64,000 bases of DNA, taken from NCBI RefSeq assembly GCF_014646255.1, contig NZ_BMNC01000001.1:875722-939721 (forward strand), read 5' to 3'. The position numbers and the translations under genes are program-made. The notes beneath the pieces are model-generated. The model saw only the letters and a list, made by a program, of their open reading frames with translations. It made no database searches and was not told the origin of the DNA. Within the stretch, counting starts at the first letter, position 1. Every line of letters begins with the position of its first letter. The stretch is from Lentzea pudingi (GTDB taxonomy: Bacteria; Actinomycetota; Actinomycetes; Mycobacteriales; Pseudonocardiaceae). Shown here in pieces: positions 1 through 64,000 of this stretch.

Positions 1-15
1 CCCCCCCACGACCGG

Positions 16-1080
16 CTACATCAGGATGAAGTAGGGCGAGTACACGGCGCCGGTGGAGTCCTTCCAGTCCTTGCCCTGGCAGATCTGACCGTTCTGCGGC
101 TCGATGACCTGGACGGTGCCGCTCGTGTCGATGAAGACGTTGACGGCGTGCGCGCTGTTCTTCGTCGTCCCGAAGATGATGCCGACCGCGTAGCCGTACT
201 CCGGGCTGGTCGCGTAGGCGTCCTTTGAGGACTGTGCTTTGTAGACGTAACTGAAGTCGTCGCAGTCGAAGTAGTTGGCCTTCCAGCTGTACTGCGCGAG
301 TCCGGAGTTCTGGTATGTCGACATCGCCTGCGCGGTCGTGACGGCCTGGTAGTACAGGTCCCCGGTGTTGAGCTTCAGGTCGTAGCTCGCATCGGGCCAC
401 GCGGCGCTGAACAGGCTGTTCAGCTTCTTCTGCTGCACGTAGAACTTGTGGAATGTGAGCGCGGCGGCGGGGTGCGTGCTCGAGACGTACGCCCAGTTCC
501 ACGAACCGGAGTCCGAGCACAGCGTCATGGTCGTCCCGTTGTTGTTCCACGACAGGGTGTAGGACTGCGAGCCGTCGGGGTTGGTCTGGGCGGCCTTCGC
601 CGTCAGCGACATCACCGGATAGCCGGTGCCGTAGTCGGACGGCGCCCAGAAGGCGTACTCCCAGGAGGTCGCGGTGCCGTTCGCGTGCAGCGGCCAGGTG
701 CGTGCCGGCATGGTGATCGACGAGGGCGTGCTGACCGGGTTCGCGGAGAACTGCAGCGGGAACACGTCGGTCCAGTAGCTGTTGTAGGCGCCGAAGTACG
801 CCCACTCCCAGGCGCCGCTGCCCGCGTCCTGGACGCTCAGCACCCGTCCGTGGGAGTCCTGGATGACGTACGGCGTGTTCGCGTCCAGCTGGTCGGCGGG
901 GATCGGCTCGCTCAGCGAGACGATCGGTCCCTCACCTCTGGCGGTGCCGGGTGCGTTCTCGCCTCTTCTCGGGGCGTGCAGGTGGCCGGCGAGCAGGTCA
1001 CCGGGGTTGGCGTGCGGCTCGCGCGGGGCAGGGAGGAGCAGCTCGGTGGTCTCGGTCGGGGTGATGCGCAGGATCGTCAT
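16..1080 (-). CDS. Agglutinin-type (MOA-like) cysteine protease domain protein
   Basis: A 354-residue protein with no signal peptide or membrane segment, so probably cytosolic or released without Sec. The last third carries YFDCDDFSY (Cys273), a histidine in NSAHAVNVF (His311) and VIEPQNGQ (Glu327). This order and spacing resemble the C-terminal papain-like domain of the fungal Marasmius oreades agglutinin, where Cys, His and Glu are functional. Residues 60-210 hold aromatic-rich segments (GAWEWAYFGAY, GSWNWAYVS) that may form a sugar-binding or beta-rich domain; I do not recognise a named fold there. Residues 1-60 are Pro/Arg/Gly rich and look disordered. The gene stands alone on the minus strand. 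The family call is from memory of motifs and needs a profile search. Confidence 0.6.
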   Translation of the reverse strand: MTILRITPTETTELLLPAPREPHANPGDLLAGHLHAPRRGENAPGTARGEGPIVSLSEPIPADQLDANTPYVIQDSHGRVLSVQDAGSGAWEWAYFGAYNSYWTDVFPLQFSANPVSTPSSITMPARTWPLHANGTATSWEYAFWAPSDYGTGYPVMSLTAKAAQTNPDGSQSYTLSWNNNGTTMTLCSDSGSWNWAYVSSTHPAAALTFHKFYVQQKKLNSLFSAAWPDASYDLKLNTGDLYYQAVTTAQAMSTYQNSGLAQYSWKANYFDCDDFSYVYKAQSSKDAYATSPEYGYAVGIIFGTTKNSAHAVNVFIDTSGTVQVIEPQNGQICQGKDWKDSTGAVYSPYFILM

Positions 1081-1264
1081 GGCGGCCTCGGAACGGAAGG
1101 GGTTTGGACCCGTTCAACGTTCCGCCGGCCGTCGTGGCGCGACAAGATATCTATGGGTGGGACCGGAGACGCCGCCGCGGGGGTCGCGGGGTGGCACTCC
1201 ACCCGTAGGTGTGTCGTTGCCGGGTGAAATCGGGCGCGCGCCCACTTGACCCGGTCAAGCAGTG
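1081..1264. other. Intergenic region with CTTGACC-C-GGTCAAG palindrome
   Basis: Gene-free stretch upstream of the agglutinin-like gene and downstream of the peroxidase gene. It holds a perfect 15-bp palindrome at 1245-1259 (CTTGACC, one base, GGTCAAG), five bases past the peroxidase stop, and a GC-palindrome GGGCGCGCGCCC at 1232-1243. Together they could act as a terminator for the peroxidase gene. The first could instead be an operator for the agglutinin-like gene. No T-run follows. Confidence 0.4.
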
Positions 1265-1768
1265 CTATCGGAGCGCGGCCTCGATCGCCTCGGTGACGGT
1301 GGCGTCCTCGGGCTCGGTGCGCGGCCGGAACCGGCCGATGACCTGACCGTCGCGTGAGACGAGGAACTTCTCGAAGTTCCACTGCACGTCACCGGCCGTG
1401 CCGTCGGCGTCAGCGTGCTGGGTCAGCTCCCGGTAGACCGCGTGCTGGTCCGGTCCGTTGACCTCGATCTTCTCGAACAGCGGGAACGACACCCCGTACG
1501 TCGCCGAGCAGAACGTGGCGATCTCCTCGGACGTGCCCGGCTCCTGGCCCATGAACTGGTTGCACGGGAAGCCCACCACGGAGAAGCCCTCGGCGCCGTA
1601 CTTCTCCTGCAGCCGCTCCAGACCCGCGTACTGCGGGGTGAGGCCGCAGCGCGAGGCGACGTTGACGACGAGCGCCACCTTGCCCCGCAGCGCGCTCAGG
1701 TCGCCGGGCTCACCCGCGAGCGTGCGGACCGGGATGTCGTAGATCTCCATGCCGCCAACGTAGTTCAT
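1265..1768 (-). CDS. Glutathione peroxidase-family (thiol) peroxidase
   Basis: A 167-residue thiol peroxidase of the GPx family, expected to reduce hydrogen or lipid peroxides in the cytoplasm, probably with thioredoxin as donor because the active residue is Cys, not selenocysteine. Visible motifs are NVASRCGLTPQY (peroxidatic Cys41), FPCNQF (Gln71) and VQWNFEKFLV (catalytic Trp-Asn). FCSATYG supplies another cysteine. The ATG at 1768 overlaps the stop of the upstream ferredoxin gene as ATGA, suggesting coupled translation. An internal ATG at 1750 (MEIYDIPV) is an alternative start that fits the family N-terminus better. Length is normal for the family. Confidence 0.93.
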   Translation of the reverse strand: MNYVGGMEIYDIPVRTLAGEPGDLSALRGKVALVVNVASRCGLTPQYAGLERLQEKYGAEGFSVVGFPCNQFMGQEPGTSEEIATFCSATYGVSFPLFEKIEVNGPDQHAVYRELTQHADADGTAGDVQWNFEKFLVSRDGQVIGRFRPRTEPEDATVTEAIEAALR

Positions 1769-2109
1769 GCCTTGCTGCCACCGGGAGCGGGCACGATCCG
1801 CGAGGTGAGCGAGGGTGGCGCGGGGGCCAGTCCGGGACCGCCCGCCTCGACCCAGTCGATCACGCCTTCCACCGCCTCGTCGTCCAGCACGGACCCGACC
1901 CACACCGCCCGCGCCCCGGTGGCGCGGGCGGCCGGGCTGGGCCGCACGACGACCACGTTCGACGCCTCGCACGCGTCCAGGCAGTCGGCCACGAGCACGG
2001 AGGGGATCCGCTCGCGCAGCACCTCCAGCTGGTAGTCGTGGTCGACCTCGGGGTGCTTGCGCGCGGTGCCGCAGCAGCAGCCGCGGCACACGGTGATCCG
2101 GGAACTCAT
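1765..2109 (-). CDS. Thioredoxin-like [2Fe-2S] ferredoxin
   Basis: A 114-residue protein starting MSSRITVCRGCCCGTARK. It has a cysteine-rich N-terminal motif (CRGCCCG) and a second pair in VADCLDACEASNVVVVRP. This is the layout of small thioredoxin-fold [2Fe-2S] ferredoxin domain proteins. The middle (RATGARAVWVGSVLDDEAVEGVIDWVEAGG) matches the end of that fold. The role is probably electron transfer. It is the first gene of a two-gene unit with the peroxidase and overlaps it by four bases, so the two may be expressed together in redox defence. The ATG at 2109 is chosen because upstream in-frame sequence is low complexity and unlike a ferredoxin. Confidence 0.75.
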   Translation of the reverse strand: MSSRITVCRGCCCGTARKHPEVDHDYQLEVLRERIPSVLVADCLDACEASNVVVVRPSPAARATGARAVWVGSVLDDEAVEGVIDWVEAGGPGLAPAPPSLTSRIVPAPGGSKA

Positions 2110-2198
2110 GATCACCGTTCTACGTCGTGGACGGTTCGTTGCACAACGAGCACATTCCGCTGGCCGTCCGGGGACATCGCTGCTGAAAGCTCGAAGTC

Positions 2199-2726
2199 GT
2201 GGCTGGTAAAGGAATGTGGACGATGCTCCTGCTCGCGATGGTGACGGCTTGCACACCCGCGCCCCCGCAGCCGGCGACGATGCAGGTGAAGACGACCGGC
2301 GACGGCAGCATCCCGAAGAACGAGACCATCTCGCTGGACGACGACCAGCACGCGGCCATCGCGAACCTCGACCCCGAGTTGCTCGCGGCGATGCGCAAGG
2401 CCGCCGCCGACGCGAAGCTCAAGAGTGTCGAGTTCCGGGTGACGTCGGGCTGGCGCAGTGCGGAGTACCAGCAGCGGCTGCTGGACGAGGCGGTCGAGCT
2501 GTACCGCAGCGAGGAGGAGGCGCGGCGGTGGGTGCACCCGCCGGAGAAGTCGGCGCACGTCACGGGCAAGGCGATCGACGTCGGGCCGACCAACGCCGAC
2601 GACTGGCTTATCCAGCACGGCTCGGACTACGGGCTGTGCCAGGCCTATGCCAACGAGATGTGGCACTTCGAGCTGCTCACGACGCCCGGTGGGCAGTGTC
2701 CGCAGCCGCAGAGCAACGCCGGCTAA
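2199..2726 (+). CDS. D-alanyl-D-alanine carboxypeptidase (VanY family) lipoprotein
   Basis: A 175-residue exported peptidase of the VanY/MEROPS M15 type, expected to trim D-Ala-D-Ala from peptidoglycan stem peptides. The N-terminus MAGKGMWTMLLLAMVTAC is a short lipoprotein signal ending in a VTAC lipobox. Zinc-site motifs are visible: SGWRSAEYQ, SAHVTGKAIDVG (His and Asp ligands) and EMWHFE (His ligand). A GTG at 2199 is preferred because it includes the Lys before the hydrophobic run; the ATG at 2214 is possible. The stop overlaps the convergent PaaX-family gene by four bases. The small size is usual for single-domain VanY enzymes. Confidence 0.88.
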   Translation: MAGKGMWTMLLLAMVTACTPAPPQPATMQVKTTGDGSIPKNETISLDDDQHAAIANLDPELLAAMRKAAADAKLKSVEFRVTSGWRSAEYQQRLLDEAVELYRSEEEARRWVHPPEKSAHVTGKAIDVGPTNADDWLIQHGSDYGLCQAYANEMWHFELLTTPGGQCPQPQSNAG

Positions 2727-3547
2727 CGGCCGTGGATCACGGCCAGCGCGTGTTCGCGGGCCGGTGCGCTCAGGGTGGTGTTGAGCTCCTCGAACAGGGC
2801 CTCGGCGGTGACGCCGTTCCAGCCGGGAGGCAGCAGCGACAACGGGAGGCCGGGGTCGCTGTACGGCAGGCGGCGCCACGCGGTGAGCATCGGGACATAG
2901 GTCTGGAAGGCCTGCTCGGGTGAGATGACGCCATCATCCAGGAACGGGCGGTGGCGGCGCACGAAGTCCGCGTACAGGTCGGTCAGCTCGTCGAGGTCCC
3001 ACCAGGCGCGCACCTTCGAGCGCAGGTCGCCGAACGCGAAGTGCTGGCCCGCGAAGATGTCGACGTACTCGGACAGGCCGCGGCGTTCCAGGGTGCGGCG
3101 GGTCTCCGTCGCGAGGTTGCCCGGTGCCACCCACACGCCGGGGGCCGTGGTGCCGAAGCCGAGCTGGGTCAGGCTGGTGCGCAGGGCGTGGCGCTTGTCG
3201 CGTTCGGACTCGGGCACGGAGAAGACGACGACCAGCCAGCCGTCCTCGGCGGTGGCGCGGCGGCGTTCGAAGATGCGGGTGTCGCCCTCGGCCAGCGTCT
3301 CCAGGGTGGACTCGGCCAGCGCGTAACCGGCACCGTCGCGGCGTTCGGCCCGCACCACGCCCCGGCGCTTCAGGCGCGAGATCGACGACCGCACCGCCTG
3401 ACCCTCGACGCCCAGGTCGGCCATGAGCTGCACGACGGACGCGACGGAGAGCCAGTTGTGCTCGCCGCGCGCATAAAGGCCGAAGATCGTGATGATGAGC
3501 GGGCCGAGCCGGTCGCGCCCGGCGGGAGCCGCGGCTTCCACGGTCAT
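2723..3547 (-). CDS. PaaX-family transcriptional regulator
   Basis: A 274-residue regulator. Residues 10-75 (GPLIITIFGLYARGEHNWLS through SISRLKRRGVV) form the N-terminal winged helix of PaaX proteins. The centre (WLVVVFSVPESERDKRHALR, LGFGTTAPGVWVAPG) is the PaaX-like dimerisation region. The C-terminus (WWDLDELTDLYADFVRRHRPFL) is the conserved PaaX C domain. PaaX proteins usually repress aromatic catabolism and release DNA on binding an aryl-CoA thioester. Lying beside CoA-ligase and aryl-CoA hydroxylase genes, this one is the likely sensor of the pathway intermediate. The ATG at 3547 (MTVEAAAPAGRD) is preferred over an upstream start with a low-complexity extension. Confidence 0.9.
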   Translation of the reverse strand: MTVEAAAPAGRDRLGPLIITIFGLYARGEHNWLSVASVVQLMADLGVEGQAVRSSISRLKRRGVVRAERRDGAGYALAESTLETLAEGDTRIFERRRATAEDGWLVVVFSVPESERDKRHALRTSLTQLGFGTTAPGVWVAPGNLATETRRTLERRGLSEYVDIFAGQHFAFGDLRSKVRAWWDLDELTDLYADFVRRHRPFLDDGVISPEQAFQTYVPMLTAWRRLPYSDPGLPLSLLPPGWNGVTAEALFEELNTTLSAPAREHALAVIHGR

Positions 3548-3593
3548 GTCCGCGACGTCCAGTGCCCTCTCCTCACCTTGATCAGCCGAGCTT

Positions 3594-3699
3594 AACGCCC
3601 GGCCCGCCCAGGCGGTGTCCGACGATGTCGTTCGGTGAGAGGCGCGGGCGATCCCTCGGCTGCCACTATCGCCCGACGACAACGCCCGGCCCGCCCAGG
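3594..3699. repeat. 19-bp direct repeat flanking the FAH gene 3' end
   Basis: AACGCCCGGCCCGCCCAGG occurs exactly at 3594-3612 and 3681-3699. The second copy encodes the last residues of the FAH-family protein; the first lies in the gap before the PaaX gene. It looks like a small tail duplication of the gene rather than a functional site. Confidence 0.6.
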
Positions 3700-4544
3700 T
3701 CCGTCAGCGTGACGGTGTTGCGCAGCTCGCCCAGGCCGCTGACCCGCGTCACGACGACGTCGCCGTCGCGCAGGAAGAGCTGCGGCTCGCGGGCGTTGCC
3801 GACGCCGCTGGGGGTGCCGGTCAGGACCACGTCGCCCGCGCGCAGGGTCATGCCCTGGCTGAGCTCGGCGATGATCTGCGCGAACGAGAACGCCATCTGC
3901 TCGCTCGACGCGTCCTGCAGCAGCACGCCGTTGACCTCGCACTGCACCCGCATCCCCGTCAGGTCGACGGAGTCGACGGTGGTCAGCCACGGGCCGAGGG
4001 GCATTGTCGCGTCGAGGCTCTTGCCTTTGAGCCACTGGCCGCCGTGCGCGCGTTGCAGGTCGCGCTGCGAGACGTCGTTCGCGACGAGGAAGCCGAACAC
4101 GTGGTCCAGCGCCTTCTCCTCCGGGATCGACCGGCCGTCGCGCCCGATGACCATCGCGATCTCCGCCTCGTAGTCCCACTTCTGGGACACCGCCGGGTCG
4201 TACGCGATCGGGTCGGACGGACCGATGACCGTGTCCGGGCCCTTGGTGAAGAAGGTCGGCCGCAGCGGGCGGGAGACCGGGTCCTGCCCCTCGCGCTTGC
4301 CCGCGGACTCGTCGAAGTGGTCCCAGTAGTTCCAGCCGGTGCACAGGATGTCGCGGTTGAACCGGTGCAACGGCGCCTCCAGCCGCACCTCGGCCAACGG
4401 CAGCACCTCGGCGCCGGACACGTCGGCCGGTGCCCCGCGCACGATGTCGTCGACCGTGGTGGACAACACCGAGACGAGACGTCTCGTCTCGTCAATGACT
4501 GCCGCGCGCCGCACGCCGCCGACCGTCACGGATGCGAGCTTCAC
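3666..4544 (-). CDS. Fumarylacetoacetate hydrolase-family protein
   Basis: A 292-residue FAH-family hydrolase, a metal-dependent group that cleaves C-C bonds of acylpyruvates or decarboxylates/hydrates similar acids. Motifs are ILCTGWNYWDHFDE, FFTKGPDTVIGPSDPI, WDYEAEIAMVIG (metal-binding Glu pair), FLVANDVSQRDLQR and GDVVLTGTPSGVG. An N-terminal FAH-like segment precedes the barrel. In gentisate-type routes this family hydrolyses the ring-cleavage product, which fits its place beside a cupin and an aryl-CoA hydroxylase. It is transcribed with RidA upstream on the minus strand, 58 bases apart. A perfect 20-bp palindrome lies inside the gene at 4471-4490. Substrate is inferred only. Confidence 0.9.
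   Translation of the reverse strand: MKLASVTVGGVRRAAVIDETRRLVSVLSTTVDDIVRGAPADVSGAEVLPLAEVRLEAPLHRFNRDILCTGWNYWDHFDESAGKREGQDPVSRPLRPTFFTKGPDTVIGPSDPIAYDPAVSQKWDYEAEIAMVIGRDGRSIPEEKALDHVFGFLVANDVSQRDLQRAHGGQWLKGKSLDATMPLGPWLTTVDSVDLTGMRVQCEVNGVLLQDASSEQMAFSFAQIIAELSQGMTLRAGDVVLTGTPSGVGNAREPQLFLRDGDVVVTRVSGLGELRNTVTLTDLGGPGVVVGR
4471..4490. promoter_or_regulatory. Perfect 20-bp palindrome in the 5' part of the FAH gene
   Basis: GAGACGAGAC followed directly by its reverse complement, 55-74 bases inside the gene from the start codon. It could be an intragenic operator or an RNA hairpin. Codon use around it is normal, so chance cannot be excluded. Confidence 0.3.
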
Positions 4545-4587
4545 CCGCGAACCTCCTCGGATATCGCGTTCGCGTTTCGTAGATCAT

Positions 4588-4604
4588 GAATACGCTATCG
4601 ATTC
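4588..4604. promoter_or_regulatory. Possible operator upstream of FAH gene (GAATACG element)
   Basis: GAATACGCTATCGATTC: GAAT and ATTC are inverted around a 9-base spacer. The word GAATACG recurs at 5049-5055 in the RidA/cupin divergent promoter, with GTATT inverted at 5022-5026. Sharing between the two promoter regions of one pathway suggests a common regulator such as the PaaX protein. Confidence 0.35.
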
Positions 4605-5019
4605 AGCTCGGCCTGACCAGGCGCTCCTCGGGGATCACCGCGACGCCGAGGATCTCGATGAGTGCCTCGGGCTGCCACAACGCGGTGCAGCCGATACCCG
4701 CCATGGCCGGGTAGACGGGCCCGGCGAGCTCGCGCCACACCTTGCCGATCTCCTTGCCGTGGGCCTGGTAGCCGGGGATGTCGGTGAGGTAGATCGTGAT
4801 GCTGACCAGGTCTTCCGGCTCGCCACCGGCCGCGCGCAACGTGGTGAGCACGTTGCCGAACGCCTGGCGGAACTGCTCGACGATCCCGCCCGGGACGATC
4901 TTCATGTCCGCGTCCAGCGCGGTCTGCCCGCCCAGGTACAACGTCGAACCCGCCAGGGTGCCGTGGGAGTAGCCGCTCGGCGCCGGAAGGCTGGCCGGGT
5001 TCACTGCTGCTGGCCTCAT
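4603..5019 (-). CDS. RidA-family enamine/imine deaminase
   Basis: A 138-residue RidA/YjgF/UK114-family protein. Members hydrolyse reactive enamines or imines, releasing ammonia, and some act in aromatic amine catabolism (2-aminomuconate deaminase). Motifs are YSHGTLAGSTLYLGGQTALD, FGNVLTTLRAAGGEPEDLVSITIYLTD and YPAMAGIGCTALWQPEALIEI. The usual catalytic Arg near GTxxRP is replaced here by GCTALW, so a specialised substrate is likely. It is divergent from the cupin gene and precedes the FAH gene. In a pathway from anthranilate it is the obvious candidate to remove the amino group. The ATG at 5019 has no good ribosome-binding site, so the message may be leaderless. Confidence 0.88.
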   Translation of the reverse strand: MRPAAVNPASLPAPSGYSHGTLAGSTLYLGGQTALDADMKIVPGGIVEQFRQAFGNVLTTLRAAGGEPEDLVSITIYLTDIPGYQAHGKEIGKVWRELAGPVYPAMAGIGCTALWQPEALIEILGVAVIPEERLVRPS

Positions 5020-5059
5020 GAGTATTGACACTATCTGACGGTCGTGAAGAATACGAGAT
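5020..5059. promoter_or_regulatory. Divergent promoter region of the aromatic catabolic cluster
   Basis: Only 40 bases separate the RidA and cupin start codons. The gap contains GTATT (5022-5026) and AATAC (5050-5054) in inverted orientation. Both promoters must overlap here, so one bound repressor could control both arms. No clear -35/-10 pair is evident. Confidence 0.4.
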
Positions 5060-5542
5060 ATGGAGCCCGACCTGAGCAAGTACCAGCTCGACGGCGACAA
5101 CTCGATGTACCGGCTGCCCAGCGGCCTGGTCGCGCCGGTCGTCACGCGCGGCGGTGCCGAGAACCCGGACACCGCGAACTCCGGCGGCGCGATCCGGATC
5201 TCGGGCGTGAGCATCCAGCACACCCCGGCGACGAAGCTGTGGTTCGGCAAGGTCACCAACGAGCCCGGCTACCGCTCGGTCACCCACCACCACGGTGAGG
5301 CCGAGACCGGCGGGTACGTGCTGTCCGGCCGCGCGCGGATCTACTTCGGCGAGAGGTTCGAGGACTACGTCGACATGCAGGAGGGCGACTGGGTGTTCGT
5401 GCCCCCGTTCATGCCGCACATCGAGTGCAACCTCGACCGCAACAACCCGCTCACGTGGATGACCACGCGGACGCCGGAGAACATCGTCGTGAACCTCGAC
5501 GACGTGCCGGACGAGGACCTGCGCGACTGGCTGACCCGATGA
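5060..5542 (+). CDS. Cupin-domain protein, possible ring-cleavage dioxygenase
   Basis: A 160-residue single-domain cupin. YRSVTHHHGEAETGGYVLSG gives the first cupin motif with metal-binding His-His and Glu; GDWVFVPPFMPHIECN gives the second with its His. It therefore keeps a plausible Fe/Mn/Ni site. Gentisate 1,2-dioxygenases are bicupins of about 350 residues, so this is too short to be one. Small cupins can still be dioxygenases, isomerases or decarboxylases. It opens the plus-strand operon and overlaps the thioesterase gene as ATGA. I infer it acts on the hydroxylated ring or the product after thioester removal; the reaction is not known. Confidence 0.8.
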   Translation: MEPDLSKYQLDGDNSMYRLPSGLVAPVVTRGGAENPDTANSGGAIRISGVSIQHTPATKLWFGKVTNEPGYRSVTHHHGEAETGGYVLSGRARIYFGERFEDYVDMQEGDWVFVPPFMPHIECNLDRNNPLTWMTTRTPENIVVNLDDVPDEDLRDWLTR

Positions 5543-6426
5543 CGACCTCCAGGACGTTCACCGACGCCATCACGCTGGAGAAGGCCGAGGCGGAGCACTT
5601 CGACCTGGCCTTCACGGCCGTCACCCAGCCCTGCCCGTGGCCCAAGGCCTACGGCGGGGACCTGGTCGCCGCCGCCGCGGCCGCCGCCATGCGCTCGGTC
5701 ACCGACGGCAAGACGCTGCACTCGATGCACAGCTACTTCCTGCGCCCCGCCGACATCGGCGCGAGTGTGCGGTACGAGGTCGAGGTGCTGCGCGACGGCC
5801 GCGGCTACAGCACGCGGCAGGTCCGCGGCTACCAGAACGGCAAGCCCCTCTACGTCTGCCTCGCGAACTTCGCCGCGGGGGAACCGGGTGGCAGCTTCCA
5901 GGCGGAGACCGGCGCGCTGCCCGGCCCGGACGAGGTGCCGAGCACCGCGGACTTCCTCGCCGGACGCTCCGGCGGCACGATGACCGAGGAGTCCCAGGCC
6001 TACTGGTCGGCGGGCCGCAGCTTCGACATGCGGCACGTGCCCGGCCCCGTCTACCTCGACGTCGAGGGCGACGAGGTGCCGCACCAGGCCGTGTGGATCA
6101 AGCCATTCGACCCGCTGCGGCCGGTCGACGGACTGACCGCAGCCCAGCGCGACCTCGCCGCGCTGGCCTACGTCTGCGACTACACGATCCTCGAGCCGGT
6201 CCTGCGGGTGCTCGACCTGCCGTGGGCTCAGCCGGGCCTCGTCACCGCGAGCCTCGACCACGCCATGTGGTTCCACCGCGCGGGCCCGGTCGACGACTGG
6301 CTGCTCTACGTGCAGGAGGCCGTCGCCGCCGACGAGGGCCGTGGCCTGGGGTACGGCCGCTTCTTCACCCGCGATGGTCTGCACCTCGCCACCGTTGCCC
6401 AGGAGGGCATGATCCGCGCTTCCTGA
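5539..6426 (+). CDS. Acyl-CoA thioesterase (TesB-like, double hot dog)
   Basis: A 295-residue acyl-CoA thioesterase II-type enzyme. The N-terminal hot-dog half has PWPKAYGGDLVAAAAAAAMR and LHSMHSYFLRPAD, standard TesB signatures (usually GGQ, here GGD). The C-terminal half ends ASLDHAMWFHRAGPVDDWLLY, with the Asp of the conserved SLDH motif, and GRFFTRDGLHLATVAQEGM. It would release free acids from CoA thioesters in the cytoplasm. Placed between a cupin and a CoA ligase, it probably removes CoA after ring hydroxylation, as in the salicylyl-CoA to gentisate route. The start overlaps the cupin stop; the ligase follows after 25 bases. Confidence 0.92.
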   Translation: MTTSRTFTDAITLEKAEAEHFDLAFTAVTQPCPWPKAYGGDLVAAAAAAAMRSVTDGKTLHSMHSYFLRPADIGASVRYEVEVLRDGRGYSTRQVRGYQNGKPLYVCLANFAAGEPGGSFQAETGALPGPDEVPSTADFLAGRSGGTMTEESQAYWSAGRSFDMRHVPGPVYLDVEGDEVPHQAVWIKPFDPLRPVDGLTAAQRDLAALAYVCDYTILEPVLRVLDLPWAQPGLVTASLDHAMWFHRAGPVDDWLLYVQEAVAADEGRGLGYGRFFTRDGLHLATVAQEGMIRAS

Positions 6427-6451
6427 CCCGCCGCCCGCGGAAGGACCCACC

Positions 6452-8038
6452 ATGGACACCTTCGCCCGTGACCACTTACCTCCCCCGGCGCTGTGGCCGG
6501 CGATCGAGTTCACGACGCCCGAGCTGGAGTACCCGGCCAGGCTGAACGCCGCCACCGAGCTCATCGACGTCCCGGTGGCGCGGTTCGGCCCCGGCCGCCC
6601 CGCACTGCGCACCCCCGCCGGCGAGGTCTGGTCGTACGGCGAGCTGCGGACCCGCGCCAACCAGGTGGCCCAGGTGCTGGCCGAGGACCTCGGTCTCGTG
6701 CCAGGGCAACGGGTTCTGCTGCGCTCGCCCAACAACCCGTGGACCGTGGCCGCGTGGCTCGGCGTCCTCAAGGCGGGCGGTGTCGCGGTGACGACCATGG
6801 CCGCGCTGCGGACCCGCGAGCTCCTGCCGATCGTCGAGCGGACCCGTCCTTCGATCGCGCTGGTGGATCCGCGGTTCACCGCGGACGTCGAGGAGCTGAC
6901 GTCGCTGACCGTGGTGGACTACGACGACCTCCAGGTGCTCGCCGCCACCAAGCCGGGGGAGTTCGCCGCCGTGGACACCGCCGCGGACGACGTGGCACTG
7001 CTCGCGCCGACGTCCGGCAGCACCGGGTCACCGAAGATCACCGCGCACTTCCACCGCGACGTCCTGTCGATCGACAACACCTTCGGCCGGCACGTGCTGC
7101 GGCTGACCGAGGACGACGTCGTCGCGTGCACGGCCCCGTTCGCCTTCACGTTCGGCCTGGGCATGCTCGTCGTGTTCCCGTTGCGGGCCGGTGCCTGCGC
7201 GTTGCTGACCGAGGCCGGCACGCCCGCCCAGGTCGCGGACTTCGTGGCACAGCAGGGAGTCACGGTGCTCGCGACCGCGCCGACCGCGTACAAGGCGATC
7301 CTGCGCAACGGCGTCGAGGCGAAGCTCGGCGGCCTGCGGACCGCGGTGTCGGCCGGTGAGCACATCCCCCAGGAGACCTGGCAACGGCTGCACGACCGGC
7401 TCGGGCTCCGCGTGATCGACGGCATCGGCGCCACGGAGCTGTTGCACATCTTCATCTCCGCCGCCGGGGACGACATCCGGCCGGGCTCCACCGGCAGGCC
7501 CGTGCCGGGCTACCGCGCTACCGTGCTCGGCGCCGGCGGCGAGGAGCTCGGTCCCGGCGAACCCGGACGGCTCGCGGTGATCGGCCCCGTCGGCTGCCGC
7601 TACCTCGACGACGAGCGGCAGAAGGACTACGTGGTGAACGGCTGGAACGTCACCGGCGACGTCTTCCACCGCGACGAGGACGGCTACTTCCACTACCACG
7701 CCCGCAGCGACCACATGATCGTGTCATCCGGTTACAACATCGGCGGCCCCGAGGTCGAGGAGGCCATCGACACCCACCCGGACGTGCTGGAGTCCGCCGT
7801 CGTCGCCAAGCCCGACGACGAACGCGGCGCGGTCGTCTGCGCGTTCGTGGTGCTGCGCGAGGGCGTCGAGGGCGACGAGGCGAAGGCCCGCGAGATCCAG
7901 GACCACGTGAAGCGCACCATCGCGCCGTACAAGTACCCGCGTGAGGTCCGGTTCCGCACCTCGTTGCCCCGCAACGCGAGCGGCAAGCTGCAGCGCTTCG
8001 CACTCCGCAAGATCGTCGAGGAGGAGGTGCCGGCGTGA
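6452..8038 (+). CDS. 2-aminobenzoate (or salicylate) CoA ligase, AMP-forming
   Basis: A 528-residue ANL-superfamily ligase activating an aryl carboxylate with ATP and CoA. The start, MDTFARDHLPPPALWP, is like known 2-aminobenzoate-CoA ligases. Core motifs are LLAPTSGSTGSPK (P-loop, about residues 185-197), GIGATELLHIF, GWNVTGDVFHRDEDGYFHYH and YNIGGPEVEEAI, with the C-terminal catalytic Lys in PRNASGKLQRFALRK. It is followed directly, with a GTGA overlap, by a fused aryl-CoA hydroxylase/reductase. That pairing is known from anthranilate degradation in Azoarcus evansii and salicylate degradation in Streptomyces. RidA in the cluster favours anthranilate. A Shine-Dalgarno (CGGAAGGA) precedes the ATG. 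Confidence 0.92.
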   Translation: MDTFARDHLPPPALWPAIEFTTPELEYPARLNAATELIDVPVARFGPGRPALRTPAGEVWSYGELRTRANQVAQVLAEDLGLVPGQRVLLRSPNNPWTVAAWLGVLKAGGVAVTTMAALRTRELLPIVERTRPSIALVDPRFTADVEELTSLTVVDYDDLQVLAATKPGEFAAVDTAADDVALLAPTSGSTGSPKITAHFHRDVLSIDNTFGRHVLRLTEDDVVACTAPFAFTFGLGMLVVFPLRAGACALLTEAGTPAQVADFVAQQGVTVLATAPTAYKAILRNGVEAKLGGLRTAVSAGEHIPQETWQRLHDRLGLRVIDGIGATELLHIFISAAGDDIRPGSTGRPVPGYRATVLGAGGEELGPGEPGRLAVIGPVGCRYLDDERQKDYVVNGWNVTGDVFHRDEDGYFHYHARSDHMIVSSGYNIGGPEVEEAIDTHPDVLESAVVAKPDDERGAVVCAFVVLREGVEGDEAKAREIQDHVKRTIAPYKYPREVRFRTSLPRNASGKLQRFALRKIVEEEVPA

Positions 8039-10395
8039 GGATCGCTGTCGTCGGTGGTGGCCCCGCGGGCCTGTACTTCGCCGCGCTGATGAAACAGCTC
8101 GACCCCTCGCATGACGTCACCATCTGGGAACGCGACGCAGCGGACGTGACGTTCGGCTTCGGCGTGGTGTTCTCCGACGAGACGCTCGGCGGGATCGAGA
8201 ACGCGGACCCGGAGTTCGCCGGCGCCATGTCCCGCCGGTTCGCCCGGTGGACGGACATCGACATCCACCACCGCGGCGAGAGCCACACCGTGGGCGGGCA
8301 GGGGTTCGCCGCGATGAGCCGCAAGGAGCTTCTCCACCTGCTCCAGCAGCGGTGTCGCGACCTCGGCGTCGTCGTGCACTTCTCGACGCCCGCGCCGCCC
8401 GTCGACGTCCTGCGGGGGAGTCACGACCTCGTGGTCGGCGCGGACGGCGTGAACTCGCTGGTGCGGCAGTCCTCGCCGGACGTCTTCCGCTCCACTGTGG
8501 ACCGACGGCACAACAAGTACATGTGGCTCGGCACGGACCGCGTGTTCGAGGCGTTCCAGTTCTTCATCAAGGACACGCCGTGGGGGACCATGCAGGTCCA
8601 CGGCTATCCCTACTCCGACAGCGGTTCCACGTTCATCGTCGAGATGCACGAGGACGTCTGGCGCCGCGCCGGGTTCGACACCGCCGAGGAGTTCGCGCCG
8701 GGTGTGTCGGACGAACGCGCGGTCGACCGGATCCGCGAGTTGTTCGCGGAGGAGCTGGCGGGCCACCAGGTGTTCGCCAACAACTCGAAGTGGCTCAGCT
8801 TCACCACCGTGCGGAATGTCCGCTGGCACGACGGCAACCTGGTCCTCGTCGGCGACGCCGCGCACACCGCGCACTTCTCCATCGGCTCGGGCACGAAGCT
8901 CGCGATGGAGGACTCGCTCGCCCTCGCCGCGTGCCTGCACGAACACCGCGACGTCGAGACCGCGCTGACGGCCTACGAGACCGAACGGCGCCCCGTCGTG
9001 GAATCGACTCAACGCGCCGCGCAGGCGTCCCTGGAGTGGTTCGAGAACATCGGCATGTACGCCGGGCAGGAGCCGACCCGGTTCTGCTTCAACCTGCTCA
9101 CGCGCTCGCGCCGGATCACCTACGACAACCTCCGCACCCGCGACCCGGAGTTCGCCGACCGCGTCGACGCCGCGTTCGCCGCGTCGCAGGGGCTCGAGAC
9201 CACGGTCCCGGCCATGTTCCAGCCGTTCCGCCTGGGGCGGCTGGAGCTCAAGAACCGCGTGATCGTCTCCGCGATGGACATGTACTCGGCGGCAGACGGC
9301 GTGCCCGGCGACTTCCACCTCGTCCACCTGGGCTCCAAGGCCATGGGCGGCGCGGGACTGGTCATGACCGAGATGGTCTGCGTATCGCCGGAAGGCCGCA
9401 TCACGCCCGGCTGCACCGGCCTGTGGACCGACGAGCAACGCGACTCGTGGGCACGGATCGTGGCCTTCGCGCACGAGCGAAGCACCGCGCGCATCGGCTT
9501 GCAGCTCGGCCATTCCGGCCGCAAGGGCTCGACCCGCCTGATGTGGGAGGGCATGGACGAACCACTGCCGGAGGGCGGCTGGGACGTCGTCGGCCCGTCG
9601 CCGCTGCCGTACGGGCCGGGGTCACCCGTCCCCGCCGGGGCGACCCGCGGCGACCTCGACCGGATCACGGCCGAGTTCACCGCCGCCGCGCGACGCGGTG
9701 CCGAAGCGGGGTTCGACCTGCTCGAACTGCACTGCGCGCACGGCTACCTGCTGTCGTCGTTCCTCTCACCGGTGGCCAACCAGCGCACCGACGAGTACGG
9801 CGGCTCGCTGGAGAACCGGCTGAGGTACCCGCTGGAGGTGTTCGACGCCGTGCGGGCGGTGTGGCCGGCCGAGCGCCCGATGATCGTGCGCATCTCCGCG
9901 ACCGACTGGGTCGACGGCGGCAACACCGAGCACGACGCCGTGCAGATCGCCCGCGCGTTCATCGCCCACGGCGCAGACGCGATCGACGTGTCCACTGGCC
10001 AGGTCACGGCCGACGAACGCCCGGCGTACGGCCGCAGCTACCAGACCCCGTTCGCGGACCGGATCCGCCACGAGGTGACCGGTGCCGCCGTCATCGCGGT
10101 GGGCGCCATCGCCTCCTACGACGACGTCAACTCCATCCTGCTCGCGGGCCGCGCCGACCTGTGCGCGATCGGCCGCACACACCTCTACGACCCGCACTGG
10201 ACGCTGCACGCGGCGGCCGAGCAGGACTACCGCGGCGCCGAGTGGCCTGTCCAGTACCGGGCGGGCAGCCGCAAGCCGCCGTCCGCGCGCACCGACGCCG
10301 TCCGGCCGCGGTTGTCCCTGTTGCGGGCCGAGCCGCCGGACCGGGACGTGCACCTGCGCTGGACCCCGCACCGGGAGCATTCGCTTCTCGCATAG
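8035..10395 (+). CDS. Fused aryl-CoA 5-hydroxylase / old yellow enzyme (2-aminobenzoyl-CoA monooxygenase/reductase type)
   Basis: A 786-residue two-domain flavoenzyme. Residues 1-390 are an FAD monooxygenase: VVGGGPAGLYF at the N-terminus, DLVVGADGVNSLVR, and LVGDAAHTAHFSIGSG near residue 275. Residues 392-760 are an old yellow enzyme-type FMN reductase: MFQPFRLGRLELKNRVIVSAM, ELHCAHGYLLSSFLSP, RTDEYGGSLENR and VGAIASYDD. The architecture is that of 2-aminobenzoyl-CoA monooxygenase/reductase, often annotated as bifunctional salicylyl-CoA 5-hydroxylase/oxidoreductase. It would hydroxylate C5 of the CoA-bound ring and may then reduce it to a non-aromatic enone, using NAD(P)H and O2. It is the last gene of the operon. 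Confidence 0.93.
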   Translation: MRIAVVGGGPAGLYFAALMKQLDPSHDVTIWERDAADVTFGFGVVFSDETLGGIENADPEFAGAMSRRFARWTDIDIHHRGESHTVGGQGFAAMSRKELLHLLQQRCRDLGVVVHFSTPAPPVDVLRGSHDLVVGADGVNSLVRQSSPDVFRSTVDRRHNKYMWLGTDRVFEAFQFFIKDTPWGTMQVHGYPYSDSGSTFIVEMHEDVWRRAGFDTAEEFAPGVSDERAVDRIRELFAEELAGHQVFANNSKWLSFTTVRNVRWHDGNLVLVGDAAHTAHFSIGSGTKLAMEDSLALAACLHEHRDVETALTAYETERRPVVESTQRAAQASLEWFENIGMYAGQEPTRFCFNLLTRSRRITYDNLRTRDPEFADRVDAAFAASQGLETTVPAMFQPFRLGRLELKNRVIVSAMDMYSAADGVPGDFHLVHLGSKAMGGAGLVMTEMVCVSPEGRITPGCTGLWTDEQRDSWARIVAFAHERSTARIGLQLGHSGRKGSTRLMWEGMDEPLPEGGWDVVGPSPLPYGPGSPVPAGATRGDLDRITAEFTAAARRGAEAGFDLLELHCAHGYLLSSFLSPVANQRTDEYGGSLENRLRYPLEVFDAVRAVWPAERPMIVRISATDWVDGGNTEHDAVQIARAFIAHGADAIDVSTGQVTADERPAYGRSYQTPFADRIRHEVTGAAVIAVGAIASYDDVNSILLAGRADLCAIGRTHLYDPHWTLHAAAEQDYRGAEWPVQYRAGSRKPPSARTDAVRPRLSLLRAEPPDRDVHLRWTPHREHSLLA

Positions 10396-10595
10396 GCACT
10401 TGTGCGGCGTTCAGGTGAAACTTCATTCGGCTATGAATTGGAATCCACTGCCCGGTCAGCTGTTCCGCGCCCCGGCATTGGTCTGATGAGGCAGACATCA
10501 CGTGCACGCGGGTGAGGGGGTGTTTCGAGCACGGCCGAGGTCCTTAGCGTCGGCGGTCTGTTCCCGAACTGACCGCCGCTGAAGGGATCTCGCTC
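10396..10595. other. Intergenic region before large secreted protein
   Basis: Two hundred bases between the catabolic operon and the next plus-strand gene. It is less GC-rich near 10405-10450. A ribosome-binding site GAAGGGA (10581-10587) precedes the GTG at 10596. I see no strong terminator hairpin or consensus promoter. Confidence 0.4.
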
Positions 10596-12914
10596 GTGCG
10601 AAGACGTGTGCCGGCGCTGGTGCTAGCGGGCGTGCTCGCCGGCAGCACGCTCACCGCCGCTGTTCCGGTGGCCGCCCAGCCACCCGTGTCCACTCTGACC
10701 AAGTCCGTGCAGGGCGTGTCCGACCCCGCCTCCCACGGAGACATCGCCTCCTGGGTCGTGTCGTACTCGAACGGCGCCAACGGTGCCGCGACGATCACCG
10801 ACCCCATCGGCGCGGGCCAGACCCTCCTGGCCGGCTCGCTGCAGGTACCGCCCGGCTGGACCGGCACCGAGGGAAACCCCGTCACCGCAACGCATCCGAA
10901 CGTGCGCAACGGCGGCAAGGCGCTGTCCAGCGTCCTCACGCCGCCCGTGCAGGCCAGTGCGACCTCGACCGGCGGTGACGGGTTCATCCCGCTGCTGCAC
11001 CGCACGCCGGAGGGCCGGCTGCAGGCCTGGAACATCTACCACCACCTGGGTTTCGCCGACCCGAAGCTGGTGTGCACCGACCTCGCGACCAGCTCGCTCT
11101 GCGCGGGCGGACCGTGGCCGAAGCCGCTCAACACGACAACCGGCCCGTTCGGCTCCGGCTACAGCGGCGACATCGCCAGTCCTCTCGCGGCGCAGTACGT
11201 CCGCGACGGGACCAATCCCGCCCGCGTGTACTACTCGGCCACCACGCCGGGCACGCTCGGCGTCGGCTGCCTCGACCTCGCCGCCCCCGGCAACTGCGGG
11301 TACTGGCCGCTGATCAACCGGGCCGGCCAGACGATCGAGATGGCGGGACTCGTCCAGGTCGGCGGAAACCTCTACGGCGTCGCGAACACCGGCCAGGTCG
11401 TGTGCTGGACGCCCGCCACGCAGAGCGCCTGCGGTGGCCAGCCCTACGCGCCGATCGTGCCGTTGACCAACCACGGCAACTACTACCTCGGCGCGCTGGC
11501 CGTCGCCGGCGGCAAGCTGTTCGCCTCGTCGTCCAACATGAACAGCGGGACGCCGACGATGGGTTGCTTCGACCCCGGGACGACGAGCGCGTGCGCGGGC
11601 TGGCCCTCCCCGAAGCCGTTGGGGCCACTGGGCAACTACACCTACAACGCCTTCACCGCCTACGGCACGACGGGTCAGGAGACCGGTGCGTGTGCGAGCA
11701 CGGCCGGCGCCACGAACATCACCACCTGCTACGCCGTCGACGGTTCGGCCCTGCCCAACGGTGTGACCGGACTGACGAGCCACATCTGGGTGTTCACCCC
11801 GGAGGTCGTCCGCACCGGTGACCGCGTGCGCAGCTACTTCGGCATCTGGAACGGTGCCTACCCGGCAGGCGCGACGGTGTGCCACGACTGGAGCACCGGG
11901 ACTTCGTGCCCCGGGTTCTCCTCGCCCGTCACCCACCCGGCCGCCAACAACGGCATCACGAGGGATTACGGCTACGCCTACGACGAACCCACCGGCTGCC
12001 TGCTCGGGCTGGGTGACGCGGGCGTGCTGTTCTCGATGGATCCTGACACGGGGGCGTCGCCCTGCGTCCGCAGCGGCGCCTCCGTGTCGATCACCCCGTC
12101 CCAGTTCTACTGCGATGGCAAACCGCACACCACCAGCTACACCAAGGCGCGGCTCGTCGGCGTGACACCGGCGAACGTGAACTTCGGCGCGTCGACCGTG
12201 AAGGCCGTGGACGGTGGCGGGAACCCCGTCGCCACACCGGGTTTCGCCCCGGACGGCACGGTCGACCTGACCGGCGTCACGGCGTCCTCGCTGACCCTCA
12301 CGACGACGCTGGTGCTGAACAACGCCACGGACTTCGGCGGGGGCAACCAGCCGTCGCTGGCCATCGAGTTCACCGGTGACGCGCCGCAGGTGTGCTTCCG
12401 CACCACGGTCGCCGCGGAGTGCGCGGTCACGTCCGTCGCGAACACCGCGGGCGGCACCGACGCGACCGGTGGGTTCTCGTCCAACACGGTGACCCGCCAG
12501 GTCGCACCGGGTGCGGCGTGCCTGCCGAACGTGGTGGTGAACAAGGAGATCTGCGGCTCGTACACGCCCTCGCACTGCAAGGCGGGCGGAGCCGGTCCGT
12601 GGGTGAAGCAAGCGCCCGTGGGTGTTCTCGGCCTGCTGTTCGCCACGGCGTACTGGCGGGTGACCGTGACGAACAACGGCCCGATCCCGATCGTCGACGC
12701 CTACGTGGTCGACGACGTGGAACCCGCCTGCCAGACCGGGCCGTTCACGTTGCAGCCCGGTGAGTCCAAAGTGGTGCACTGCTCGACCTACGCGTTGCTC
12801 GCGCTGTTCCCCTTGACCAACAAGGCGAAGGCGAAGTACACGCCGGTCAACGGTGCGCGGCTGTACAGCGAGTGGTCGTCGGCGAAGGCCTGTTCACTGC
12901 TCTGCGCGTTGTAG
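10596..12914 (+). CDS. Large secreted protein of unknown function with DUF11-like ends
   Basis: A 772-residue exported protein with a Sec signal (MRRRVPALVLAGVLAGSTLT...VAAQ, cleavage near residue 28). Residues 35-80 (SWVVSYSNGANGAATITDPI) and 690-740 (YWRVTVTNNGPIPIVDAYVVDD) look like DUF11/isopeptide-type beta-sandwich domains. The centre, residues 130-480, has recurring Cys-containing units (CTDLATSSLCAGGPWPKPL, CFDPGTTSACAGWPSPKPL, CWTPATQSACGGQPYAPI) that suggest a disulfide-stapled repeat, perhaps a propeller. There is no sortase motif or C-terminal anchor. Function unknown; a surface or environmental binding role is plausible. GTG start supported by GAAGGGA nine bases upstream. Confidence 0.8.
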   Translation: MRRRVPALVLAGVLAGSTLTAAVPVAAQPPVSTLTKSVQGVSDPASHGDIASWVVSYSNGANGAATITDPIGAGQTLLAGSLQVPPGWTGTEGNPVTATHPNVRNGGKALSSVLTPPVQASATSTGGDGFIPLLHRTPEGRLQAWNIYHHLGFADPKLVCTDLATSSLCAGGPWPKPLNTTTGPFGSGYSGDIASPLAAQYVRDGTNPARVYYSATTPGTLGVGCLDLAAPGNCGYWPLINRAGQTIEMAGLVQVGGNLYGVANTGQVVCWTPATQSACGGQPYAPIVPLTNHGNYYLGALAVAGGKLFASSSNMNSGTPTMGCFDPGTTSACAGWPSPKPLGPLGNYTYNAFTAYGTTGQETGACASTAGATNITTCYAVDGSALPNGVTGLTSHIWVFTPEVVRTGDRVRSYFGIWNGAYPAGATVCHDWSTGTSCPGFSSPVTHPAANNGITRDYGYAYDEPTGCLLGLGDAGVLFSMDPDTGASPCVRSGASVSITPSQFYCDGKPHTTSYTKARLVGVTPANVNFGASTVKAVDGGGNPVATPGFAPDGTVDLTGVTASSLTLTTTLVLNNATDFGGGNQPSLAIEFTGDAPQVCFRTTVAAECAVTSVANTAGGTDATGGFSSNTVTRQVAPGAACLPNVVVNKEICGSYTPSHCKAGGAGPWVKQAPVGVLGLLFATAYWRVTVTNNGPIPIVDAYVVDDVEPACQTGPFTLQPGESKVVHCSTYALLALFPLTNKAKAKYTPVNGARLYSEWSSAKACSLLCAL

Positions 12915-12932
12915 TCCGCCAGTGGAGGAGCA

Positions 12933-13565
12933 TCAGCCGTACTCGGCCAGGTAGGTCAGGACGGCCAGCACCCGGCGGTGCTCCTCCACGTTGGCGGCCA
13001 GCCCCAGTTTCGCCATGATGCTGCCGATGTGGGTCTCGACCGTGCGTTCGTTGAGCCAGAGCCTGCGGGCGATGGCGACGTTCGTGCAGCCCTCCGCCAT
13101 CAGTCCGAGCACCTCGCGTTCGCGCGGGGTGAGCGCCCCGGTGGTGGGCCGTCCGAGCAGCCGGCCCACCACCTCGGGGTCGAGCGCCGACCCGCCGGCG
13201 GCGACGCGCGCGATCGCCTCCAGGAAGTCGTCGACGTCGAGCACGCGGTCCTTGAGCAGGTAACCGAAAGCACCCTGGCTGACCAGTTCGACCGAGTGCT
13301 TCGTCTCCACGTGCTGGGACAGCAGGAGGATCGCGACGCCGGGACGGGTCTCGCGGATGCGGCGGGCGGCCCTCGCGCCGTCGTCCGTCAGGTCGGGCGG
13401 CATCCGGACGTCCACAATGGCCAGATCGGGTTCTTCCCGCGTCACCACGGACACCAGGGTCTCGGCGTCGGCGGCCCGGCCCACGACGTCGTGACCCGCG
13501 TGGGAGAGCAGGCTCGCCAGGCCCTCCCGGAACAACGCCGAGTCCTCACCGATCACGATGCGCAC
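12933..13565 (-). CDS. NarL/FixJ-type response regulator
   Basis: A 210-residue two-component response regulator. The receiver domain starts MRIVIGEDSALFREGL, has the phosphoacceptor Asp in LAIVDVRMP and a switch Lys in YLLKDRV. The C-terminal LuxR helix-turn-helix is LTPREREVLGLMAEGCTNVA through TVETHIGSIMAKLGL. It binds DNA when phosphorylated, presumably by the kinase encoded just upstream. The GTG at 13565 lies inside the kinase gene, 13 bases before its end, so the two are translationally coupled. The stop lies 18 bases from the convergent secreted-protein gene. Confidence 0.95.
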   Translation of the reverse strand: MRIVIGEDSALFREGLASLLSHAGHDVVGRAADAETLVSVVTREEPDLAIVDVRMPPDLTDDGARAARRIRETRPGVAILLLSQHVETKHSVELVSQGAFGYLLKDRVLDVDDFLEAIARVAAGGSALDPEVVGRLLGRPTTGALTPREREVLGLMAEGCTNVAIARRLWLNERTVETHIGSIMAKLGLAANVEEHRRVLAVLTYLAEYG

Positions 13566-15508
13566 GGCAGCACCGCCTGGATCGTCGTGCCCGAGCCGGG
13601 CCTGCTGCTCAGCCGCAGCGAACCGCCCAGCGCGGCGACGCGGTCGGCCAGCCCGGCCAGTCCCGAACCGCTCTTCGGGTCGGCGCCGCCGCAGCCGTCG
13701 TCCTTCACCCACACGTTGACCTCGTCCGCCTGCTGCGTGACGCGGACGGTGATCGTGCTGGCGTGCGCGTGCTTGGCGGCGTTCGTGATCGCCTCGGCGG
13801 CGACGTAGTAGGCGGTGATCGCGACGTCGTCGGTCAGCGGTTCGGACATGATCTCCAGCGCCACCGGGACCGGCAGCTTGTTCGTGAGCGCGGCCAGCGC
13901 GTTGTGCAGGCCGTCGTCGAGGCTGGTGGGACGCAGGCCGTGCGCGATCTGCCGGAGTTCGGCGATGGCGGTGGCCAGTTCGGCGACGCCCTGGTCGAGC
14001 AGTGCGTGCACGTCGACCTCGCCGGTGGGCAGCCGCCGCTGGGCGAGCCGCATCGCCATTCCCAGCGACACAAGTCGTTGCTGGGCACCGTCGTGCAGGT
14101 CGCGTTCGAGCTTGTGCCGTTCGGCGTCCCCGGCCTGGATGATCCGGGTGCGGCTCGCCTCGACCTCGCGCAGGGCGGTGGCGAGCTCACCGCGCAGCCG
14201 GGCGACCTCGACGAGGCTCGCGGCGGCGGTGGCGACGACCTTGAGCACCGCCGGGGTGGTGCCGGACGCGGCGAGCACGCCGATCTGCGTGCCGCCGAGG
14301 GTGATCGGGACCAGCGCGGTGTCGGCCACCGGCGCACCGTGCGCGTCCCTGAAGCCGGAGGGGAGCAGCAGCCCGACTCGGAGCGTGGGATCGCGCAACG
14401 CCGTGCGGAGGGTCGCCTCGAGCTCTTCCGGTTGCGCGGCCTGGGTGTGCACGCGGTGCTGGAGGTCCTCAATGGCGAGCAGAGCCGCTCTGGTCCGGGG
14501 GAAGAGCCTCCGGTCGACCAGCCGCTGCAGGCGCCGCCGGACGGGCGTGAGCAGGACCGCGCAGATCGCCGTGGCACCCGCGGCGGCGGCAGGGGAGTCC
14601 CGGCCCACCACGAGACCCAGTGTCAGCGCGGACAGGGCGTACGCGCCGATCAGGACCAGCAGGACGATCGTGTAGCTGATGGTGTCGGCCAGCACGCGGT
14701 CGACGTCGTAGAGGTCGTGGCGCAGCATGGCGATGCCGACCGAGCAGAACAGCGCGACGATCGTGACGATGCCGAGCACCGTTGCCACGACACCACTTCG
14801 ACCGGTCACGACGATCTCGGCGAGGCACACGACCGGGTACGCCGTCACCGCGAGCCCGGCGAACGCGAGCCACTTCAGCTGTGCCCGCACGATTCCGGTC
14901 GAACTCCGGAACCTTGCTACCAAAGAGATCCCCGCAGCCAGCACCGTCAGGACGAGCCCGATGGTCACGACGTAGCTGAGCACGTGGACCACGTCGGACG
15001 GCGGCCCCCACGGGTGCGCGAGGCCCTCCATCGGTTCGGTGAACGGTTCCCTTGGCGTCGCGCCCACTCCCTGCTGTACCAGGGAAAGGACGACGATCAG
15101 GGGCGGCAGCACCCGCCACCGCTCGTTGGGCAACGAGCCGTCCGGGAAGTGCAGCAACAGCAACGCGACCGCGGCGAGCAGCCACCAGCCGCTCTCGTTG
15201 AGCAACGCGACCACGCGGGCGTCCAGCGGCACCGATCCCGGATCGGTGAGCCAGGTCCGGTAGTAGACGTCGCGCGCGGCCAGGAAGACCACGATCGCCC
15301 CGACCCAGGCCAGCAGCGGGCCGACGGGGTTGGCGCGCACGCGGAACTCGATCGTCACGCCCAGCGCCGCCATCGCCAGCCCGAGGACGGCGAGGCCGGC
15401 GAAGGCGAGGGCCGGCTGGGGCGTGCGGACCAGGAGCCAGGTGCCGCCCGCCGTCAGCACGGCGGAGACACCCAGAAGACCCAGTGCTGCCGGTCGCGGC
15501 CACCTCAT
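13553..15508 (-). CDS. Sensor histidine kinase, HisKA_3 type, multi-pass membrane
   Basis: A 651-residue kinase. Residues 1-330 contain about eight to nine hydrophobic segments (for example AALGLLGVSAVLTAGGTWLL, WWLLAAVALLLLHF, VVTIGLVLTVLAAGISLVA, YTIVLLVLIGAYALSAL). A GAF-like region follows (residues 380-460), then a HisKA_3 dimerisation helix with the phosphorylated His in ERDLHDGAQQRLV. The HATPase has AAEAITNAAKHAHA (N box) and GSGLAGLADRVAALGG (G box). It phosphorylates the response regulator encoded next. The ATG at 15508 (MRWPRPAALG) sits directly before the first membrane segment. The signal sensed is unknown. Confidence 0.93.
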   Translation of the reverse strand: MRWPRPAALGLLGVSAVLTAGGTWLLVRTPQPALAFAGLAVLGLAMAALGVTIEFRVRANPVGPLLAWVGAIVVFLAARDVYYRTWLTDPGSVPLDARVVALLNESGWWLLAAVALLLLHFPDGSLPNERWRVLPPLIVVLSLVQQGVGATPREPFTEPMEGLAHPWGPPSDVVHVLSYVVTIGLVLTVLAAGISLVARFRSSTGIVRAQLKWLAFAGLAVTAYPVVCLAEIVVTGRSGVVATVLGIVTIVALFCSVGIAMLRHDLYDVDRVLADTISYTIVLLVLIGAYALSALTLGLVVGRDSPAAAAGATAICAVLLTPVRRRLQRLVDRRLFPRTRAALLAIEDLQHRVHTQAAQPEELEATLRTALRDPTLRVGLLLPSGFRDAHGAPVADTALVPITLGGTQIGVLAASGTTPAVLKVVATAAASLVEVARLRGELATALREVEASRTRIIQAGDAERHKLERDLHDGAQQRLVSLGMAMRLAQRRLPTGEVDVHALLDQGVAELATAIAELRQIAHGLRPTSLDDGLHNALAALTNKLPVPVALEIMSEPLTDDVAITAYYVAAEAITNAAKHAHASTITVRVTQQADEVNVWVKDDGCGGADPKSGSGLAGLADRVAALGGSLRLSSRPGSGTTIQAVLPCAS

Positions 15509-15646
15509 CGGCCCAGGGTAAGGCCGGTGCGGCGACATGGCCTCCGTGTCAGCACGGAGAAGCGGTACCGGGCCCGTACCGATGTGGCGGGAGTGCCCAC
15601 GCCGGTTGCATGGGGCCACCGAACCTCACCGAAGGAGCCAGGGATC

Positions 15647-16318
15647 ATGTCCGTCGACATCACCGCGGCGCACGACACCGCCGCCACCTCCACGCGGGGA
15701 CGCGTCGCCGTCCTCGCGGTCGTCCTGGGTGTCACGTCCGTCGCCGCGGTCGCGGGCGGACTGCTCTGGCCTGAACCCGCGTCCGGTGGCGAGACCTACT
15801 CGTACGCCGACATCGTCGGCCGCCGCGACCTGTGGTGGGGTCTGCTCACCGGCCTCGCGGCGATGCAGGTCCTCAACATCCCGTTGCAGGCGCTGGCGGC
15901 GATGTTCCTGGTCCGGCGCCGCGGCAGCGCCTGGGCCACCTGGGGTGCCGCGCTCATGTGGATCGGCACCGGGCTGCAGGGGGCCGGGGGAGCGGGCTGG
16001 GCGGCGGCCTACTTCTTCCCGACCGACCCGTCCGTGGGCGCTGCTGCCGGTGAGGCGGTGGTCCAGGCGGCGAACGACTCGGCCCAGCTGTTCGCGTTCC
16101 TGGTTCCCGGTGCGGCGCTCGTGTTGCTCGGCACCGTCCTGCAGTGCGTGGGGCTGTTCCGCTCGCACGCCGTGCCGAAGTGGGTACCGGTGCTCCTGCT
16201 GTTCATCGTCGTCTCGTTCGTGATCCCGGGGAACGGGCTGGCGGGCCTGCTGACCAGCGTTCCGATGGCCGCCGGTGCGATCGCGCTCGGTCACCACGCC
16301 TGGCGGGCGGCTGGGTGA
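15647..16318 (+). CDS. Polytopic membrane protein of unknown function
   Basis: A 223-residue membrane protein with five likely transmembrane helices (VAVLAVVLGVTSVAAVAGGLL, LWWGLLTGLAAMQVLNIPLQ, WGAALMWIGTGLQGAGGAGW, LFAFLVPGAALVLLGTVLQC, VPVLLLFIVVSFVIPGNGLA). A short extracellular loop near residues 45-60 contains GGETYSYADIVGRRD. The start at 15647 has a strong site, GAAGGAG, 9 bases upstream. It is divergent from the two-component operon, whose start is 138 bases away, so it may be a target of that system. I do not recognise a family. Confidence 0.75.
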   Translation: MSVDITAAHDTAATSTRGRVAVLAVVLGVTSVAAVAGGLLWPEPASGGETYSYADIVGRRDLWWGLLTGLAAMQVLNIPLQALAAMFLVRRRGSAWATWGAALMWIGTGLQGAGGAGWAAAYFFPTDPSVGAAAGEAVVQAANDSAQLFAFLVPGAALVLLGTVLQCVGLFRSHAVPKWVPVLLLFIVVSFVIPGNGLAGLLTSVPMAAGAIALGHHAWRAAG

Positions 16319-16357
16319 ACGTCGAGGCCGTCACCATCCGAGGTGGCGGTCTTCTGT

Positions 16358-17197
16358 TCAGCTCCGGGCGAAGTCCGCGAGTGGATCGGTGTGCTTGGGC
16401 TTCCAGCCGAGTTCCTGTGTGGCGCGGGCCGGGGTGAAACGCTGGTCCAGCGCGAACGCGTCGGCGATCGGGCCCATCTTCGCGCGGGCCTCGTCGAGGG
16501 TGAGCGAGATGGTCTTGCCCTCCAGGCCGGCGCCGTGGCTCAGCGCGGTCGCGATCTCGTACGCCGTCGGGTCGACGCCGCCCACGCCGACGTACACCGA
16601 ACCGGCCCGCGCGGTCAGTGCGGCGACGTAGAGGTCCGCGAGGTCGTCGACGTGCACGAGCGACCAGTGGTTCGTGCCGTCGCCGATGTACGGGACAGCG
16701 CCGGACTCCTTGCCGGGCCGGGTGAAGAAGAGGTCGATCAGGCGGTTCTCCCCGCCGTACAGCAGGCCGGGCCTGATCACGACGGACCGGCCGCGCGCGA
16801 GCACCTGCTCCTCGACCTCCTTGCGCCATGCGACGAGCGCCGGTGGGTTCCAGGGCGCGTCCTCGTCGGCGACACCGTTCGTGTCGCCGTAGACCCAGGT
16901 CCCGCCGGTGTGGACGTACGTGCCCTCGCCGTGCTGCATCGCGGTCGCCGCGGCCAGGTCCGCCTCGGCGCTGTCGGCCTGTGCGAGGTGGATCACGGCG
17001 TCCGCGCGGCTCGCGGCGGTGGTGAGGACGTCGAGGTCGGCCAGTCCGCCGCTCACCGGTGTCGCGCCCGCCTCACGCACGGCCGTGGCCGACGCGTCGC
17101 TGCGGGCGAGCGCCTCGACGACGTGACCCTGCCGCAGCAGAGACGCGAGGGTGGCCTTGCCGATGTAACCGGAGGCCCCGGTGATGAACACCTTCAT
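16358..17197 (-). CDS. NAD(P)-binding epimerase/dehydratase-family oxidoreductase
   Basis: A 279-residue atypical extended SDR. The dinucleotide motif is FITGASGYIGKATLASLL at the N-terminus, followed by DAVIHLAQAD. The usual catalytic YxxxK is not obvious: the expected position reads VAWRKEVEEQVL, so catalysis may be altered or the protein may be a sensor-like NmrA/epimerase relative. YVHTGGTWVYGDTNGVAD and GTNHWSLVHVDDLADLYVAAL are typical of this subgroup. The gene is divergent from a TetR regulator, with a 15-bp palindrome between them at 17329-17343, which points to control by that regulator. Substrate unknown. Confidence 0.88.
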   Translation of the reverse strand: MKVFITGASGYIGKATLASLLRQGHVVEALARSDASATAVREAGATPVSGGLADLDVLTTAASRADAVIHLAQADSAEADLAAATAMQHGEGTYVHTGGTWVYGDTNGVADEDAPWNPPALVAWRKEVEEQVLARGRSVVIRPGLLYGGENRLIDLFFTRPGKESGAVPYIGDGTNHWSLVHVDDLADLYVAALTARAGSVYVGVGGVDPTAYEIATALSHGAGLEGKTISLTLDEARAKMGPIADAFALDQRFTPARATQELGWKPKHTDPLADFARS

Positions 17198-17328
17198 GAG
17201 TGGTTCCTTTCCCGAGTGGTGTCTCCAGCCTCTGCGGGATCTGGCGGACCGTCCAAGACCTGCTCTGTCGTCCCCGATGCCCGCCGGGTATGACTCGCGT
17301 AGCGCATTTCGGACGATGAGGTAATCTG

Positions 17329-17343
17329 GATGTTCAGAACATC
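17329..17343. promoter_or_regulatory. Putative TetR operator GATGTTC-A-GAACATC
   Basis: A perfect 15-bp palindrome in the 171-base gap between the divergent oxidoreductase and TetR genes, 26 bases before the TetR start. Size and place fit an autoregulatory operator. Confidence 0.55.
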
Positions 17344-17368
17344 TCGATCTGTTCGGCGGGGAGTGGCG

Positions 17369-18445
17369 ATGGTTCGGCTGACGCGGGTGCAGCAGCAGGC
17401 GCGGACACGTGCCGCGGTGCTGGCGGCGGCGAGGGAGGAGTTCGCCGAGCACGGGTTCCTGCCGGCGAAGGTCGACCGGATCGCCGAGCGGGCGGAGCTG
17501 ACGCGGGGCGCGGTGTACTCGAACTTCCCGAGCAAGCGCGCCCTGTACCTGGCGGTGCTGATCGACCTGGTCGAGAAGGCCGCCGTGGGTGAGCCGCGGG
17601 CGTCGGTGTCGCCGACGTCCAGGGTGGACGCGCTGGGGGTGTTCGCGAGGGTCTGGCTCGAACGGTTGCCGCTGGTCGACGACTCGGCGCCGGGCGGGCG
17701 CCTGCAGTTGCGGTCGCTGGAAGGCGTCTTCGAGGACGAGCGGGGTCCGGCGGTGCTGGCGCAGCTGGCCCGGCTGGAGGCGTTGTTGCTGGCCGTCGCC
17801 CTCGAACGGGGTGCGCCGGTCCGGCGGGTGCGGGTGGCCGAGCTGGTGCTGACGATGCTGTCCGGCGCGGGGCACCGGGCCGAGACGTCGCCGGGGTTCG
17901 GCGACCCGTTCGACGTGGCGCACGCGTGCAGGCACCTGGCCGGGATCGAGCTGGAGGACGTCTGGGCGCCGCCGCACCTGCCGTACGTCGCCCCGGCTCA
18001 GGCCTGCTCCGATGCCTGGACCGCGCTGGAGGGCCTCGTGGACCAGATCAGCGGGGATCCGGTCGACTTGGCGGACGGCCTGGTCGTGGTGCTGGGCGCC
18101 GGGCGTCTCGGTGCGGCCGAGGAGGCCGTGCGGTCCGCGAAGTCCGGTGAGACCGTCACGATCGTTGTCGTCACCGGCGATCCGGAGGAGACCGGCCGCC
18201 TCGTCCGGCTCCGGGTGATGGACGCGGTGGGCTGTCTGCGCAGGGTGTACGCGCGCGAGGTCTGGCAGCACGTGCGGCTGGTGCTCGACGACGACGCGCG
18301 GGTGGCGTCGGCGATCGGTCTCACGAGTTCCGGTGACGACACCGAGTCCGCGGTCAGCGTGCGCGGCGGCGTGATTGTCGCCCGTGCGCACGGCCGTGGT
18401 GCCGGGTACGCCGCTGGAGCGCGCCGCCCGGAGGCGACGCAGTGA
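17369..18445 (+). CDS. TetR-family regulator with extra C-terminal domain
   Basis: A 358-residue regulator, much longer than the usual 190-220. Residues 5-65 are a TetR DNA-binding domain (ARTRAAVLAAAREEFAEHGF, RIAERAELTRGAVYSNFPSK). Residues 75-215 look like a ligand-binding helical domain. Residues 230-350 begin VDLADGLVVVLGAGRLGAAE and end VRGGVIVARAHGRGAG; the alternating strand/helix pattern with a final beta hairpin is reminiscent of a thioredoxin-like fold, which is inference. A GGGGAG site precedes the ATG at 17369. It overlaps the next gene by 4 bases (GTGA) and shares an operon with a winged-helix protein and a short PPDK. Confidence 0.85.
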   Translation: MVRLTRVQQQARTRAAVLAAAREEFAEHGFLPAKVDRIAERAELTRGAVYSNFPSKRALYLAVLIDLVEKAAVGEPRASVSPTSRVDALGVFARVWLERLPLVDDSAPGGRLQLRSLEGVFEDERGPAVLAQLARLEALLLAVALERGAPVRRVRVAELVLTMLSGAGHRAETSPGFGDPFDVAHACRHLAGIELEDVWAPPHLPYVAPAQACSDAWTALEGLVDQISGDPVDLADGLVVVLGAGRLGAAEEAVRSAKSGETVTIVVVTGDPEETGRLVRLRVMDAVGCLRRVYAREVWQHVRLVLDDDARVASAIGLTSSGDDTESAVSVRGGVIVARAHGRGAGYAAGARRPEATQ

Positions 18446-19035
18446 TGGTGGTTCTGCACGCGTTGCGTTGTGTCGGCACGAGCGGGCTCACTCGCGTGGC
18501 GTCGTTCACGGGACTGCCGGAGTCCGATGTGGAGTCCGAGCTGATCGACCTCGCGGTCGCCGGTCTCGTGACGCACCACAAGGGTTTCGGCGGGTGGGCG
18601 CTGACGGAGTCCGGCCGGGCCGCCGACGCCGCCGCGACCAAGGCCGAGCTGGAGTCAGCCGGCACCCGTGCCGCGCTGGCGGAGGCGTTCGAGTCGTTCC
18701 TCGTGCTCAACCCCGAACTGCTCGAGCTGTGCACGGCGTGGCAGATCCGTTCGGCCGACGGCGTCGTCAACGACCACACCGACACCGCCTACGACGCCCG
18801 CGTGCTCGCGCTGTTCGCCGACCTGCACGCCCGTGCTGTCGTGGTCATCGCCGCACTGGCCGCCGCGGCACCGAGGTTCGCGCGCTACGACGCCCGCCTG
18901 TCCGAAGCCCTGGCCCACGCCCAGTCGGGGGAGTTGGACCGCCTGGCCGACACGATCGACTCGTTCCACGCGATCTGGGCGGAACTGCACGAGGACCTGC
19001 TCGCCACGCTGGGGATCGCCCGATGGACTGGGTGA
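18442..19035 (+). CDS. Winged-helix protein of unknown function linked to short PPDK
   Basis: A 197-residue protein whose first 65 residues (MVVLHALRCVGTSGLTRVAS, ELIDLAVAGLVTHHKGFGGW, LTESGRAAD) look like a MarR-type winged helix. The rest is helical and acidic (residues 75-195). It starts at a GTG overlapping the TetR stop (ATG one codon on is also possible) and its last 13 bases overlap the PPDK-like gene. Such two-gene pairs with truncated PPDK suggest a partner or regulator of the PPDK-like enzyme. The precise role is not known. No cofactor motif is seen. Confidence 0.75.
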   Translation: MMVVLHALRCVGTSGLTRVASFTGLPESDVESELIDLAVAGLVTHHKGFGGWALTESGRAADAAATKAELESAGTRAALAEAFESFLVLNPELLELCTAWQIRSADGVVNDHTDTAYDARVLALFADLHARAVVVIAALAAAAPRFARYDARLSEALAHAQSGELDRLADTIDSFHAIWAELHEDLLATLGIARWTG

Positions 19036-20351
19036 GGCACCTCTCCGCCGAGCTCGACGACCCGCCAGAAATGGTGGGCGGCAAGGCACACGGCCTCGTG
19101 CTGCTGCACCGCCTAGGCCTCCCGGTGCCCGCTGGCGTGGTCGTCACCACCGAGGCCTGCCGGGCGTTCCTCCGCGACGGCGAGCTCCCCGCCGGGCTGG
19201 TGGTCGAACTGTCGGCCACCACCCTGGGCCAGTCGGTCTCGGTGCGTTCCGGCGCGGCCGTCTCGATGCCCGGCATGATGGACACGATCCTCGACCTGCG
19301 CCCCACCCCCGACGAGTTGGCCGAGGCGGTCCGTTCCGTGTTCGCGTCCTGGGACACCCCGCGCGCCCGCACCTACCGCACCCTGCACGGCATCCCGCAC
19401 GACCTGGGCACGGCCGTGATCGTGCAACGCATGGTTTTCGGCGACCGCGACGACCACAGCGGCTCCGGCGTGGCGTTCAGCCGCGACCCCAACACGGGCG
19501 AGAACGTGCCGTTCGGCGAGGTCCTCTTCGGACACCAGGGTTCCGACGTGGTCTCCGGCCGCTCCCTGACTCAATCTTTGAGTGCGCTGGCCGACCGCGA
19601 ACCGCTGGTCTGGCGAGACCTGCTCGACTTCTTGAACCGCATCGAACAGCACTACCGCGACGCCTGCTACGTCGAGTTCACCTACGAGTCAGGCACCCTG
19701 TGGCTGCTGCAGGTGAGACCAGGCCGCTTCACCGGCGCCGCCGCCATCCACCTGGCCACCGCGCTGGCCGACAGCGGCGAGATCACCCGCGAAGAAGCAC
19801 TCAAACGCGTGTCGCCGCACCACCTCCAGCACGCCCGAACACCCCGGATCACTTCAGATGCCGACGTCATCGCACGAGGCCTGGGAGTCTGCCCGGGAGT
19901 GGCGGCGGGCAGGGTGGCGCTCACGTCCGACGAGGCCGTGCGCATGGCCGCCGAAGGCCCGGTGGTCCTGGTGCGACCGGAGACGTCGCCGGACGACATC
20001 TGCGGCCTGGCAGCGGCCACCGGCATCGTGACCGCACGGGGAGGCCCAGCGAGTCACGCCGCGGTCGTAGCGCGCTCGATGGCCAAACCCGCCGTCGTCG
20101 GGGTGGCCGACCTCGTGGTGGGCACCGACTCGGTGGCGGTGCCTGGGCACGTTGTCAGGGCGGGCGAGGTGGTCGCGATCGACGGGACCAGCGGGGTTGT
20201 CGTTGTGGGTAGGCCGCGTGTTGTCACTTCGGGGTCGGACGAGGACCTGCGCCGGCTGTTGGGGTGGGCGGACGACGTGTCGGGGGATCGGTCCGCGCGG
20301 GGGGAGGTCGAGCGGCTTCGCGCCGCGCAGGCGGTGCTTCGGGAGCGGTAG
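19023..20351 (+). CDS. Short pyruvate,phosphate dikinase-like protein (ATP-grasp + phosphohistidine)
   Basis: A 442-residue PPDK-like protein, half the normal length of about 880. The N-terminal nucleotide-binding part is recognisable: MVGGKAHGLVLLHRLGLPVP, VSVRSGAAVSMPGMMDTILD and LWLLQVRPGRFTGAAA. The swivelling domain has the phosphoacceptor His in TARGGPASHAAVVARSMAKP. The C-terminal PEP/pyruvate TIM barrel is absent; the protein ends in a charged tail. It could autophosphorylate from ATP but needs another acceptor, like some small PEP-utilising enzymes. It overlaps the upstream winged-helix gene by 13 bases. This is probably not a frameshift product, because it ends cleanly after the swivelling domain. 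Confidence 0.87.
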   Translation: MDWVRHLSAELDDPPEMVGGKAHGLVLLHRLGLPVPAGVVVTTEACRAFLRDGELPAGLVVELSATTLGQSVSVRSGAAVSMPGMMDTILDLRPTPDELAEAVRSVFASWDTPRARTYRTLHGIPHDLGTAVIVQRMVFGDRDDHSGSGVAFSRDPNTGENVPFGEVLFGHQGSDVVSGRSLTQSLSALADREPLVWRDLLDFLNRIEQHYRDACYVEFTYESGTLWLLQVRPGRFTGAAAIHLATALADSGEITREEALKRVSPHHLQHARTPRITSDADVIARGLGVCPGVAAGRVALTSDEAVRMAAEGPVVLVRPETSPDDICGLAAATGIVTARGGPASHAAVVARSMAKPAVVGVADLVVGTDSVAVPGHVVRAGEVVAIDGTSGVVVVGRPRVVTSGSDEDLRRLLGWADDVSGDRSARGEVERLRAAQAVLRER

Positions 20352-20762
20352 GGGGTTCGCTGGCGGGGCGCGGGGCGCGGGGCGGTGGCAGAGACGCGGG
20401 TCCGCGTGAGTCAGGCGGGTGAGCTGGTGGGGGCGCGCTGGGTCGGCGGGTGGTGCGCGGGTCCGCCAGCTCGCAGGCGGCGTGGGAACGAGCCAGGCAG
20501 GCGGAGGGTGGGATGCGTCGGCCAGGCGGCCGCCGCGAGATCGCCGGTCCGGTAAAGGCGTACGCGGCGAGCCGGTGCTGTAAGCGGCGTGCGTGGCGAG
20601 CTGATCCGTTAAGCGACGTGTGCGGCGCGCTCGTCCGGCAGTCGGCGTTTGTGGGGTGCGTCGGCGGGTGCAGACGGCACACCAGCAGCCGAAGCGGCAC
20701 GCGACGCGTGCCTGCCGCCGGCCCCGCCCTCAGGCGGCAACGCCCTCAGCCGCCATCGCGAC
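20352..20762. other. 411-bp gene-free region with degenerate 29-bp repeats
   Basis: No credible gene on either strand; the open frames here are Pro/Arg-rich. It is very GC-rich. Three related units occur at about 29-bp spacing at 20551-20572, 20579-20601 and 20608-20630, each around a GTAAGCGGCGTGCGTGGCG-like core. GCGGGTCCGC occurs at both 20397 and 20457. The region may hold the 3' ends of the flanking transcripts. Confidence 0.45.
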
Positions 20763-21350
20763 TCAAGGCCGGGCGCCCGGCCCGAACCCCGTCCACCGCA
20801 GCTCCTCCGGCAGGTGGCTCATGTCGTTGTACACCAGCAAAGCCGGCGGCGTCCCGTCGCGGAACTGCACCGCGGTCAGGCCGGTGTTGCCGCAGCTCAT
20901 CGCTAGCCACCGGTCCGGCGGTGCGCCGAGGGCGTGTCGTACCAGCCATGCCACCTGGTAGGCGTGCGTGACCAGGACCTCGTGCGACTCGGTGTCGGCT
21001 GGGCGCGCGAACCTGGTCGTCAGGGATTCCGCGAGGGTCGCGCCCGCGGCTGCCTCCGCTGCGTCGTAGCCGTCGAAGAAGCCTGCCCACGCGGGCGGTG
21101 GGTCAGAGGGCACGTGGGGCACGTGGTCCACCAGTTCGGGTGCCTCGGCGACAACCACGCCCGGCAGGTGCTCGCCGAGGATTCGCGCTGTGCCCGCTGC
21201 CCTGGACAACGGGGAGTGCCACACGGTGTCTATCGGCAGCCGGGCCAGGCGTTCGCCGAGGAGGTGCGCCTGCCGGACGCCGGTGTCGACGAGCTGGCCG
21301 AACGGGTCCGCTGCGCCGTGGCGCACCACGTAGAGGTGCCTGGTTGCCAT
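20763..21350 (-). CDS. Histidine phosphatase family protein
   Basis: A 195-residue phosphoglycerate mutase-like phosphatase. LYVVRHGAADPFG contains the RHG catalytic motif (phospho-His). DTVWHSPLSRAAGTARILGE gives the second active-site segment, ELVDH the acid residue area, and EVLVTHAYQVAWLVRHALG the second catalytic His. It would hydrolyse phosphate from a small cytoplasmic metabolite; which one cannot be told. It stands alone on the minus strand, with a 14-bp palindrome 22 bases upstream of its start. Confidence 0.93.
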   Translation of the reverse strand: MATRHLYVVRHGAADPFGQLVDTGVRQAHLLGERLARLPIDTVWHSPLSRAAGTARILGEHLPGVVVAEAPELVDHVPHVPSDPPPAWAGFFDGYDAAEAAAGATLAESLTTRFARPADTESHEVLVTHAYQVAWLVRHALGAPPDRWLAMSCGNTGLTAVQFRDGTPPALLVYNDMSHLPEELRWTGFGPGARP

Positions 21351-21371
21351 CTGACCTCCTCCCGAGTTGTG

Positions 21372-21385
21372 AACATCCGGATGTT
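21372..21385. promoter_or_regulatory. Perfect palindrome AACATCCGGATGTT
   Basis: Fourteen-base palindrome upstream of the histidine phosphatase gene, with a third AACATC half-site at 21389-21394. The half-site also occurs in the TetR-gene palindrome at 17329-17343. It is a candidate operator. Confidence 0.4.
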
Positions 21386-21578
21386 AGCAACATCTGAGAT
21401 GCCACGGTTAGTGCATAGAGGTCTCGAATGCGCTGGTGCGGACGGGTGAACTGCGCGCCACTCGTCATGCAAGGGCGGGATGGTCGTTTGACCATGATTG
21501 AGCTGCGGTTGTAGCAACACACAATTCCGTGTGCGGGGGCCACAGGTCGGGGCCGATCGCGAAAGAGACGGGGAGTCG

Positions 21579-22040
21579 ATGCACCGACTCGACGACGTGC
21601 AGGCCAGAGAGCTCACGCTGGCCGCGGTGGGGGCGATCAACAGGCGTGATCACCTGTGGTCGTCCGATGCCGTGCGGTGCCTGGCATCGGACGAACGGAC
21701 GCGGGTGGTCGCGATCGACACGTGCGCGGCGATCCTGTTGCGCGGTGTTCCGCGCGGCTCGTTGAATCCGGCTGCCCGCATTCCGGTCGACGTGCCGGCG
21801 ACGCGGGGTGACCAAGCGTCCGCGCGGGCGGTTGGCGTGGCTTCGGAGGTGTTGAGCGGCTTGGCCTGCGGGCACGATCGGCGCGTCGCTGCGGTGTTGG
21901 AGACGTTGACGGAAGATCAGCAGTTCGACGCGTTGCTGGTGTTGGTACGCGCTGCGGCGGCTTGGGTCGACGCTTACGTGGGGGTCGACGGCGACACCGT
22001 GGACGCCTACTACGCGATCTCCAAGGCGGAGATGACCTGA
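21579..22040 (+). CDS. Hypothetical protein, helical, no recognised family
   Basis: A 153-residue soluble protein, MHRLDDVQARELTLAAVGAI, with Ala-rich helices throughout (EVLSGLACGHDRRVAAVLET, LLVLVRAAAAWVDAYVG). There is no signal peptide, membrane segment or cofactor motif. A good site, ACGGGGAG, lies six bases before the ATG at 21579. The 228-base gap upstream is shared with the divergent phosphatase gene and is relatively AT-rich. I do not recognise it and give no function. Confidence 0.65.
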   Translation: MHRLDDVQARELTLAAVGAINRRDHLWSSDAVRCLASDERTRVVAIDTCAAILLRGVPRGSLNPAARIPVDVPATRGDQASARAVGVASEVLSGLACGHDRRVAAVLETLTEDQQFDALLVLVRAAAAWVDAYVGVDGDTVDAYYAISKAEMT

Positions 22041-22144
22041 CGTCCCCCAACATCTCCCGTCGTTGTGCGGTCCATGAGCGCCGCCCATACGGTCGTCACA
22101 GGGAGGCCGGCGACGCGAAGCCGGTCCGGCGCTGGAGGACATGA

Positions 22145-23356
22145 GTGATCGTCGTGGTGGGAGCCGGTCTGGCCGGGCTGAGCGCCGCGCTCGAACTGGC
22201 CGCGGCGGGCGTCGAGGTCACGGTGCTGGAAGCGGGCGACGAGGTCGGTGGCCGGGTGCGGACCGACGTCGAGGACGGCGTGCGGTTCGACCGCGGGTTC
22301 CAGATCATGTTGCCCGCCTATCCCGGGCTGGTGCGGCTCGGGCTGGATCCGTTCCCGCTGAGGTACTTCAGGCCCGGCGCGTTCGTGCACGACAACGGCA
22401 GGCACGACCTGCTCGCCGATCCGCGCAGCGGGCGCGCCGCGTGGGACGGGTTCCTGCGCCAGCACGTGCTGAGCGCGCGTGACGTGGCGGCGGTCGCCCG
22501 GTTCTCGGGCCCGGACGCCTTCGGCCCGGCAAAGCCGTTGCTCACCGCGCCGGACCGGACGACGCGCGAGGCGTTGCGGCGGATGGGCGTGTCGGACAAG
22601 GCGGTCGAGGCGGTCTTCCGGCCGTTCCTGTCCGGCGTGTTCCTGGAACGGGAGCTCACCACGTCGTCGAGGTTCTTCCACCTGGTGTGGCGCAGTTTCG
22701 CCCGAGGCGGTGCCGCGGTGCCCGCGCTCGGCATGGGCGAGCTGCCGAAGGCCATGGCGGAACGGCTGCCCAAGGACACCGTCCAGCTGGAGACCGCGGT
22801 GAGGGCCGTGCACGACAACGGGGTCGAACTGGAGGAGGGCGGACGGGTCGCCGCCGACGCCGTGGTGGTCGCGACGGACGGCACGACCGCGGCCCGGCTC
22901 CTGCCGGGGCTGGCCGAACCTCGCTGGAACGGCGTGACCACCTGGTACTTCCGCCCGCCGCGGTCCCCGTTGCGCGACGGGTGCCTGGTGGTGGACGCCA
23001 ACGGAGGACCGGTGGTGAACACCGCCGTCATGTCCGAGGTGTCGCGCCCGTACTCACCGCGCGCTCCGCTCGTGCAGGCATCCGTGTTGGAAGACGCCGA
23101 CGAACAGGCCGTGCGCCAGCACCTGAACCGCTTGTACGGCACGGACACGAGCCGCTGGGAAGTGTTGCGGCGCTACGACATCCCGCACGCGATCCCCGCG
23201 ATGACCGCGCCGCACCGGCTCAAGCAGTCCGTCCGCGCGGGCGAACGCCGGTACGTGTGCGGTGATCACCGCGACACCAGCTCGATCCAGGGAGCGCTGC
23301 ACTCGGGCCGCAGGGCCGCGCACGCCGTGCTGGCCGACCTGCGCGGTGCTCGGTGA
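22145..23356 (+). CDS. FAD-dependent oxidoreductase (phytoene desaturase/amine oxidase-like)
   Basis: A 403-residue flavoprotein. The N-terminal Rossmann motif MIVVVGAGLAGLSAALELAA is followed by EAGDEVGGRVRTD, the classic GG-motif of amine oxidase/phytoene desaturase/protoporphyrinogen oxidase relatives. The C-terminal FAD motif is YVCGDHRDTSSIQGALHSGR. Substrate is unknown; isoprenoid or tetrapyrrole-like desaturation is possible. It starts at a GTG with GGAGG six bases upstream and overlaps the photolyase gene by four bases. That link to a light-response locus suggests a role in photoprotection. Confidence 0.9.
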   Translation: MIVVVGAGLAGLSAALELAAAGVEVTVLEAGDEVGGRVRTDVEDGVRFDRGFQIMLPAYPGLVRLGLDPFPLRYFRPGAFVHDNGRHDLLADPRSGRAAWDGFLRQHVLSARDVAAVARFSGPDAFGPAKPLLTAPDRTTREALRRMGVSDKAVEAVFRPFLSGVFLERELTTSSRFFHLVWRSFARGGAAVPALGMGELPKAMAERLPKDTVQLETAVRAVHDNGVELEEGGRVAADAVVVATDGTTAARLLPGLAEPRWNGVTTWYFRPPRSPLRDGCLVVDANGGPVVNTAVMSEVSRPYSPRAPLVQASVLEDADEQAVRQHLNRLYGTDTSRWEVLRRYDIPHAIPAMTAPHRLKQSVRAGERRYVCGDHRDTSSIQGALHSGRRAAHAVLADLRGAR

Positions 23357-24795
23357 CGTTGCTGCTGTTCGGCGATCAGCTCGGGCCGCAGTTCCACAGC
23401 GGCCACGACGAGATCGTCATGATCGAGTCGGCGGCTGCCTTGCGCCGCAAGCCGTACCACCGGCAGAAGCTGCACCTCGTGCTGTCGGGCATGCGTCATC
23501 TCGCCGCCGAGTTCCCCGGCCGCATCACGCTCGTGCGCGCCAACGGCTACCGCGAGGCGATCCGTGAGCTGGACCGTCCGCTGGTCGCGTACCAGCCCGG
23601 ATCCGCCGCCGCGCACCGGATGCTGCTCGACCTCGGCGTCGAGGTGCTGCCGACTCCCGCGTTCGCCCTGTCCCGCGAGGAGTTCTCCGCGTGGGCGGGC
23701 ACGCGCGAGCGGTTCCTGATGGAGGACTTCTACCGCTACCAGCGCACTCGCTTCGACGTGCTGATGGAGGGCGAGAAGCCGGTCGGCGGCCGGTGGAACT
23801 TCGACACCGACAACCGCGAACCACCGCCGAAACGCGGGCTGCTCGGCGTTCCGGCCCCCTGGTGGCCGGAGGAGGACGAGATCGACGCGCAGGTGCGTGC
23901 CGACCTCGACGCGATGGACCTGCCCGCGGTCGGCAGGGACGGCCCGCGCCGCTTCGCCATCACGCGCGAGGAAGCGCTGAAGGCACTGGGGGTCTTCCTG
24001 CGCGACCGCCTCCCGCACTTCGGTCCGCACGAGGACGCCGTGCTGACCAAGGACTGGACGATGGCGCACTCGCTGCTGTCGGTGCCGCTCAACCACGGGC
24101 TCCTGCACCCGCTGGAGGTCGTCTACGCGGCGGAGGACGCCTACCGCGACGGCGCCGCGCCCCTGGCGAGCGTGGAGGGTTTCGTCCGGCAGGTGCTGGG
24201 CTGGCGCGAGTACGTGTGGCACCTGTACTGGCACCTGGGCCCGGAGTACCAGCGGCGCAACGGTTTCCGCGCCACCGCCGCGCTGCCGTCGTGGTGGGCG
24301 GAACTCCGGCCCGCCACGGTGCGCGCGGCCTGCCTCCGCACCGCGCTGGAAGGCGTCCGAGACCACGGCTGGGTGCACCACATCCAACGGCTGATGGTCC
24401 TCGGGAACCATGCCCTGCAACGGGGTTACGACCCGGCCGCGCTCAACGACTGGTTCGTCACGTCCTTCGTGGACGGCTTCCCGTGGGTGATGCCGGTGAA
24501 CGTCATCGGGATGAGCCAGCACGCCGACGGTGGCGTGATCGCGACCAAGCCGTACCTCAGCGGCGGCGCCTACCTCAACCGGATGACGGACCACTGCGCG
24601 ACGTGCTGGTTCGACCCGAAACGGCGCACGGGGGAGCGGGCGTGCCCGTTCACCGCCGGGTACTGGGCGTGGCTCGACCGGCACGAGGCCCAGGTCAGCG
24701 GCAACCACCGCATGAGGCGGGCCGTGCAGGGCCTGCGCCGCATCTCCGAACTCGACGAGGTCCGCGCGCGGGAACGCGACCGGGAAATCTTCTAG
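23353..24795 (+). CDS. FeS-type bacterial cryptochrome/(6-4) photolyase
   Basis: A 480-residue protein of the FeS-BCP/PhrB-like photolyase group. The N-terminus MTLLLFGDQLGPQF is the alpha/beta antenna domain. The C-terminal FAD domain has REYVWHLYWHLGPEY, WVHHIQRLMVLGNHAL and FPWVMPVNVIGMSQHADGG. Cysteines for a [4Fe-4S] cluster are visible: one in RAACLRTAL (about residue 325), CATC in TDHCATCWFD (about 415) and one in GERACPFTAGYW. It would repair UV lesions with blue light, or act as a light sensor. It is in an operon with the FAD oxidoreductase, and its stop codon overlaps the stop of the convergent MerR gene. Confidence 0.93.
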   Translation: MTLLLFGDQLGPQFHSGHDEIVMIESAAALRRKPYHRQKLHLVLSGMRHLAAEFPGRITLVRANGYREAIRELDRPLVAYQPGSAAAHRMLLDLGVEVLPTPAFALSREEFSAWAGTRERFLMEDFYRYQRTRFDVLMEGEKPVGGRWNFDTDNREPPPKRGLLGVPAPWWPEEDEIDAQVRADLDAMDLPAVGRDGPRRFAITREEALKALGVFLRDRLPHFGPHEDAVLTKDWTMAHSLLSVPLNHGLLHPLEVVYAAEDAYRDGAAPLASVEGFVRQVLGWREYVWHLYWHLGPEYQRRNGFRATAALPSWWAELRPATVRAACLRTALEGVRDHGWVHHIQRLMVLGNHALQRGYDPAALNDWFVTSFVDGFPWVMPVNVIGMSQHADGGVIATKPYLSGGAYLNRMTDHCATCWFDPKRRTGERACPFTAGYWAWLDRHEAQVSGNHRMRRAVQGLRRISELDEVRARERDREIF

Positions 24796-25655
24796 CGGAC
24801 GTAGGACAGCACGAGCCCGATCGCCTCCGTCAGGGACTTCGGCCGGTGCACGGACGACGGCAACCGCACGCCCTCCCACCCGGAACCGGCGACCGTGAGC
24901 ACCACTCCCGGCCGGGTGCCGAGCTCCTCCAGCGGTACGCGCAACGCCAGGTCCTGCCGGTGCGCCCAGATCAGCACGACCCTGGGCCGCAGGCGGTCCA
25001 CCGCGTCGCACAACGCCTCGGCGGGCACCCTCGCGCCGAGGTTGCCCCACCTGCAGTCCTCCTCGGACAGCGCGGCACCGAGGGCTTCCAGCGGCAGCCA
25101 GTGCTGCTCGTCCGGTGCGCACGAGAGCAACGCGGAGAGCACCCCCGGGCCGCTCGCACGCGGGATCGAGCGCAGCGCGTGCAGGACGCTGCCGCTGGCG
25201 AGGTGCTCGATCTCGACGCCCTCACCGCTCGTGGCGACCAGCTCGCCCAGCTCCACCAGGGCGGGCACGAACACCGACTCCCACGAGGAGACGACCCCGT
25301 GCGCGGCCAGCAGCTCCGCGGCGAGCTCGGCCATCGCCGGCTCGTCGAGGCGTTTCGCCGCGGCCAGGAAGCCCCGTTGCGCGACCACGGCCTCCCCGGC
25401 GGCGATCGGGACGCGCGGGCCGTGGGGCCGGGCGGCCGGTGGCTGACGCGCCAGCACCGCCGCGGCGGACGCGGCCACGCCCTGCGCGGTCAGCCCGACC
25501 ATGCGGCGCAGCACCTCGACGTCCGCGTCCTCGTAGCGGCGGTGGCCGCCGTCGGTGCGAACGGAGGGACCCAGGCCGTAGCGCTGGTCCCAGGTGCGGA
25601 GCGTGGTGGGGGCGATGCCGAGCATGCCTGCCACCGCACGGGGCGTGTACGTCAC
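24792..25655 (-). CDS. MerR-family regulator with B12-binding domain (LitR/CarH-like)
   Basis: A 287-residue regulator. Residues 1-70 form a MerR DNA-binding domain (MTYTPRAVAGMLGIAPTTLR, GGHRRYEDADVEVLRRMV). The C-terminal half has the helix bundle VSSWESVFVPALVELGELVA, then EIEHLASGSVLHAL and a Rossmann B12-binding part (SCAPDEQHWLPLEALGAAL, with His for cobalt). CarH photosensors carry W-x9-EH; here Glu-His is kept but the Trp is Val (V-x9-EH). Adenosylcobalamin light sensing is therefore likely but may be altered. The GTG start overlaps the WhiB stop. Convergent with the photolyase gene, it likely controls this module. Confidence 0.88.
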   Translation of the reverse strand: MTYTPRAVAGMLGIAPTTLRTWDQRYGLGPSVRTDGGHRRYEDADVEVLRRMVGLTAQGVAASAAAVLARQPPAARPHGPRVPIAAGEAVVAQRGFLAAAKRLDEPAMAELAAELLAAHGVVSSWESVFVPALVELGELVATSGEGVEIEHLASGSVLHALRSIPRASGPGVLSALLSCAPDEQHWLPLEALGAALSEEDCRWGNLGARVPAEALCDAVDRLRPRVVLIWAHRQDLALRVPLEELGTRPGVVLTVAGSGWEGVRLPSSVHRPKSLTEAIGLVLSYVR

Positions 25656-25939
25656 GTCCTACGTGCGCGTTTCGCGAGAATCGCCCTCAACTCACTTTCA
25701 CCGAGCCCGCCCCAGATGCCGAAGGTCTCGTGGACCTCCAACGCGTGTTGACGGCATTTTTCCATGACCGGGCAGCGTTGGCAGATGGCCTTGGCCTCAG
25801 CCTCGCGCCGGTCGCGTGCGGCGCCTCGTTCGTTCGGGGTGTGGAAGAAGCTGGCGCTGTCCATGCCACGGCACAGACCAGCGAGTTGCCAATCCCACGA
25901 CTCCACGACCGGCTGAGGCAGACGGGACAGTTCAGGCAT
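25652..25939 (-). CDS. WhiB-family iron-sulfur transcription factor
   Basis: A 95-residue WhiB-like protein. Four cluster cysteines are visible: LAGLCRGMDS and AICQRCPVMEKCRQHA (C-x2-C-x5-C), followed by the GIWGG turn (FGIWGGLGESEL) and a basic C-terminus (LAKRARRT). Such proteins bind a [4Fe-4S] cluster and partner the principal sigma factor. The ATG at 25939 has AGAGG 11 bases upstream; a GTG nine bases further out is less likely. It precedes the MerR-B12 gene with a GTGA overlap, so redox and light inputs may share one transcript. Which Wbl subclass it is cannot be settled by eye. Confidence 0.93.
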   Translation of the reverse strand: MPELSRLPQPVVESWDWQLAGLCRGMDSASFFHTPNERGAARDRREAEAKAICQRCPVMEKCRQHALEVHETFGIWGGLGESELRAILAKRARRT

Positions 25940-26114
25940 GACGAGCACGTCCTCTGAAGGTCGACCTCTCTTGGGATGGCCATCCTAAAATCGACTCAGA
26001 AACGACGCAAGTCGGGGCGTCGAAACACCGCAGGTGCGACGCACGCCGAAGCAGCGCCGCCGATCACGTGGGCGGCGCTGCCAGGACGATCCCGGGGCGA
26101 ATGAGGCACGCTGA
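25940..26114. other. Upstream region of the WhiB/MerR operon
   Basis: About 175 bases between the WhiB start and the gene fragment at 26115. It contains GGATGGCCATCC (25974-25985), a perfect 12-base palindrome centred on GGCC, about 35 bases upstream of the WhiB start. This is a candidate operator. No other gene is seen here. Confidence 0.4.
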
Positions 26115-26321
26115 GCGTGCCGCTGGACTGGGACGGGCCGCAGGCCCTGGTGGGCGGTCGACATCAAGAGGCAGGCACCGCGCACCACGGCACTGCTGAC
26201 CTACGAGGGCCGAGGCCACATTGCCTACCCGCGCAGTGCCTGCACTCGGACGAACGTCGACGACTACCTGCTGGAGCTGAGGACCCCGGCCGTCAGCTGC
26301 CCTGCCGTGCTCCCTCGATGA
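26115..26321 (+). pseudogene. C-terminal fragment of a TAP-type alpha/beta hydrolase
   Basis: The plus-strand frame ending at the TGA at 26319-26321 reads WAVDIKRQAPRTTALLTYEG, then RGHIAYPRSACTRTNVDDYL and LELRTPAVSCPAV. This is the C-terminal domain of secreted tripeptidyl-aminopeptidase-like alpha/beta hydrolases, with the catalytic His (GRGH), the SxC motif and the final SCPAV. Only about 57 residues remain in frame, and an in-frame stop at 26112 cuts it off upstream. No signal peptide, nucleophile Ser or catalytic Asp is present. The end overlaps the beta-glucosidase 3' end by 29 bases. It is a gene remnant, probably left by a deletion. Confidence 0.7.
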
Positions 26322-27645
26322 ACGAGCGGTACCAGTGGTAGCTGGCGCGCGGGGTGCGGACCAGCGTCTCGTAGTCGACGTGCACCAGGCCGAACCGGTG
26401 CTTGTAGCCGTGCGCCCACTCGAAGTTGTCGAGCAACGACCAGCAGAAGTAGCCACGCAGGTCCACGCCCGCCGCCTGTGCCGCCGCGATGTGGTCGCGC
26501 AGGTAGGCGATGCGCTCGGTGTCCTCGAAGCCGTCCACGTCGGGGTAGACGCAGCCGTTCTCGGTGACGTAGACCGGCGGCAGGTCCGGGTGCCGCGCCT
26601 TGAGGTCGGCCAGCGCGGTCGTCATGCCGGCCGGTTCGACCGGCCAGCCCATGCCGGTGCGCGGCACGTCCGGGAGCTGGGTCGTGTCGACGCCGATGTC
26701 GTGCGCCGTGCGCTTCGCGGGATCGGGCTCGCGGTGCGGGGCGTCGGCGACGTGCAGCCGGTAGTAGTAGTTCAGGCCGACGTAGTCGAGCGGTTCGCCG
26801 ATGATCGCGAGATCGACGTCCTGCTGGAACGAGAAGTCCGTGATGTCACCGAACATCGACGTCAGCTCGTCCGGATAGGCCCCGCCGAACAACGGATCGC
26901 TGAACTGCCTGCGCAGCAGGACGTCCTGGCGGGTCGCGGCGGCGACGTCGGCGGGGGAGTCGCTCACCGGCACGGTGGGGGACTGGTTGAGCACGATCCC
27001 GAACTCCTGCTCGGGCAACCCGTTGGCACGCATCGACTGCACGGCGAGGCCGTGCCCGAGCAACAGGTGGTGCACCGCCGCCAGCGCGCCGTGGCCTTCC
27101 CGCGCGCCGGGTGCGTGCCGGCCTTCGCCGTAACCCACGATCGACGAGCAGTACGGCTCGTTCAGCGTCGTCCACTTCCGGACGACGTCCCCGAGTGACT
27201 CGTGCACCAGTGCCGCGTAGTCGGCGAACCGGTGGGACGTGTCGCGGTTGCGCCAGCCTCCCTGGTCCTCCAGCGCCTGCGGCAGATCCCAGTGGTACAG
27301 CGTGAGGAAGGGCTCGATCCCCTTGCTCAGCATCGCCTCGACGAGCCGCCGGTAGAAGTCGAGGCCGCGCTGCTCGACCTTTCCCCGTCCCTCCGGCAGG
27401 ATCCGGGACCACGAGACGGAGAACCGGTACGAGTCGACGCCCAGGTCGGCGAGCAGCCGCACGTCCTCCGCCCAGCGGTGGTAGTGGTCCGCCGCCACGT
27501 CACCGGTGTCACCGGAGGCGACGGCGCCGGGCGCGGCGGCGAAGGTGTCCCAGATGGACGGACCGCGGCCGTCGAGCCGCGCCGCCCCCTCGATCTGGTA
27601 GGCCGAGGTCGCCACACCCCAGCGAAAGCCGTCCGGAAAGCTCAC
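26293..27645 (-). CDS. Family GH1 beta-glucosidase
   Basis: A 450-residue cytoplasmic GH1 enzyme without a signal peptide, expected to hydrolyse beta-glucosides such as cellobiose brought in by the ABC transporter upstream. Start MSFPDGFRWGVATSAYQIEG is typical. The acid/base Glu lies in KWTTLNEPYCS and the nucleophile Glu in VYVTENGCVYPD. YFCWSLLDNFEWAHGYKHRFG matches the conserved C-terminal loop. It is the last gene of the four-gene minus-strand operon, 22 bases after the permease gene. Length is normal. It is probably controlled by the divergent LacI protein. Confidence 0.96.
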   Translation of the reverse strand: MSFPDGFRWGVATSAYQIEGAARLDGRGPSIWDTFAAAPGAVASGDTGDVAADHYHRWAEDVRLLADLGVDSYRFSVSWSRILPEGRGKVEQRGLDFYRRLVEAMLSKGIEPFLTLYHWDLPQALEDQGGWRNRDTSHRFADYAALVHESLGDVVRKWTTLNEPYCSSIVGYGEGRHAPGAREGHGALAAVHHLLLGHGLAVQSMRANGLPEQEFGIVLNQSPTVPVSDSPADVAAATRQDVLLRRQFSDPLFGGAYPDELTSMFGDITDFSFQQDVDLAIIGEPLDYVGLNYYYRLHVADAPHREPDPAKRTAHDIGVDTTQLPDVPRTGMGWPVEPAGMTTALADLKARHPDLPPVYVTENGCVYPDVDGFEDTERIAYLRDHIAAAQAAGVDLRGYFCWSLLDNFEWAHGYKHRFGLVHVDYETLVRTPRASYHWYRSFIEGARQGS

Positions 27646-27667
27646 AGCAGTCTCCCAAGGAAAAGGG

Positions 27668-28555
27668 TCAGCCCTTGACGGCGCCCGACATGATGCCGCC
27701 GACGATCTGGCGGCCGAACAACAGGAACACGGCCAGCACGGGGACCGTGCCGATGGTCGCCGCGGTGAGCACCAACGTGTAGTCCGTGGTGTATCCGCTG
27801 GCCAAAGTGGACAGAGCGGTCTGCACGGTCGGGTTCTCCGGCGTGAGCACCACCAGCGGCCAGAAGAAGTCGTTCCACGCCTGCATGAACGTGAACAGCC
27901 CCAGCACGGCCGCCGCCGGACGCGCCGCGGGCAGCGCGATGTGCCAGAACAGCCGCAGCGAGTGGCACCCGTCCATCCGGCCCGCCTCGAGCAGCTCGTC
28001 CGGGATCGCCCGCTCGAAGTACTGGCGCATGAAGAACACGCCGAACGCCGTCACGAGCCCCGGCACGATCACCGCGTGGATCTCGCCGGCCCAGCCGAAC
28101 TCGGCCATCATCATGTAGAGCGGGATGATGCCGAGCTCGGTCGGGATCGCCTGCGTGCCGATGATGAGCAGCAGCAACAGGTTGCGGCCGCGGAACTTCA
28201 GCTTGGCGAAGGCGAACCCGGCCAGCGTCGAGAACAGCACGACCGACAGCGTCACCGTGCCCGACACGACCATCGAGTTCATCAACGCCAGCCAGAAGTC
28301 GGTGGTGTCGAAGACGCGCGCGATGTTCGCGAACAGGTTGCCGCCCGGCACCAGGACGGGCGGCACGGTGTCGATCGCGTCCGGTGTCTGCGAGGACACC
28401 ACGAACGACCAGTACACGGGGAAGGCGGACCCGGCGAGCACGGCGACCAGGGCGGCGTACGTCCACGGCCCAGCGACACGACGGGCCAGCCTGCGTGCTC
28501 TGGCCGTCGGGCCGGTGGGCCGCACCGGCGCGGGGCGTTCCAGCACAGCGGTCAT
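27668..28555 (-). CDS. Carbohydrate ABC transporter permease (MalG type)
   Basis: A 295-residue inner-membrane permease with six transmembrane helices (TYAALVAVLAGSAFPVYWSF, SGTVTLSVVLFSTLAGFAFA, LLLLLIIGTQAIPTELGIIP and others). The EAA loop for the ATPase is IPDELLEAGRMDGCHSLRLF. It pairs with the MalF-type subunit upstream (gap 4 bases). No ATPase gene is in the operon, so a shared MsiK-type ATPase elsewhere is expected, as is common in actinomycetes. Confidence 0.96.
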   Translation of the reverse strand: MTAVLERPAPVRPTGPTARARRLARRVAGPWTYAALVAVLAGSAFPVYWSFVVSSQTPDAIDTVPPVLVPGGNLFANIARVFDTTDFWLALMNSMVVSGTVTLSVVLFSTLAGFAFAKLKFRGRNLLLLLIIGTQAIPTELGIIPLYMMMAEFGWAGEIHAVIVPGLVTAFGVFFMRQYFERAIPDELLEAGRMDGCHSLRLFWHIALPAARPAAAVLGLFTFMQAWNDFFWPLVVLTPENPTVQTALSTLASGYTTDYTLVLTAATIGTVPVLAVFLLFGRQIVGGIMSGAVKG

Positions 28556-28559
28556 GGGG

Positions 28560-29480
28560 TCACTCCGTCCGGATCCGTTTGGTCACGAAGTAGCCGAGAC
28601 CGGCGACGATGACCGTCGCGATCGCCAGCACGACCGCGATCGCCGAGCTGTAGCCGAACTCGTACTTCGTGAAGCCCTGCTCGTACAGGTACAGCGCGGC
28701 GGTCTGGAACTGCCGGTCGGAGCCACCCGTCGCGGCCGCCGCGCCGGGGTTGAACAGCAGCGGTTCGGCGAGCAGCCGCATGTTGCCGGTGGTCGCGATG
28801 ATCGTGGAGAAGATGATCTGCGGCCGCAGCAGGGGAACGGTGATCCGCCAGAACTGCTGGCGGCCGTTCGCACCGTCCAGGGTGGCCGCTTCGTACAGGC
28901 TGCTCGGGATCGCCTGCATGGACGCCAGGAAGATCAGCGCGTGGTAGCCGGACCAGCGCCACACCACCATCACGGCGATCGCGATGTGGGAGGACGCCGT
29001 GCCCGCCTGCCAGTCGATCTGCCCGGCCCCGAACAGGCCGAGCGACCAGTTGATCAGGCCGAAGTCCCGGCCGAACAGCTGCGCGAAGATGATCGTCACC
29101 GCCGCCACCGAGGTGATGTTCGGCAGGATCACGCCCATCCGGAACAGCGTGCGGGTGCGGACCTTGCGGTTGAGCAGTTGCGCGATCCACAGCGCCAGCA
29201 GGATCTGCGGGACGGTCGTCAGCAGCCACAGGCTGAGCGTGTTGCCCATGGCGTTCCAGAAGTACGGGTCCGCGAGCAGCTGCGCGTAGTTGGCGAACCA
29301 GACGAACCGCGCGGCGTCGGCGTCGATCAGGTTGCGTTGCTGCAGCGAGACCCAGACCGTGTAGAGGAGGGGGAACAGCCCGAAGACACCGAAGATCAGG
29401 AAGTACGGTGCCACGTACCCGTACGGCGCGAACCTCGTGTCCCAGCGGTGCCTTCGGGTCGTCTTGTCGATCACTGCCAT
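28560..29480 (-). CDS. Carbohydrate ABC transporter permease (MalF type)
   Basis: A 306-residue permease with six helices (VAPYFLIFGVFGLFPLLYTV, LWLLTTVPQILLALWIAQLL, ITSVAAVTIIFAQLFG and others). The EAA loop is IPSSLYEAATLDGANGRQQF. It forms a heterodimer with the MalG-type subunit and follows the binding-protein gene by 11 bases. Together they import a beta-glucoside oligosaccharide, inferred from the linked GH1 enzyme. Confidence 0.95.
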   Translation of the reverse strand: MAVIDKTTRRHRWDTRFAPYGYVAPYFLIFGVFGLFPLLYTVWVSLQQRNLIDADAARFVWFANYAQLLADPYFWNAMGNTLSLWLLTTVPQILLALWIAQLLNRKVRTRTLFRMGVILPNITSVAAVTIIFAQLFGRDFGLINWSLGLFGAGQIDWQAGTASSHIAIAVMVVWRWSGYHALIFLASMQAIPSSLYEAATLDGANGRQQFWRITVPLLRPQIIFSTIIATTGNMRLLAEPLLFNPGAAAATGGSDRQFQTAALYLYEQGFTKYEFGYSSAIAVVLAIATVIVAGLGYFVTKRIRTE

Positions 29481-29491
29481 TGGTCAGCTCG

Positions 29492-30748
29492 TCACTTCTG
29501 GACGTCGGCGACGAACTGGTTCCACGATTCCTCGCCGTTCTGCTTGCCCTGCTCGACGCGCTGCATCGCGCTGCCGATCGCGGTCTGGATGTCACCGGCC
29601 TTGGGGCCCTGGTACTGCGGGTTCAGCTTCTTCGCCGCGTCGGTGAACAGCTTGCCGATCGGCGCGTCGTTGAAGTACGGGTTCTTGTAGTCCACGATCG
29701 CCGGGTCCTCGTACAGCTTCGGCGTCGAGGGCAGCAGCCCGGCGCTCTTGAACACCTTGGCCTGCTGCTCGGGCGCGGTCAGCCAGGCCGCCAGCTCCAC
29801 GGCCTTGTCGATGTTCTTGCCGGACTTGGGCACCGTGAGGTACGAGCCGCCCCAGTTGCCGCCACCGCCGGGCACGGACGTGACGTCCCACTTGCCGGCG
29901 GCCTCCGGACCGGCCTGGTCCTTGATCTTGGCCATCTGCCAGGCGGGGCACGTCACGGTAGCGAACTGGCCCTGCTTGAAGCCGGTGTTCCAGACGGGCG
30001 TGGAGTACAGCAGCTTCGAGGACAGGCCGGAGTTCACGCCGTCGACCACGAGGTCCCAGCCGTCCTTGATGTCCTTGTTCTCGCCGACGATGATCTTGTC
30101 GGACTTGTCGTAGTAGCCGACCGGGGTCTGGCCGACGATCGCGTTGAGCACGGACGGGCCGCCGTCGAACCACTTCACGCCCTCGGGCGCCTTCTCCTGG
30201 AACTTCTTGCCCGCGGCCATGAAGTCCTTCCAGGTCGGCCACAGCGCGGCGACCTGGTCGCGGTCGGCCGGCAGACCGGCGTTCTGCAGCAGGTCGCGGC
30301 GGTAGCAGATGGCGAGGCCGCCGACGTCGGTGCCGTACCCGATCTGCTTGCCGTCCTTGCTGAGCGAGCCCTCCCACTTCCAGGGCAGCCAACGGTCCTT
30401 GAGCTGCTCGCCGCCCTTGGTGTTGAAGTCGACGAACTTGTCCGGCGTGGCCTTGAACTGGTTGATGTACCCGGTGTCGACCGCCTCGATGTCCGCGTTG
30501 CCGCTGCTCGTGGCGAGGTGCGCGGCGAGGTTCTTGTGGTGGTCGGAGTACGAGGCGGTGCGGTCCGAGATCTCCACGTCGGGATGCGCGGCCATGTACT
30601 CCTTGAACAGCTCGGCGTAGCCGAAGTTGCCGAACAACCCGATGGTCAGCTTCGTCTTGCCGCCGGACGCGGTGCCGCTGCCGCAGCCGCTGAGCACCAC
30701 GGCCGCAGCCAGCGCGGCGCAGCCGAGTGCGAGTGCTTTGGGGCGCAT
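29492..30748 (-). CDS. Extracellular sugar-binding lipoprotein of ABC transporter
   Basis: A 418-residue family 1 solute-binding protein. The signal MRPKALALGCAALAAAVVLS ends in the lipobox LSGC (Cys22), so it is lipid-anchored outside the cell. Typical motifs are LTIGLFGNFGYAELFKEYMA, the hinge region DVGGLAICYRRDLL, and FMAAGKKFQEKAPEGVKWFD. It captures the sugar for the two permeases downstream. First gene of the operon, starting 205 bases from the divergent LacI gene, with two palindromic operators between them. Confidence 0.95.
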   Translation of the reverse strand: MRPKALALGCAALAAAVVLSGCGSGTASGGKTKLTIGLFGNFGYAELFKEYMAAHPDVEISDRTASYSDHHKNLAAHLATSSGNADIEAVDTGYINQFKATPDKFVDFNTKGGEQLKDRWLPWKWEGSLSKDGKQIGYGTDVGGLAICYRRDLLQNAGLPADRDQVAALWPTWKDFMAAGKKFQEKAPEGVKWFDGGPSVLNAIVGQTPVGYYDKSDKIIVGENKDIKDGWDLVVDGVNSGLSSKLLYSTPVWNTGFKQGQFATVTCPAWQMAKIKDQAGPEAAGKWDVTSVPGGGGNWGGSYLTVPKSGKNIDKAVELAAWLTAPEQQAKVFKSAGLLPSTPKLYEDPAIVDYKNPYFNDAPIGKLFTDAAKKLNPQYQGPKAGDIQTAIGSAMQRVEQGKQNGEESWNQFVADVQK

Positions 30749-30856
30749 TTTCCGGGCCTCCGTTGGTTTTTGGGCGCGCTGAAACAGAGATGTGGTTCTT
30801 CGAGAAGATTTGTGTGGCGCCTATGACAACTGGGTTGCGGGGCGTCCGTCAAGTAA

Positions 30857-30880
30857 CGAAACGATAAACAGATCGTTTCG
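30857..30880. promoter_or_regulatory. Inverted repeat CGAAACGAT-n6-ATCGTTTCG
   Basis: Nine-base perfect arms with a six-base spacer, about 110 bases upstream of the sugar-binding protein gene on the minus strand and 74 bases before the LacI gene. It fits a LacI-family operator in the divergent promoter. Confidence 0.6.
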
Positions 30881-30922
30881 CGCAGCCGTTTGACTAGCAG
30901 AAGTGCTGCTCGTAGGGTCTAT

Positions 30923-30934
30923 GTAACCGCTTAC
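30923..30934. promoter_or_regulatory. LacI-type operator half palindrome GTAACCGCTTAC
   Basis: GTAA and TTAC inverted around CCGC, 20 bases before the LacI start codon. This resembles the CG-centred operators of LacI/GalR regulators and would allow autoregulation. Confidence 0.5.
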
Positions 30935-30953
30935 GGTGGGATCGGGAGGTCAG

Positions 30954-31997
30954 ATGGCGACCGGGCGAGAGATCGCCCAGCTCTGCGGCGTGTCCGTCGC
31001 GACGGTGTCGCGCGTCTTCAACCAGCCGGAAACGGTCAACGAGGAAACGCGTTCCCGCGTCCTGCGCGTCGCGAAAGAGCTGGACTACCGCCCCAACGAG
31101 TCCGCGCGGGCGTTGTCGACGAAGCAGTCGACGATGATCGGGCTGGTCTGGGACACCGACCACCGCAGGCCCGGCTGGCGCCACCCGTACCTGCAGGACC
31201 TGTTGATAGGCCTGAAGTCCGCGTTGAGCGCGCACGGCTACCACCTGCTGATGCTCGCGACGAGCGGCGACGCCCGCGAGGTCGGCGCATCGCTCGCGGA
31301 CCCGGTCGGCTACGTGAACATGACCCGCCGCCACCACCTCGGCGGCCTCGTCCTGATCGACAGCGGCTCGGATGCCGAGGCGTTCGAGGCCTTCGCGCAG
31401 TCCGGGGTCCCGTGCGTGGCGCTCGACGTCGCGGTCGACGGACCCCGCGCCACCTACGTCACGTCGGACAACTTCGGCGGCGCGCGGGACGCCGTCCGGC
31501 ACCTGGTGGGCCTGGGGCACACGCGGATCGCCACGATCACCGGCCCGCCGGGCAACCAGCCGTCCGACGCCCGTGTCTCCGGATATCGGGCGGCGTTGCG
31601 CGAGGCCGGTCTCGAGTCGCGCGACGAGTACGTGGTCTCCGGTGACTTCTACCGGGCCAGTGGAACCGCTGCCACGCAACGGTTGCTGGCGCTGGAGTCG
31701 CCTCCGACCGCGGTGTTCGCGGCCAGTGACGAGATGGCGGTCGGGGCGTTGCTGGCCGCCCGTGCTGCCGGGTTGCGGGTGCCGCGGGACCTGGCGCTGG
31801 TCGGGTTCGACGACATAGAGATCGCTTCGGTGGTGGAGCCGGCGCTGACGACGGTGGCGCAGGACAAGCCCGGGTTCGGGGTGGCGGCCGCGAAGGCGAT
31901 CATGGCGATGATCACCGGTGGTGAGTGCGAGGGGCCCTTGGTGTTGCCGGCGCGGTTGGTGGTCAGGGAGTCCTGCGGAGCCGTTGGGGACGGGTGA
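30954..31997 (+). CDS. LacI-family transcriptional repressor
   Basis: A 347-residue regulator. The N-terminal helix-turn-helix and hinge are GREIAQLCGVSVATVSRVFN, NEETRSRVLRVAKELDYRPN and SARALSTKQ. The rest is a periplasmic-binding-protein-like sensor (IGLVWDTDHRRPGWR, LGHTRIATITGPPGNQPSDA, AVFAASDEMAVGALLAARAAG, LALVGFDDIEIASVVEPALT). It likely represses the divergent transporter/beta-glucosidase operon until a beta-glucoside is bound. The ATG at 30954 has GGGAGGT just upstream; a GTG at 30936 is a weaker alternative. Confidence 0.95.
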   Translation: MATGREIAQLCGVSVATVSRVFNQPETVNEETRSRVLRVAKELDYRPNESARALSTKQSTMIGLVWDTDHRRPGWRHPYLQDLLIGLKSALSAHGYHLLMLATSGDAREVGASLADPVGYVNMTRRHHLGGLVLIDSGSDAEAFEAFAQSGVPCVALDVAVDGPRATYVTSDNFGGARDAVRHLVGLGHTRIATITGPPGNQPSDARVSGYRAALREAGLESRDEYVVSGDFYRASGTAATQRLLALESPPTAVFAASDEMAVGALLAARAAGLRVPRDLALVGFDDIEIASVVEPALTTVAQDKPGFGVAAAKAIMAMITGGECEGPLVLPARLVVRESCGAVGDG

Positions 31998-32282
31998 CGG
32001 AGTGGCCGGACGGCTGCGAAGCGCCCGGCTGGGCTTGACCCACCCGGCTGGCGTGCTGAGTCACGCCGCTGGTCCTCTGTGGACGATGTCGAGCGGTGCG
32101 TCGCAGCCGTGATGCAAGCAACGGCGGCGCGAGCTTGGACGTTGCCGGTCGGCCGGTGGCGGGGGAGGCCTGCGGAGGCGCCGGCGGCGTGACTCCCCGG
32201 CGAGCCGGCGAGGTCGCGGCCGGACGCCTGAGGCGTGCTGCCAGGTGTGAACTGCCCAGCCGCGGTGCCGAGTCGCGCCCCG
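31998..32282. repeat. Gap with imperfect 28-30-bp direct repeat
   Basis: This 285-base gap contains GAGTCACGCCGCTGGTCCTC at the start of 32058-32085, repeated with small changes at 32270-32299, where it runs into the MarR gene 3' end. The identical core is GTCCTCTGTGGACG. No gene is seen. It may be a slipped duplication of the gene end. Confidence 0.5.
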
Positions 32283-32753
32283 CTAGTCCTCTGTGGACGC
32301 CGCCGCGATGAGCGCGATCAGCTGCTGCCGGAAGTGCTCGTAGTCCTCGACGGCGCCGAGCAGCGTGTCGGACTCGCGCTCCTCGCGGCGTGCGGCGGCC
32401 AGGGCGCGGCGGCCGGACTGGGTGATCTTCACCGACGTCCGGCGGCGGTCCTTGGCGTCCTGGCTGCGTGCCACGTGGCCGCCTCGGTCCAGGTGTTCGA
32501 TCGTGCGGCTCATGGTCTGGTCGGTGACGCGGCAGAGCACTGCCAGTTCTCGTTGTGAGCGCGGGCCGTCGGCCAGGTGGTGCAGGGTGATCATGCCGGC
32601 GTGCGTGAGGCCGCGGCCCGCGAGGAAGTCCTCGAAGCGCTTCTCCACCACGCGTGCCGCCACCGACAGCAACCTGCCCGTCGGCCACGAGGCGACGTCC
32701 GCGCGCATCTGGTCCGGGCGGTCGGTCACCGCCGGCTCGTCTACCTCGGCCAC
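32283..32753 (-). CDS. MarR-family transcriptional regulator
   Basis: A 156-residue MarR protein. The winged helix spans AGMITLHHLADGPRSQRELA, VTDQTMSRTIEHLDRGGHVA and DRRRTSVKITQSGRRAL. N- and C-terminal helices form the dimer. It lies 27 bases after the molybdenum hydroxylase large subunit gene on the same strand. It probably controls that operon through the paired palindromes at 35294 and 35334. A GTG at 32753 is chosen; the ATG at 32708 would give 141 residues. Confidence 0.9.
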   Translation of the reverse strand: MAEVDEPAVTDRPDQMRADVASWPTGRLLSVAARVVEKRFEDFLAGRGLTHAGMITLHHLADGPRSQRELAVLCRVTDQTMSRTIEHLDRGGHVARSQDAKDRRRTSVKITQSGRRALAAARREERESDTLLGAVEDYEHFRQQLIALIAAASTED

Positions 32754-32779
32754 GGCCCCATCATCCCAGAGCCGCCCGA

Positions 32780-34807
32780 TCACCCCACGTCGGTCCCGAA
32801 AGGCATGCTGGTCACGGGCGTGTCGCCGGCCATGGCGGCCGCGATGGCCGCGGCAGCGGGTGGGTAGGCGAGCTCGCCGAGACCGCCCAGCGGGGAGTCG
32901 GACTGCACGATGGTGACGTCGATCTCGGGAGTTTGACCGATTCTCGCCCACCGGTAGTCGCCGAACGACGACTCCGCGACGTGCCCCTCGCGGACGGTGA
33001 TCTGCGCACCGAGCACAGTGGACAACGCGTCGATCACACAGCCCTCCACCTGGGCACGGACGCCGGACGGGTGCAGTGCCACGCCGACGTCGACGGCCGC
33101 GTGCACGCGCAGCACGCGGCGCGACTCCGGCTCGGCCACGGCGATCACCGCGATCGCGGAGCCGTACTCCTCCAGGCACGCGACGCCCCGTGCGGTGCCG
33201 CGCGCCGGCGGGCTGGTCCAGCGGGCGCGGTCGGCGACTGTGTCCAGCACCTTGTGCAGCCGGGAGCCCGCGGGCAGGAGCTTGCGGCGCAGCGCGACCT
33301 GGTCGAGGCCGGACCGCTTGCCGATCTCGCTGAGGAAGTTCTCCTCGGCGTAGACGAACTGTCCCGCGTAGACGGACCGCCAGAACCCGGTGCGCAGCGG
33401 CGCCGGCCGCACGACGACCGAGACCTCGCCGGGCACGGTGTACGGGAAGTGGTCGCCGCTGGCCTTGACCAGGGCCGGGTTGGAGAAGATGGGGAGGACC
33501 GTCAGGCCCCAGGTGGCGACCTCGTGCGCACGTCGGATGGGCAGACCATCCGGACCGATCTCCGCGGACAGCCGATGCACGGACATCGGCCGGTAGGAGT
33601 CGTGGCGCATGTCGTCGGCCCGGGTCCACAGCACCTGGACCGGCGCGCCCGCCCGTTGTGAGCAGGCCACCGCCTCCAGGACCGGATCCGGCTCGATGCG
33701 CCGCCCGAACGCGCCGCCCGACGCCGTCGCCTCCACCCGCACGGACGCCGCCGGCACGCCGAGTTGACGGGCCAACTGGGTGCGCAGTGAACCGGGGTCC
33801 TGCGTCGGAGCCCAGATGGTCACGCCATCTGGGCGGACGTCCGCCGTGGCGTTCATCGGTTCCATCGGCGCGTGCGCGAGCAACGGCATCGAGTACACCT
33901 GCTGGACGCCGTCGATCGGGCTCTGCGCGGGCAACGACGCGCGGAGGTCCGCCAGCCACGCGCGGCTGTCCGCGGTGGGGGTGCCGCCGCGCCAGGTGAT
34001 CCGCAGCGCGTCACGGCCCCGCAACGCCTGGTGGGTCGACCTGCCGATGACCGCGACACCGCCCTGCCCCTCGGCCGGCGCGGTGAGGGTGAGGACGTCG
34101 ACCACCCCCGGCAGAGCGCGGGCCGCGGCGTCGTCGATCGTGTCGGGAACCGCGCCGATCCACGGCGGGCGGGCGACCACGGCCACCAGACCGCCGGGTG
34201 GCCGTGAGTCGATGCCGTATCGGGTGCGGCCGGTGACGACGTCGCGGGCGTCGACGCGCCCGCCGCGGGTCTTGCCCAGCAGCCGCCACTTCTCCGGCGG
34301 CGTGAGCTCGACGGGCACGGTGGCGGGATCGAGCGCGGCCGCACCGCGCACGACCGCCCGGTAGGGGAGCCTGCCCCGGCGTGGATGGCACACGAAGCCG
34401 TCGCGAGCCGTGCACTCGGCGACCGGCACGCCCCAGCGCTGGGCGGCGGCGGTGACGAGCAGGCAGCGCGCGGTCGCCGCGGCCGTGCGGATCGGCGTCG
34501 AGAGCTGCCGCACCGACGTCGAGTTCGCCACGCCCTGCGAGCCGAACCGTGCGGTGTCACCGTGCGCCTGTTCGAGACGGACATCGCCGGCCTCGACCGC
34601 CAGCTCCTCCGCGACCATCAGCGCCACCACGGTCCGCACGCCCTGGCCGGTGTCGGGACGGGGCACGGTCGCGGTGATCCGCCCGGAGTCGTCCAGCCGC
34701 ACGAACACGTTCGGCACGAGGCCCCCGGCGGCGAGCGCGGGCACCGGCACCGCGACGACCAGCGCGCCGATTCCCGCGCCGCGCAACAACGTCCGCCTGC
34801 TGATCAT
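32780..34807 (-). CDS. Tat-exported molybdenum hydroxylase large subunit (isoquinoline oxidoreductase beta-like)
   Basis: A 675-residue molybdopterin-binding subunit of the xanthine dehydrogenase family. The N-terminus MISRRTLLRGAGIGALVVAV is a Tat signal, as in IorB-type subunits, so the complex acts outside the membrane after co-export with the small subunit. Motifs include RPDTGQGVRTVVALMVAEEL, QVYSMPLLAHAPMEPMNATA and TASGGAFGRRIEPD (Mo-site regions). The C-terminal GLGELAYPPAAAAIAAAM contains the catalytic-Glu-type GxGE segment. It would oxidise an N-heterocycle or aldehyde by hydroxylation with water. It overlaps the small-subunit stop as ATGA. No medium FAD subunit or cytochrome gene is adjacent. 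Confidence 0.92.
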   Translation of the reverse strand: MISRRTLLRGAGIGALVVAVPVPALAAGGLVPNVFVRLDDSGRITATVPRPDTGQGVRTVVALMVAEELAVEAGDVRLEQAHGDTARFGSQGVANSTSVRQLSTPIRTAAATARCLLVTAAAQRWGVPVAECTARDGFVCHPRRGRLPYRAVVRGAAALDPATVPVELTPPEKWRLLGKTRGGRVDARDVVTGRTRYGIDSRPPGGLVAVVARPPWIGAVPDTIDDAAARALPGVVDVLTLTAPAEGQGGVAVIGRSTHQALRGRDALRITWRGGTPTADSRAWLADLRASLPAQSPIDGVQQVYSMPLLAHAPMEPMNATADVRPDGVTIWAPTQDPGSLRTQLARQLGVPAASVRVEATASGGAFGRRIEPDPVLEAVACSQRAGAPVQVLWTRADDMRHDSYRPMSVHRLSAEIGPDGLPIRRAHEVATWGLTVLPIFSNPALVKASGDHFPYTVPGEVSVVVRPAPLRTGFWRSVYAGQFVYAEENFLSEIGKRSGLDQVALRRKLLPAGSRLHKVLDTVADRARWTSPPARGTARGVACLEEYGSAIAVIAVAEPESRRVLRVHAAVDVGVALHPSGVRAQVEGCVIDALSTVLGAQITVREGHVAESSFGDYRWARIGQTPEIDVTIVQSDSPLGGLGELAYPPAAAAIAAAMAGDTPVTSMPFGTDVG

Positions 34808-35274
34808 CGTTCCTCCCGCATGATCCGGCTCGCCCGGCGCACCGCGGCGCGGATGCGCGGATAGCTGCCGCACCGGCACACGTTGTCGCGCAGGGCCTCC
34901 TCGATCGCGGCGTCGTCGGGGTCGGGGTCACGGGCGAGCAGTGCCGCCGCGGCCATCACCTGGCCAGGCTGGCAGTACCCGCACTGCGCCACGTCGAGCT
35001 CCCGCCACGCGCGCTGCACCGGGTGGTCGCCGTCGCGCGACAACCCCTCGATCGTCGTGATCCTGGTCTTCACGCTGTCGGCCGCCGTGCGCACGCACGG
35101 CCTGGCGGCCTCACCGTCCACATGGGACGTACAGGCACCGCACAGGCCGACCCCGCACCCGTACTTGACCCCCGTCAGTCCCAGCTCGTCGCGCAACACC
35201 CACAGCAGGGGAGTGTCACCCTCGACGTCGACCTCGCGCCGTTCACCGTTGACGCGCAACGAATATCGGGCCAC
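34804..35274 (-). CDS. Molybdenum hydroxylase [2Fe-2S] small subunit
   Basis: A 156-residue subunit with two iron-sulfur clusters. The plant-type ferredoxin motif is YGCGVGLCGACTSHVDG with its fourth Cys in RPCVRTAADS. The second cluster motif is CGYCQPGQVMAAAALL and DNVCRCGSYPRIR. It passes electrons from the Mo site to an unknown acceptor. It has no signal peptide of its own and is expected to be exported with the Tat-tagged large subunit. First gene of the operon. Confidence 0.95.
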   Translation of the reverse strand: MARYSLRVNGERREVDVEGDTPLLWVLRDELGLTGVKYGCGVGLCGACTSHVDGEAARPCVRTAADSVKTRITTIEGLSRDGDHPVQRAWRELDVAQCGYCQPGQVMAAAALLARDPDPDDAAIEEALRDNVCRCGSYPRIRAAVRRASRIMREER

Positions 35275-35293
35275 CGCGATCCTCCCAGATTGC

Positions 35294-35345
35294 TCAGCGC
35301 GCTGAACGTATCACGCCCGGCCGTGCATAATGCTCAGCATGCTGA
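35294..35345. promoter_or_regulatory. Paired palindromes TCAGCGCGCTGA and TCAGCATGCTGA
   Basis: Two perfect 12-base palindromes at 35294-35305 and 35334-35345, both inside the longer match GCTCAGCxxGCTGAACG, exactly 40 bases apart. They lie between the divergent Mo-hydroxylase and membrane-protein genes; the second overlaps the membrane-protein start. These are likely MarR operators. Confidence 0.65.
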
Positions 35346-36328
35346 ACGATCTGCGGCGGTCCGACAGGGCGGTCCTGGTGTGGGGTGTGGCGGCGAGTGC
35401 GCTGCTCACGGGCCTGGTGTGGCTGCTGGGCCAGCGGCTGCACGGCGTCGCGTTGCTGCCCGACCAGGGTGCCTCCTGGTACTACTGGAAGCTGCCGGAC
35501 CCGACCTTCTGGACCAGGGCGTCCGCCTGGGTGGGCTACGCGGCGCACCAACTCGTGTCGTGGGGCCTGATCTACCACGCGCAGACCCGGATCCGGCGCT
35601 ACACCACCGGCCTGCACCGCGTGAACGTCATCGCGCTTGCCGCGAACGCCGCGTTCATCGGCCTGCACGCCGTGCAGACCCAGGTGTTCTACGACGGCCT
35701 CGCCCAGGACGTCTCGATCTTCAGCTCGCAGGGCTCCGTCGTCCTGCTGCTGGTGGTCGTGCTGCTGATGGAGAACCGCCGCCGCGGGCTGGTGCTGACC
35801 TGGTCCGCGCCGATCTCCGCCCAGGTCGTCGGCTTCGCGCGCCGCTACCACGGCTACCTGTTCAGCTGGGCCGCGATCTACACGTTCTGGTACCACCCGA
35901 TGGAGTCGTCGAGCGGGCACCTCATCGGGTTCTTCTACGTGTTCCTGCTGCTGGTGCAGAGCAGTCTGATGTTCACGACATCCCACACGAACCGCTGGTG
36001 GACGCTCACCCTCGAACTGCTCGTGGCCGTGCACGGCACGCTTGTCGCCGTGATGAACTCCGGTCCCAACGGCATGTGGCCGATGTTCTTCTTCGGGTTC
36101 GTGGCGATCTTCGTTCTCACCCAGATGCACGGCGTCGGGCTCAGCACGTTGGCGCGGTGGTGGATCGGTGGCACGTTCGTGGTGGCGGCGCTCGCGGTCT
36201 ACTCCTGGCGCGGCCTGGGCCGGATCGACGAGGTCGTGCGGATCCCGTTGATCGAGTACCTGCTGGTCGGCGTCCTCGCCGTGCTGATCTGGGCAGGGAT
36301 CAGGCTCGCCCGCCTCGGCCGATCCTGA
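35330..36328 (+). CDS. Polytopic membrane protein divergent from Mo hydroxylase operon
   Basis: A 332-residue membrane protein with about eight to nine helices (AVLVWGVAASALLTGLVWLL, SVVLLLVVVLLM, LIGFFYVFLLLVQSSLMF, MWPMFFFGFVAIFVL and others). Several His residues sit at helix ends (YAAHQLVSWGLIYHAQ, FIGLHAVQTQ, FARRYHGYLFSW, FWYHPMESSSGH), which could bind haem or metal, but I recognise no family. The shared operators suggest co-regulation with the exported Mo hydroxylase, for which it might be an electron acceptor or transporter; that is inference. Start may also be the ATG at 35339. Confidence 0.78.
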   Translation: MLSMLNDLRRSDRAVLVWGVAASALLTGLVWLLGQRLHGVALLPDQGASWYYWKLPDPTFWTRASAWVGYAAHQLVSWGLIYHAQTRIRRYTTGLHRVNVIALAANAAFIGLHAVQTQVFYDGLAQDVSIFSSQGSVVLLLVVVLLMENRRRGLVLTWSAPISAQVVGFARRYHGYLFSWAAIYTFWYHPMESSSGHLIGFFYVFLLLVQSSLMFTTSHTNRWWTLTLELLVAVHGTLVAVMNSGPNGMWPMFFFGFVAIFVLTQMHGVGLSTLARWWIGGTFVVAALAVYSWRGLGRIDEVVRIPLIEYLLVGVLAVLIWAGIRLARLGRS

Positions 36329-36351
36329 CCGGGCCGCCCCACCTCGTGAGG

Positions 36352-36399
36352 AACGTGACCGGGGCGGCGCACGCGACAAACGTGACCGGGGCGGCGCAC
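36352..36399. repeat. Two-copy tandem repeat, 27-bp period
   Basis: AACGTGACCGGGGCGGCGCA plus C occurs at 36352-36372 and again at 36379-36399. It lies between two convergent genes and is not coding. Confidence 0.6.
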
Positions 36400-36400
36400 A

Positions 36401-36418
36401 CCGGGGACGCCGCCCCGG
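36401..36418. terminator. Possible bidirectional terminator hairpin
   Basis: CCGGGG and CCCCGG pair around ACGCCG between the convergent membrane-protein and GAF-ANTAR genes. The stem is short and lacks a T-run, as is common in actinomycetes. Confidence 0.4.
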
Positions 36419-36421
36419 GAG

Positions 36422-37201
36422 TCACGGCTTCGTCACCGAATCGAGCAGCTTCGCCGCCACGTCGCGCAGCTTGACGTTCGCGCGCTGCGACTGCTCGACG
36501 AGCATCTCGAACGCGTCGTCCGCACTGCAGGTGTGCACGGCCATCAGCACGCCTTTCGCCTGCTCGATCGCGGCACGTGACGCGAGGGCCTGCTCGAGGT
36601 GCTCGACCTTCCCCTGCGAGTGCCGCCACCGCTGGTCACTGGTGATCGTCGCGGACGCGGACGCCGTGAACAGCCGCATGAGCCCCTCGTCGAAGGGGTC
36701 GAAGGCCGTCGACGTGTAGCTGTAGACGTTGAGGGTCCCGACGTGCCGCGCCTCGGCGTCGTTCGACGCGGGCAGCACGACGGGCACCGACAGGTACGCG
36801 CAGATCCCGGCTCGCGCGGCGGCGGCCTCGAACTCCGGCCACAGGTCGCGGTGCTCGCCGATCACGGCCCGCACGGGCGTGAGCCGGCGCGCTGATTCCA
36901 GGCACGGCCCGCGACCTGACTCGTACTGCTCCTCGTCGAGCGCGACCAGGTTCCGGTCCGTGGCGGCGGCGGTGTGCGGCCGCTGTCCGGTGACCACCGA
37001 CACGGTCACCGCGTCGGCGTCCGCGAGTGCCCTGGTCGCGGTCTCCGCGACCCGCTGCAACGCGTCGTCGAGCGATTCCTCACCGGTGAACGCCTCGTGC
37101 AGTTCCGTCAGCGCCTCGGCGGCCTCGTCCAGGCGTGACACCGGGTCTGGACGTTCCTCGTCGACCGGTCTCACAGAACCCGTCCGAACGTAATCCGCCA
37201 T
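36422..37201 (-). CDS. GAF-ANTAR transcription antitermination regulator
   Basis: A 259-residue protein. A GAF domain occupies residues 35-185 (VTVSVVTGQRPHTAAATDRN, CAYLSVPVVLPASNDAEARH, LNVYSYTSTAFDPFDEGLM). An ANTAR RNA-binding domain follows (LEQALASRAAIEQAKGVLMA, SADDAFEMLVEQSQRANVKL). ANTAR proteins bind paired hairpins in mRNA leaders and prevent termination. The GAF domain probably senses a small molecule. ATG at 37201 with a GGGG site upstream; an upstream start is in low-quality sequence. Stands alone on its strand. Confidence 0.92.
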   Translation of the reverse strand: MADYVRTGSVRPVDEERPDPVSRLDEAAEALTELHEAFTGEESLDDALQRVAETATRALADADAVTVSVVTGQRPHTAAATDRNLVALDEEQYESGRGPCLESARRLTPVRAVIGEHRDLWPEFEAAAARAGICAYLSVPVVLPASNDAEARHVGTLNVYSYTSTAFDPFDEGLMRLFTASASATITSDQRWRHSQGKVEHLEQALASRAAIEQAKGVLMAVHTCSADDAFEMLVEQSQRANVKLRDVAAKLLDSVTKP

Positions 37202-37486
37202 GCCGCGGTGCCCCTTCGTCGGCCTCGGAGTCCACGGCGCCGGCTGCTTGACGCACGTCCTGGGCATCGTACGGCCACCGGCAACCGCCGGCCGTGACCC
37301 ATCGCACCGGAACCGGGGCCGGCGACGGGTCGCTGCAAGGTCTCAACTTCCCGTGCCGACCCCGGCCGGACCACCCGAGGGAGGTCCTCCGTGCGAACAC
37401 GCGCGTGTTCGGCGTTCTCTCAGTACCCAGCCGGTGCGCGGCTCACACGGTTCAGTGCGAACTCGTGAGCGGGCACCGGGGAAGCG
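37202..37486. other. Gene-free upstream region of the GAF-ANTAR gene
   Basis: A 285-base stretch between the FAD monooxygenase 3' end and the GAF-ANTAR start. It must hold the GAF-ANTAR promoter. I see no obvious palindrome, RNA gene or coding frame. Confidence 0.4.
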
Positions 37487-39522
<2,036 letters not shown>

Positions 39523-42070
39523 CCGGCGAGCCCGTCGACGAACGCGGTGAGCGTCGCGTCGTCGAACGCACGGCCGATCTCGAAGTGCTCGGCCCAGCGG
39601 TCGTGGCCGAGCACGGCCGACGCGACCGCGACCGAGTGGTCCCGCGCGGCGGTCGCGAACGGGGTGATCTTCTTGCGCCGCAGGCGGTCACTCGCTCCGA
39701 GCAGCACGGTGGCGGCTGCGGGATCGTGCGCGCAGAGGTACCGCGTGTGCAGCTCCAGGGCCTCCGCCACCGCGTCGCGGTCGCGCGTCGTGTGGCTCAA
39801 CGAGATCCGGAGGGCGGCGGCCAGCTCGCGCCACGCCGCCTTCGCGTCACCGAGTCCGTGCCGGACCACGCTCGCGCGCAGGTGGACCGTGGCCTCGACG
39901 CGGTCGTTCCCGTTGCCACCAGAGGAGTGCGCGAGCAGGAGGTCGGTCCGTCGCAGGGCCGCGGCCGCCGCCGCGGGGTCCTCACCCAGCAACGCCAGCG
40001 CCGCGGTGCACTCGGCGAACGCGGCCAGCAGGGTGTGGCCACCGGTGGTGAGCAGCGGCACGGCCTCCCCGGCCCGGCTGACCGCGGTCGCGGTGTCGCC
40101 GAGGTCGAGTGCCAGGAAAGCGAGGTTGAACACCGTGCGACCGAGGTCCACCGGGCCGGTGCCGGCGCGCTTCTTGGCCGCCAGCGCGGCTTCCAGCTGC
40201 CGGAACGCGTCCCCGGGACGGCCGATCTCGGCGAACACCGACGAGAAGTTGTTGAGCACGCGGCCGAGCATCGCGTCGTCGCCGGAGCGCCGGGCGGCGA
40301 CGAGCGCGGTGCGCAGGTGCGTCATGGCCGCGCGCGGTTTTCCCTGCTCCACGGCGACCAGGCCGAGCAGGCTCAACGCGGCGGTGCGCGTGCTGTAGTC
40401 CGTCTCCGCGGCCGCTGCCAGGGCCCGCCGCGCCGTCTCGGCGGCTCCCTCCAGGTCGCCCCGCAACGCCGCCAGCTGGCCCGCCCTGACCAGCAGCACC
40501 GGGAAGTCGTCGGCACCCGCCTGGCTGAGCAGTTCCGCGCCCTCGCCCAGCCGGCCGGTGGACTCGTAGTACCGGACCAGCGCCATGGCCGTGTCCGCGT
40601 CGAGCCGCGCCGGGTCCTCGGACACCGCCCAGCGCACCGAGGCACGGATGTTGGCGGCATCCAGCGGGCCGAACACCGTTGACCCGTCACGCAATCCGCC
40701 CAGGTAGTGCGAAGCGATCCGCCTGCGCACGTCATCGCGTTCACCGGAGGCGCGGAGCTGTTCCCCGGCGAGTTCGGCGACCGTGTCCGGCAGCGTGCAC
40801 CGCGACGAGCCGCCGTCGGGGGTGATCCGCACCAGGTTGATGTCGACCAGCTCGGTCAGCTCCGTCAAACACCGCCCCAGCACCGATTCCAGGTCGTCCA
40901 GCCGGACGCCGCCGTCGAACCCGCCCAGCCGTCCGAACGTGGCTCGTGCCCCGACGCTGACGAGGTCGAGGGTCGACTCGATCGCCGTGCGCAGCGAACG
41001 GTGCCGCGCGGGCAGATCGCGTGCCCCGTCGGTGAGGTACCGCAGCCGGTGCGTGAGCCGCTCGGCCAGGTCCGCCGGGCGCATCAGCCGCACCCACCCC
41101 GCCGCCAGTTCGATCGCGAGAGGCAGGTGGTCGACCTTGCGGCAGATGGTCTCGATCGCCGCCGCGGTGTCCTGGTCCACGGCGAACTCCGGGCTGGCCA
41201 GCAGGGCACGTCGAACGAACAGCTCGGCGGCCGTCTCGGGAGGCAGCCCCGCCAGCGCCACCACCCGCTCGTCGCGCACCCGCAGCGGCCGCTGGCTCGT
41301 GACGACCACGGTCAGCCCCGGACAGCGGCGGGGCAGCGCGGCGAGCTCGGCCGCGGCGTCCACCAGTTGCTCGAACCGGTCCACCACCAGCACCACCCGC
41401 CGGTCCCGCAGGTGCGCGGCCACCCGGTCCGGTGGTGCCAGCCGGGACGGGCCGCAGCCGAGCGCGTCCGCCACGAGGTCACCGACCAGCGCGACGTCCG
41501 TGACGGCGGACAGGTCGAGCGTGCTCACCACCAGATCGGTGCGTCCGTGGAGGAGCACGGCCAGTTCCGCGGCAAGGCGCGACTTGCCGGCGCCTGCCGG
41601 GCCGGTGATCGAGATGAGCCGGTGCCGTGCCTGGAGAACGAGGTCCAGCAACGACCGCAGTTCGCCGGTCCGTCCGACCAGGCCGTCGGTGCTCGGTGGC
41701 GCGGAACGCACGGGCGCCGACCGCGGGTGGGCCGCGGCGAGGAACGCGGTGAGGTCGTCGCCGGTGAGCTTCAGCGCCGTGGCCATCAACCGCGCCGACT
41801 GCGACCGCGGCACCCGCCTGCCCTGCTCCAGATCGCGCAGCGCGCGATCGCTGATCCCGCTGAGCTTCGCGAGTTCGACCTGGCTGAGCGCGGCGTTCGC
41901 CCGATGGCGGCGCAGCAGCTCGGCGAACGCGGAACCCTCCGGCGGCACCGGCCGACCGTAGCGGAAGTTCACCGGAAACTCCGGCGGTTTTCCTCGCCAC
42001 CACCCGTTTCCAGCAGCCATCGTCATCCACGGACGTCGGGGGACATGTCCGCAGGGAGGTACAGGATTTC

Positions 42071-44050
<1,980 letters not shown>

Positions 44051-44063
44051 GCAGATCGGCCAG

Positions 44064-44099
44064 ATGACCGGTGCCGTCCCCGGGGACGGCACCGGTCAT
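44064..44099. terminator. Perfect 36-bp palindrome, bidirectional terminator
   Basis: Arms of 18 bases (ATGACCGGTGCCGTCCCC and its exact complement) meet with no spacer, between the convergent protease and DUF305 genes. The distal arm overlaps the DUF305 stop codon at 44096-44098. It is a very strong hairpin in both directions. Confidence 0.75.
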
Positions 44100-44632
44100 T
44101 TCAGCAACGTCAGGAACTCCGCGCGCGTGCTGTCGATGTGCGCGCTCAGCTCCAGCAACGGTGTGCTCTTGCCCGATGCCATTTCCGCACGGGCGACCGT
44201 GCGCGCTTCCTCGAACTGTGCGCGCAGCAACACCTTCAGCTGCTCGTCGAAGTCGGCTCCCTGCGCGTACCCGACGGCGGCCCGTTCGGCGGCCGTGATC
44301 ATGCCGGGCATGTCGTGGCCGTCGTGCTGGTCACTTTCCGGCCGACCGGCCTGAGCGAGCAGGGTCCGCACCTGCGCCAGCTCGTCGCGGTAGCGGGACG
44401 AGACCCGGTCCGCCACCGGACGCAGCGAGGAACCGGGCCGGTCCGCGGTCAGGGCCAGGGCGGCGAGCGCGGACTCGTTCTGCGGGATCACCAGATCCGC
44501 GAACGCCTGGTCGGTCGGGCCGAGCTCGACCGGGGGAGCGCCGGCGGGGGACACCGGCGCTCCACAGCCCGTCACCACCAGGACCGCGGCGATGAGGAGG
44601 GCTCGCACTAGGGGCGGCCGTCCGGTCCGCAC
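44096..44632 (-). CDS. DUF305-like lipoprotein
   Basis: A 178-residue lipoprotein (signal LLIAAVLVVTGCG, Cys23). The body is helical and resembles DUF305 four-helix proteins (QAFADLVIPQNESALAALAL, HDMPGMITAAERAAVGYAQG, FEEARTVARAEMASGKSTPL). Canonical DUF305 has M-I-x-H-H near the N-terminus; here the pair reads Gln-Asn (VIPQNES), so any metal binding is altered, although HDGHDMPGM offers His and Met. It overlaps the DUF1996 gene by 25 bases, so the two are coupled. Function unknown; surface-exposed. Confidence 0.8.
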   Translation of the reverse strand: MRTGRPPLVRALLIAAVLVVTGCGAPVSPAGAPPVELGPTDQAFADLVIPQNESALAALALTADRPGSSLRPVADRVSSRYRDELAQVRTLLAQAGRPESDQHDGHDMPGMITAAERAAVGYAQGADFDEQLKVLLRAQFEEARTVARAEMASGKSTPLLELSAHIDSTRAEFLTLLK

Positions 44633-45639
44633 TTGACGATCCGGTTGATGCAGTCGCGGACGCGTTGTGCCATCTCGGCTTCCGGCCAGACGTTGAAGAA
44701 GTCGCCGTGCATCGTGAAGCCGGGCCCGGACGACAGCTTGAACCGCGCCGGGTCACCGCTCGCGGGGTAGCGCAGCACCTGGCGCAGCTTCGGCACGGGC
44801 ACCGGGTGCGTGGACGGGCAGTCACCGGCGACCGGGTACGCCATGTGGCTCTTGTGGTCCGCGGAGTCGAGGTCCTTGCCGTTCCAGCACTGCGGGAAGT
44901 CCAGATAGGACTCGATCATGGTGCCGGCCGGGCAGTTCACGAAGTCCTTGGACGAGCCGACGTGGCCCGCGTGCAGGCAGGACCAGCGCGACCTCGTGCT
45001 GTCGTCCGGCGCGGTGGCCTTGGCGTTACCCGCGACGATGCGCAGTCCGTACGGCAGGGGCTGGATGCGCGCGGTGACGTCGTCGCGCACGCCCTCGCCG
45101 AGGTAGTAGAACGTCGTGCCGGTCGGTTCGACGGGCTGGCCGTCGACCAGGAACGTCGGCACCCAGTACGACGACAGGTCGACCTTCGGGCTGCACGAGC
45201 TCTTGGCCTTGCTCAGGCTCGTGACGTCCGAGTGGGCGTTCGTGGAGTCGTTGCCGAAGAAGCTGTGCATGTGCGAGGCGCCGGGGAGGTTCGGCAGGAC
45301 GATCGGGTCGTCCGGGAGCCGGTGCGTGAACGGGCACTCGGCGACGAACTCCGCCACGCGCACCGCGTTCGGCGGGATCGGCTCCTGCGGCGTCGTCGGG
45401 GCGACGGCGGCCTTCGTCGTCTCGGCGGGCGGGGCGGGCGTGCCGGCCGGGAGCGGCGTCGTGGTGTTCGCGGTGGCGGTCGGCGACGGCGTGGCCGCCG
45501 GTGAAGAGGTCTGGCTCGCCTGGGGCTTCGCGGGCGGGGTGAAGAACATCGCGTTCGCGGTCACCGCGGACGCCGCGACACCCGCCACGGCGAGAGCGGC
45601 GATCCACACGCGCCGCCGCAGTTTGGAGGTGGAGGGCAT
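44608..45639 (-). CDS. Secreted DUF1996 protein
   Basis: A 343-residue exported protein, N-terminal anchor/signal VWIAALAVAGVAASAVTANA followed by a Pro/Thr/Ala-rich linker (residues 35-85). The DUF1996 domain follows: FVAECPFTHRLPDDPIVLPN, ASHMHSFFGNDSTNAHS, LSSYWVPTFLVDGQPV, CPAGTMIESYLDFPQCWNGK and YPVAGDCPSTHPVPVPKLRQ. His and Cys residues of the family are kept. Its activity is not established. AAAGGA precedes the ATG at 45639. It heads a two-gene operon with the DUF305 lipoprotein; the pairing hints at a shared role in metal or surface chemistry, which is inference. Confidence 0.92.
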   Translation of the reverse strand: MPSTSKLRRRVWIAALAVAGVAASAVTANAMFFTPPAKPQASQTSSPAATPSPTATANTTTPLPAGTPAPPAETTKAAVAPTTPQEPIPPNAVRVAEFVAECPFTHRLPDDPIVLPNLPGASHMHSFFGNDSTNAHSDVTSLSKAKSSCSPKVDLSSYWVPTFLVDGQPVEPTGTTFYYLGEGVRDDVTARIQPLPYGLRIVAGNAKATAPDDSTRSRWSCLHAGHVGSSKDFVNCPAGTMIESYLDFPQCWNGKDLDSADHKSHMAYPVAGDCPSTHPVPVPKLRQVLRYPASGDPARFKLSSGPGFTMHGDFFNVWPEAEMAQRVRDCINRIVKCGPDGRP

Positions 45640-45792
45640 TGAGATCCTTTCGAGCAGGGCGAGACGGCGCGGTGAGGTGAGCACGGTCGTCGCGCCGGAC
45701 ACCTCACGTGCCGGTCAGGGTTCTTCTGACCAGGAGATGTCCCGGGAGCCCGGGGATAACAGAAACCTCGCGGAGATTTTTCCGGGGCGCGT

Positions 45793-46392
45793 CTACTGAG
45801 GACCGGGTCCGCCGAGCGCGCCCAGGACCGTCGAGACCTGGAGGTCGGTGCGCGCGGCCGTGTCGTCGCCGGCGCCCAGTTCCGGCGCGCCGGGCGGGAG
45901 CTGGTGCACCACGTCGAGGATCGCCAGGTAGACGCGCAGGCACCAGGACGGGCACGCCGCGGTGATGGTGCCGGCGGCGTGCAGGCGGGAGAAGAGCAGC
46001 TTCGCCCCCTCCTGGACCTCGTCGCTGAGGAACCCGTGGCCCGAGTTCGTCCCGTTCACGACGTCGACGATCAGCCGGTGGCTGAACTTGATCTCCATGA
46101 CGAGCTCGGTGACGCGGTGCAGGGCGATGAGCGGGGGAGAGGTGTCGACCTTGGCCTGTTCGAGAGCGCGCCGGTACTGCTCGTCGAGCTGTGCGAAGAG
46201 CGTGTCGAGCAGGGCTTTGCGGGACGAGAAGCGGCGGTGGACGGTGGCGCGGGCGAGCCCGGCCTCGTCGGCGATCCGTTCCAGCGACGCGGTCGGGTCC
46301 TCGGCCAGGACGATCTTGGCGGCCTCCAGGATGCGCGCCACGTTGCGCTCGGCGTCCGCGCGTACGGGACGGGGCGGGGTGGGCGCGCTCAT
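45793..46392 (-). CDS. TetR-family regulator
   Basis: A 199-residue repressor-type regulator. The DNA-binding domain is VARILEAAKIVLAEDPTASL and RIADEAGLARATVHRRFSSR. The C-terminal helical domain should bind a ligand. A GGAGGTC site precedes the ATG at 46392. It is divergent from a short-chain dehydrogenase gene and its likely operator at 46447-46472 overlaps a TTGACA box, so it probably represses that gene. An upstream start 93 bases out would run through the operator and is rejected. Confidence 0.93.
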   Translation of the reverse strand: MSAPTPPRPVRADAERNVARILEAAKIVLAEDPTASLERIADEAGLARATVHRRFSSRKALLDTLFAQLDEQYRRALEQAKVDTSPPLIALHRVTELVMEIKFSHRLIVDVVNGTNSGHGFLSDEVQEGAKLLFSRLHAAGTITAACPSWCLRVYLAILDVVHQLPPGAPELGAGDDTAARTDLQVSTVLGALGGPGPQ

Positions 46393-46446
46393 CTGACCTC
46401 CAGGGTGGTGACCCAGCCTAACGATCAGCGTAAGTGCGACAGGCAA

Positions 46447-46472
46447 GTCTCGCTTGTTGACAGAAGTGAGAC
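46447..46472. promoter_or_regulatory. TetR operator overlapping TTGACA -35 box
   Basis: GTCTCGCTT and AAGTGAGAC form an inverted repeat (one mismatch) around GTTGACAG. The spacer contains the -35 hexamer TTGACA at 46457-46462, upstream of the dehydrogenase gene, so binding would block transcription. Confidence 0.6.
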
Positions 46473-46521
46473 TCTCATGTTGCATTTAAGGAGACACGTC
46501 GAACCACAGGAGTTGTGCACC

Positions 46522-47319
46522 ATGGATCTCGATCTCGCCGGCAAGCACGTGCTCGTCACGGGTGCCAGCAAGGGCATCGGCCTCGCGGTCGTGCAGGCGT
46601 TCCGTGAGGAAGGAGCGCTGGTCACGGCGGTGTCGCGGCGCAGCACGCCCGAACTCGAAGCGACCGGCGCGACCTTCGTGGCCGCCGACCTCTCCGTGCC
46701 CGACGGGCCGCGACGCGTGGTCGAGGCCGTGCTCGGGGCCGAGCCCAGGCTGGACGTGCTGGTCAACAACGCGGGCGGCGGCACGTTGCCGGAGGGGTCG
46801 ATCGGCAACGTGCTGGACGGCGACGACCAGATCTGGCAGGACGTCTTCGAGATGAACCTGCACTCCGCCGTGCGCGTCACCCGAGCCGCGCTCCCGGCTC
46901 TGCTCGAGGCACGCGGTGCCATCGTCAACATCAGCTCCGACACCGCACGCCGCATCGGTGCCCCCGGTGCCACCCCGCTGCCCTACGCGGCGGCCAAGTC
47001 CTCGCTGAACATGTTCACCAGGGCGTTGGCCGAGCGGGTGGGGCCCCAGGGCGTGCGGGTCAACGCCGTCTCGCCGTCGCTCACGCGCACCTTCAGCATC
47101 GCGGGCGACGGCGGCTACATCTCGCAGGTGGCCGGCGCCTTCGGCGTCGAGCACGCCACGTTGCTGGGCGGGCTGCCCGAGGAACTGGGCATGCTGACCG
47201 GCCGGATGATCGAGCCGGACGAGATCGCCCGCGCGGTGCTGCTGCTGTCGTCGCCGACGATGCCGAGCGTGATGGGGTCGAACTGGACCGTCGACGCCGG
47301 CTCCACCAAGGTGGCGTGA
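46522..47319 (+). CDS. Short-chain dehydrogenase/reductase
   Basis: A 265-residue classical SDR. Cofactor motif VLVTGASKGIGLAVVQAF, then VLVNNAGGGTLPEG, catalytic Ser in IVNISSDTA, and YAAAKSSLNMFTRAL with Tyr and Lys of YxxxK. The C-terminus (GSNWTVDAGSTKVA) is the standard ending. Oxidises or reduces an alcohol/ketone with NAD(P); substrate unknown. Starts with CAGGAG upstream. Control by the divergent TetR regulator suggests induction by its own substrate. Confidence 0.95.
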   Translation: MDLDLAGKHVLVTGASKGIGLAVVQAFREEGALVTAVSRRSTPELEATGATFVAADLSVPDGPRRVVEAVLGAEPRLDVLVNNAGGGTLPEGSIGNVLDGDDQIWQDVFEMNLHSAVRVTRAALPALLEARGAIVNISSDTARRIGAPGATPLPYAAAKSSLNMFTRALAERVGPQGVRVNAVSPSLTRTFSIAGDGGYISQVAGAFGVEHATLLGGLPEELGMLTGRMIEPDEIARAVLLLSSPTMPSVMGSNWTVDAGSTKVA

Positions 47320-47394
47320 CGCCCAGCGGCTTCCCGCGCGCCGGTCCGGGGGCGACACCTTCGCCCGCACGGACCACGCGCGGAGCGCCCCCGG

Positions 47395-48678
47395 TCACAC
47401 GTGGGTGTCGGAAGGTTCTTCGTGCTGCGCCTGGGCCTTCCGCTGCCGTTTCCGGTCGAGCAGCCACATGACGGGTGAAGCGGACACGCCGTGCAGCAGG
47501 ATCGAGCCGATCACGACGAGCCCGACGATCTGCCACAGCGTGTCCTGCTCGGGGAACTCGCCCTTCTGCAACGCGTAGACGAGGTAGAACAACGACCCGA
47601 CGCCGCGCACCCCGAAGAACGCGATGACGGTTCGCTCGCGCGGGCCGGTCCTGCCGCCGAGCAGGCCGATCCACCCCGCGAGCGGCCGCACCAGCAGCAG
47701 CACCACGGCCGCGACCAGGATCTGCGTCCAGCCGACGCCGGCCAGCAGCCCGGTGGCCGCGGCGCCGCCGAGCAGGAAGACGATCAGCACCGTGAGCATG
47801 CGCTCGGCCTGTTCGACGTAGCGGTGCAGGACCTGGTGGTAACCGTGCCGGCGTTCGCCCGACCGGATCGCGCACGCGCACACGAAGACCGCGATGAACC
47901 CGTAGCCCTCGACCAGTTCGGTGATCCCGTAGGCCAGGAACGTCGCCGCGAGCGCGACGAAACCCTCGGCGTGCTCGGCCAGGCGGAACTTCTCCGACGG
48001 CGCCGAGAAGAACAGCTTGCCGAGCGCCCACCCGATGAGCAGGCCGATCGCGATCGCCGCCGCGAGCCGCCACAGCACGTCCACCGCGAGCCAGTGCCCG
48101 AGCCACGCCGACGGCGCCACCCCGGCCACGCTGATCGCGATGGCGGCGTAGGTGAACGGGAACGCCAGCCCGTCGTTGAGGCCCGCCTCCGAGGTGAGTG
48201 CGAACCTGGCCTCGTCCTCGTCGGACTCCGGGTTCTCGGCGGGCTCGGCGACCTGGACCTCGCTCGCGAGCACCGGATCGGTGGGGGCGAGCGCGGCGGC
48301 GAGCAGCACGGAGGCCCCGACGCCGAGGCCGAGGGCGCCCCAGCCGAGCAGGCCGACGGCGAGCATGGACAGCGGCATGGTGATGGCGAGCAGCCGCCAG
48401 GTGCTCGCCCAGCCGCGCAGGCCGACCCGCCGGTTCAGCGCGAGGCCCGCGCCCATCAACGAGATGATCACGCAGATCTCGGTGAGGTGCAGGAGCACGC
48501 CGCTGTGCTCGACGGGGTCGGGATCGGGCAGTGGCCCCGCCACCGTGAACGTCAGGGCGCCCGCCCCGAGGAAGAGCATCGGCATCGAGACCGGTGCCCG
48601 GTCGAGCAGCCGGGGCAGCAGCGCGGCGGCGAGAGTGGCCAGACCCGCTCCGGCGTACAGCAGCGGTCCTGGATCCAC
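47395..48678 (-). CDS. CPA1-family Na+(K+)/H+ antiporter
   Basis: A 427-residue membrane antiporter with about twelve helices. Family motifs: LAAALAPTDPVLASEVQV (proton/cation-binding Asp region) and ALTSEAGLNDGLAFPFTYAA (Asn-Asp motif), and HLTEICVIISLMGAGLALNR. The C-terminal tail (RKRQRKAQAQHEEPSDTHV) is short and charged. Exchanges protons for Na+ or K+ across the cytoplasmic membrane. GTG start at 48678 with an ATGCCG-rich leader; a terminator of the upstream gene lies just before it. Confidence 0.93.
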   Translation of the reverse strand: MDPGPLLYAGAGLATLAAALLPRLLDRAPVSMPMLFLGAGALTFTVAGPLPDPDPVEHSGVLLHLTEICVIISLMGAGLALNRRVGLRGWASTWRLLAITMPLSMLAVGLLGWGALGLGVGASVLLAAALAPTDPVLASEVQVAEPAENPESDEDEARFALTSEAGLNDGLAFPFTYAAIAISVAGVAPSAWLGHWLAVDVLWRLAAAIAIGLLIGWALGKLFFSAPSEKFRLAEHAEGFVALAATFLAYGITELVEGYGFIAVFVCACAIRSGERRHGYHQVLHRYVEQAERMLTVLIVFLLGGAAATGLLAGVGWTQILVAAVVLLLVRPLAGWIGLLGGRTGPRERTVIAFFGVRGVGSLFYLVYALQKGEFPEQDTLWQIVGLVVIGSILLHGVSASPVMWLLDRKRQRKAQAQHEEPSDTHV

Positions 48679-48733
48679 CGTCAGCCTCCTGTCGAAGAAC
48701 TGTCCAGGTACCCGTCCGGGTGAACGGCAAACT

Positions 48734-48766
48734 GGGAGCCCGAGTCCATTGAGGACACGGGCTCCC
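48734..48766 (-). terminator. Terminator hairpin of SnoaL-like gene
   Basis: GGGAGCCCG pairs with CGGGCTCCC, and inside it GTCC pairs with GGAC around ATTGA. It lies seven bases past the stop of the minus-strand gene at 48773. Long perfect stem. Confidence 0.75.
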
Positions 48767-48772
48767 GCGGGG

Positions 48773-49126
48773 TCAGCTTTGGGCGGCGAGCATCGGCGAC
48801 ATGTCGAACACGCTGATCACGTGGCTGATCCTGCCGCCGGTGACGGTGATGTGCTCGGCGCCGTGCAGGTTCCGCACGAACGGCAGGTCGACGGAGTACA
48901 CCGTCACGGCGCGGGTGTCGTGACCGAGCACGTCGAGGACCTCGCCGCGGAGCATCCTGCCCACGAACGGCGCGAGGAAACGGCGGTAGCCGTCGATGCC
49001 CTCGATCCGGCCGGAGGGCGCCTCGCAGACGACGTCGTCGGCGACCATGCTCAGCGCCTTCTCGGCGTCGCCGCTGGTCCAGGCCTCGACATAGGCGCGG
49101 GCGATCGTGAGAGCGGTGGTGGTCAT
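48773..49126 (-). CDS. SnoaL/NTF2-like protein
   Basis: A 117-residue nuclear-transport-factor-2 fold protein (LTIARAYVEAWTSGDAEKAL, GIDGYRRFLAPFVGRM, HITVTGGRISHVISVFDM). This fold hosts cyclases, isomerases and ligand-binding proteins; nothing specific can be assigned. It is divergent from a WYL regulator that starts 108 bases away, with ATGACA-n5-TGTCAT at 49195-49211 in between, so it is the likely target of that regulator. Confidence 0.88.
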   Translation of the reverse strand: MTTTALTIARAYVEAWTSGDAEKALSMVADDVVCEAPSGRIEGIDGYRRFLAPFVGRMLRGEVLDVLGHDTRAVTVYSVDLPFVRNLHGAEHITVTGGRISHVISVFDMSPMLAAQS

Positions 49127-49194
49127 GAACGTCCCTTTCCGAAGGCCGGATCACGTTCGTCGCGACCCGATGACCACAGCTTCGCGCGCGTTAT

Positions 49195-49211
49195 ATGACA
49201 TCTTCTGTCAT
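49195..49211. promoter_or_regulatory. Inverted repeat ATGACA-TCTTC-TGTCAT
   Basis: Perfect six-base arms between the divergent SnoaL-like and WYL genes, 24 bases before the WYL start. Candidate operator for the WYL regulator. Confidence 0.55.
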
Positions 49212-49234
49212 GTACGGGGAGGAGATTCGCCGCT

Positions 49235-50194
49235 GTGAAGTCCGACCGCCTGCTCTCGATCCTGCTGCTCCTGCAGACCCACGGGCAGCTGTCCGCGACC
49301 GACCTGGCCGCGCGCCTGGAGGTCTCGGCCCGGACGATCATGCGCGACTTCGAGGCCCTGTCGGCGGCGGGCGTGCCCGTCTACACCGTCCGCGGTCCTC
49401 AGGGCGGTATCGCGCTGCTGCCCGGTTACCGCACCGACGTCACCGGCCTGACCGCCGACGAGTCCCGCGCGCTGTTCGTGGCGTTGTCCGGGTCCGCGCA
49501 CACCGACCTCGGTCTCGGCCAGGCGCTCGGTTCCGCGTTGCGCAAGGTCATGGCCGCGCTGCCCGCCCCGCACCGGGACGGCGCCGACCTGACCAGCAGG
49601 CGCGTGCTGATCGACCCCGTCCGCTGGCGTGGCGCGCCGGGGTCTGCGGACCTGGACGTCTTCCAGCGAGCCGTGTTCGCCGACCGGCGGCTGCGGCTGC
49701 GCTACCGGCACGGCCGCGACAACCGGGTGCGCACCCGCACCGTCGACCCGTACGGCCTCGCGAACAAGGCCGGCGTCTGGTACCTGGTCGCGGACCATGA
49801 CGGCGAACCGAACCTCTACCGCGTCGACCGGACCCAGTCGGCCGTCGTGCTCGCCGACCCCGTCCGGCGCCGGCCCGGCGTGGAGCTCGACGACGCCTGG
49901 GACGCCCTGCGGCGGCGCATCGACGACCTGCCCTCGCCGGTGGCCGTCACCGCCCTGGTCGAGGACGACGTCCTGGCTCTGTTCCTGCGCGTGCACCAGG
50001 CCGATCTCGCCGAGGGCCCGGTCGAAGCCCAGAAGCCCGGCTGGAGCCAGGTCGGACTGCGCTTCCGCTCGCTGCGCAACGTCGAGACCCTGCTCGCCTT
50101 CGGCGCGGGCGTCGAGGTGCTCAGCCCCGAGGAGGCGCGTCACGCCCTGGCACGGCAGGCGAGGGCGATCGCGAGCCTCTACGAACCGGGGTGA
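49235..50194 (+). CDS. YafY-type WYL-domain transcriptional regulator
   Basis: A 319-residue regulator. N-terminal winged helix: LLSILLLLQTHGQLSATDLA, RLEVSARTIMRDFEALSAAG. The WYL domain follows (LRLRYRHGRDNRVRTRTVDP, NKAGVWYLVADHDGEPNLYR) with the Trp-Tyr-Leu signature in VWYLVA. The C-terminal WCX-like part ends LARQARAIASLYEPG. WYL proteins sense small ligands or nucleic acids. The GTG start lies 23 bases after the inverted repeat. Its last 16 bases overlap the convergent second WYL gene. Confidence 0.93.
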   Translation: MKSDRLLSILLLLQTHGQLSATDLAARLEVSARTIMRDFEALSAAGVPVYTVRGPQGGIALLPGYRTDVTGLTADESRALFVALSGSAHTDLGLGQALGSALRKVMAALPAPHRDGADLTSRRVLIDPVRWRGAPGSADLDVFQRAVFADRRLRLRYRHGRDNRVRTRTVDPYGLANKAGVWYLVADHDGEPNLYRVDRTQSAVVLADPVRRRPGVELDDAWDALRRRIDDLPSPVAVTALVEDDVLALFLRVHQADLAEGPVEAQKPGWSQVGLRFRSLRNVETLLAFGAGVEVLSPEEARHALARQARAIASLYEPG

Positions 50195-51165
50195 TCCGAC
50201 GCGGCACGGGCGGCGCGCCGGGCCAGTCCGGCGAACGCCTCGCGGAGCGCGGGCGGTCCGACCACCTCGACGTCGGCGTCGAAGCGGGCCACCTTCGCGG
50301 CGAGCGCGCCCCACGACCAGGCGCCGGTCAGCAGCCTCGTCCGGCCGGGACCTGCCTCCTCGGCGGTGTCGGTACCGGCGAACGGCGCCACGTCGGCGAG
50401 GGGCAGGTCGAGCACCACCTCGCCGCGGCACGGCCAGGCGTCGGCGCCGTCCGAGCCCTTGAACCGGGCGGACAGGAACGTCGCGACGTCACCGCCGGGG
50501 ACCTGCCGGGCCGTGAAGCGCGGTCCGTTGGGCACGCGGAGCGTCATCCGGTCGGCGCGGTAGGTCCGCCAGTCCTCGTGGTCCGGGCTCCACCCGACGA
50601 GGTACCAGCGGCCCGCCCGGACCACGAGGTGGTGCGGCTGCACCCGGCGCGGCGGTCCCTCGGACTCCGGCCGGCCGGGGGAGCGGTAGTCGAACCGCAG
50701 CTCCTCGCAGGCGCGCACCGCCGTGCTCAACGCGAGCAGGAGGTCGGTGTCCACCTGCGTGCCGCGCCCGGCCGGCTCGACCTCCAGCGCGTCGATGCGC
50801 TGCCGCAGCCGGGACGGCATGACCTGCCGCACGGTGGCCAGCGCGCGGGCGGCGGCCTCCTCGATGCCCGCGCCGGTGCCGACGGCGATCCTCAGCGCCA
50901 CGGCGAGCGCGATCGCCTGTTCCTCGTCGAACAGCAGCGGCGGCACCTGGCTGCCGGCTTCGAGCCGGTAGCCGCCGTCGGGACCTTTGACCGCGTGGAC
51001 GAGGTAGCCGAGTTCGCGCAGCCGGTCGACGTCCCGGCGCACGGTGCGTTCGCTGACGCCGAGCCGCCGCGCCAGCTGCAGCCCCGGCCAGTCGCGGCGG
51101 ACCTGCAGCAGGGACAGCAACGACAGCAGACGTCCCGAGGTGGTCGTCGACGCGGCGATCGGCAT
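50179..51165 (-). CDS. Second YafY-type WYL-domain regulator
   Basis: A 328-residue WYL regulator: SLLSLLQVRRDWPGLQLARR, LGVSERTVRRDVDRLRELGY for the winged helix, and LRFDYRSPGRPESEGPPRRV with VRAGRWYLVGWSPDHEDWRT for the WYL domain. It is convergent with the first WYL gene and divergent from a VOC-family gene, with an inverted repeat GCGGAC-n7-GTCCGC at 51187-51205 between. The ATG at 51165 removes a spurious upstream extension. Confidence 0.93.
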   Translation of the reverse strand: MPIAASTTTSGRLLSLLSLLQVRRDWPGLQLARRLGVSERTVRRDVDRLRELGYLVHAVKGPDGGYRLEAGSQVPPLLFDEEQAIALAVALRIAVGTGAGIEEAAARALATVRQVMPSRLRQRIDALEVEPAGRGTQVDTDLLLALSTAVRACEELRFDYRSPGRPESEGPPRRVQPHHLVVRAGRWYLVGWSPDHEDWRTYRADRMTLRVPNGPRFTARQVPGGDVATFLSARFKGSDGADAWPCRGEVVLDLPLADVAPFAGTDTAEEAGPGRTRLLTGAWSWGALAAKVARFDADVEVVGPPALREAFAGLARRAARAASDHPGS

Positions 51166-51186
51166 GGATCCAGCTTCGCACGAGAA

Positions 51187-51205
51187 GCGGACGTTCCCTG
51201 TCCGC
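51187..51205. promoter_or_regulatory. Inverted repeat GCGGAC-GTTCCCT-GTCCGC
   Basis: Perfect six-base arms in the 62-base gap between the second WYL gene and the VOC gene. Candidate operator. Confidence 0.5.
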
Positions 51206-51227
51206 CACTGCTGACAGAGTCGCTCCC

Positions 51228-51689
51228 ATGGCACTCAACGCAGCACCCCACCTCAACTTCCGCGGCCAGGCCCGGGAGGCCCTCGAGTTCTACCGCTCGG
51301 TCTTCGGCGGACGGCTCAACGTCGTCACCTACGGCGACTTCGGCATGCCCGCCGAGGTTCCCGGCGCGGGCAACGTCGTGTTCGGCGAGGTCGTCGCCGA
51401 GAACGGGTTCCGCGTCCTCGCCTACGACGTCCCCGGAGCGACCGAGCCGCTGCCGCAGGGCGAGCCGAAGACCCGCCGCGAGAACGGCACGACGATCACC
51501 GAGGAGCGCTTCTTCCTGTCCGTCGGCGGGGAGCGCGTCGACGAGCTGACCCCGGTCTGGGACGGGCTCGCCGACGGCGCGACCGTGATCGAGGAGTTCG
51601 GCCCCTCGCGGTTCTCACCCGGCTTCGGGATGCTGGCCGACCGGTTCGGCGTCACCTGGATCGTCAGCGTCATGGCGACACAGGCTTGA
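51228..51689 (+). CDS. VOC-family (PhnB-like) protein
   Basis: A 153-residue vicinal-oxygen-chelate fold protein of the PhnB/3-demethylubiquinone type (PHLNFRGQAREALEFYRSVF, GEVVAENGFRVLAYDVPG, RFGVTWIVSVMATQA). The PhnB subgroup often lacks known activity. Linked to the WYL regulator on the other strand, it may be an effector-binding or resistance protein. Single-gene unit. Confidence 0.9.
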   Translation: MALNAAPHLNFRGQAREALEFYRSVFGGRLNVVTYGDFGMPAEVPGAGNVVFGEVVAENGFRVLAYDVPGATEPLPQGEPKTRRENGTTITEERFFLSVGGERVDELTPVWDGLADGATVIEEFGPSRFSPGFGMLADRFGVTWIVSVMATQA

Positions 51690-51872
51690 TCACTGTGAGT
51701 TGACATCTGGTGATCCGAAATATGTCGCAAAGTAGTTGGAAATAGATGTTTCGATTTATTTGCGGCCGTTGATCTGCGACGAAATAATTTCTCCACTTTC
51801 GAGTGAACCGGCTCCTGAGGGACTCCGAATACCCGGATGACAGGTGCTGATCAATCGAGAGGGGGTGATTAC
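51690..51872. promoter_or_regulatory. AT-rich promoter region of secreted repeat genes
   Basis: Unusually AT-rich for this genome between about 51705 and 51800. It contains TTGACA (51700-51705), with AT-rich words 12-16 bases downstream but no clean -10, and a strong ribosome-binding site GAGAGGGGG just before the ATG at 51873. Probably the promoter of the two-gene surface-protein region. Confidence 0.5.
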
Positions 51873-52748
51873 ATGAAGTCGACATGCTCCACGGTTCTGC
51901 GGCGGACGCTCGGCGTGGCCGGGTTCCTGATCGGGTTCGGCCTGCTCTCCGCGGGAGTGGCGAGCGCCGACGACTCGCCCGGCCTGCTGGGCGGCGTCGC
52001 CGGTCTCGTCTCCCCGGTGACCGACGCGGTCGCACCGGTGACCGGAGCGCTGACGCCGGTGACTGACGCGGTCGCACCCGTGACCAAAGCGGTCGCGCCG
52101 GTGACCAACGCGCTGGCGCCAGTGACACGCGAGGTCGCCGCGGTGGCCGATCCGGTGCTGAAGCCGGTGCTGACGGCCGCCGAGCCGGCGACCGAACCGT
52201 TGCTGGCACCGCTGGCACCCGTGGTCGATTCCGCGGTGAGGGTGGTGGGTCCGGTGCTGGAACCACTCCAGCCCGTCACGGCGCCGCTGCTCGCCCCCGT
52301 GGCAGGCACGGTGCGGGACCTGCCGGTGGTACCGCGGATCGCGGAACCGCTGGTGGCACGGCCTTCCGCTCCGGCGGACGTGCCGCAGGCCCCACCGGTC
52401 CCGCAGGTGCCGGACGCGCCACAGGCCACGGCCGTCGTGCCGCAGGCGCACGCTGTGGTGCCGGCCGACCGAGCTGCGGTGGCACTTCTCCCGCAGCAGC
52501 AACAGATCTCCGCACCTGACGTGGCGCCACCGATCGAGGCGCCGCAGCAGCAGCCGCTGCCCGAAGTGCCGTTCGCTTTGCCCGGCACGACGGGATCGGT
52601 CTCGTCGAACGGATCGGCGAGCACGGCGGTGTCGGATCTCCCAGCGGGCCAGGGGGTTCACGCGCACGGCGAGTCGCTCGTCGTGGGTCCTGACCACCAG
52701 GTCCACGGGTCGTGGTGTTACTACTACGGCCGGAACCATCCCAGTTGA
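51873..52748 (+). CDS. Secreted Val/Ala/Pro-rich repeat protein
   Basis: A 291-residue exported protein. Signal peptide LRRTLGVAGFLIGFGLLSAG, cleaved near ASA-DD. Residues 45-95 are seven-residue repeats (PVTDAVAPVTGALTPVTDAV and on), which could form an amphipathic rod; then Leu/Pro/Ala-rich sequence (residues 95-190) and a Pro/Gln-rich part (QQQQISAPDVAPPIEAPQQQ). It ends in GSWCYYYGRNHPS, an aromatic tail with one Cys. No sortase or membrane anchor. A structural or surface role is likely; family not recognised. Codon use is normal, so it is a real gene. Confidence 0.8.
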   Translation: MKSTCSTVLRRTLGVAGFLIGFGLLSAGVASADDSPGLLGGVAGLVSPVTDAVAPVTGALTPVTDAVAPVTKAVAPVTNALAPVTREVAAVADPVLKPVLTAAEPATEPLLAPLAPVVDSAVRVVGPVLEPLQPVTAPLLAPVAGTVRDLPVVPRIAEPLVARPSAPADVPQAPPVPQVPDAPQATAVVPQAHAVVPADRAAVALLPQQQQISAPDVAPPIEAPQQQPLPEVPFALPGTTGSVSSNGSASTAVSDLPAGQGVHAHGESLVVGPDHQVHGSWCYYYGRNHPS

Positions 52749-52806
52749 GCAGTCCTGACAACCAAGCCGGCAGATCACCAAGCTTGTTTGACAGGAAGGT
52801 TCGGCA

Positions 52807-54357
52807 ATGCACAGCTACGTACGGCGCGGCCTGATGGCCGCAGCGTTCTCGGGAGGCTTCCTCCTGTTCGGAACGGCGATGGCGAGCGCTGACACCGGGG
52901 GCAACGGTCTCCTCGGCGGCGTTGGCGACGTCGTGCACTCGGTCGTGAACGGTGGCAACGGCGGGAACTCGGGCAACGGCGGCAACGCCACCAGCTCGAA
53001 CAACGCCACGTCCGGCAACTCGGGCAACTCCGGGAACTCCGGCGCCACCGGTGGCAACACCGCCTACGGCCTCTGCGTGCTGGCGGAGTGCCACACGAAC
53101 GTGAGCTCGGGTGACTCCGGGAACACGGGCGCGACCGGCTCGACCGGCGACGCCTCCAACCACAGCAACACGGTGGGCGGCAAGTCCGGTGCCGCGGGCA
53201 ACGGTGGCGACGCCACCGCCGCGGGCCGCACCCAGAACGCCGGCGCGACCGCGGGCAACGGTGGCAACTCGGGCAACGGCGGCGACGCCACGAGCTCGAA
53301 CACCGCGCGGTCGGGCAACTCCGGCAACTCGGGCAACTCGGGTGACACCGGTGGCAACAGCGCCTACGGCGTCTGCGTGCTGGCGGAGTGCCACACGAAC
53401 GTGAGCTCGGGTGACTCCGGGGACACGGGCGCGACGGGGTCGACCGGTGACGCCTCCAACCACAGCACCACCGTGGGTGGGAACTCCGGTCCCGCCGGTG
53501 ACGGCGGCGACGCGAAGGCCGTGAGCAAGGACCAGAAGCGGGGCCACCACAGCAACAACGGCTCCGCTGAGGCCACCGCGGGCAACGGCGGCAACTCGGG
53601 CGACGGCGGCAACGCCACCAGCTCGAACAGCGCCACGACCGGCAACTCGGGCAACTCCGGGAACTCGGGCGACACCGGCGGCAACAAGGCCGTCGTGCGT
53701 TCCACCGGTTCGGACAAGGGCCACGGCAAGTCGTGGCACAGCAGCAAGTCCTGGACCACCGTGACGTCGGGCGACTCCGGCGACACGGGTGCCACCGGCT
53801 CGACCGGTGACGCGGGGAACCACAGCGCCACCAAGGGCGGCAACTCCGGCCCGGCCGGTGACGGCGGCGGCGCCTGGGCAGTGACCGAGCAGGGCAAGAA
53901 GTCCTGGAACCACGGCAAGTGGGGCCACCACAGCAACAACGGCTCCACTGAGGCCACCGCGGGCAACGGCGGCAACTCGGGCGACGGCGGCAACGCCACC
54001 AGCTCGAACAACGCCACCACCGGCAACTCGGGCAATTCCGGGAACTCCGGTGACACCGGCGGCAACTCGGCCGTGGTGAAGACCGAGAACAAGAAGTGGA
54101 ACGACCACCGCGGCGACAAGTGCCACGGCTGGAAGAACCACGGCTGGAAGCACTCCGGCTGGAAGCACGACTGGAAGAACCACGGCACCAAGTCCTGGAC
54201 CGAGGTCACCTCGGGCGACTCCGGTGACACCGGTGCCACGGGTTCGACCGGCGACGCCTCCAACCACAGCAGCACGACCGGTGGCCACTCCGGTCCGGCG
54301 GGCGACGGCGGCGACGCCTCGTCCTGGACCCACGGGAAGCACTCCGTGACGGCGTGA
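52807..54357 (+). CDS. Secreted Gly/Asn/Ser-rich repeat protein, four cassettes
   Basis: A 516-residue exported protein with signal LMAAAFSGGFLLFGTAMASA. The mature part has four cassettes of about 110-130 residues. Each begins with GNGGNSGNGGNATSSN-like sequence, passes through GNSGNSGNSGDTGGN, and ends SGDSGDTGATGSTGDASNHS. Gly falls at every third position over long runs, as in polyglycine-II or collagen-like helices. Cassettes 1 and 2 carry AYGLCVLAECHTN with a Cys pair; cassettes 3 and 4 replace it with Lys/Trp/His-rich inserts (WKNHGWKHSGWKHDWKNHG). It resembles PGRS-type repeats only loosely. Likely extracellular structural protein; no known family. Confidence 0.82.
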   Translation: MHSYVRRGLMAAAFSGGFLLFGTAMASADTGGNGLLGGVGDVVHSVVNGGNGGNSGNGGNATSSNNATSGNSGNSGNSGATGGNTAYGLCVLAECHTNVSSGDSGNTGATGSTGDASNHSNTVGGKSGAAGNGGDATAAGRTQNAGATAGNGGNSGNGGDATSSNTARSGNSGNSGNSGDTGGNSAYGVCVLAECHTNVSSGDSGDTGATGSTGDASNHSTTVGGNSGPAGDGGDAKAVSKDQKRGHHSNNGSAEATAGNGGNSGDGGNATSSNSATTGNSGNSGNSGDTGGNKAVVRSTGSDKGHGKSWHSSKSWTTVTSGDSGDTGATGSTGDAGNHSATKGGNSGPAGDGGGAWAVTEQGKKSWNHGKWGHHSNNGSTEATAGNGGNSGDGGNATSSNNATTGNSGNSGNSGDTGGNSAVVKTENKKWNDHRGDKCHGWKNHGWKHSGWKHDWKNHGTKSWTEVTSGDSGDTGATGSTGDASNHSSTTGGHSGPAGDGGDASSWTHGKHSVTA

Positions 54358-54374
54358 CCACGAGGTGTTCTCAG

Positions 54375-54402
54375 GGCGGGGCCGGCATCAGCCGGTCCCG
54401 CC
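54375..54402 (+). terminator. Terminator of Gly-rich repeat gene
   Basis: GGCGGGGCCGGC and GCCGGTCCCGCC pair (11 of 12) around ATCA, followed by TTTCG, 18 bases past the stop codon. A good intrinsic terminator. Confidence 0.75.
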
Positions 54403-54483
54403 TTTCGCTGTCCACGCGAAGGTGTGGTTTCCGTTCACCGAAAAGGGGTATTCGGCGGTTCCCTATGAGCAGGACGGTGTGAC

Positions 54484-55626
54484 GTGGAGAGACCGCCATC
54501 GAAGGACGAATGGTGTCCGACGGTAGGGGTGGAGGAGGAGTTCCTCCTCGTGGACCCGGAGACCGGCGCCCCGGTGAACCTGGCGGACGAGGTCGTCGCC
54601 GTCGCGCGGGAGCAGTTGGGACTCGACCTCGAGCGCGAGCTCACCGGCGCGCAGGTGGAGATCAACACGACCGTGTGCCGCGACGTGGAACAGGCTCGCC
54701 GGGAGCTGCTCGAGACGCGGCGTCTCGTCGCGGAGGCAGCGCGCACGGCGGGTTGCCGGGCCATCGCTGTCGGGGCGCCCCCGCTGGGCGAGGCGACCGG
54801 TGAGGTGACGGACAGCCTGCGGTACCGCCGGATCGCGCGCGAGTTCGGTGCGCTGGCGGAACAACAGCTCATCTGCGGGTGTCACGTGCACGTCGCCGTG
54901 CCCGACCGGGAGACCGCCGTCCAGGTGTGCAACCACGTGCGTCCGTGGTTGCCGGTGCTGGCCGCCGTGACCGCGAACTCGCCGTTCTCGGGCGGTGAGG
55001 ACACCGGGTTCGCCAGCTGGCGTTCGACGGTGTGGTCGCGCTGGCCGGTGTCCGGGCCGCCGCCGGTCTTCGAGTCGTGGCAGCAGTACGAGGAACTCTG
55101 CGACACGATGATCACGGCGGGCACGGCGCTGGACCGGGCGATGATCTACTGGGACGTCCGGCCCGCCACCGACCTGCCGACCGTGGAGGTGCGGGTCTCG
55201 GACGTCGCGGCGACCGTGGACGAGGCGGTGCTGCTCGCGGCCCTCGTCCGGGCGCTCGTGGCGCAGGCGGTCGTCGACGTCGGACGGGGCGTGGAGGCGG
55301 AGCCGATTCCACAGGAGACACTGCGCCAGGCCTGCTGGGGCGCGTCCAACGAAGGTCTGCGGGGCAGCACGCTCGACGTGTGGTCCGGTGAGCAGCGGCC
55401 GGTGCGGCAGCAGCTGGACGACCTGGTGCGCCGGTTGACGCCGGTGTTCGAGGCGAACGGTGATCTGCCTGCGGTACAACGAGGTCTGCGCCTCCTGGAC
55501 GGCAGGGGCGGCGGTGCGGACCGTCAGCGCGAGGCGTTCCGGGGAGGCGAGGTGGAGTCGTTGCTGACCCTGCTCGACGTCGACAACGCGGACCGCGCCG
55601 AGCCCCGGGCGACCGCCGCTGGCTGA
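54484..55626 (+). CDS. GCS2-family carboxylate-amine ligase (YbdK-like)
   Basis: A 380-residue glutamate-cysteine ligase family 2 enzyme. Motifs: TVGVEEEFLLVDPETGAPV (metal/ATP Glu cluster), ELTGAQVEINTTVCRDVEQA, QQLICGCHVHVAVPDRETAV and LPTVEVRVSDVAATVDEAVL. This family joins Glu and Cys or a similar acid and amine using ATP. In organisms making mycothiol or ergothioneine the true role may differ from glutathione synthesis. GTG start. It is followed within about 110 bases by a GAF sensor gene on the same strand. Confidence 0.92.
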   Translation: MERPPSKDEWCPTVGVEEEFLLVDPETGAPVNLADEVVAVAREQLGLDLERELTGAQVEINTTVCRDVEQARRELLETRRLVAEAARTAGCRAIAVGAPPLGEATGEVTDSLRYRRIAREFGALAEQQLICGCHVHVAVPDRETAVQVCNHVRPWLPVLAAVTANSPFSGGEDTGFASWRSTVWSRWPVSGPPPVFESWQQYEELCDTMITAGTALDRAMIYWDVRPATDLPTVEVRVSDVAATVDEAVLLAALVRALVAQAVVDVGRGVEAEPIPQETLRQACWGASNEGLRGSTLDVWSGEQRPVRQQLDDLVRRLTPVFEANGDLPAVQRGLRLLDGRGGGADRQREAFRGGEVESLLTLLDVDNADRAEPRATAAG

Positions 55627-55738
55627 GACGGGGTTTCGCGCGTTGCGTACGATCTTCGGTACCTCGCGGTGGCGCGGGGGCAAGAGGCAGCGTCCGAGGT
55701 CGAGCAGCGAGCCGGTGACGCATGGCGAGAGGGCGGCC

Positions 55739-56953
55739 ATGAGGGCGTTCGGCAGGCAGGAGCAGACCGCGGACGAGGATGTCCGCGCGCTGTTCGGGCA
55801 GTCCACCGCGGTGTTCGCGAAGTTCACGGGCCCCGCGCACGTGGTCGAGACGGCCAATGCGGCCTTCCAGGCCACCTTCGGGGAGAACGGTCAGGGGCTC
55901 GGCACCCTGCTGGACGAGGTGTACCGCACCGGCGAGCCGCGCACCGACCGTGACGTGCGGGTCGTGCTCGGCAGCGGCCCGCACGAGCGGGAGGTGTCCT
56001 TCGACCTCACCTGCGAGCCGCGCCGGGGCGCGACCGGTGAGGTGCACGGGGTCCGCGTGATCGGTGTGGAGACCACCCAGGTCAAGCACGCCCAGCGGTT
56101 GATGGCCGAACATCGCGCGCTGCTGGAGCAGATCGCCCGCCAGGCGCCGCTGGCCGAGGTGCTCGACGGGATGGCCCGGTGCATCGAGGAACTGGCGCCG
56201 GTGGAGCTCTACGTGTCCGTGCTGCTGGCCGACCCCGACGGCCTGCACCTGCGTCACGGCGCCGCTCCCAGCCTGCCCGCCTTCTACAACGAGGCCATCG
56301 ACGGCATCGCCACCGGCGAAGGCGTGGGCTCCTGCGGGACGGCCGCCCACCGGCGTGAACCGGTCATCGTCACCGACATCGCCACCGACCCGTTCTGGGA
56401 CGACTTCCGCGACCTGGCCGGGCGGGCCGGGCTGGGCTCCTGCTGGTCGACGCCGATCCTGGCCCGCGACGGCAGCCTGCTGGGCACGTTCGCGATGTAC
56501 CACCCGGCCGCGCGGGCCCCGAGGGACAACGACTTCGCGCTCATCCGGGTCTTCGCGGGCACCGCCGCGCTGGCGATCGAGCGCCACCACAACGAGGTGG
56601 CGCGGCAGGCCGCCGAGGCGCGGGCCGAGTCGGCCCGCGCAGCCCTGGCCGCAGCGGTGCGCGCGGAACGGGAGCTGCGCGCGGAGGCCGAGCGGCGTGC
56701 GGACGCCGCCGCGGAGCTCACCACCCGGATGCAGGCCGCCGCGGCCGCCCAGGCGGGGGCGCCGCACCCCGAACTGTGCCAGCTGGGTGGTCAGGCCGGG
56801 TGCACCGCCGCGGCCGAGCTGAAGGTCGCCGACTCCTGGGGCGACTCGGCCTGGGGTTGCCCCGCGCACGTCGAGGAAGTGCTCATCCACGTGCGTTCGG
56901 TCTTCATCGCGGGTGAGGAACTCGGTGGCCTGGCGGCGTATCTGAACCGGTGA
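55739..56953 (+). CDS. PAS/GAF sensor with C-terminal cysteine motif, no output kinase
   Basis: A 404-residue soluble sensor. Residues 12-105 (DVRALFGQSTAVFAKFTGPA, VRVIGVETTQVKHAQRLMAE) look like a PAS domain. Residues 120-270 are a GAF domain (AIDGIATGEGVGSCGTAAHR, IATDPFWDDFRDLAGRAGLG, CWSTPILARDGSLLGTFAMY). A long Ala/Glu/Arg helix follows (residues 285-360). The C-terminal 60 residues carry PELCQLGGQAGCTAAAELKV and SAWGCPAHVEEVL, three Cys that could bind metal, then a conserved-looking VRSVFIAGEELGGLAAYLNR. There is no kinase or phosphatase domain. An upstream in-frame TTG at 55643 is possible but lacks a site. Confidence 0.78.
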   Translation: MRAFGRQEQTADEDVRALFGQSTAVFAKFTGPAHVVETANAAFQATFGENGQGLGTLLDEVYRTGEPRTDRDVRVVLGSGPHEREVSFDLTCEPRRGATGEVHGVRVIGVETTQVKHAQRLMAEHRALLEQIARQAPLAEVLDGMARCIEELAPVELYVSVLLADPDGLHLRHGAAPSLPAFYNEAIDGIATGEGVGSCGTAAHRREPVIVTDIATDPFWDDFRDLAGRAGLGSCWSTPILARDGSLLGTFAMYHPAARAPRDNDFALIRVFAGTAALAIERHHNEVARQAAEARAESARAALAAAVRAERELRAEAERRADAAAELTTRMQAAAAAQAGAPHPELCQLGGQAGCTAAAELKVADSWGDSAWGCPAHVEEVLIHVRSVFIAGEELGGLAAYLNR

Positions 56954-56960
56954 GACCTTC

Positions 56961-57578
56961 TCACGCGGAGGGTCCGCGCAGGTAGCGGGTCATCATGTCC
57001 ACGAGCTCGTTCTCGAACGTCTCCGCCGGCTGCCGGAACGCGGCCAGCCGGTGCGTGTTCAGCTCCACGGTGAACACGACGAGGTCGACCGCGGTGTCCA
57101 GGTCCCGCACGTCGACGTCGGGGTGACGGGCGAACACGGCACGGACCTGCGCGACGCGCTGCTCGCCGTGGCGGGTGATGGTGTCGCGCAGTTCAGCGGA
57201 GAACTGGCCCTCCTCAATCATGATGCGCAGCAGCTGCGGGTCGTCGCGGTGGTTGTCGATCGCGTCGCGGACCAGTGCCCGCACCACGGATTCCAGGCTG
57301 CCCGGCGAGAAGTCCAGCTGGTCGGCCTGGGTCCAGGTGCCCCGGTCGATGTGGCGGACCATCAGCTCGGCGAGGATCGAGTCCTTGTTCGGGAAGTACT
57401 GGTACAGCGAGCCGATCGAGACGCGGGCGCGTTCGGCGATGCGGTTCGTGGTGCCCGCGGCGTACCCGTGCTCGGAGAAAACGTGAGCAGCCGCGGTCAG
57501 GATGCGGTCGCGGGTGAGCTCCGCGCGCACCTGCCGGGGCTTGCGACGTGCGTCGACGTCACGGCTGGCCGACGGCAT
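56961..57578 (-). CDS. TetR-family regulator
   Basis: A 205-residue TetR protein: RDRILTAAAHVFSEHGYAAG, RIAERARVSIGSLYQYFPNK for the DNA-binding domain; the C-terminal helices include LDTAVDLVVFTVELNTHRLA. ATG at 57578 has GGAGG six bases upstream. It is divergent from the fused flavoreductase gene, and the inverted repeat TGAGCA-AA-TGCTCA at 57610-57623 overlaps the -10 of that gene, so it is the likely repressor. Confidence 0.93.
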   Translation of the reverse strand: MPSASRDVDARRKPRQVRAELTRDRILTAAAHVFSEHGYAAGTTNRIAERARVSIGSLYQYFPNKDSILAELMVRHIDRGTWTQADQLDFSPGSLESVVRALVRDAIDNHRDDPQLLRIMIEEGQFSAELRDTITRHGEQRVAQVRAVFARHPDVDVRDLDTAVDLVVFTVELNTHRLAAFRQPAETFENELVDMMTRYLRGPSA

Positions 57579-57609
57579 TCCGCGCCTCCGAAAGCGAGTA
57601 TCCAAGACC

Positions 57610-57633
57610 TGAGCAAATGCTCATAATAGTGCT
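57610..57633 (+). promoter_or_regulatory. Operator and leaderless promoter of the fused flavoreductase
   Basis: TGAGCA-AA-TGCTCA (57610-57623) is a perfect inverted repeat. CATAAT (57622-57627) is a good -10 and lies seven bases before the ATG at 57634. No ribosome-binding site exists there, so the transcript is probably leaderless and repressed by TetR. Confidence 0.6.
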
Positions 57634-59616
57634 ATGAGCTGGGAAAACAATCCTTTTTCACGGCTTGACACGGTCGAGGGCGTCGAGGCCGTCCTCGGGC
57701 GGCCGGCGTCGGTGATCATGCTGAAGCAGCTCGGCGCGCTCGACGAGGGATGTGTGGACCTGCTCGCGCGCAGCCCGATCGCGGGGTTCGGGTACCGCGG
57801 TGCGGACGGCCTGAGCAGGACGACGTTCGTCGGTGGCGGGCCGGGGTTCGCGCGGGTGCACTCGCCGACGCGGATCTCGTTCGACCTGGGGGACGCCGAC
57901 GGGCCGGCGTCGATGGTCTTCCTGGTGCCGGGAGTCGGGGAGACGTTGCGGGTCAACGGTGCCGTGCGTCGCGGCGGCTTCGACGTCGAGCAGGTGTACG
58001 TCCACTGCGCCCAAGCCGTGCTGCGGTCCGGACTGTGGCAGCCGCCAGAGCCGGCGCCGCCTGCTCCCGAGGTCGGCGACGGTCCGCTCGCGGCGGCCGG
58101 TGTCGCGGACTTCCTCGCCGCCGCACCGTTCCTGGCCCTGTCCACATGGGACTCGGCGGGTGGCGCCGACACCAGCCCGCGCGGGGAACAGGGGATGGTG
58201 GCGCGGGTCCTCGACGGCCACACCCTGCTGATCGCGGACCGGCGCGGCAACAAGCGCGCCGACACGCTGCACAACCTGGTCGAGGACGACCGGCTCTCGT
58301 TCGCCGCGCTCGTGCCGGGACGCACCGGTGTCGTGCACGTCCGGGGACGCGCGACGATCTCCGTGGACCCCGTCCTGCTGGAACCGTTGTCGCTGCGGGG
58401 GATCCCGCCGCACGCCGCCCTGCTCATCGACGTCGAGGCCGCCGAGCTGAGGGCGAACGACGCGGTGACGCGGTCCCGGCTGTGGACCTCCGCCCTGCCC
58501 GCCGACGTGCCCGACCTGATGGCGCTCGCGGGTCGTCACCTGGCCGCGAACACCACGAGGGGCGGCTTCCTGTTCAAGATCGCCGGCCTGATTCCCGCGC
58601 GGTGGTTGCGGGCGGTGATGAACGTCGCCTACCGCTCTGGCCTGCGCAAGGAGGGCTACGAGGTCGTCCTGAAACCCCGTGCCGTGACTGAGGATCCGCT
58701 GCGCGCGGTGCGTGTCGCCGAGGTGCGGCAGGAGACGCCGAGCGCCGTGACGCTGGTGCTGGAGGACGACCGGCCGTTCGACTTCCGGCCGGGCCAGTTC
58801 TTCACGCTCGTGGCCGACGTCGGCGGCGTCCAGCTGCGCAGGCCCTACTCGGCCTCGTCGGCACCAGGGTCGCGGCGGCTGGAGGTGACGGTCAAGGTGG
58901 TGGGCCGGTTCTCCCGTCACGTCCGCACGCTCGTGGCCGGTGACCGGCTGTTCGTGCGCGGCCCTTCGGGCACGTTCCACGCGGAGCCCGGTCACGAGGT
59001 GGTGCTGATCGCGGCGGGCAGTGGTGTCACGCCGATGATGAGCATCATCCGCACCCTGCTCGCACAGCCGGGTGGCCGCATCTCCCTGCTCTACAGCAAC
59101 AGGACCGCGGAGGAGACCATCTTCGCCGCCGAACTGGCGAGGCTGGGGGAGCAGCACCCCGGAAGGCTCGCCGTCACCCACGTCCACACCTCGCGCGACG
59201 GACGGCTGGACGTTCCCGGTGTGCGGAAGTGGGCGGCCGGGTTCTCTCCCGCCGCGCGGTTCTACGTCTGCGGTCCGGAACCCCTGATGAACACCGTGCG
59301 CCAGGCGCTGGACGAGCTGGACGTCCCGGCTGACCGCGTGCACTGCGAGAGCTACACCAGTGCGTCGGTGGCGGCGGGGTCCCTGACACCGCGACGGATG
59401 GTCGTCGAGGGTGTCGGCGAGGCGGTGGCGGAGCCGGGGCAGACGTTGCTCGACGCCGGACTGGCCGCCGGTCTGCCGATGCCGTACTCCTGCACGGTGG
59501 GCAGTTGCCGGGAGTGCGTGGTGAAACTCCTCGCCGGGAAGGTGACGAGCGAGGAGGACGGTCAGGTTCTCGCGTGCACCAGCGCGCCGCTGACGGACGT
59601 CACGCTGGAACTGTGA
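57634..59616 (+). CDS. Fused pyridoxamine-oxidase-like / ferredoxin reductase / [2Fe-2S] protein
   Basis: A 660-residue three-part redox protein. Residues 30-270 hold a PNPOx-like flavin-binding split barrel (ALSTWDSAGGADTSPRGEQG, LLIADRRGNKRADTLHNLVE). Residues 345-570 are an FNR-type reductase: FRPGQFFTLVADVGG, LRRPYSASSAPGS (FAD), VLIAAGSGVTPMMSIIRTLL (NAD(P)). The end, residues 580-660, is a plant-type ferredoxin with PYSCTVGSCRECVVKLL and VLACTSAP (Cys x4 Cys x2 Cys, then Cys). Electrons should flow from NAD(P)H through flavin to the cluster and to the N-terminal domain or a partner. TetR-controlled; substrate unknown. Confidence 0.92.
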   Translation: MSWENNPFSRLDTVEGVEAVLGRPASVIMLKQLGALDEGCVDLLARSPIAGFGYRGADGLSRTTFVGGGPGFARVHSPTRISFDLGDADGPASMVFLVPGVGETLRVNGAVRRGGFDVEQVYVHCAQAVLRSGLWQPPEPAPPAPEVGDGPLAAAGVADFLAAAPFLALSTWDSAGGADTSPRGEQGMVARVLDGHTLLIADRRGNKRADTLHNLVEDDRLSFAALVPGRTGVVHVRGRATISVDPVLLEPLSLRGIPPHAALLIDVEAAELRANDAVTRSRLWTSALPADVPDLMALAGRHLAANTTRGGFLFKIAGLIPARWLRAVMNVAYRSGLRKEGYEVVLKPRAVTEDPLRAVRVAEVRQETPSAVTLVLEDDRPFDFRPGQFFTLVADVGGVQLRRPYSASSAPGSRRLEVTVKVVGRFSRHVRTLVAGDRLFVRGPSGTFHAEPGHEVVLIAAGSGVTPMMSIIRTLLAQPGGRISLLYSNRTAEETIFAAELARLGEQHPGRLAVTHVHTSRDGRLDVPGVRKWAAGFSPAARFYVCGPEPLMNTVRQALDELDVPADRVHCESYTSASVAAGSLTPRRMVVEGVGEAVAEPGQTLLDAGLAAGLPMPYSCTVGSCRECVVKLLAGKVTSEEDGQVLACTSAPLTDVTLEL

Positions 59617-59663
59617 CCAGGCCGGCCTGTTTGCGGCCCGGACGGCTCGGGTACGGCGTTTCG

Positions 59664-60347
59664 ATGAGGACACCACCGATCGTGCCGGCGGAGGAGTGGG
59701 AGGCAGCGCGCCGGGAGCTGCTGCGCAAGGAGAAGGAGCACACCCGCGCGAAGGACGCCCTGGCCGCCGAGCGTCGCCGGCTGCCGTGGGTCCGGGTCGG
59801 GCGGCAGTACGTCTTCGAGGGGCCGGAAGGCGAAACCGGCCTGCCCGGCCTGTTCGCGGAACGCCGCCAGCTGATCGTCTACCGGCACTTCTTCGAGCCC
59901 GGTGTCGCGGACTGGCCGCGGGGCGGCTGCAGCGGGTGCGCGATGTTCACCGACAACCTCGGCCACCTCGCCCACCTCAACGCCCGCGACGTCACGTTCG
60001 TGCTGGTCTCCGCCGCCCCGCAGGCCGACATCCGGCGCTACCGCCACCGCATGGGCTGGGAGGGCGTGCCCTGGTACACCACGCGGGACGACTTCTCGAA
60101 GGACTTCGGCGTCGACGAGTACTTCGGCCTCAACGTGTTCCTGCGCGCCGACGACGAGGTCTTCCGCACCTACTTCACCAACGCGCGCTCGGCCGAGCAG
60201 ACGGGCAACGTCTGGAGCCTGCTCGACCTCACCCCGCTCGGCCGCCAGGAGGACTGGGAGGACTCGCCGGAGGGGTACCCGCAGGAGCCGCCGTACCAGT
60301 GGTGGCGCCGCCACGACGAGTACGGCACCGCCGAGGACGCCGGCTGA
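59664..60347 (+). CDS. DUF899 thioredoxin-like protein
   Basis: A 227-residue DUF899 protein. RRELLRKEKEHTRAKDALAA, YVFEGPEGETGLPGLFAERR, YRHFFEPGVADWPRGGCSGC, FTDNLGHLAHLNARDVTFVL and RMGWEGVPWYTTRDDFSKDF are characteristic. The Cys pair CSGC is an unusual thioredoxin-like site. Function is unsettled (a peroxiredoxin-like or thiol role is likely). It follows the fused reductase by 47 bases on the same strand, so the two may form one redox operon. Confidence 0.93.
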   Translation: MRTPPIVPAEEWEAARRELLRKEKEHTRAKDALAAERRRLPWVRVGRQYVFEGPEGETGLPGLFAERRQLIVYRHFFEPGVADWPRGGCSGCAMFTDNLGHLAHLNARDVTFVLVSAAPQADIRRYRHRMGWEGVPWYTTRDDFSKDFGVDEYFGLNVFLRADDEVFRTYFTNARSAEQTGNVWSLLDLTPLGRQEDWEDSPEGYPQEPPYQWWRRHDEYGTAEDAG

Positions 60348-60715
60348 CGGCGGGTCTCGACGTCCACCACATCTGTGGCCGGTGCGCCCCGGAACCGGGA
60401 CGGCGCCGGGGACGTCCGCCGACCCCACGCCCGCGGCGTGTCTCCCGCGCGGCATGCGGTGGCCAGCTACCGTGCTCACCCCGCCGGAGCCGCGTCGGCA
60501 CGGGCCTGGGCGTGCGACAGGGGACTCCGCCACCACCACCTGGTCTGGCACAGGTGACGCATCCGCGCATGTAGGCTTCGCCGGGCAGGTGCGGACACGT
60601 CAAGCAGTCGGCGCATTCGGTGCTCCTGCTGTACAGCGACCATGATCCGGTGAAAGCTCATCCCGGCTTCCACCGCGAGTGCATCGTGGCTTGTCGACTG
60701 CTCGAGGAGACCTGA
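60348..60715. other. 368-bp gene-free region before the Rsb operon
   Basis: No credible gene. It must hold the promoter of the RsbR operon; I see no clear SigB-type GTTT/GGGTA pair or palindrome. The last 15 bases before the GTG at 60716 include GAGGAGACC, a good ribosome-binding site. Confidence 0.4.
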
Positions 60716-61567
60716 GTGACCGTGGACGCGGGACGTGCCCAGAACCTGACCGACCTGATGCGCGACAGCGCGGAGCCGCTGATCGACGAGTGGGTGGGCG
60801 TGGTCGCGGCGCTGCTGCGCGGGCGGTCGACGAAGACGGAGCTCGAAGCCGACTTCAGGGAGTTCTTCGCGGCACTGCTGCCCGTGGTCGGCAGCGACGG
60901 CAAGGACATCGGCGGGCCGGAGTTCACCGACCTCCGCGCGTTCCTGGAGGAGTACTCGCGCTCCCGGGTCCGGGCGGGCTTCACCCCGACGGAGACGGCG
61001 TCGAGCGTGTTCTCCCTCAAGCGCGTGGTCTTCGACCTCACCGAGAGCAGCGACGACCCGCAGATGTTCCGCCAGCTCATGGCGTTCTCGGGGCTGCTGG
61101 ACGCGCTCGGCCTGCTGACCTTCGAGTCCTTCGCGCGGGTCCGTGAGGAGATCATCCGGGAGCAGTCCGAGCAGCTCCTCGAGCTCACCACGCCGGTCGT
61201 CAAGGTGTGGGAGGGCGTGCTGGCGGTGCCGCTGGTCGGCACCCTCGACTCGGCGCGCACCCAGGTCGTGATGGAGAAGCTGCTCGAAGCGCTGGTCGAG
61301 ACCGGGTCCGAGCACGCGATCATCGACATCACCGGTGTGTTCGCGGTCGACACCCAGGTCGCGCAGCACCTGCTCAAGACGGTCGTCGCGGCACGGCTGA
61401 TGGGCGCGGAGTGCATCGTGTCCGGCATCCGCCCGCAGATCGCGCAGACGATCGTGGCGCTGGGCATCGAGTTCGGCGACATCGTCACCAAGGCCTCCCT
61501 CGCCGACGCGCTGCGGCACGCGCTGCGCCGTGAGGGCGTCGACGTCGTGCGCAGCGAGATCGCCTGA
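60716..61567 (+). CDS. rsbR: RsbR-type STAS co-antagonist
   Basis: A 283-residue RsbR-like protein. An N-terminal helical sensor domain (residues 1-155, LIDEWVGVVAALLRGRSTKT) precedes a C-terminal STAS domain (residues 165-275). Two likely phospho-Thr sites are in VFAVDTQVAQHL and RPQIAQTIVALG, as in RsbRA. STAS proteins of this type assemble with RsbS into a stressosome that holds RsbT until phosphorylated. No haem or flavin site is seen in the sensor part. GTG start with GGAGACC upstream; the stop overlaps the next start as TGATG. Confidence 0.92.
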   Translation: MTVDAGRAQNLTDLMRDSAEPLIDEWVGVVAALLRGRSTKTELEADFREFFAALLPVVGSDGKDIGGPEFTDLRAFLEEYSRSRVRAGFTPTETASSVFSLKRVVFDLTESSDDPQMFRQLMAFSGLLDALGLLTFESFARVREEIIREQSEQLLELTTPVVKVWEGVLAVPLVGTLDSARTQVVMEKLLEALVETGSEHAIIDITGVFAVDTQVAQHLLKTVVAARLMGAECIVSGIRPQIAQTIVALGIEFGDIVTKASLADALRHALRREGVDVVRSEIA

Positions 61568-61935
61568 TGGAACGCGTACCGATTCTGAAGATCGGTGGCC
61601 TCCTGCTCGTCTCCATCCAGATCGACCTGCAGGACCAGAGCGTGCTGGCCCTGCAGGAGGACCTGGCGGAGAAGATCAGCGCCACCGGCGCCCACGGCGT
61701 GATCATCGACATCTCGGCGGTCGAGATCGTCGACTCGTTCATCGGCCGGATGTTCGCCACGATCGCCGGCATCTCCCGGCTGTTCGACGCGGACACCGTG
61801 GTCGTGGGCATGCGCCCGGCGGTCGCGATCACCCTGGTGGAACTGGGTCTCACGCTCGGCGGGGTGCGCACGGCGCTCGACCTCGAACGCGGCATGAAGA
61901 TCCTGGGACAGCTCGGTCGCGGACGGGACTCCTGA
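61567..61935 (+). CDS. rsbS: RsbS-type STAS antagonist
   Basis: A 122-residue single-domain STAS protein. IPILKIGGLLLVSIQIDLQ-like start (VPILKIGGLLLVSIQ), GVIIDISAVEIVDSFIGRMF with the phospho-Ser in DSF, and VVVGMRPAVAITLVELGLTL. It is the scaffold partner of RsbR and the target of RsbT kinase. Length and motif match RsbS. Translation is coupled to both neighbours (overlaps at 61567 and 61933-61935). Confidence 0.93.
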   Translation: MERVPILKIGGLLLVSIQIDLQDQSVLALQEDLAEKISATGAHGVIIDISAVEIVDSFIGRMFATIAGISRLFDADTVVVGMRPAVAITLVELGLTLGGVRTALDLERGMKILGQLGRGRDS

Positions 61936-62348
61936 TGCCGCCCCGGTCCGAGGGACCGGAGGAACTGCCGATCACCGCCGACGACGACGTCGTCCGCGTT
62001 CGCCAACTCGTGCGGACCTACGCACAGCAGACCAAGCTCTCGCTGGTGGACCAGACGAAACTGGTCACCGCGGCGAGTGAGCTCGCGCGCAACACGCTCA
62101 TCTACGGCGGGGGAGGCTTCGCCCGCGTCGAGGAGGTCAGCGACGGACGCCGCGCGGGCGTGCGGGCCTCCTTCCACGACGAGGGACCCGGCATCCCCGA
62201 CCTGACGCTCGCCCTGGCCGACGGCTGGAGCAGCGGCAGCGGGCTCGGCCTCGGCCTGAGCGGCGCGAAGCGCCTGGTGGACCAGTTCGACCTCGACACC
62301 GAGGTCGGGCGCGGCACGGTCGTGACGGTGACCAAGTGGAAGAGATGA
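61935..62348 (+). CDS. rsbT: RsbT-type serine kinase
   Basis: A 137-residue HATPase-fold kinase. LVTAASELARNTLIYGGGG is the N box, FHDEGPGIPDLTLALADG the G1 box and SGSGLGLGLSGAKRLVDQFD the G2 box. RsbT phosphorylates RsbS and RsbR; once freed it activates a phosphatase. Start overlaps the RsbS stop (TGATG) and the end overlaps the next gene as ATGA. Confidence 0.93.
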   Translation: MPPRSEGPEELPITADDDVVRVRQLVRTYAQQTKLSLVDQTKLVTAASELARNTLIYGGGGFARVEEVSDGRRAGVRASFHDEGPGIPDLTLALADGWSSGSGLGLGLSGAKRLVDQFDLDTEVGRGTVVTVTKWKR

Positions 62349-63373
62349 CCGCGGTGACCTGCCTGCCGCTCGTGCGCGACGAGGCCTGGCTGCCGGTCGA
62401 GGAGACCGCCCAGGTCGGCCGGATCCGCCGCACGGCCACATCGCTGGCCGAACGGCTCGGGTTCACCGCCACGCGCACGGCGGAGATCGGCCTCGCCGCC
62501 ACGGAGATCGGCACGAACCTGCACAAGCATGCCCAGCAGGGCGTGGTGCTGATCCGTTCGGTGCGCGGCGTGGAGGACTCGGCGGTCGAGATCGTCGCGC
62601 TCGACCACGGCCCCGGCATCAGCGACCTCGCGTTGGCATGGGCGGACGGCCACTCGACGACCGGCACGCTCGGCGTCGGGCTCGGCACGGTGGCGCGGAT
62701 CGCGACGTCCTGCGCCATGTCCTCCCGGCCCGGCGTGGGAACGGCGCTGGTGGCCCGGTTCGCCCCTGTGCTCGACTGGGCACCCGAGTGGGGTGAGGAA
62801 CGAGCGGCCGGCGTGACCAGGCCGATCAGCGGCGAGGACGTGTGCGGCGACGCCTACGCGTTCTGCCGGAGCGCGGACCGGATGACGCTCATGATGTGCG
62901 ACGGGTCCGGGCACGGCCCCCTGGCGGCAGCCGCGTCCGACGCCGCCGTGCGCCTGTTCCGCGACCAGCCGTTCCTGCCGCCAGACCAGCTGGTCGCGTT
63001 GCTGCACAAGGAGTTGCGCGGCACGCGGGGCGGCGCGGTGGCGGTCGCGGACATCGACCTCGTCGCGCGGACGGTGCGCTTCTGCGGGCTGGGCAACATC
63101 GCCGCGGCGGTGCTGGGGGACGGCCGCAAGACGGGCATGATCTCGGTGCCCGGAGTGGCGGGCCACCAGGCACGCACGATCCGCACGTTCGACTACGCGT
63201 TGCCGGAGAAGGCGGTCGTGGTCCTGCACTCCGACGGCCTCACCGAACGCTGGGGACCCGGCCTCGGCAGCGACCTGATCACCGACCCGCCGGTGCTGGT
63301 GGCGGCGGCACTGCTGCGGGACGCGGGCGTGCGCAAGGACGACGCCTGCGTGCTCGTGGCCAGACCGGCATGA
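62345..63373 (+). CDS. RsbX-like phosphatase with fused HATPase domain
   Basis: A 342-residue protein joining an RsbT-like ATPase (residues 1-140, GLAATEIGTNLHKHAQQGVV, LDHGPGISDLALAWADGHST) to a PP2C/SpoIIE phosphatase (residues 150-340). Acidic metal residues are in ISGEDVCGDAYAF, MTLMMCDGSGHGPLAAAA, and VLHSDGLTERWG. In stressosome systems RsbX dephosphorylates RsbS and RsbR to reset the signal. The fused ATPase part is typical of actinobacterial versions. ATG at 62345 chosen; a GTG at 62336 adds three residues. Confidence 0.9.
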   Translation: MTAVTCLPLVRDEAWLPVEETAQVGRIRRTATSLAERLGFTATRTAEIGLAATEIGTNLHKHAQQGVVLIRSVRGVEDSAVEIVALDHGPGISDLALAWADGHSTTGTLGVGLGTVARIATSCAMSSRPGVGTALVARFAPVLDWAPEWGEERAAGVTRPISGEDVCGDAYAFCRSADRMTLMMCDGSGHGPLAAAASDAAVRLFRDQPFLPPDQLVALLHKELRGTRGGAVAVADIDLVARTVRFCGLGNIAAAVLGDGRKTGMISVPGVAGHQARTIRTFDYALPEKAVVVLHSDGLTERWGPGLGSDLITDPPVLVAAALLRDAGVRKDDACVLVARPA

Positions 63374-64000
63374 CCACCGACGACCTGCTGCGGCTGGTGA
63401 TCGCCGACGAGCGGGACGTGTTCCTGCTCCGGCAGCGCGGCCGCCAGGTCGCGGCGGCGGCGGGTCTCGACGGGCAGAACCAGATCCGGGTCGCCACGGC
63501 GCTGAGCGACCTCGGCCGGGAACTGGTGCGGCAGGACGTGAGCACGACCGTCCTCTTCCGGCTGCGGCGCGGGCCGGTCTCCGCGTTGCTGGTCGAGCTG
63601 TCCTGGCAGGCGGCGGTGACCACCTCCGGGCCCGGCTGGGACACCGCGCGCAGGCTGACGAACGACCTGGTCATGACCGCCTCGGGCGTCACGCTGGTGA
63701 AGAACGTGCCGGACGCGGTTGTGCTCGACGAGGGCCTGCTCCGGGAACTGCGCGAGAGCACCGGCACCACCGCGCTCGACGAGCTGCGCGCGCAGAACCA
63801 GGAGCTGCTGGAGACCCTCGAGAACCTGGAGGCCAAGAGCAAGGAGCTTGAACGCCTCAACGACGAGTTGGAGGAGACCAACCGCGGCGTCGTCGCCCTC
63901 TACCAGGAGCTGTCCGACGAGCTGGAGCAGACGAACCAGGGCGTGGTCGCGCTCTACGCGGAGCTCGAGGCGAAGTCCGCCGAGCTGCGCGACGCGGCCG
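63370..64000 (+). CDS. Coiled-coil sensor kinase, N-terminal part (truncated by window end)
   Basis: The first 210 residues are present. Residues 1-135 (MTTDDLLRLVIADERDVFLL, NQIRVATALSDLGRELVRQD) look like a degenerate HATPase/RsbT-like fold. From about residue 138 a long coiled coil follows with heptad repeats (ELRAQNQELLETLENLEAKS, ELEETNRGVVALYQELSDEL) and a repeated segment EQTNQGVVALYAELEAKS. This layout is known from RsbRST-linked hybrid histidine kinases. The catalytic part lies beyond the window. It overlaps the RsbX-like gene by 4 bases, so it belongs to the operon. Confidence 0.8.
   Translation, partial: MTTDDLLRLVIADERDVFLLRQRGRQVAAAAGLDGQNQIRVATALSDLGRELVRQDVSTTVLFRLRRGPVSALLVELSWQAAVTTSGPGWDTARRLTNDLVMTASGVTLVKNVPDAVVLDEGLLRELRESTGTTALDELRAQNQELLETLENLEAKSKELERLNDELEETNRGVVALYQELSDELEQTNQGVVALYAELEAKSAELRDAA

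Follow-up and report, generated by a model that had tools for sequence, protein, structure and literature searches.

The stretch of DNA that we analysed (the window, 64,000 nt) carries at positions 2723..10395 a block of seven genes, all intact, arranged in two divergent arms. The cupin, thioesterase, ligase and fusion genes lie on the plus strand, and those for the PaaX-type regulator, the FAH hydrolase and the RidA protein on the minus strand:

2723..3547, minus strand: PaaX-type transcriptional regulator, three PaaX Pfam domains (N, middle and C) all above their cut-offs; alternative ORF start at 3682
3666..4544, minus strand: FAH-family hydrolase, proposed succinylpyruvate (acylpyruvate) hydrolase; PF01557, 232 bits
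4603..5019, minus strand: RidA-superfamily protein, proposed deaminase of a CoA-bound cyclic enamine; PF01042, 75 bits (cut-off 27.3); ATG start, ORF extending further upstream
5025..5052, plus strand: promoter-like pair TTGACA-16-AAGAAT of the cupin arm, a consensus match only
5036..5047, no strand: palindrome-like operator candidate TGACGGTCGTGA (pattern TGACGNNCGTNA), recurrent in RidA-divergent intergenic regions
5060..5542, plus strand: 160-aa single-cupin protein, proposed ring-opening dioxygenase; PF07883 above cut-off
5539..6426, plus strand: TesB-type acyl-CoA thioesterase; PF02551, PF20789, PF13622
6452..8038, plus strand: AMP-forming aryl-CoA ligase, proposed anthranilate-CoA ligase; PF00501, TIGR02262 family
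8035..10395, plus strand: FAD monooxygenase/old-yellow-enzyme (OYE) fusion, proposed anthraniloyl-CoA monooxygenase/reductase; NF006101 above cut-off

These gene identities and positions agree with an earlier note on this DNA, as does the lack of beta-oxidation genes inside the block. With the NF006101 model, whose cut-off is 1078 bits, the fusion reaches 1211.6 bits, and both halves are recognised by Pfam, the N-terminal half matching VioD and the C-terminal half xenobiotic reductases, which is consistent with the hydroxylation that the note had assigned to it. The ligase scores 326 bits against the benzoate-CoA ligase family TIGR02262, below the cut-off of 375, and the regulator, at 145.6 bits against a cut-off of 264.55, is not the phenylacetate equivalog. 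A PF08803 profile search of the block's own genome gave no match.

Gene content is conserved among relatives: 80/80 of the closest loci, from many genera, have RidA, the cupin, the TesB-type thioesterase and the fusion together, accompanied by the ligase in 79/80, PaaX in 64/80 and FAH in 56/80; since these loci are the best 80 of 560 stretches encoding a relative of the fusion, close kin are over-represented in the count. Loss of synteny in relatives, which according to the earlier note would refute its proposed pathway, did not occur, and its view of RidA, cupin and FAH as parts of one system is supported. The cupin and FAH were also found together without the fusion in two plasmids.

Across 118 fusion loci, 89 were of the cupin type, 26 of the beta-oxidation type and 3 of neither, with the cupin module and the beta-oxidation genes being mutually exclusive. 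A match to acyl-CoA dehydrogenase or hydratase with at least 41% identity, a threshold picked after the values had been seen, was present in 26/26 beta-oxidation-type loci versus 0/89 cupin-type loci; remote matches (26–37% identity), several kb away, occur in four of the latter (L042, L053, L057 and L067). The TesB-type thioesterase, in turn, was found in 86/89 cupin-type versus 0/26 beta-oxidation-type loci, and queries with the cupin, TesB and FAH proteins gave no match in the 26. One of these loci (L097) does have an annotated FAH-family gene, unmatched by the FAH queries at E 1e-5; it belongs to an adjacent gene group that also includes sugar-kinase and 2-hydroxyacid dehydrogenase genes. 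The ligase is absent nearby in 5/26 beta-oxidation-type and 3/89 cupin-type loci. Given the mutual exclusion, the thioesterase, cupin and FAH probably stand in jointly for the beta-oxidation genes. In a tree of the fusions (57 of 59 sequences kept, L101 and L142 dropped) the cupin label requires two changes, with a rhizobial pair nested among the beta-oxidation-type fusions. RidA lies near the fusion in 112/118 loci, both of the cupin type (89/89) and of the beta-oxidation type (23/26). It is thus not special to the present gene set, contrary to the earlier note, and probably acts on the product of the fusion.

The substrate of the block is very probably anthranilate, because the same gene set is present on pAL1 of the quinaldine-degrading Arthrobacter sp. 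Rue61a, adjoins the PQS-degradation (aqd) genes of R. erythropolis BG43 and elsewhere lies beside isatin hydrolase (near 10/89 cupin-type loci). These neighbourhoods bear out the anthranilate-type substrate suggested in the earlier note. The fusion is ~73% identical to that of pAL1, and the ligase ~63% identical to that of the pAL1 block. In the available text of the Rue61a publication, anthranilate is the product of quinaldine, two ligases acted on it, and only on anthranilate were C7H7NO3 and C7H8O4 acids detected as CoA esters (PMC3534580); the BG43 pathway ends in anthranilic acid, according to an excerpt of PMC8961568. CoA activation by the ligase, likewise part of the earlier proposal, is backed by activity in print for the Rue61a ligases and is predicted for our block. 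Formic acid was used to quench the Rue61a extracts, and the enamine is not stable at a pH below 5, so that the C7H8O4-CoA ester may be an acid artefact. The same text describes a second ligase/fusion pair in Rue61a and a plasmid-free mutant that still grows on anthranilate (PMC3534580).

In canonical RidA, the Arg of the PAR motif is needed for catalysis. This Arg, present in 5/5 RidA PDB alignments among the matches listed, is replaced by Met in 33/33 RidAs from both pathway types, and the protein thus lacks the hallmark of a canonical imine deaminase. The cupin has a complete HxH-E-H metal site (H76, H78, E82 and H120), invariant in 55 homologues, placing it in the cupin superfamily. A first structural model was too poor for use (pLDDT 52.8) and a second (pLDDT 69.9) supports a cupin fold and nothing more, this fold matching many cupins equally well. 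Its weak sequence kin, including the closest PDB sequences, are oxalate decarboxylases; Dke1, a diketone-cleaving cupin and possible analogue, is not among the fold matches listed. The cupin matched 1961 proteins in a large family of unnamed cupins, not all from such blocks. FAH is related to diketo-acid and maleylpyruvate hydrolases and FAHD1, its best PDB match being named a decarboxylase. Its HxxE pair is invariant in 14 aligned FAHs of cupin-type loci (2 further FAHs were filtered out by the script) and the acidic metal positions are kept, a signature of acylpyruvase-type FAHs whose role we take to be that known from FAHD1. FAH is absent within 9 kb of 24/89 cupin-type loci; a search of 13 such genomes gave a close FAH at another location in 2 and, in the other 11, nothing nearer than relatives of 42–48% identity.

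The two arms may share their control. The operator candidate at 5036..5047 recurs in 55/78 RidA-divergent intergenic regions versus at most 2/78 for each of 59 permuted half-sites (78 of 81 loci were counted, the other 3 being left out as the gene caller had missed RidA). Operator-like sites inside the thioesterase gene (5612..5623) and inside the end of an unrelated gene (59591..59602) were left as chance occurrences. The TTGACA-16-AAGAAT pair was found once, versus a mean of 0.0 in 50 shuffles, and since the cupin ATG follows it after 7 bases, the cupin mRNA is possibly leaderless. The regulator shares 49–51% identity with the pair of PaaX-type regulators that border the pAL1 block and 57% with that of BG43; a literature search on MeqR2 gave no match. 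We suggest that this PaaX-type protein would repress both arms via the candidate site, with anthraniloyl-CoA as its probable signal.

Taken together, and with a probability of roughly 55%, the block encodes a CoA-dependent anthranilate pathway in which the ring is reduced, deaminated and opened with O2, likely ending in succinate and pyruvate. The ligase would make anthraniloyl-CoA, as shown in print for the Rue61a ligases; the steps beyond it we infer for this block. The fusion would hydroxylate and reduce its ring to a cyclic enamine, from which RidA would form 2,5-dioxocyclohexanecarboxyl-CoA and ammonia by hydrolysis, and the thioesterase would release the beta-keto acid, or would act only after cupin cleavage. 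The cupin, with its three-His/one-Glu metal site, would use O2 to break the C1-C2 bond of the enol form, giving 2,4-dioxoheptanedioate (succinylpyruvate). This acylpyruvate would be split hydrolytically by FAH into succinate and pyruvate. With the ring reduced beforehand, the route could do without a maleylpyruvate isomerase. All formulas of the pathway balance, C7H8O4 being the acid predicted after RidA. The earlier interpretation is thus upheld for the genes and the substrate and less so for the order of steps: the cupin keeps its ring-opening role, more likely on a reduced, deaminated ring than on an aromatic one, and RidA more likely acts early, on the enamine, than after ring opening, because it also accompanies the beta-oxidation type. 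Several points weigh against our proposal: the activities measured for such a block are those of the Rue61a ligases only, a free beta-keto acid may lose CO2, and the gaps in FAH occurrence, the missing RidA Arg and the decarboxylase kin of the cupin all sit uneasily with it.

An unlikely alternative is that the ring stays aromatic: the fusion would form 5-hydroxyanthraniloyl-CoA without net ring reduction, the thioesterase would free 5-hydroxyanthranilate, the cupin would open the aromatic ring, RidA would deaminate the opened product and FAH would cleave it. This sequence of steps is close to that of the earlier note and to the Nocardia opaca proposal of 1968, a 5-hydroxyanthranilate/gentisate route for anthranilate cited in an excerpt of a review (PMC4539516). 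The C7H7NO3 ester of Rue61a, presumably hydroxyanthraniloyl-CoA (PMC3534580, in part), the existence of single-cupin ring-cleaving dioxygenases (PMC10306065, in part) and a thioesterase always present in the closest loci would all fit, but the OYE half would be idle, and a ring-opened enamine is not expected in the beta-oxidation type, where RidA occurs too; on this last ground RidA action after ring opening was set aside. Moreover, the available Rue61a text reports no growth on 5-hydroxyanthranilate or gentisate, which uptake could explain, and cometabolic conversion of 5-hydroxyanthranilate (PMC3534580).

It is rather improbable that the cupin is a decarboxylase or tautomerase, with FAH opening the ring of the beta-keto acid hydrolytically to 4-oxoheptanedioate for general beta-oxidation to finish. 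The oxalate decarboxylase kinship is compatible with this, as the reaction cannot be read from the metal site alone, and the cupin-type loci that have no FAH nearby suggest that the two enzymes may not catalyse strictly consecutive steps. However, the cupin module takes the place of beta-oxidation genes rather than accompanying them, and decarboxylation would be expected to yield 1,4-cyclohexanedione, offering FAH no 1,3-dicarbonyl, for which reason a decarboxylase was set aside. Salicylate or another 2-substituted benzoate is a very improbable substrate, even though NF006101 is named salicylyl-CoA 5-hydroxylase and in one plasmid locus (L160) the fusion adjoins a 375-aa bicupin and an FAH, with RidA not found there, as a salicylate-gentisate route would predict. 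The presence of RidA in every cupin-type locus and the anthranilate-supplying neighbours led us to set salicylate aside, and in the available text Rue61a, whose ligases act on anthranilate, did not grow on salicylate (PMC3534580).

Returning to the route through a reduced ring, there is an about even chance that it constitutes a new complete aerobic anthranilate pathway that parallels the gentisate pathway but relies on CoA activation and a dearomatised ring. Here a RidA-superfamily enzyme without the canonical Arg would deaminate a CoA-bound cyclic enamine, and succinylpyruvate would arise through oxygenolytic cleavage of a cyclic, non-aromatic beta-keto acid by members of a new small-cupin family. 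The cupin module would be a cassette that can be exchanged for beta-oxidation genes and has become associated with the anthraniloyl-CoA fusion on two or more occasions; in Actinomycetota, a common PaaX-type operator would drive it. Literature searches for the full gene set gave unrelated papers with partial term overlap, those for the monooxygenase with RidA and cupin and for salicylyl-CoA hydroxylase with RidA nothing useful, and succinylpyruvate together with anthranilate was not found among the matches listed.

Anthranilate is a breakdown product of tryptophan and indole, and the block bears on the degradation of indole, quinaldine and alkylquinolones by soil actinomycetes. It supplies a candidate gene for each step, a reason for RidA and predicted, measurable intermediates; if true, the proposal would assign a role to the members of a large, unnamed cupin family and, if confirmed, would likely fill a gap in how many soil bacteria complete anthranilate breakdown, by a route that would differ from published ones. 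As far as their available text goes, a 2022 pathway-curation paper omitted tryptophan degradation via anthraniloyl-CoA monooxygenase/reductase because too little was known (PMC9007349), and an indole review of 2018 states that no functional gene is known for the gentisate route (PMC6221969).

Like the 2-aminobenzoyl-CoA monooxygenase/reductase pathway of Azoarcus evansii, the block combines a predicted anthranilate-CoA ligase with a fused hydroxylase/reductase, and in 23/26 of the related beta-oxidation-type loci RidA likewise lies near the fusion. Unlike A. evansii, which has beta-oxidation genes (review PMC4539516, in part), the block has thioesterase, cupin and FAH in their place, and neither acyl-CoA dehydrogenase nor enoyl-CoA hydratase next to the fusion. 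The pAL1 block consists of the same genes in a similarly divergent arrangement, although its FAH is of another subtype and placed before the cupin; the available text reports its ligase activity and CoA esters and does not discuss cupin, FAH, thioesterase or RidA, with 0 occurrences of ‘cupin’ and ‘YjgF’ (PMC3534580). 5-Nitrosalicylate 1,2-dioxygenase, which does not figure in the 17 PDB matches obtained for the window cupin, is similarly a ring-cleaving single-cupin protein (PMC10306065, in part); its three-His site lacks the Glu of our cupin. A bicupin gentisate 1,2-dioxygenase is absent from the cluster, a bicupin being found only beside the L160 fusion. The proposed pathway would nevertheless share with the gentisate pathway the logic of oxygenolytic C1-C2 cleavage by a cupin and subsequent hydrolysis of the acylpyruvate by FAH, while using a reduced ring, a 160-aa single cupin rather than a bicupin and no isomerase, and yielding succinate rather than fumarate.

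The earlier note's gene models and domains for the block were borne out by gene calling and by domain and family profile searches of the window. A gap of 40 bases separates two divergent arms, with RidA, FAH and the PaaX-type regulator running leftward and the cupin, the thioesterase, the ligase and the monooxygenase/OYE fusion running rightward. Genome contigs scanned with the fusion as query yielded 560 stretches that encode a relative, of which the best 80 loci, all Actinomycetota by title, were retained. RidA, the cupin and the TesB-type thioesterase accompany the fusion in 80/80 of these best loci, confirming the conserved neighbourhood that the earlier note had suggested looking for; the ligase is present in 79/80, a PaaX-like gene in 64/80 and FAH in 56/80. 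The block is closest to Lentzea, the window's fusion being at most 94% identical to its Lentzea relatives in this set. FAH comes in two subtypes among the best 80 loci, that of the window and a second (38-47% identical) on the opposite strand upstream of the cupin, and the flanks beyond the block vary widely from genus to genus. Elsewhere in the window (60716-62348), three consecutive genes resemble, by eye, an RsbR-RsbS-RsbT stressosome module.

To offset the bias of 80 close loci, we searched 396 Actinomycetota genomes, drawn evenly. A fusion scoring above the NF006101 cut-off was found in 19, including the window's own 9.2-Mb genome; the other 18 comprised two of cupin type, 15 with acyl-CoA dehydrogenase and/or hydratase, and one with neither. 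We added two loci whose fusion falls short of the cut-off, together with 20 loci from plasmids, picked for variety, three of which lack a fusion. The 118 fusion loci were sorted by their tblastn matches within 9 kb (45% coverage, E 1e-5) into 89 of cupin type, 26 of beta-oxidation type and three of neither; close kinship is common among them, so the counts are not independent. At an identity of at least 41%, a line set after the values were seen, a dehydrogenase or hydratase was present in 26/26 beta-oxidation-type versus 0/89 cupin-type loci, and tblastn searches for the cupin, TesB and FAH returned zero matches in the 26 beta-oxidation-type loci. In one of these, L097, the FAH queries missed a neighbouring gene that is annotated as FAH-family. 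Within the cupin type, FAH was found in 65/89 loci, TesB in 86/89 and either TesB or a small thioesterase in 89/89; the small thioesterase also occurs in 6/26 beta-oxidation-type loci. RidA is present in 89/89, 23/26 and 0/3 loci of the cupin, beta-oxidation and neither classes, respectively. Since RidA occurs with both types while the cupin module and beta-oxidation exclude each other, the simplest reading is that RidA acts on a product common to both, and that thioesterase, cupin and FAH perform here what beta-oxidation does elsewhere.

On a tree of 57 fusions, the cupin label requires two changes, most simply two gains: a rhizobial cupin-type pair, of unusual composition in both rows, is nested among beta-oxidation-type fusions as sister to Ensifer plus Aminobacter (support 100/100). 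The cupin is paired with an FAH, in the absence of a fusion, on an Alloyangia plasmid (L093), adjoining TRAP transporter and SDR genes, and on an R. ruber plasmid (L095), so that the pair may serve other substrates also. A different small cupin is found in three alphaproteobacterial beta-oxidation-type loci (L097:14519-14971, L098:13538-13990 and L159:17713-18165), and matches the rhizobial cupin at 24% (E 0.003). Separately, Actinomycetota loci L122-L132, L151 and L152 carry fusions 45-49% identical to the window's and below the NF006101 cut-off (context viewed in L151 and L152). On a Cupriavidus taiwanensis plasmid (L160:8001-12533) the fusion adjoins a 375-aa bicupin and FAH among IS elements, and RidA was not found; this is possibly a true salicylate-gentisate arrangement.

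For cupin-type blocks we infer the steps after the ligase and propose the following. The enamine from the fusion would be hydrolysed to 2,5-dioxocyclohexanecarboxyl-CoA; the corresponding acid has the formula C7H8O4, as found in Arthrobacter Rue61a. O2 cleavage of the enol between C1 and C2 would give C7H8O6, succinylpyruvate, to be hydrolysed to succinate and pyruvate; the thioesterase could act either before or after the cupin. The computed formulas of all proposed steps balance. The cupin's HxH-E-H site is complete (H76, H78, E82 and H120) and invariant across 55 sequences, at identities down to 31%. Its sequence weakly suggests kinship with oxalate decarboxylase, and its structure model has a cupin fold with many, tied structural matches. 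An HxxE pair and the acidic positions are kept across an alignment of 14 FAH sequences. Among the PDB relatives of FAH are diketo-acid, maleylpyruvate and acylpyruvate hydrolases, and the top match is named a decarboxylase. FAH is absent near 24/89 cupin-type loci; among 13 genomes of such loci that were searched, two encode a close FAH at another site, while in 11 the matches reach no more than 42-48%. RidA has Met in 33/33 sequences, from both pathway types, where the PDB relatives in the alignment have Arg. We read this substitution as suited to a substrate that carries its carboxyl as a thioester, but it could as well be a sign of another activity.

A candidate operator, TGACGNNCGTNA, was tested as the pattern of MeqR2, a PaaX-type repressor of Rue61a said to respond to anthraniloyl-CoA; a search of openly licensed papers found no confirmation of this. 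The pattern occurs in the RidA-divergent gap of 55/78 loci, whereas the remaining sequence of the loci has 0.025 matches per kb and none of 59 permuted half-sites occurs in more than 2/78 such gaps. In pAL1, R. erythropolis BG43 and a Tsukamurella plasmid it is also present between RidA and FAH, and in L094 it lies outside the block; the pattern scan did not find it in cupin-type L145, L146, L101 and L153. Eleven beta-oxidation-type loci yielded a single match, in L147, about 2 kb from RidA. In the window, TGACGNNCGTNA occupies most of the TTGACA/AAGAAT spacer, overlaps AAGAAT by one base and ends 12 bases upstream of the cupin ATG. As this ATG lies only 7 bases past the -10-like hexamer, all within 5025-5060, the cupin mRNA may be leaderless.

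Possible anthranilate sources lie near several loci. An isatin hydrolase lies near 10/89 cupin-type loci, that of L079 matching the solved isatin hydrolase 4j0n at E 1e-76. An isatin hydrolase, TPP enzyme, kynureninase or tryptophan dioxygenase is nearby in 18/89 cupin-type and 8/26 beta-oxidation-type loci; our guess is that the TPP enzyme, whose matches are general, is an isatinate decarboxylase. In the window's genome, on a different contig (C5:307728-309628), relatives of tryptophan 2,3-dioxygenase (39%) and kynureninase (48%), the latter with one TAG within the matched stretch, stand side by side and are a possible source.

The upper part of the pathway is already known; for the cupin/thioesterase/FAH module, the openly licensed papers searched, as far as their text was covered, yielded no description, and print may hold one. 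The same gene set as in the window forms a block on pAL1, the plasmid of the quinaldine degrader Rue61a. According to excerpts of PMC3534580, this strain converts quinaldine to anthranilate and carries a second ligase/fusion pair, and two anthranilate-CoA ligases proved active when expressed. From gene order, we read ARUE_113p00220 and ARUE_113p00230 as the ligase and fusion adjoining the pAL1 cupin; the locus tags of the sequence record differ. The same excerpts report anthraniloyl-CoA on anthranilate and, exclusively there, the CoA thioesters of two acids, C7H7NO3 and C7H8O4, which the authors suggest are hydroxyanthraniloyl-CoA and cyclohexanedione-carboxyl-CoA; they record no growth on 5-hydroxyanthranilate, gentisate or salicylate (PMC3534580). 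The C7H8O4 ester may be a product of the formic-acid quench. In R. erythropolis BG43 the same gene set adjoins the aqd genes, whose pathway, in the part of PMC8961568 consulted, yields octanoate and anthranilic acid.
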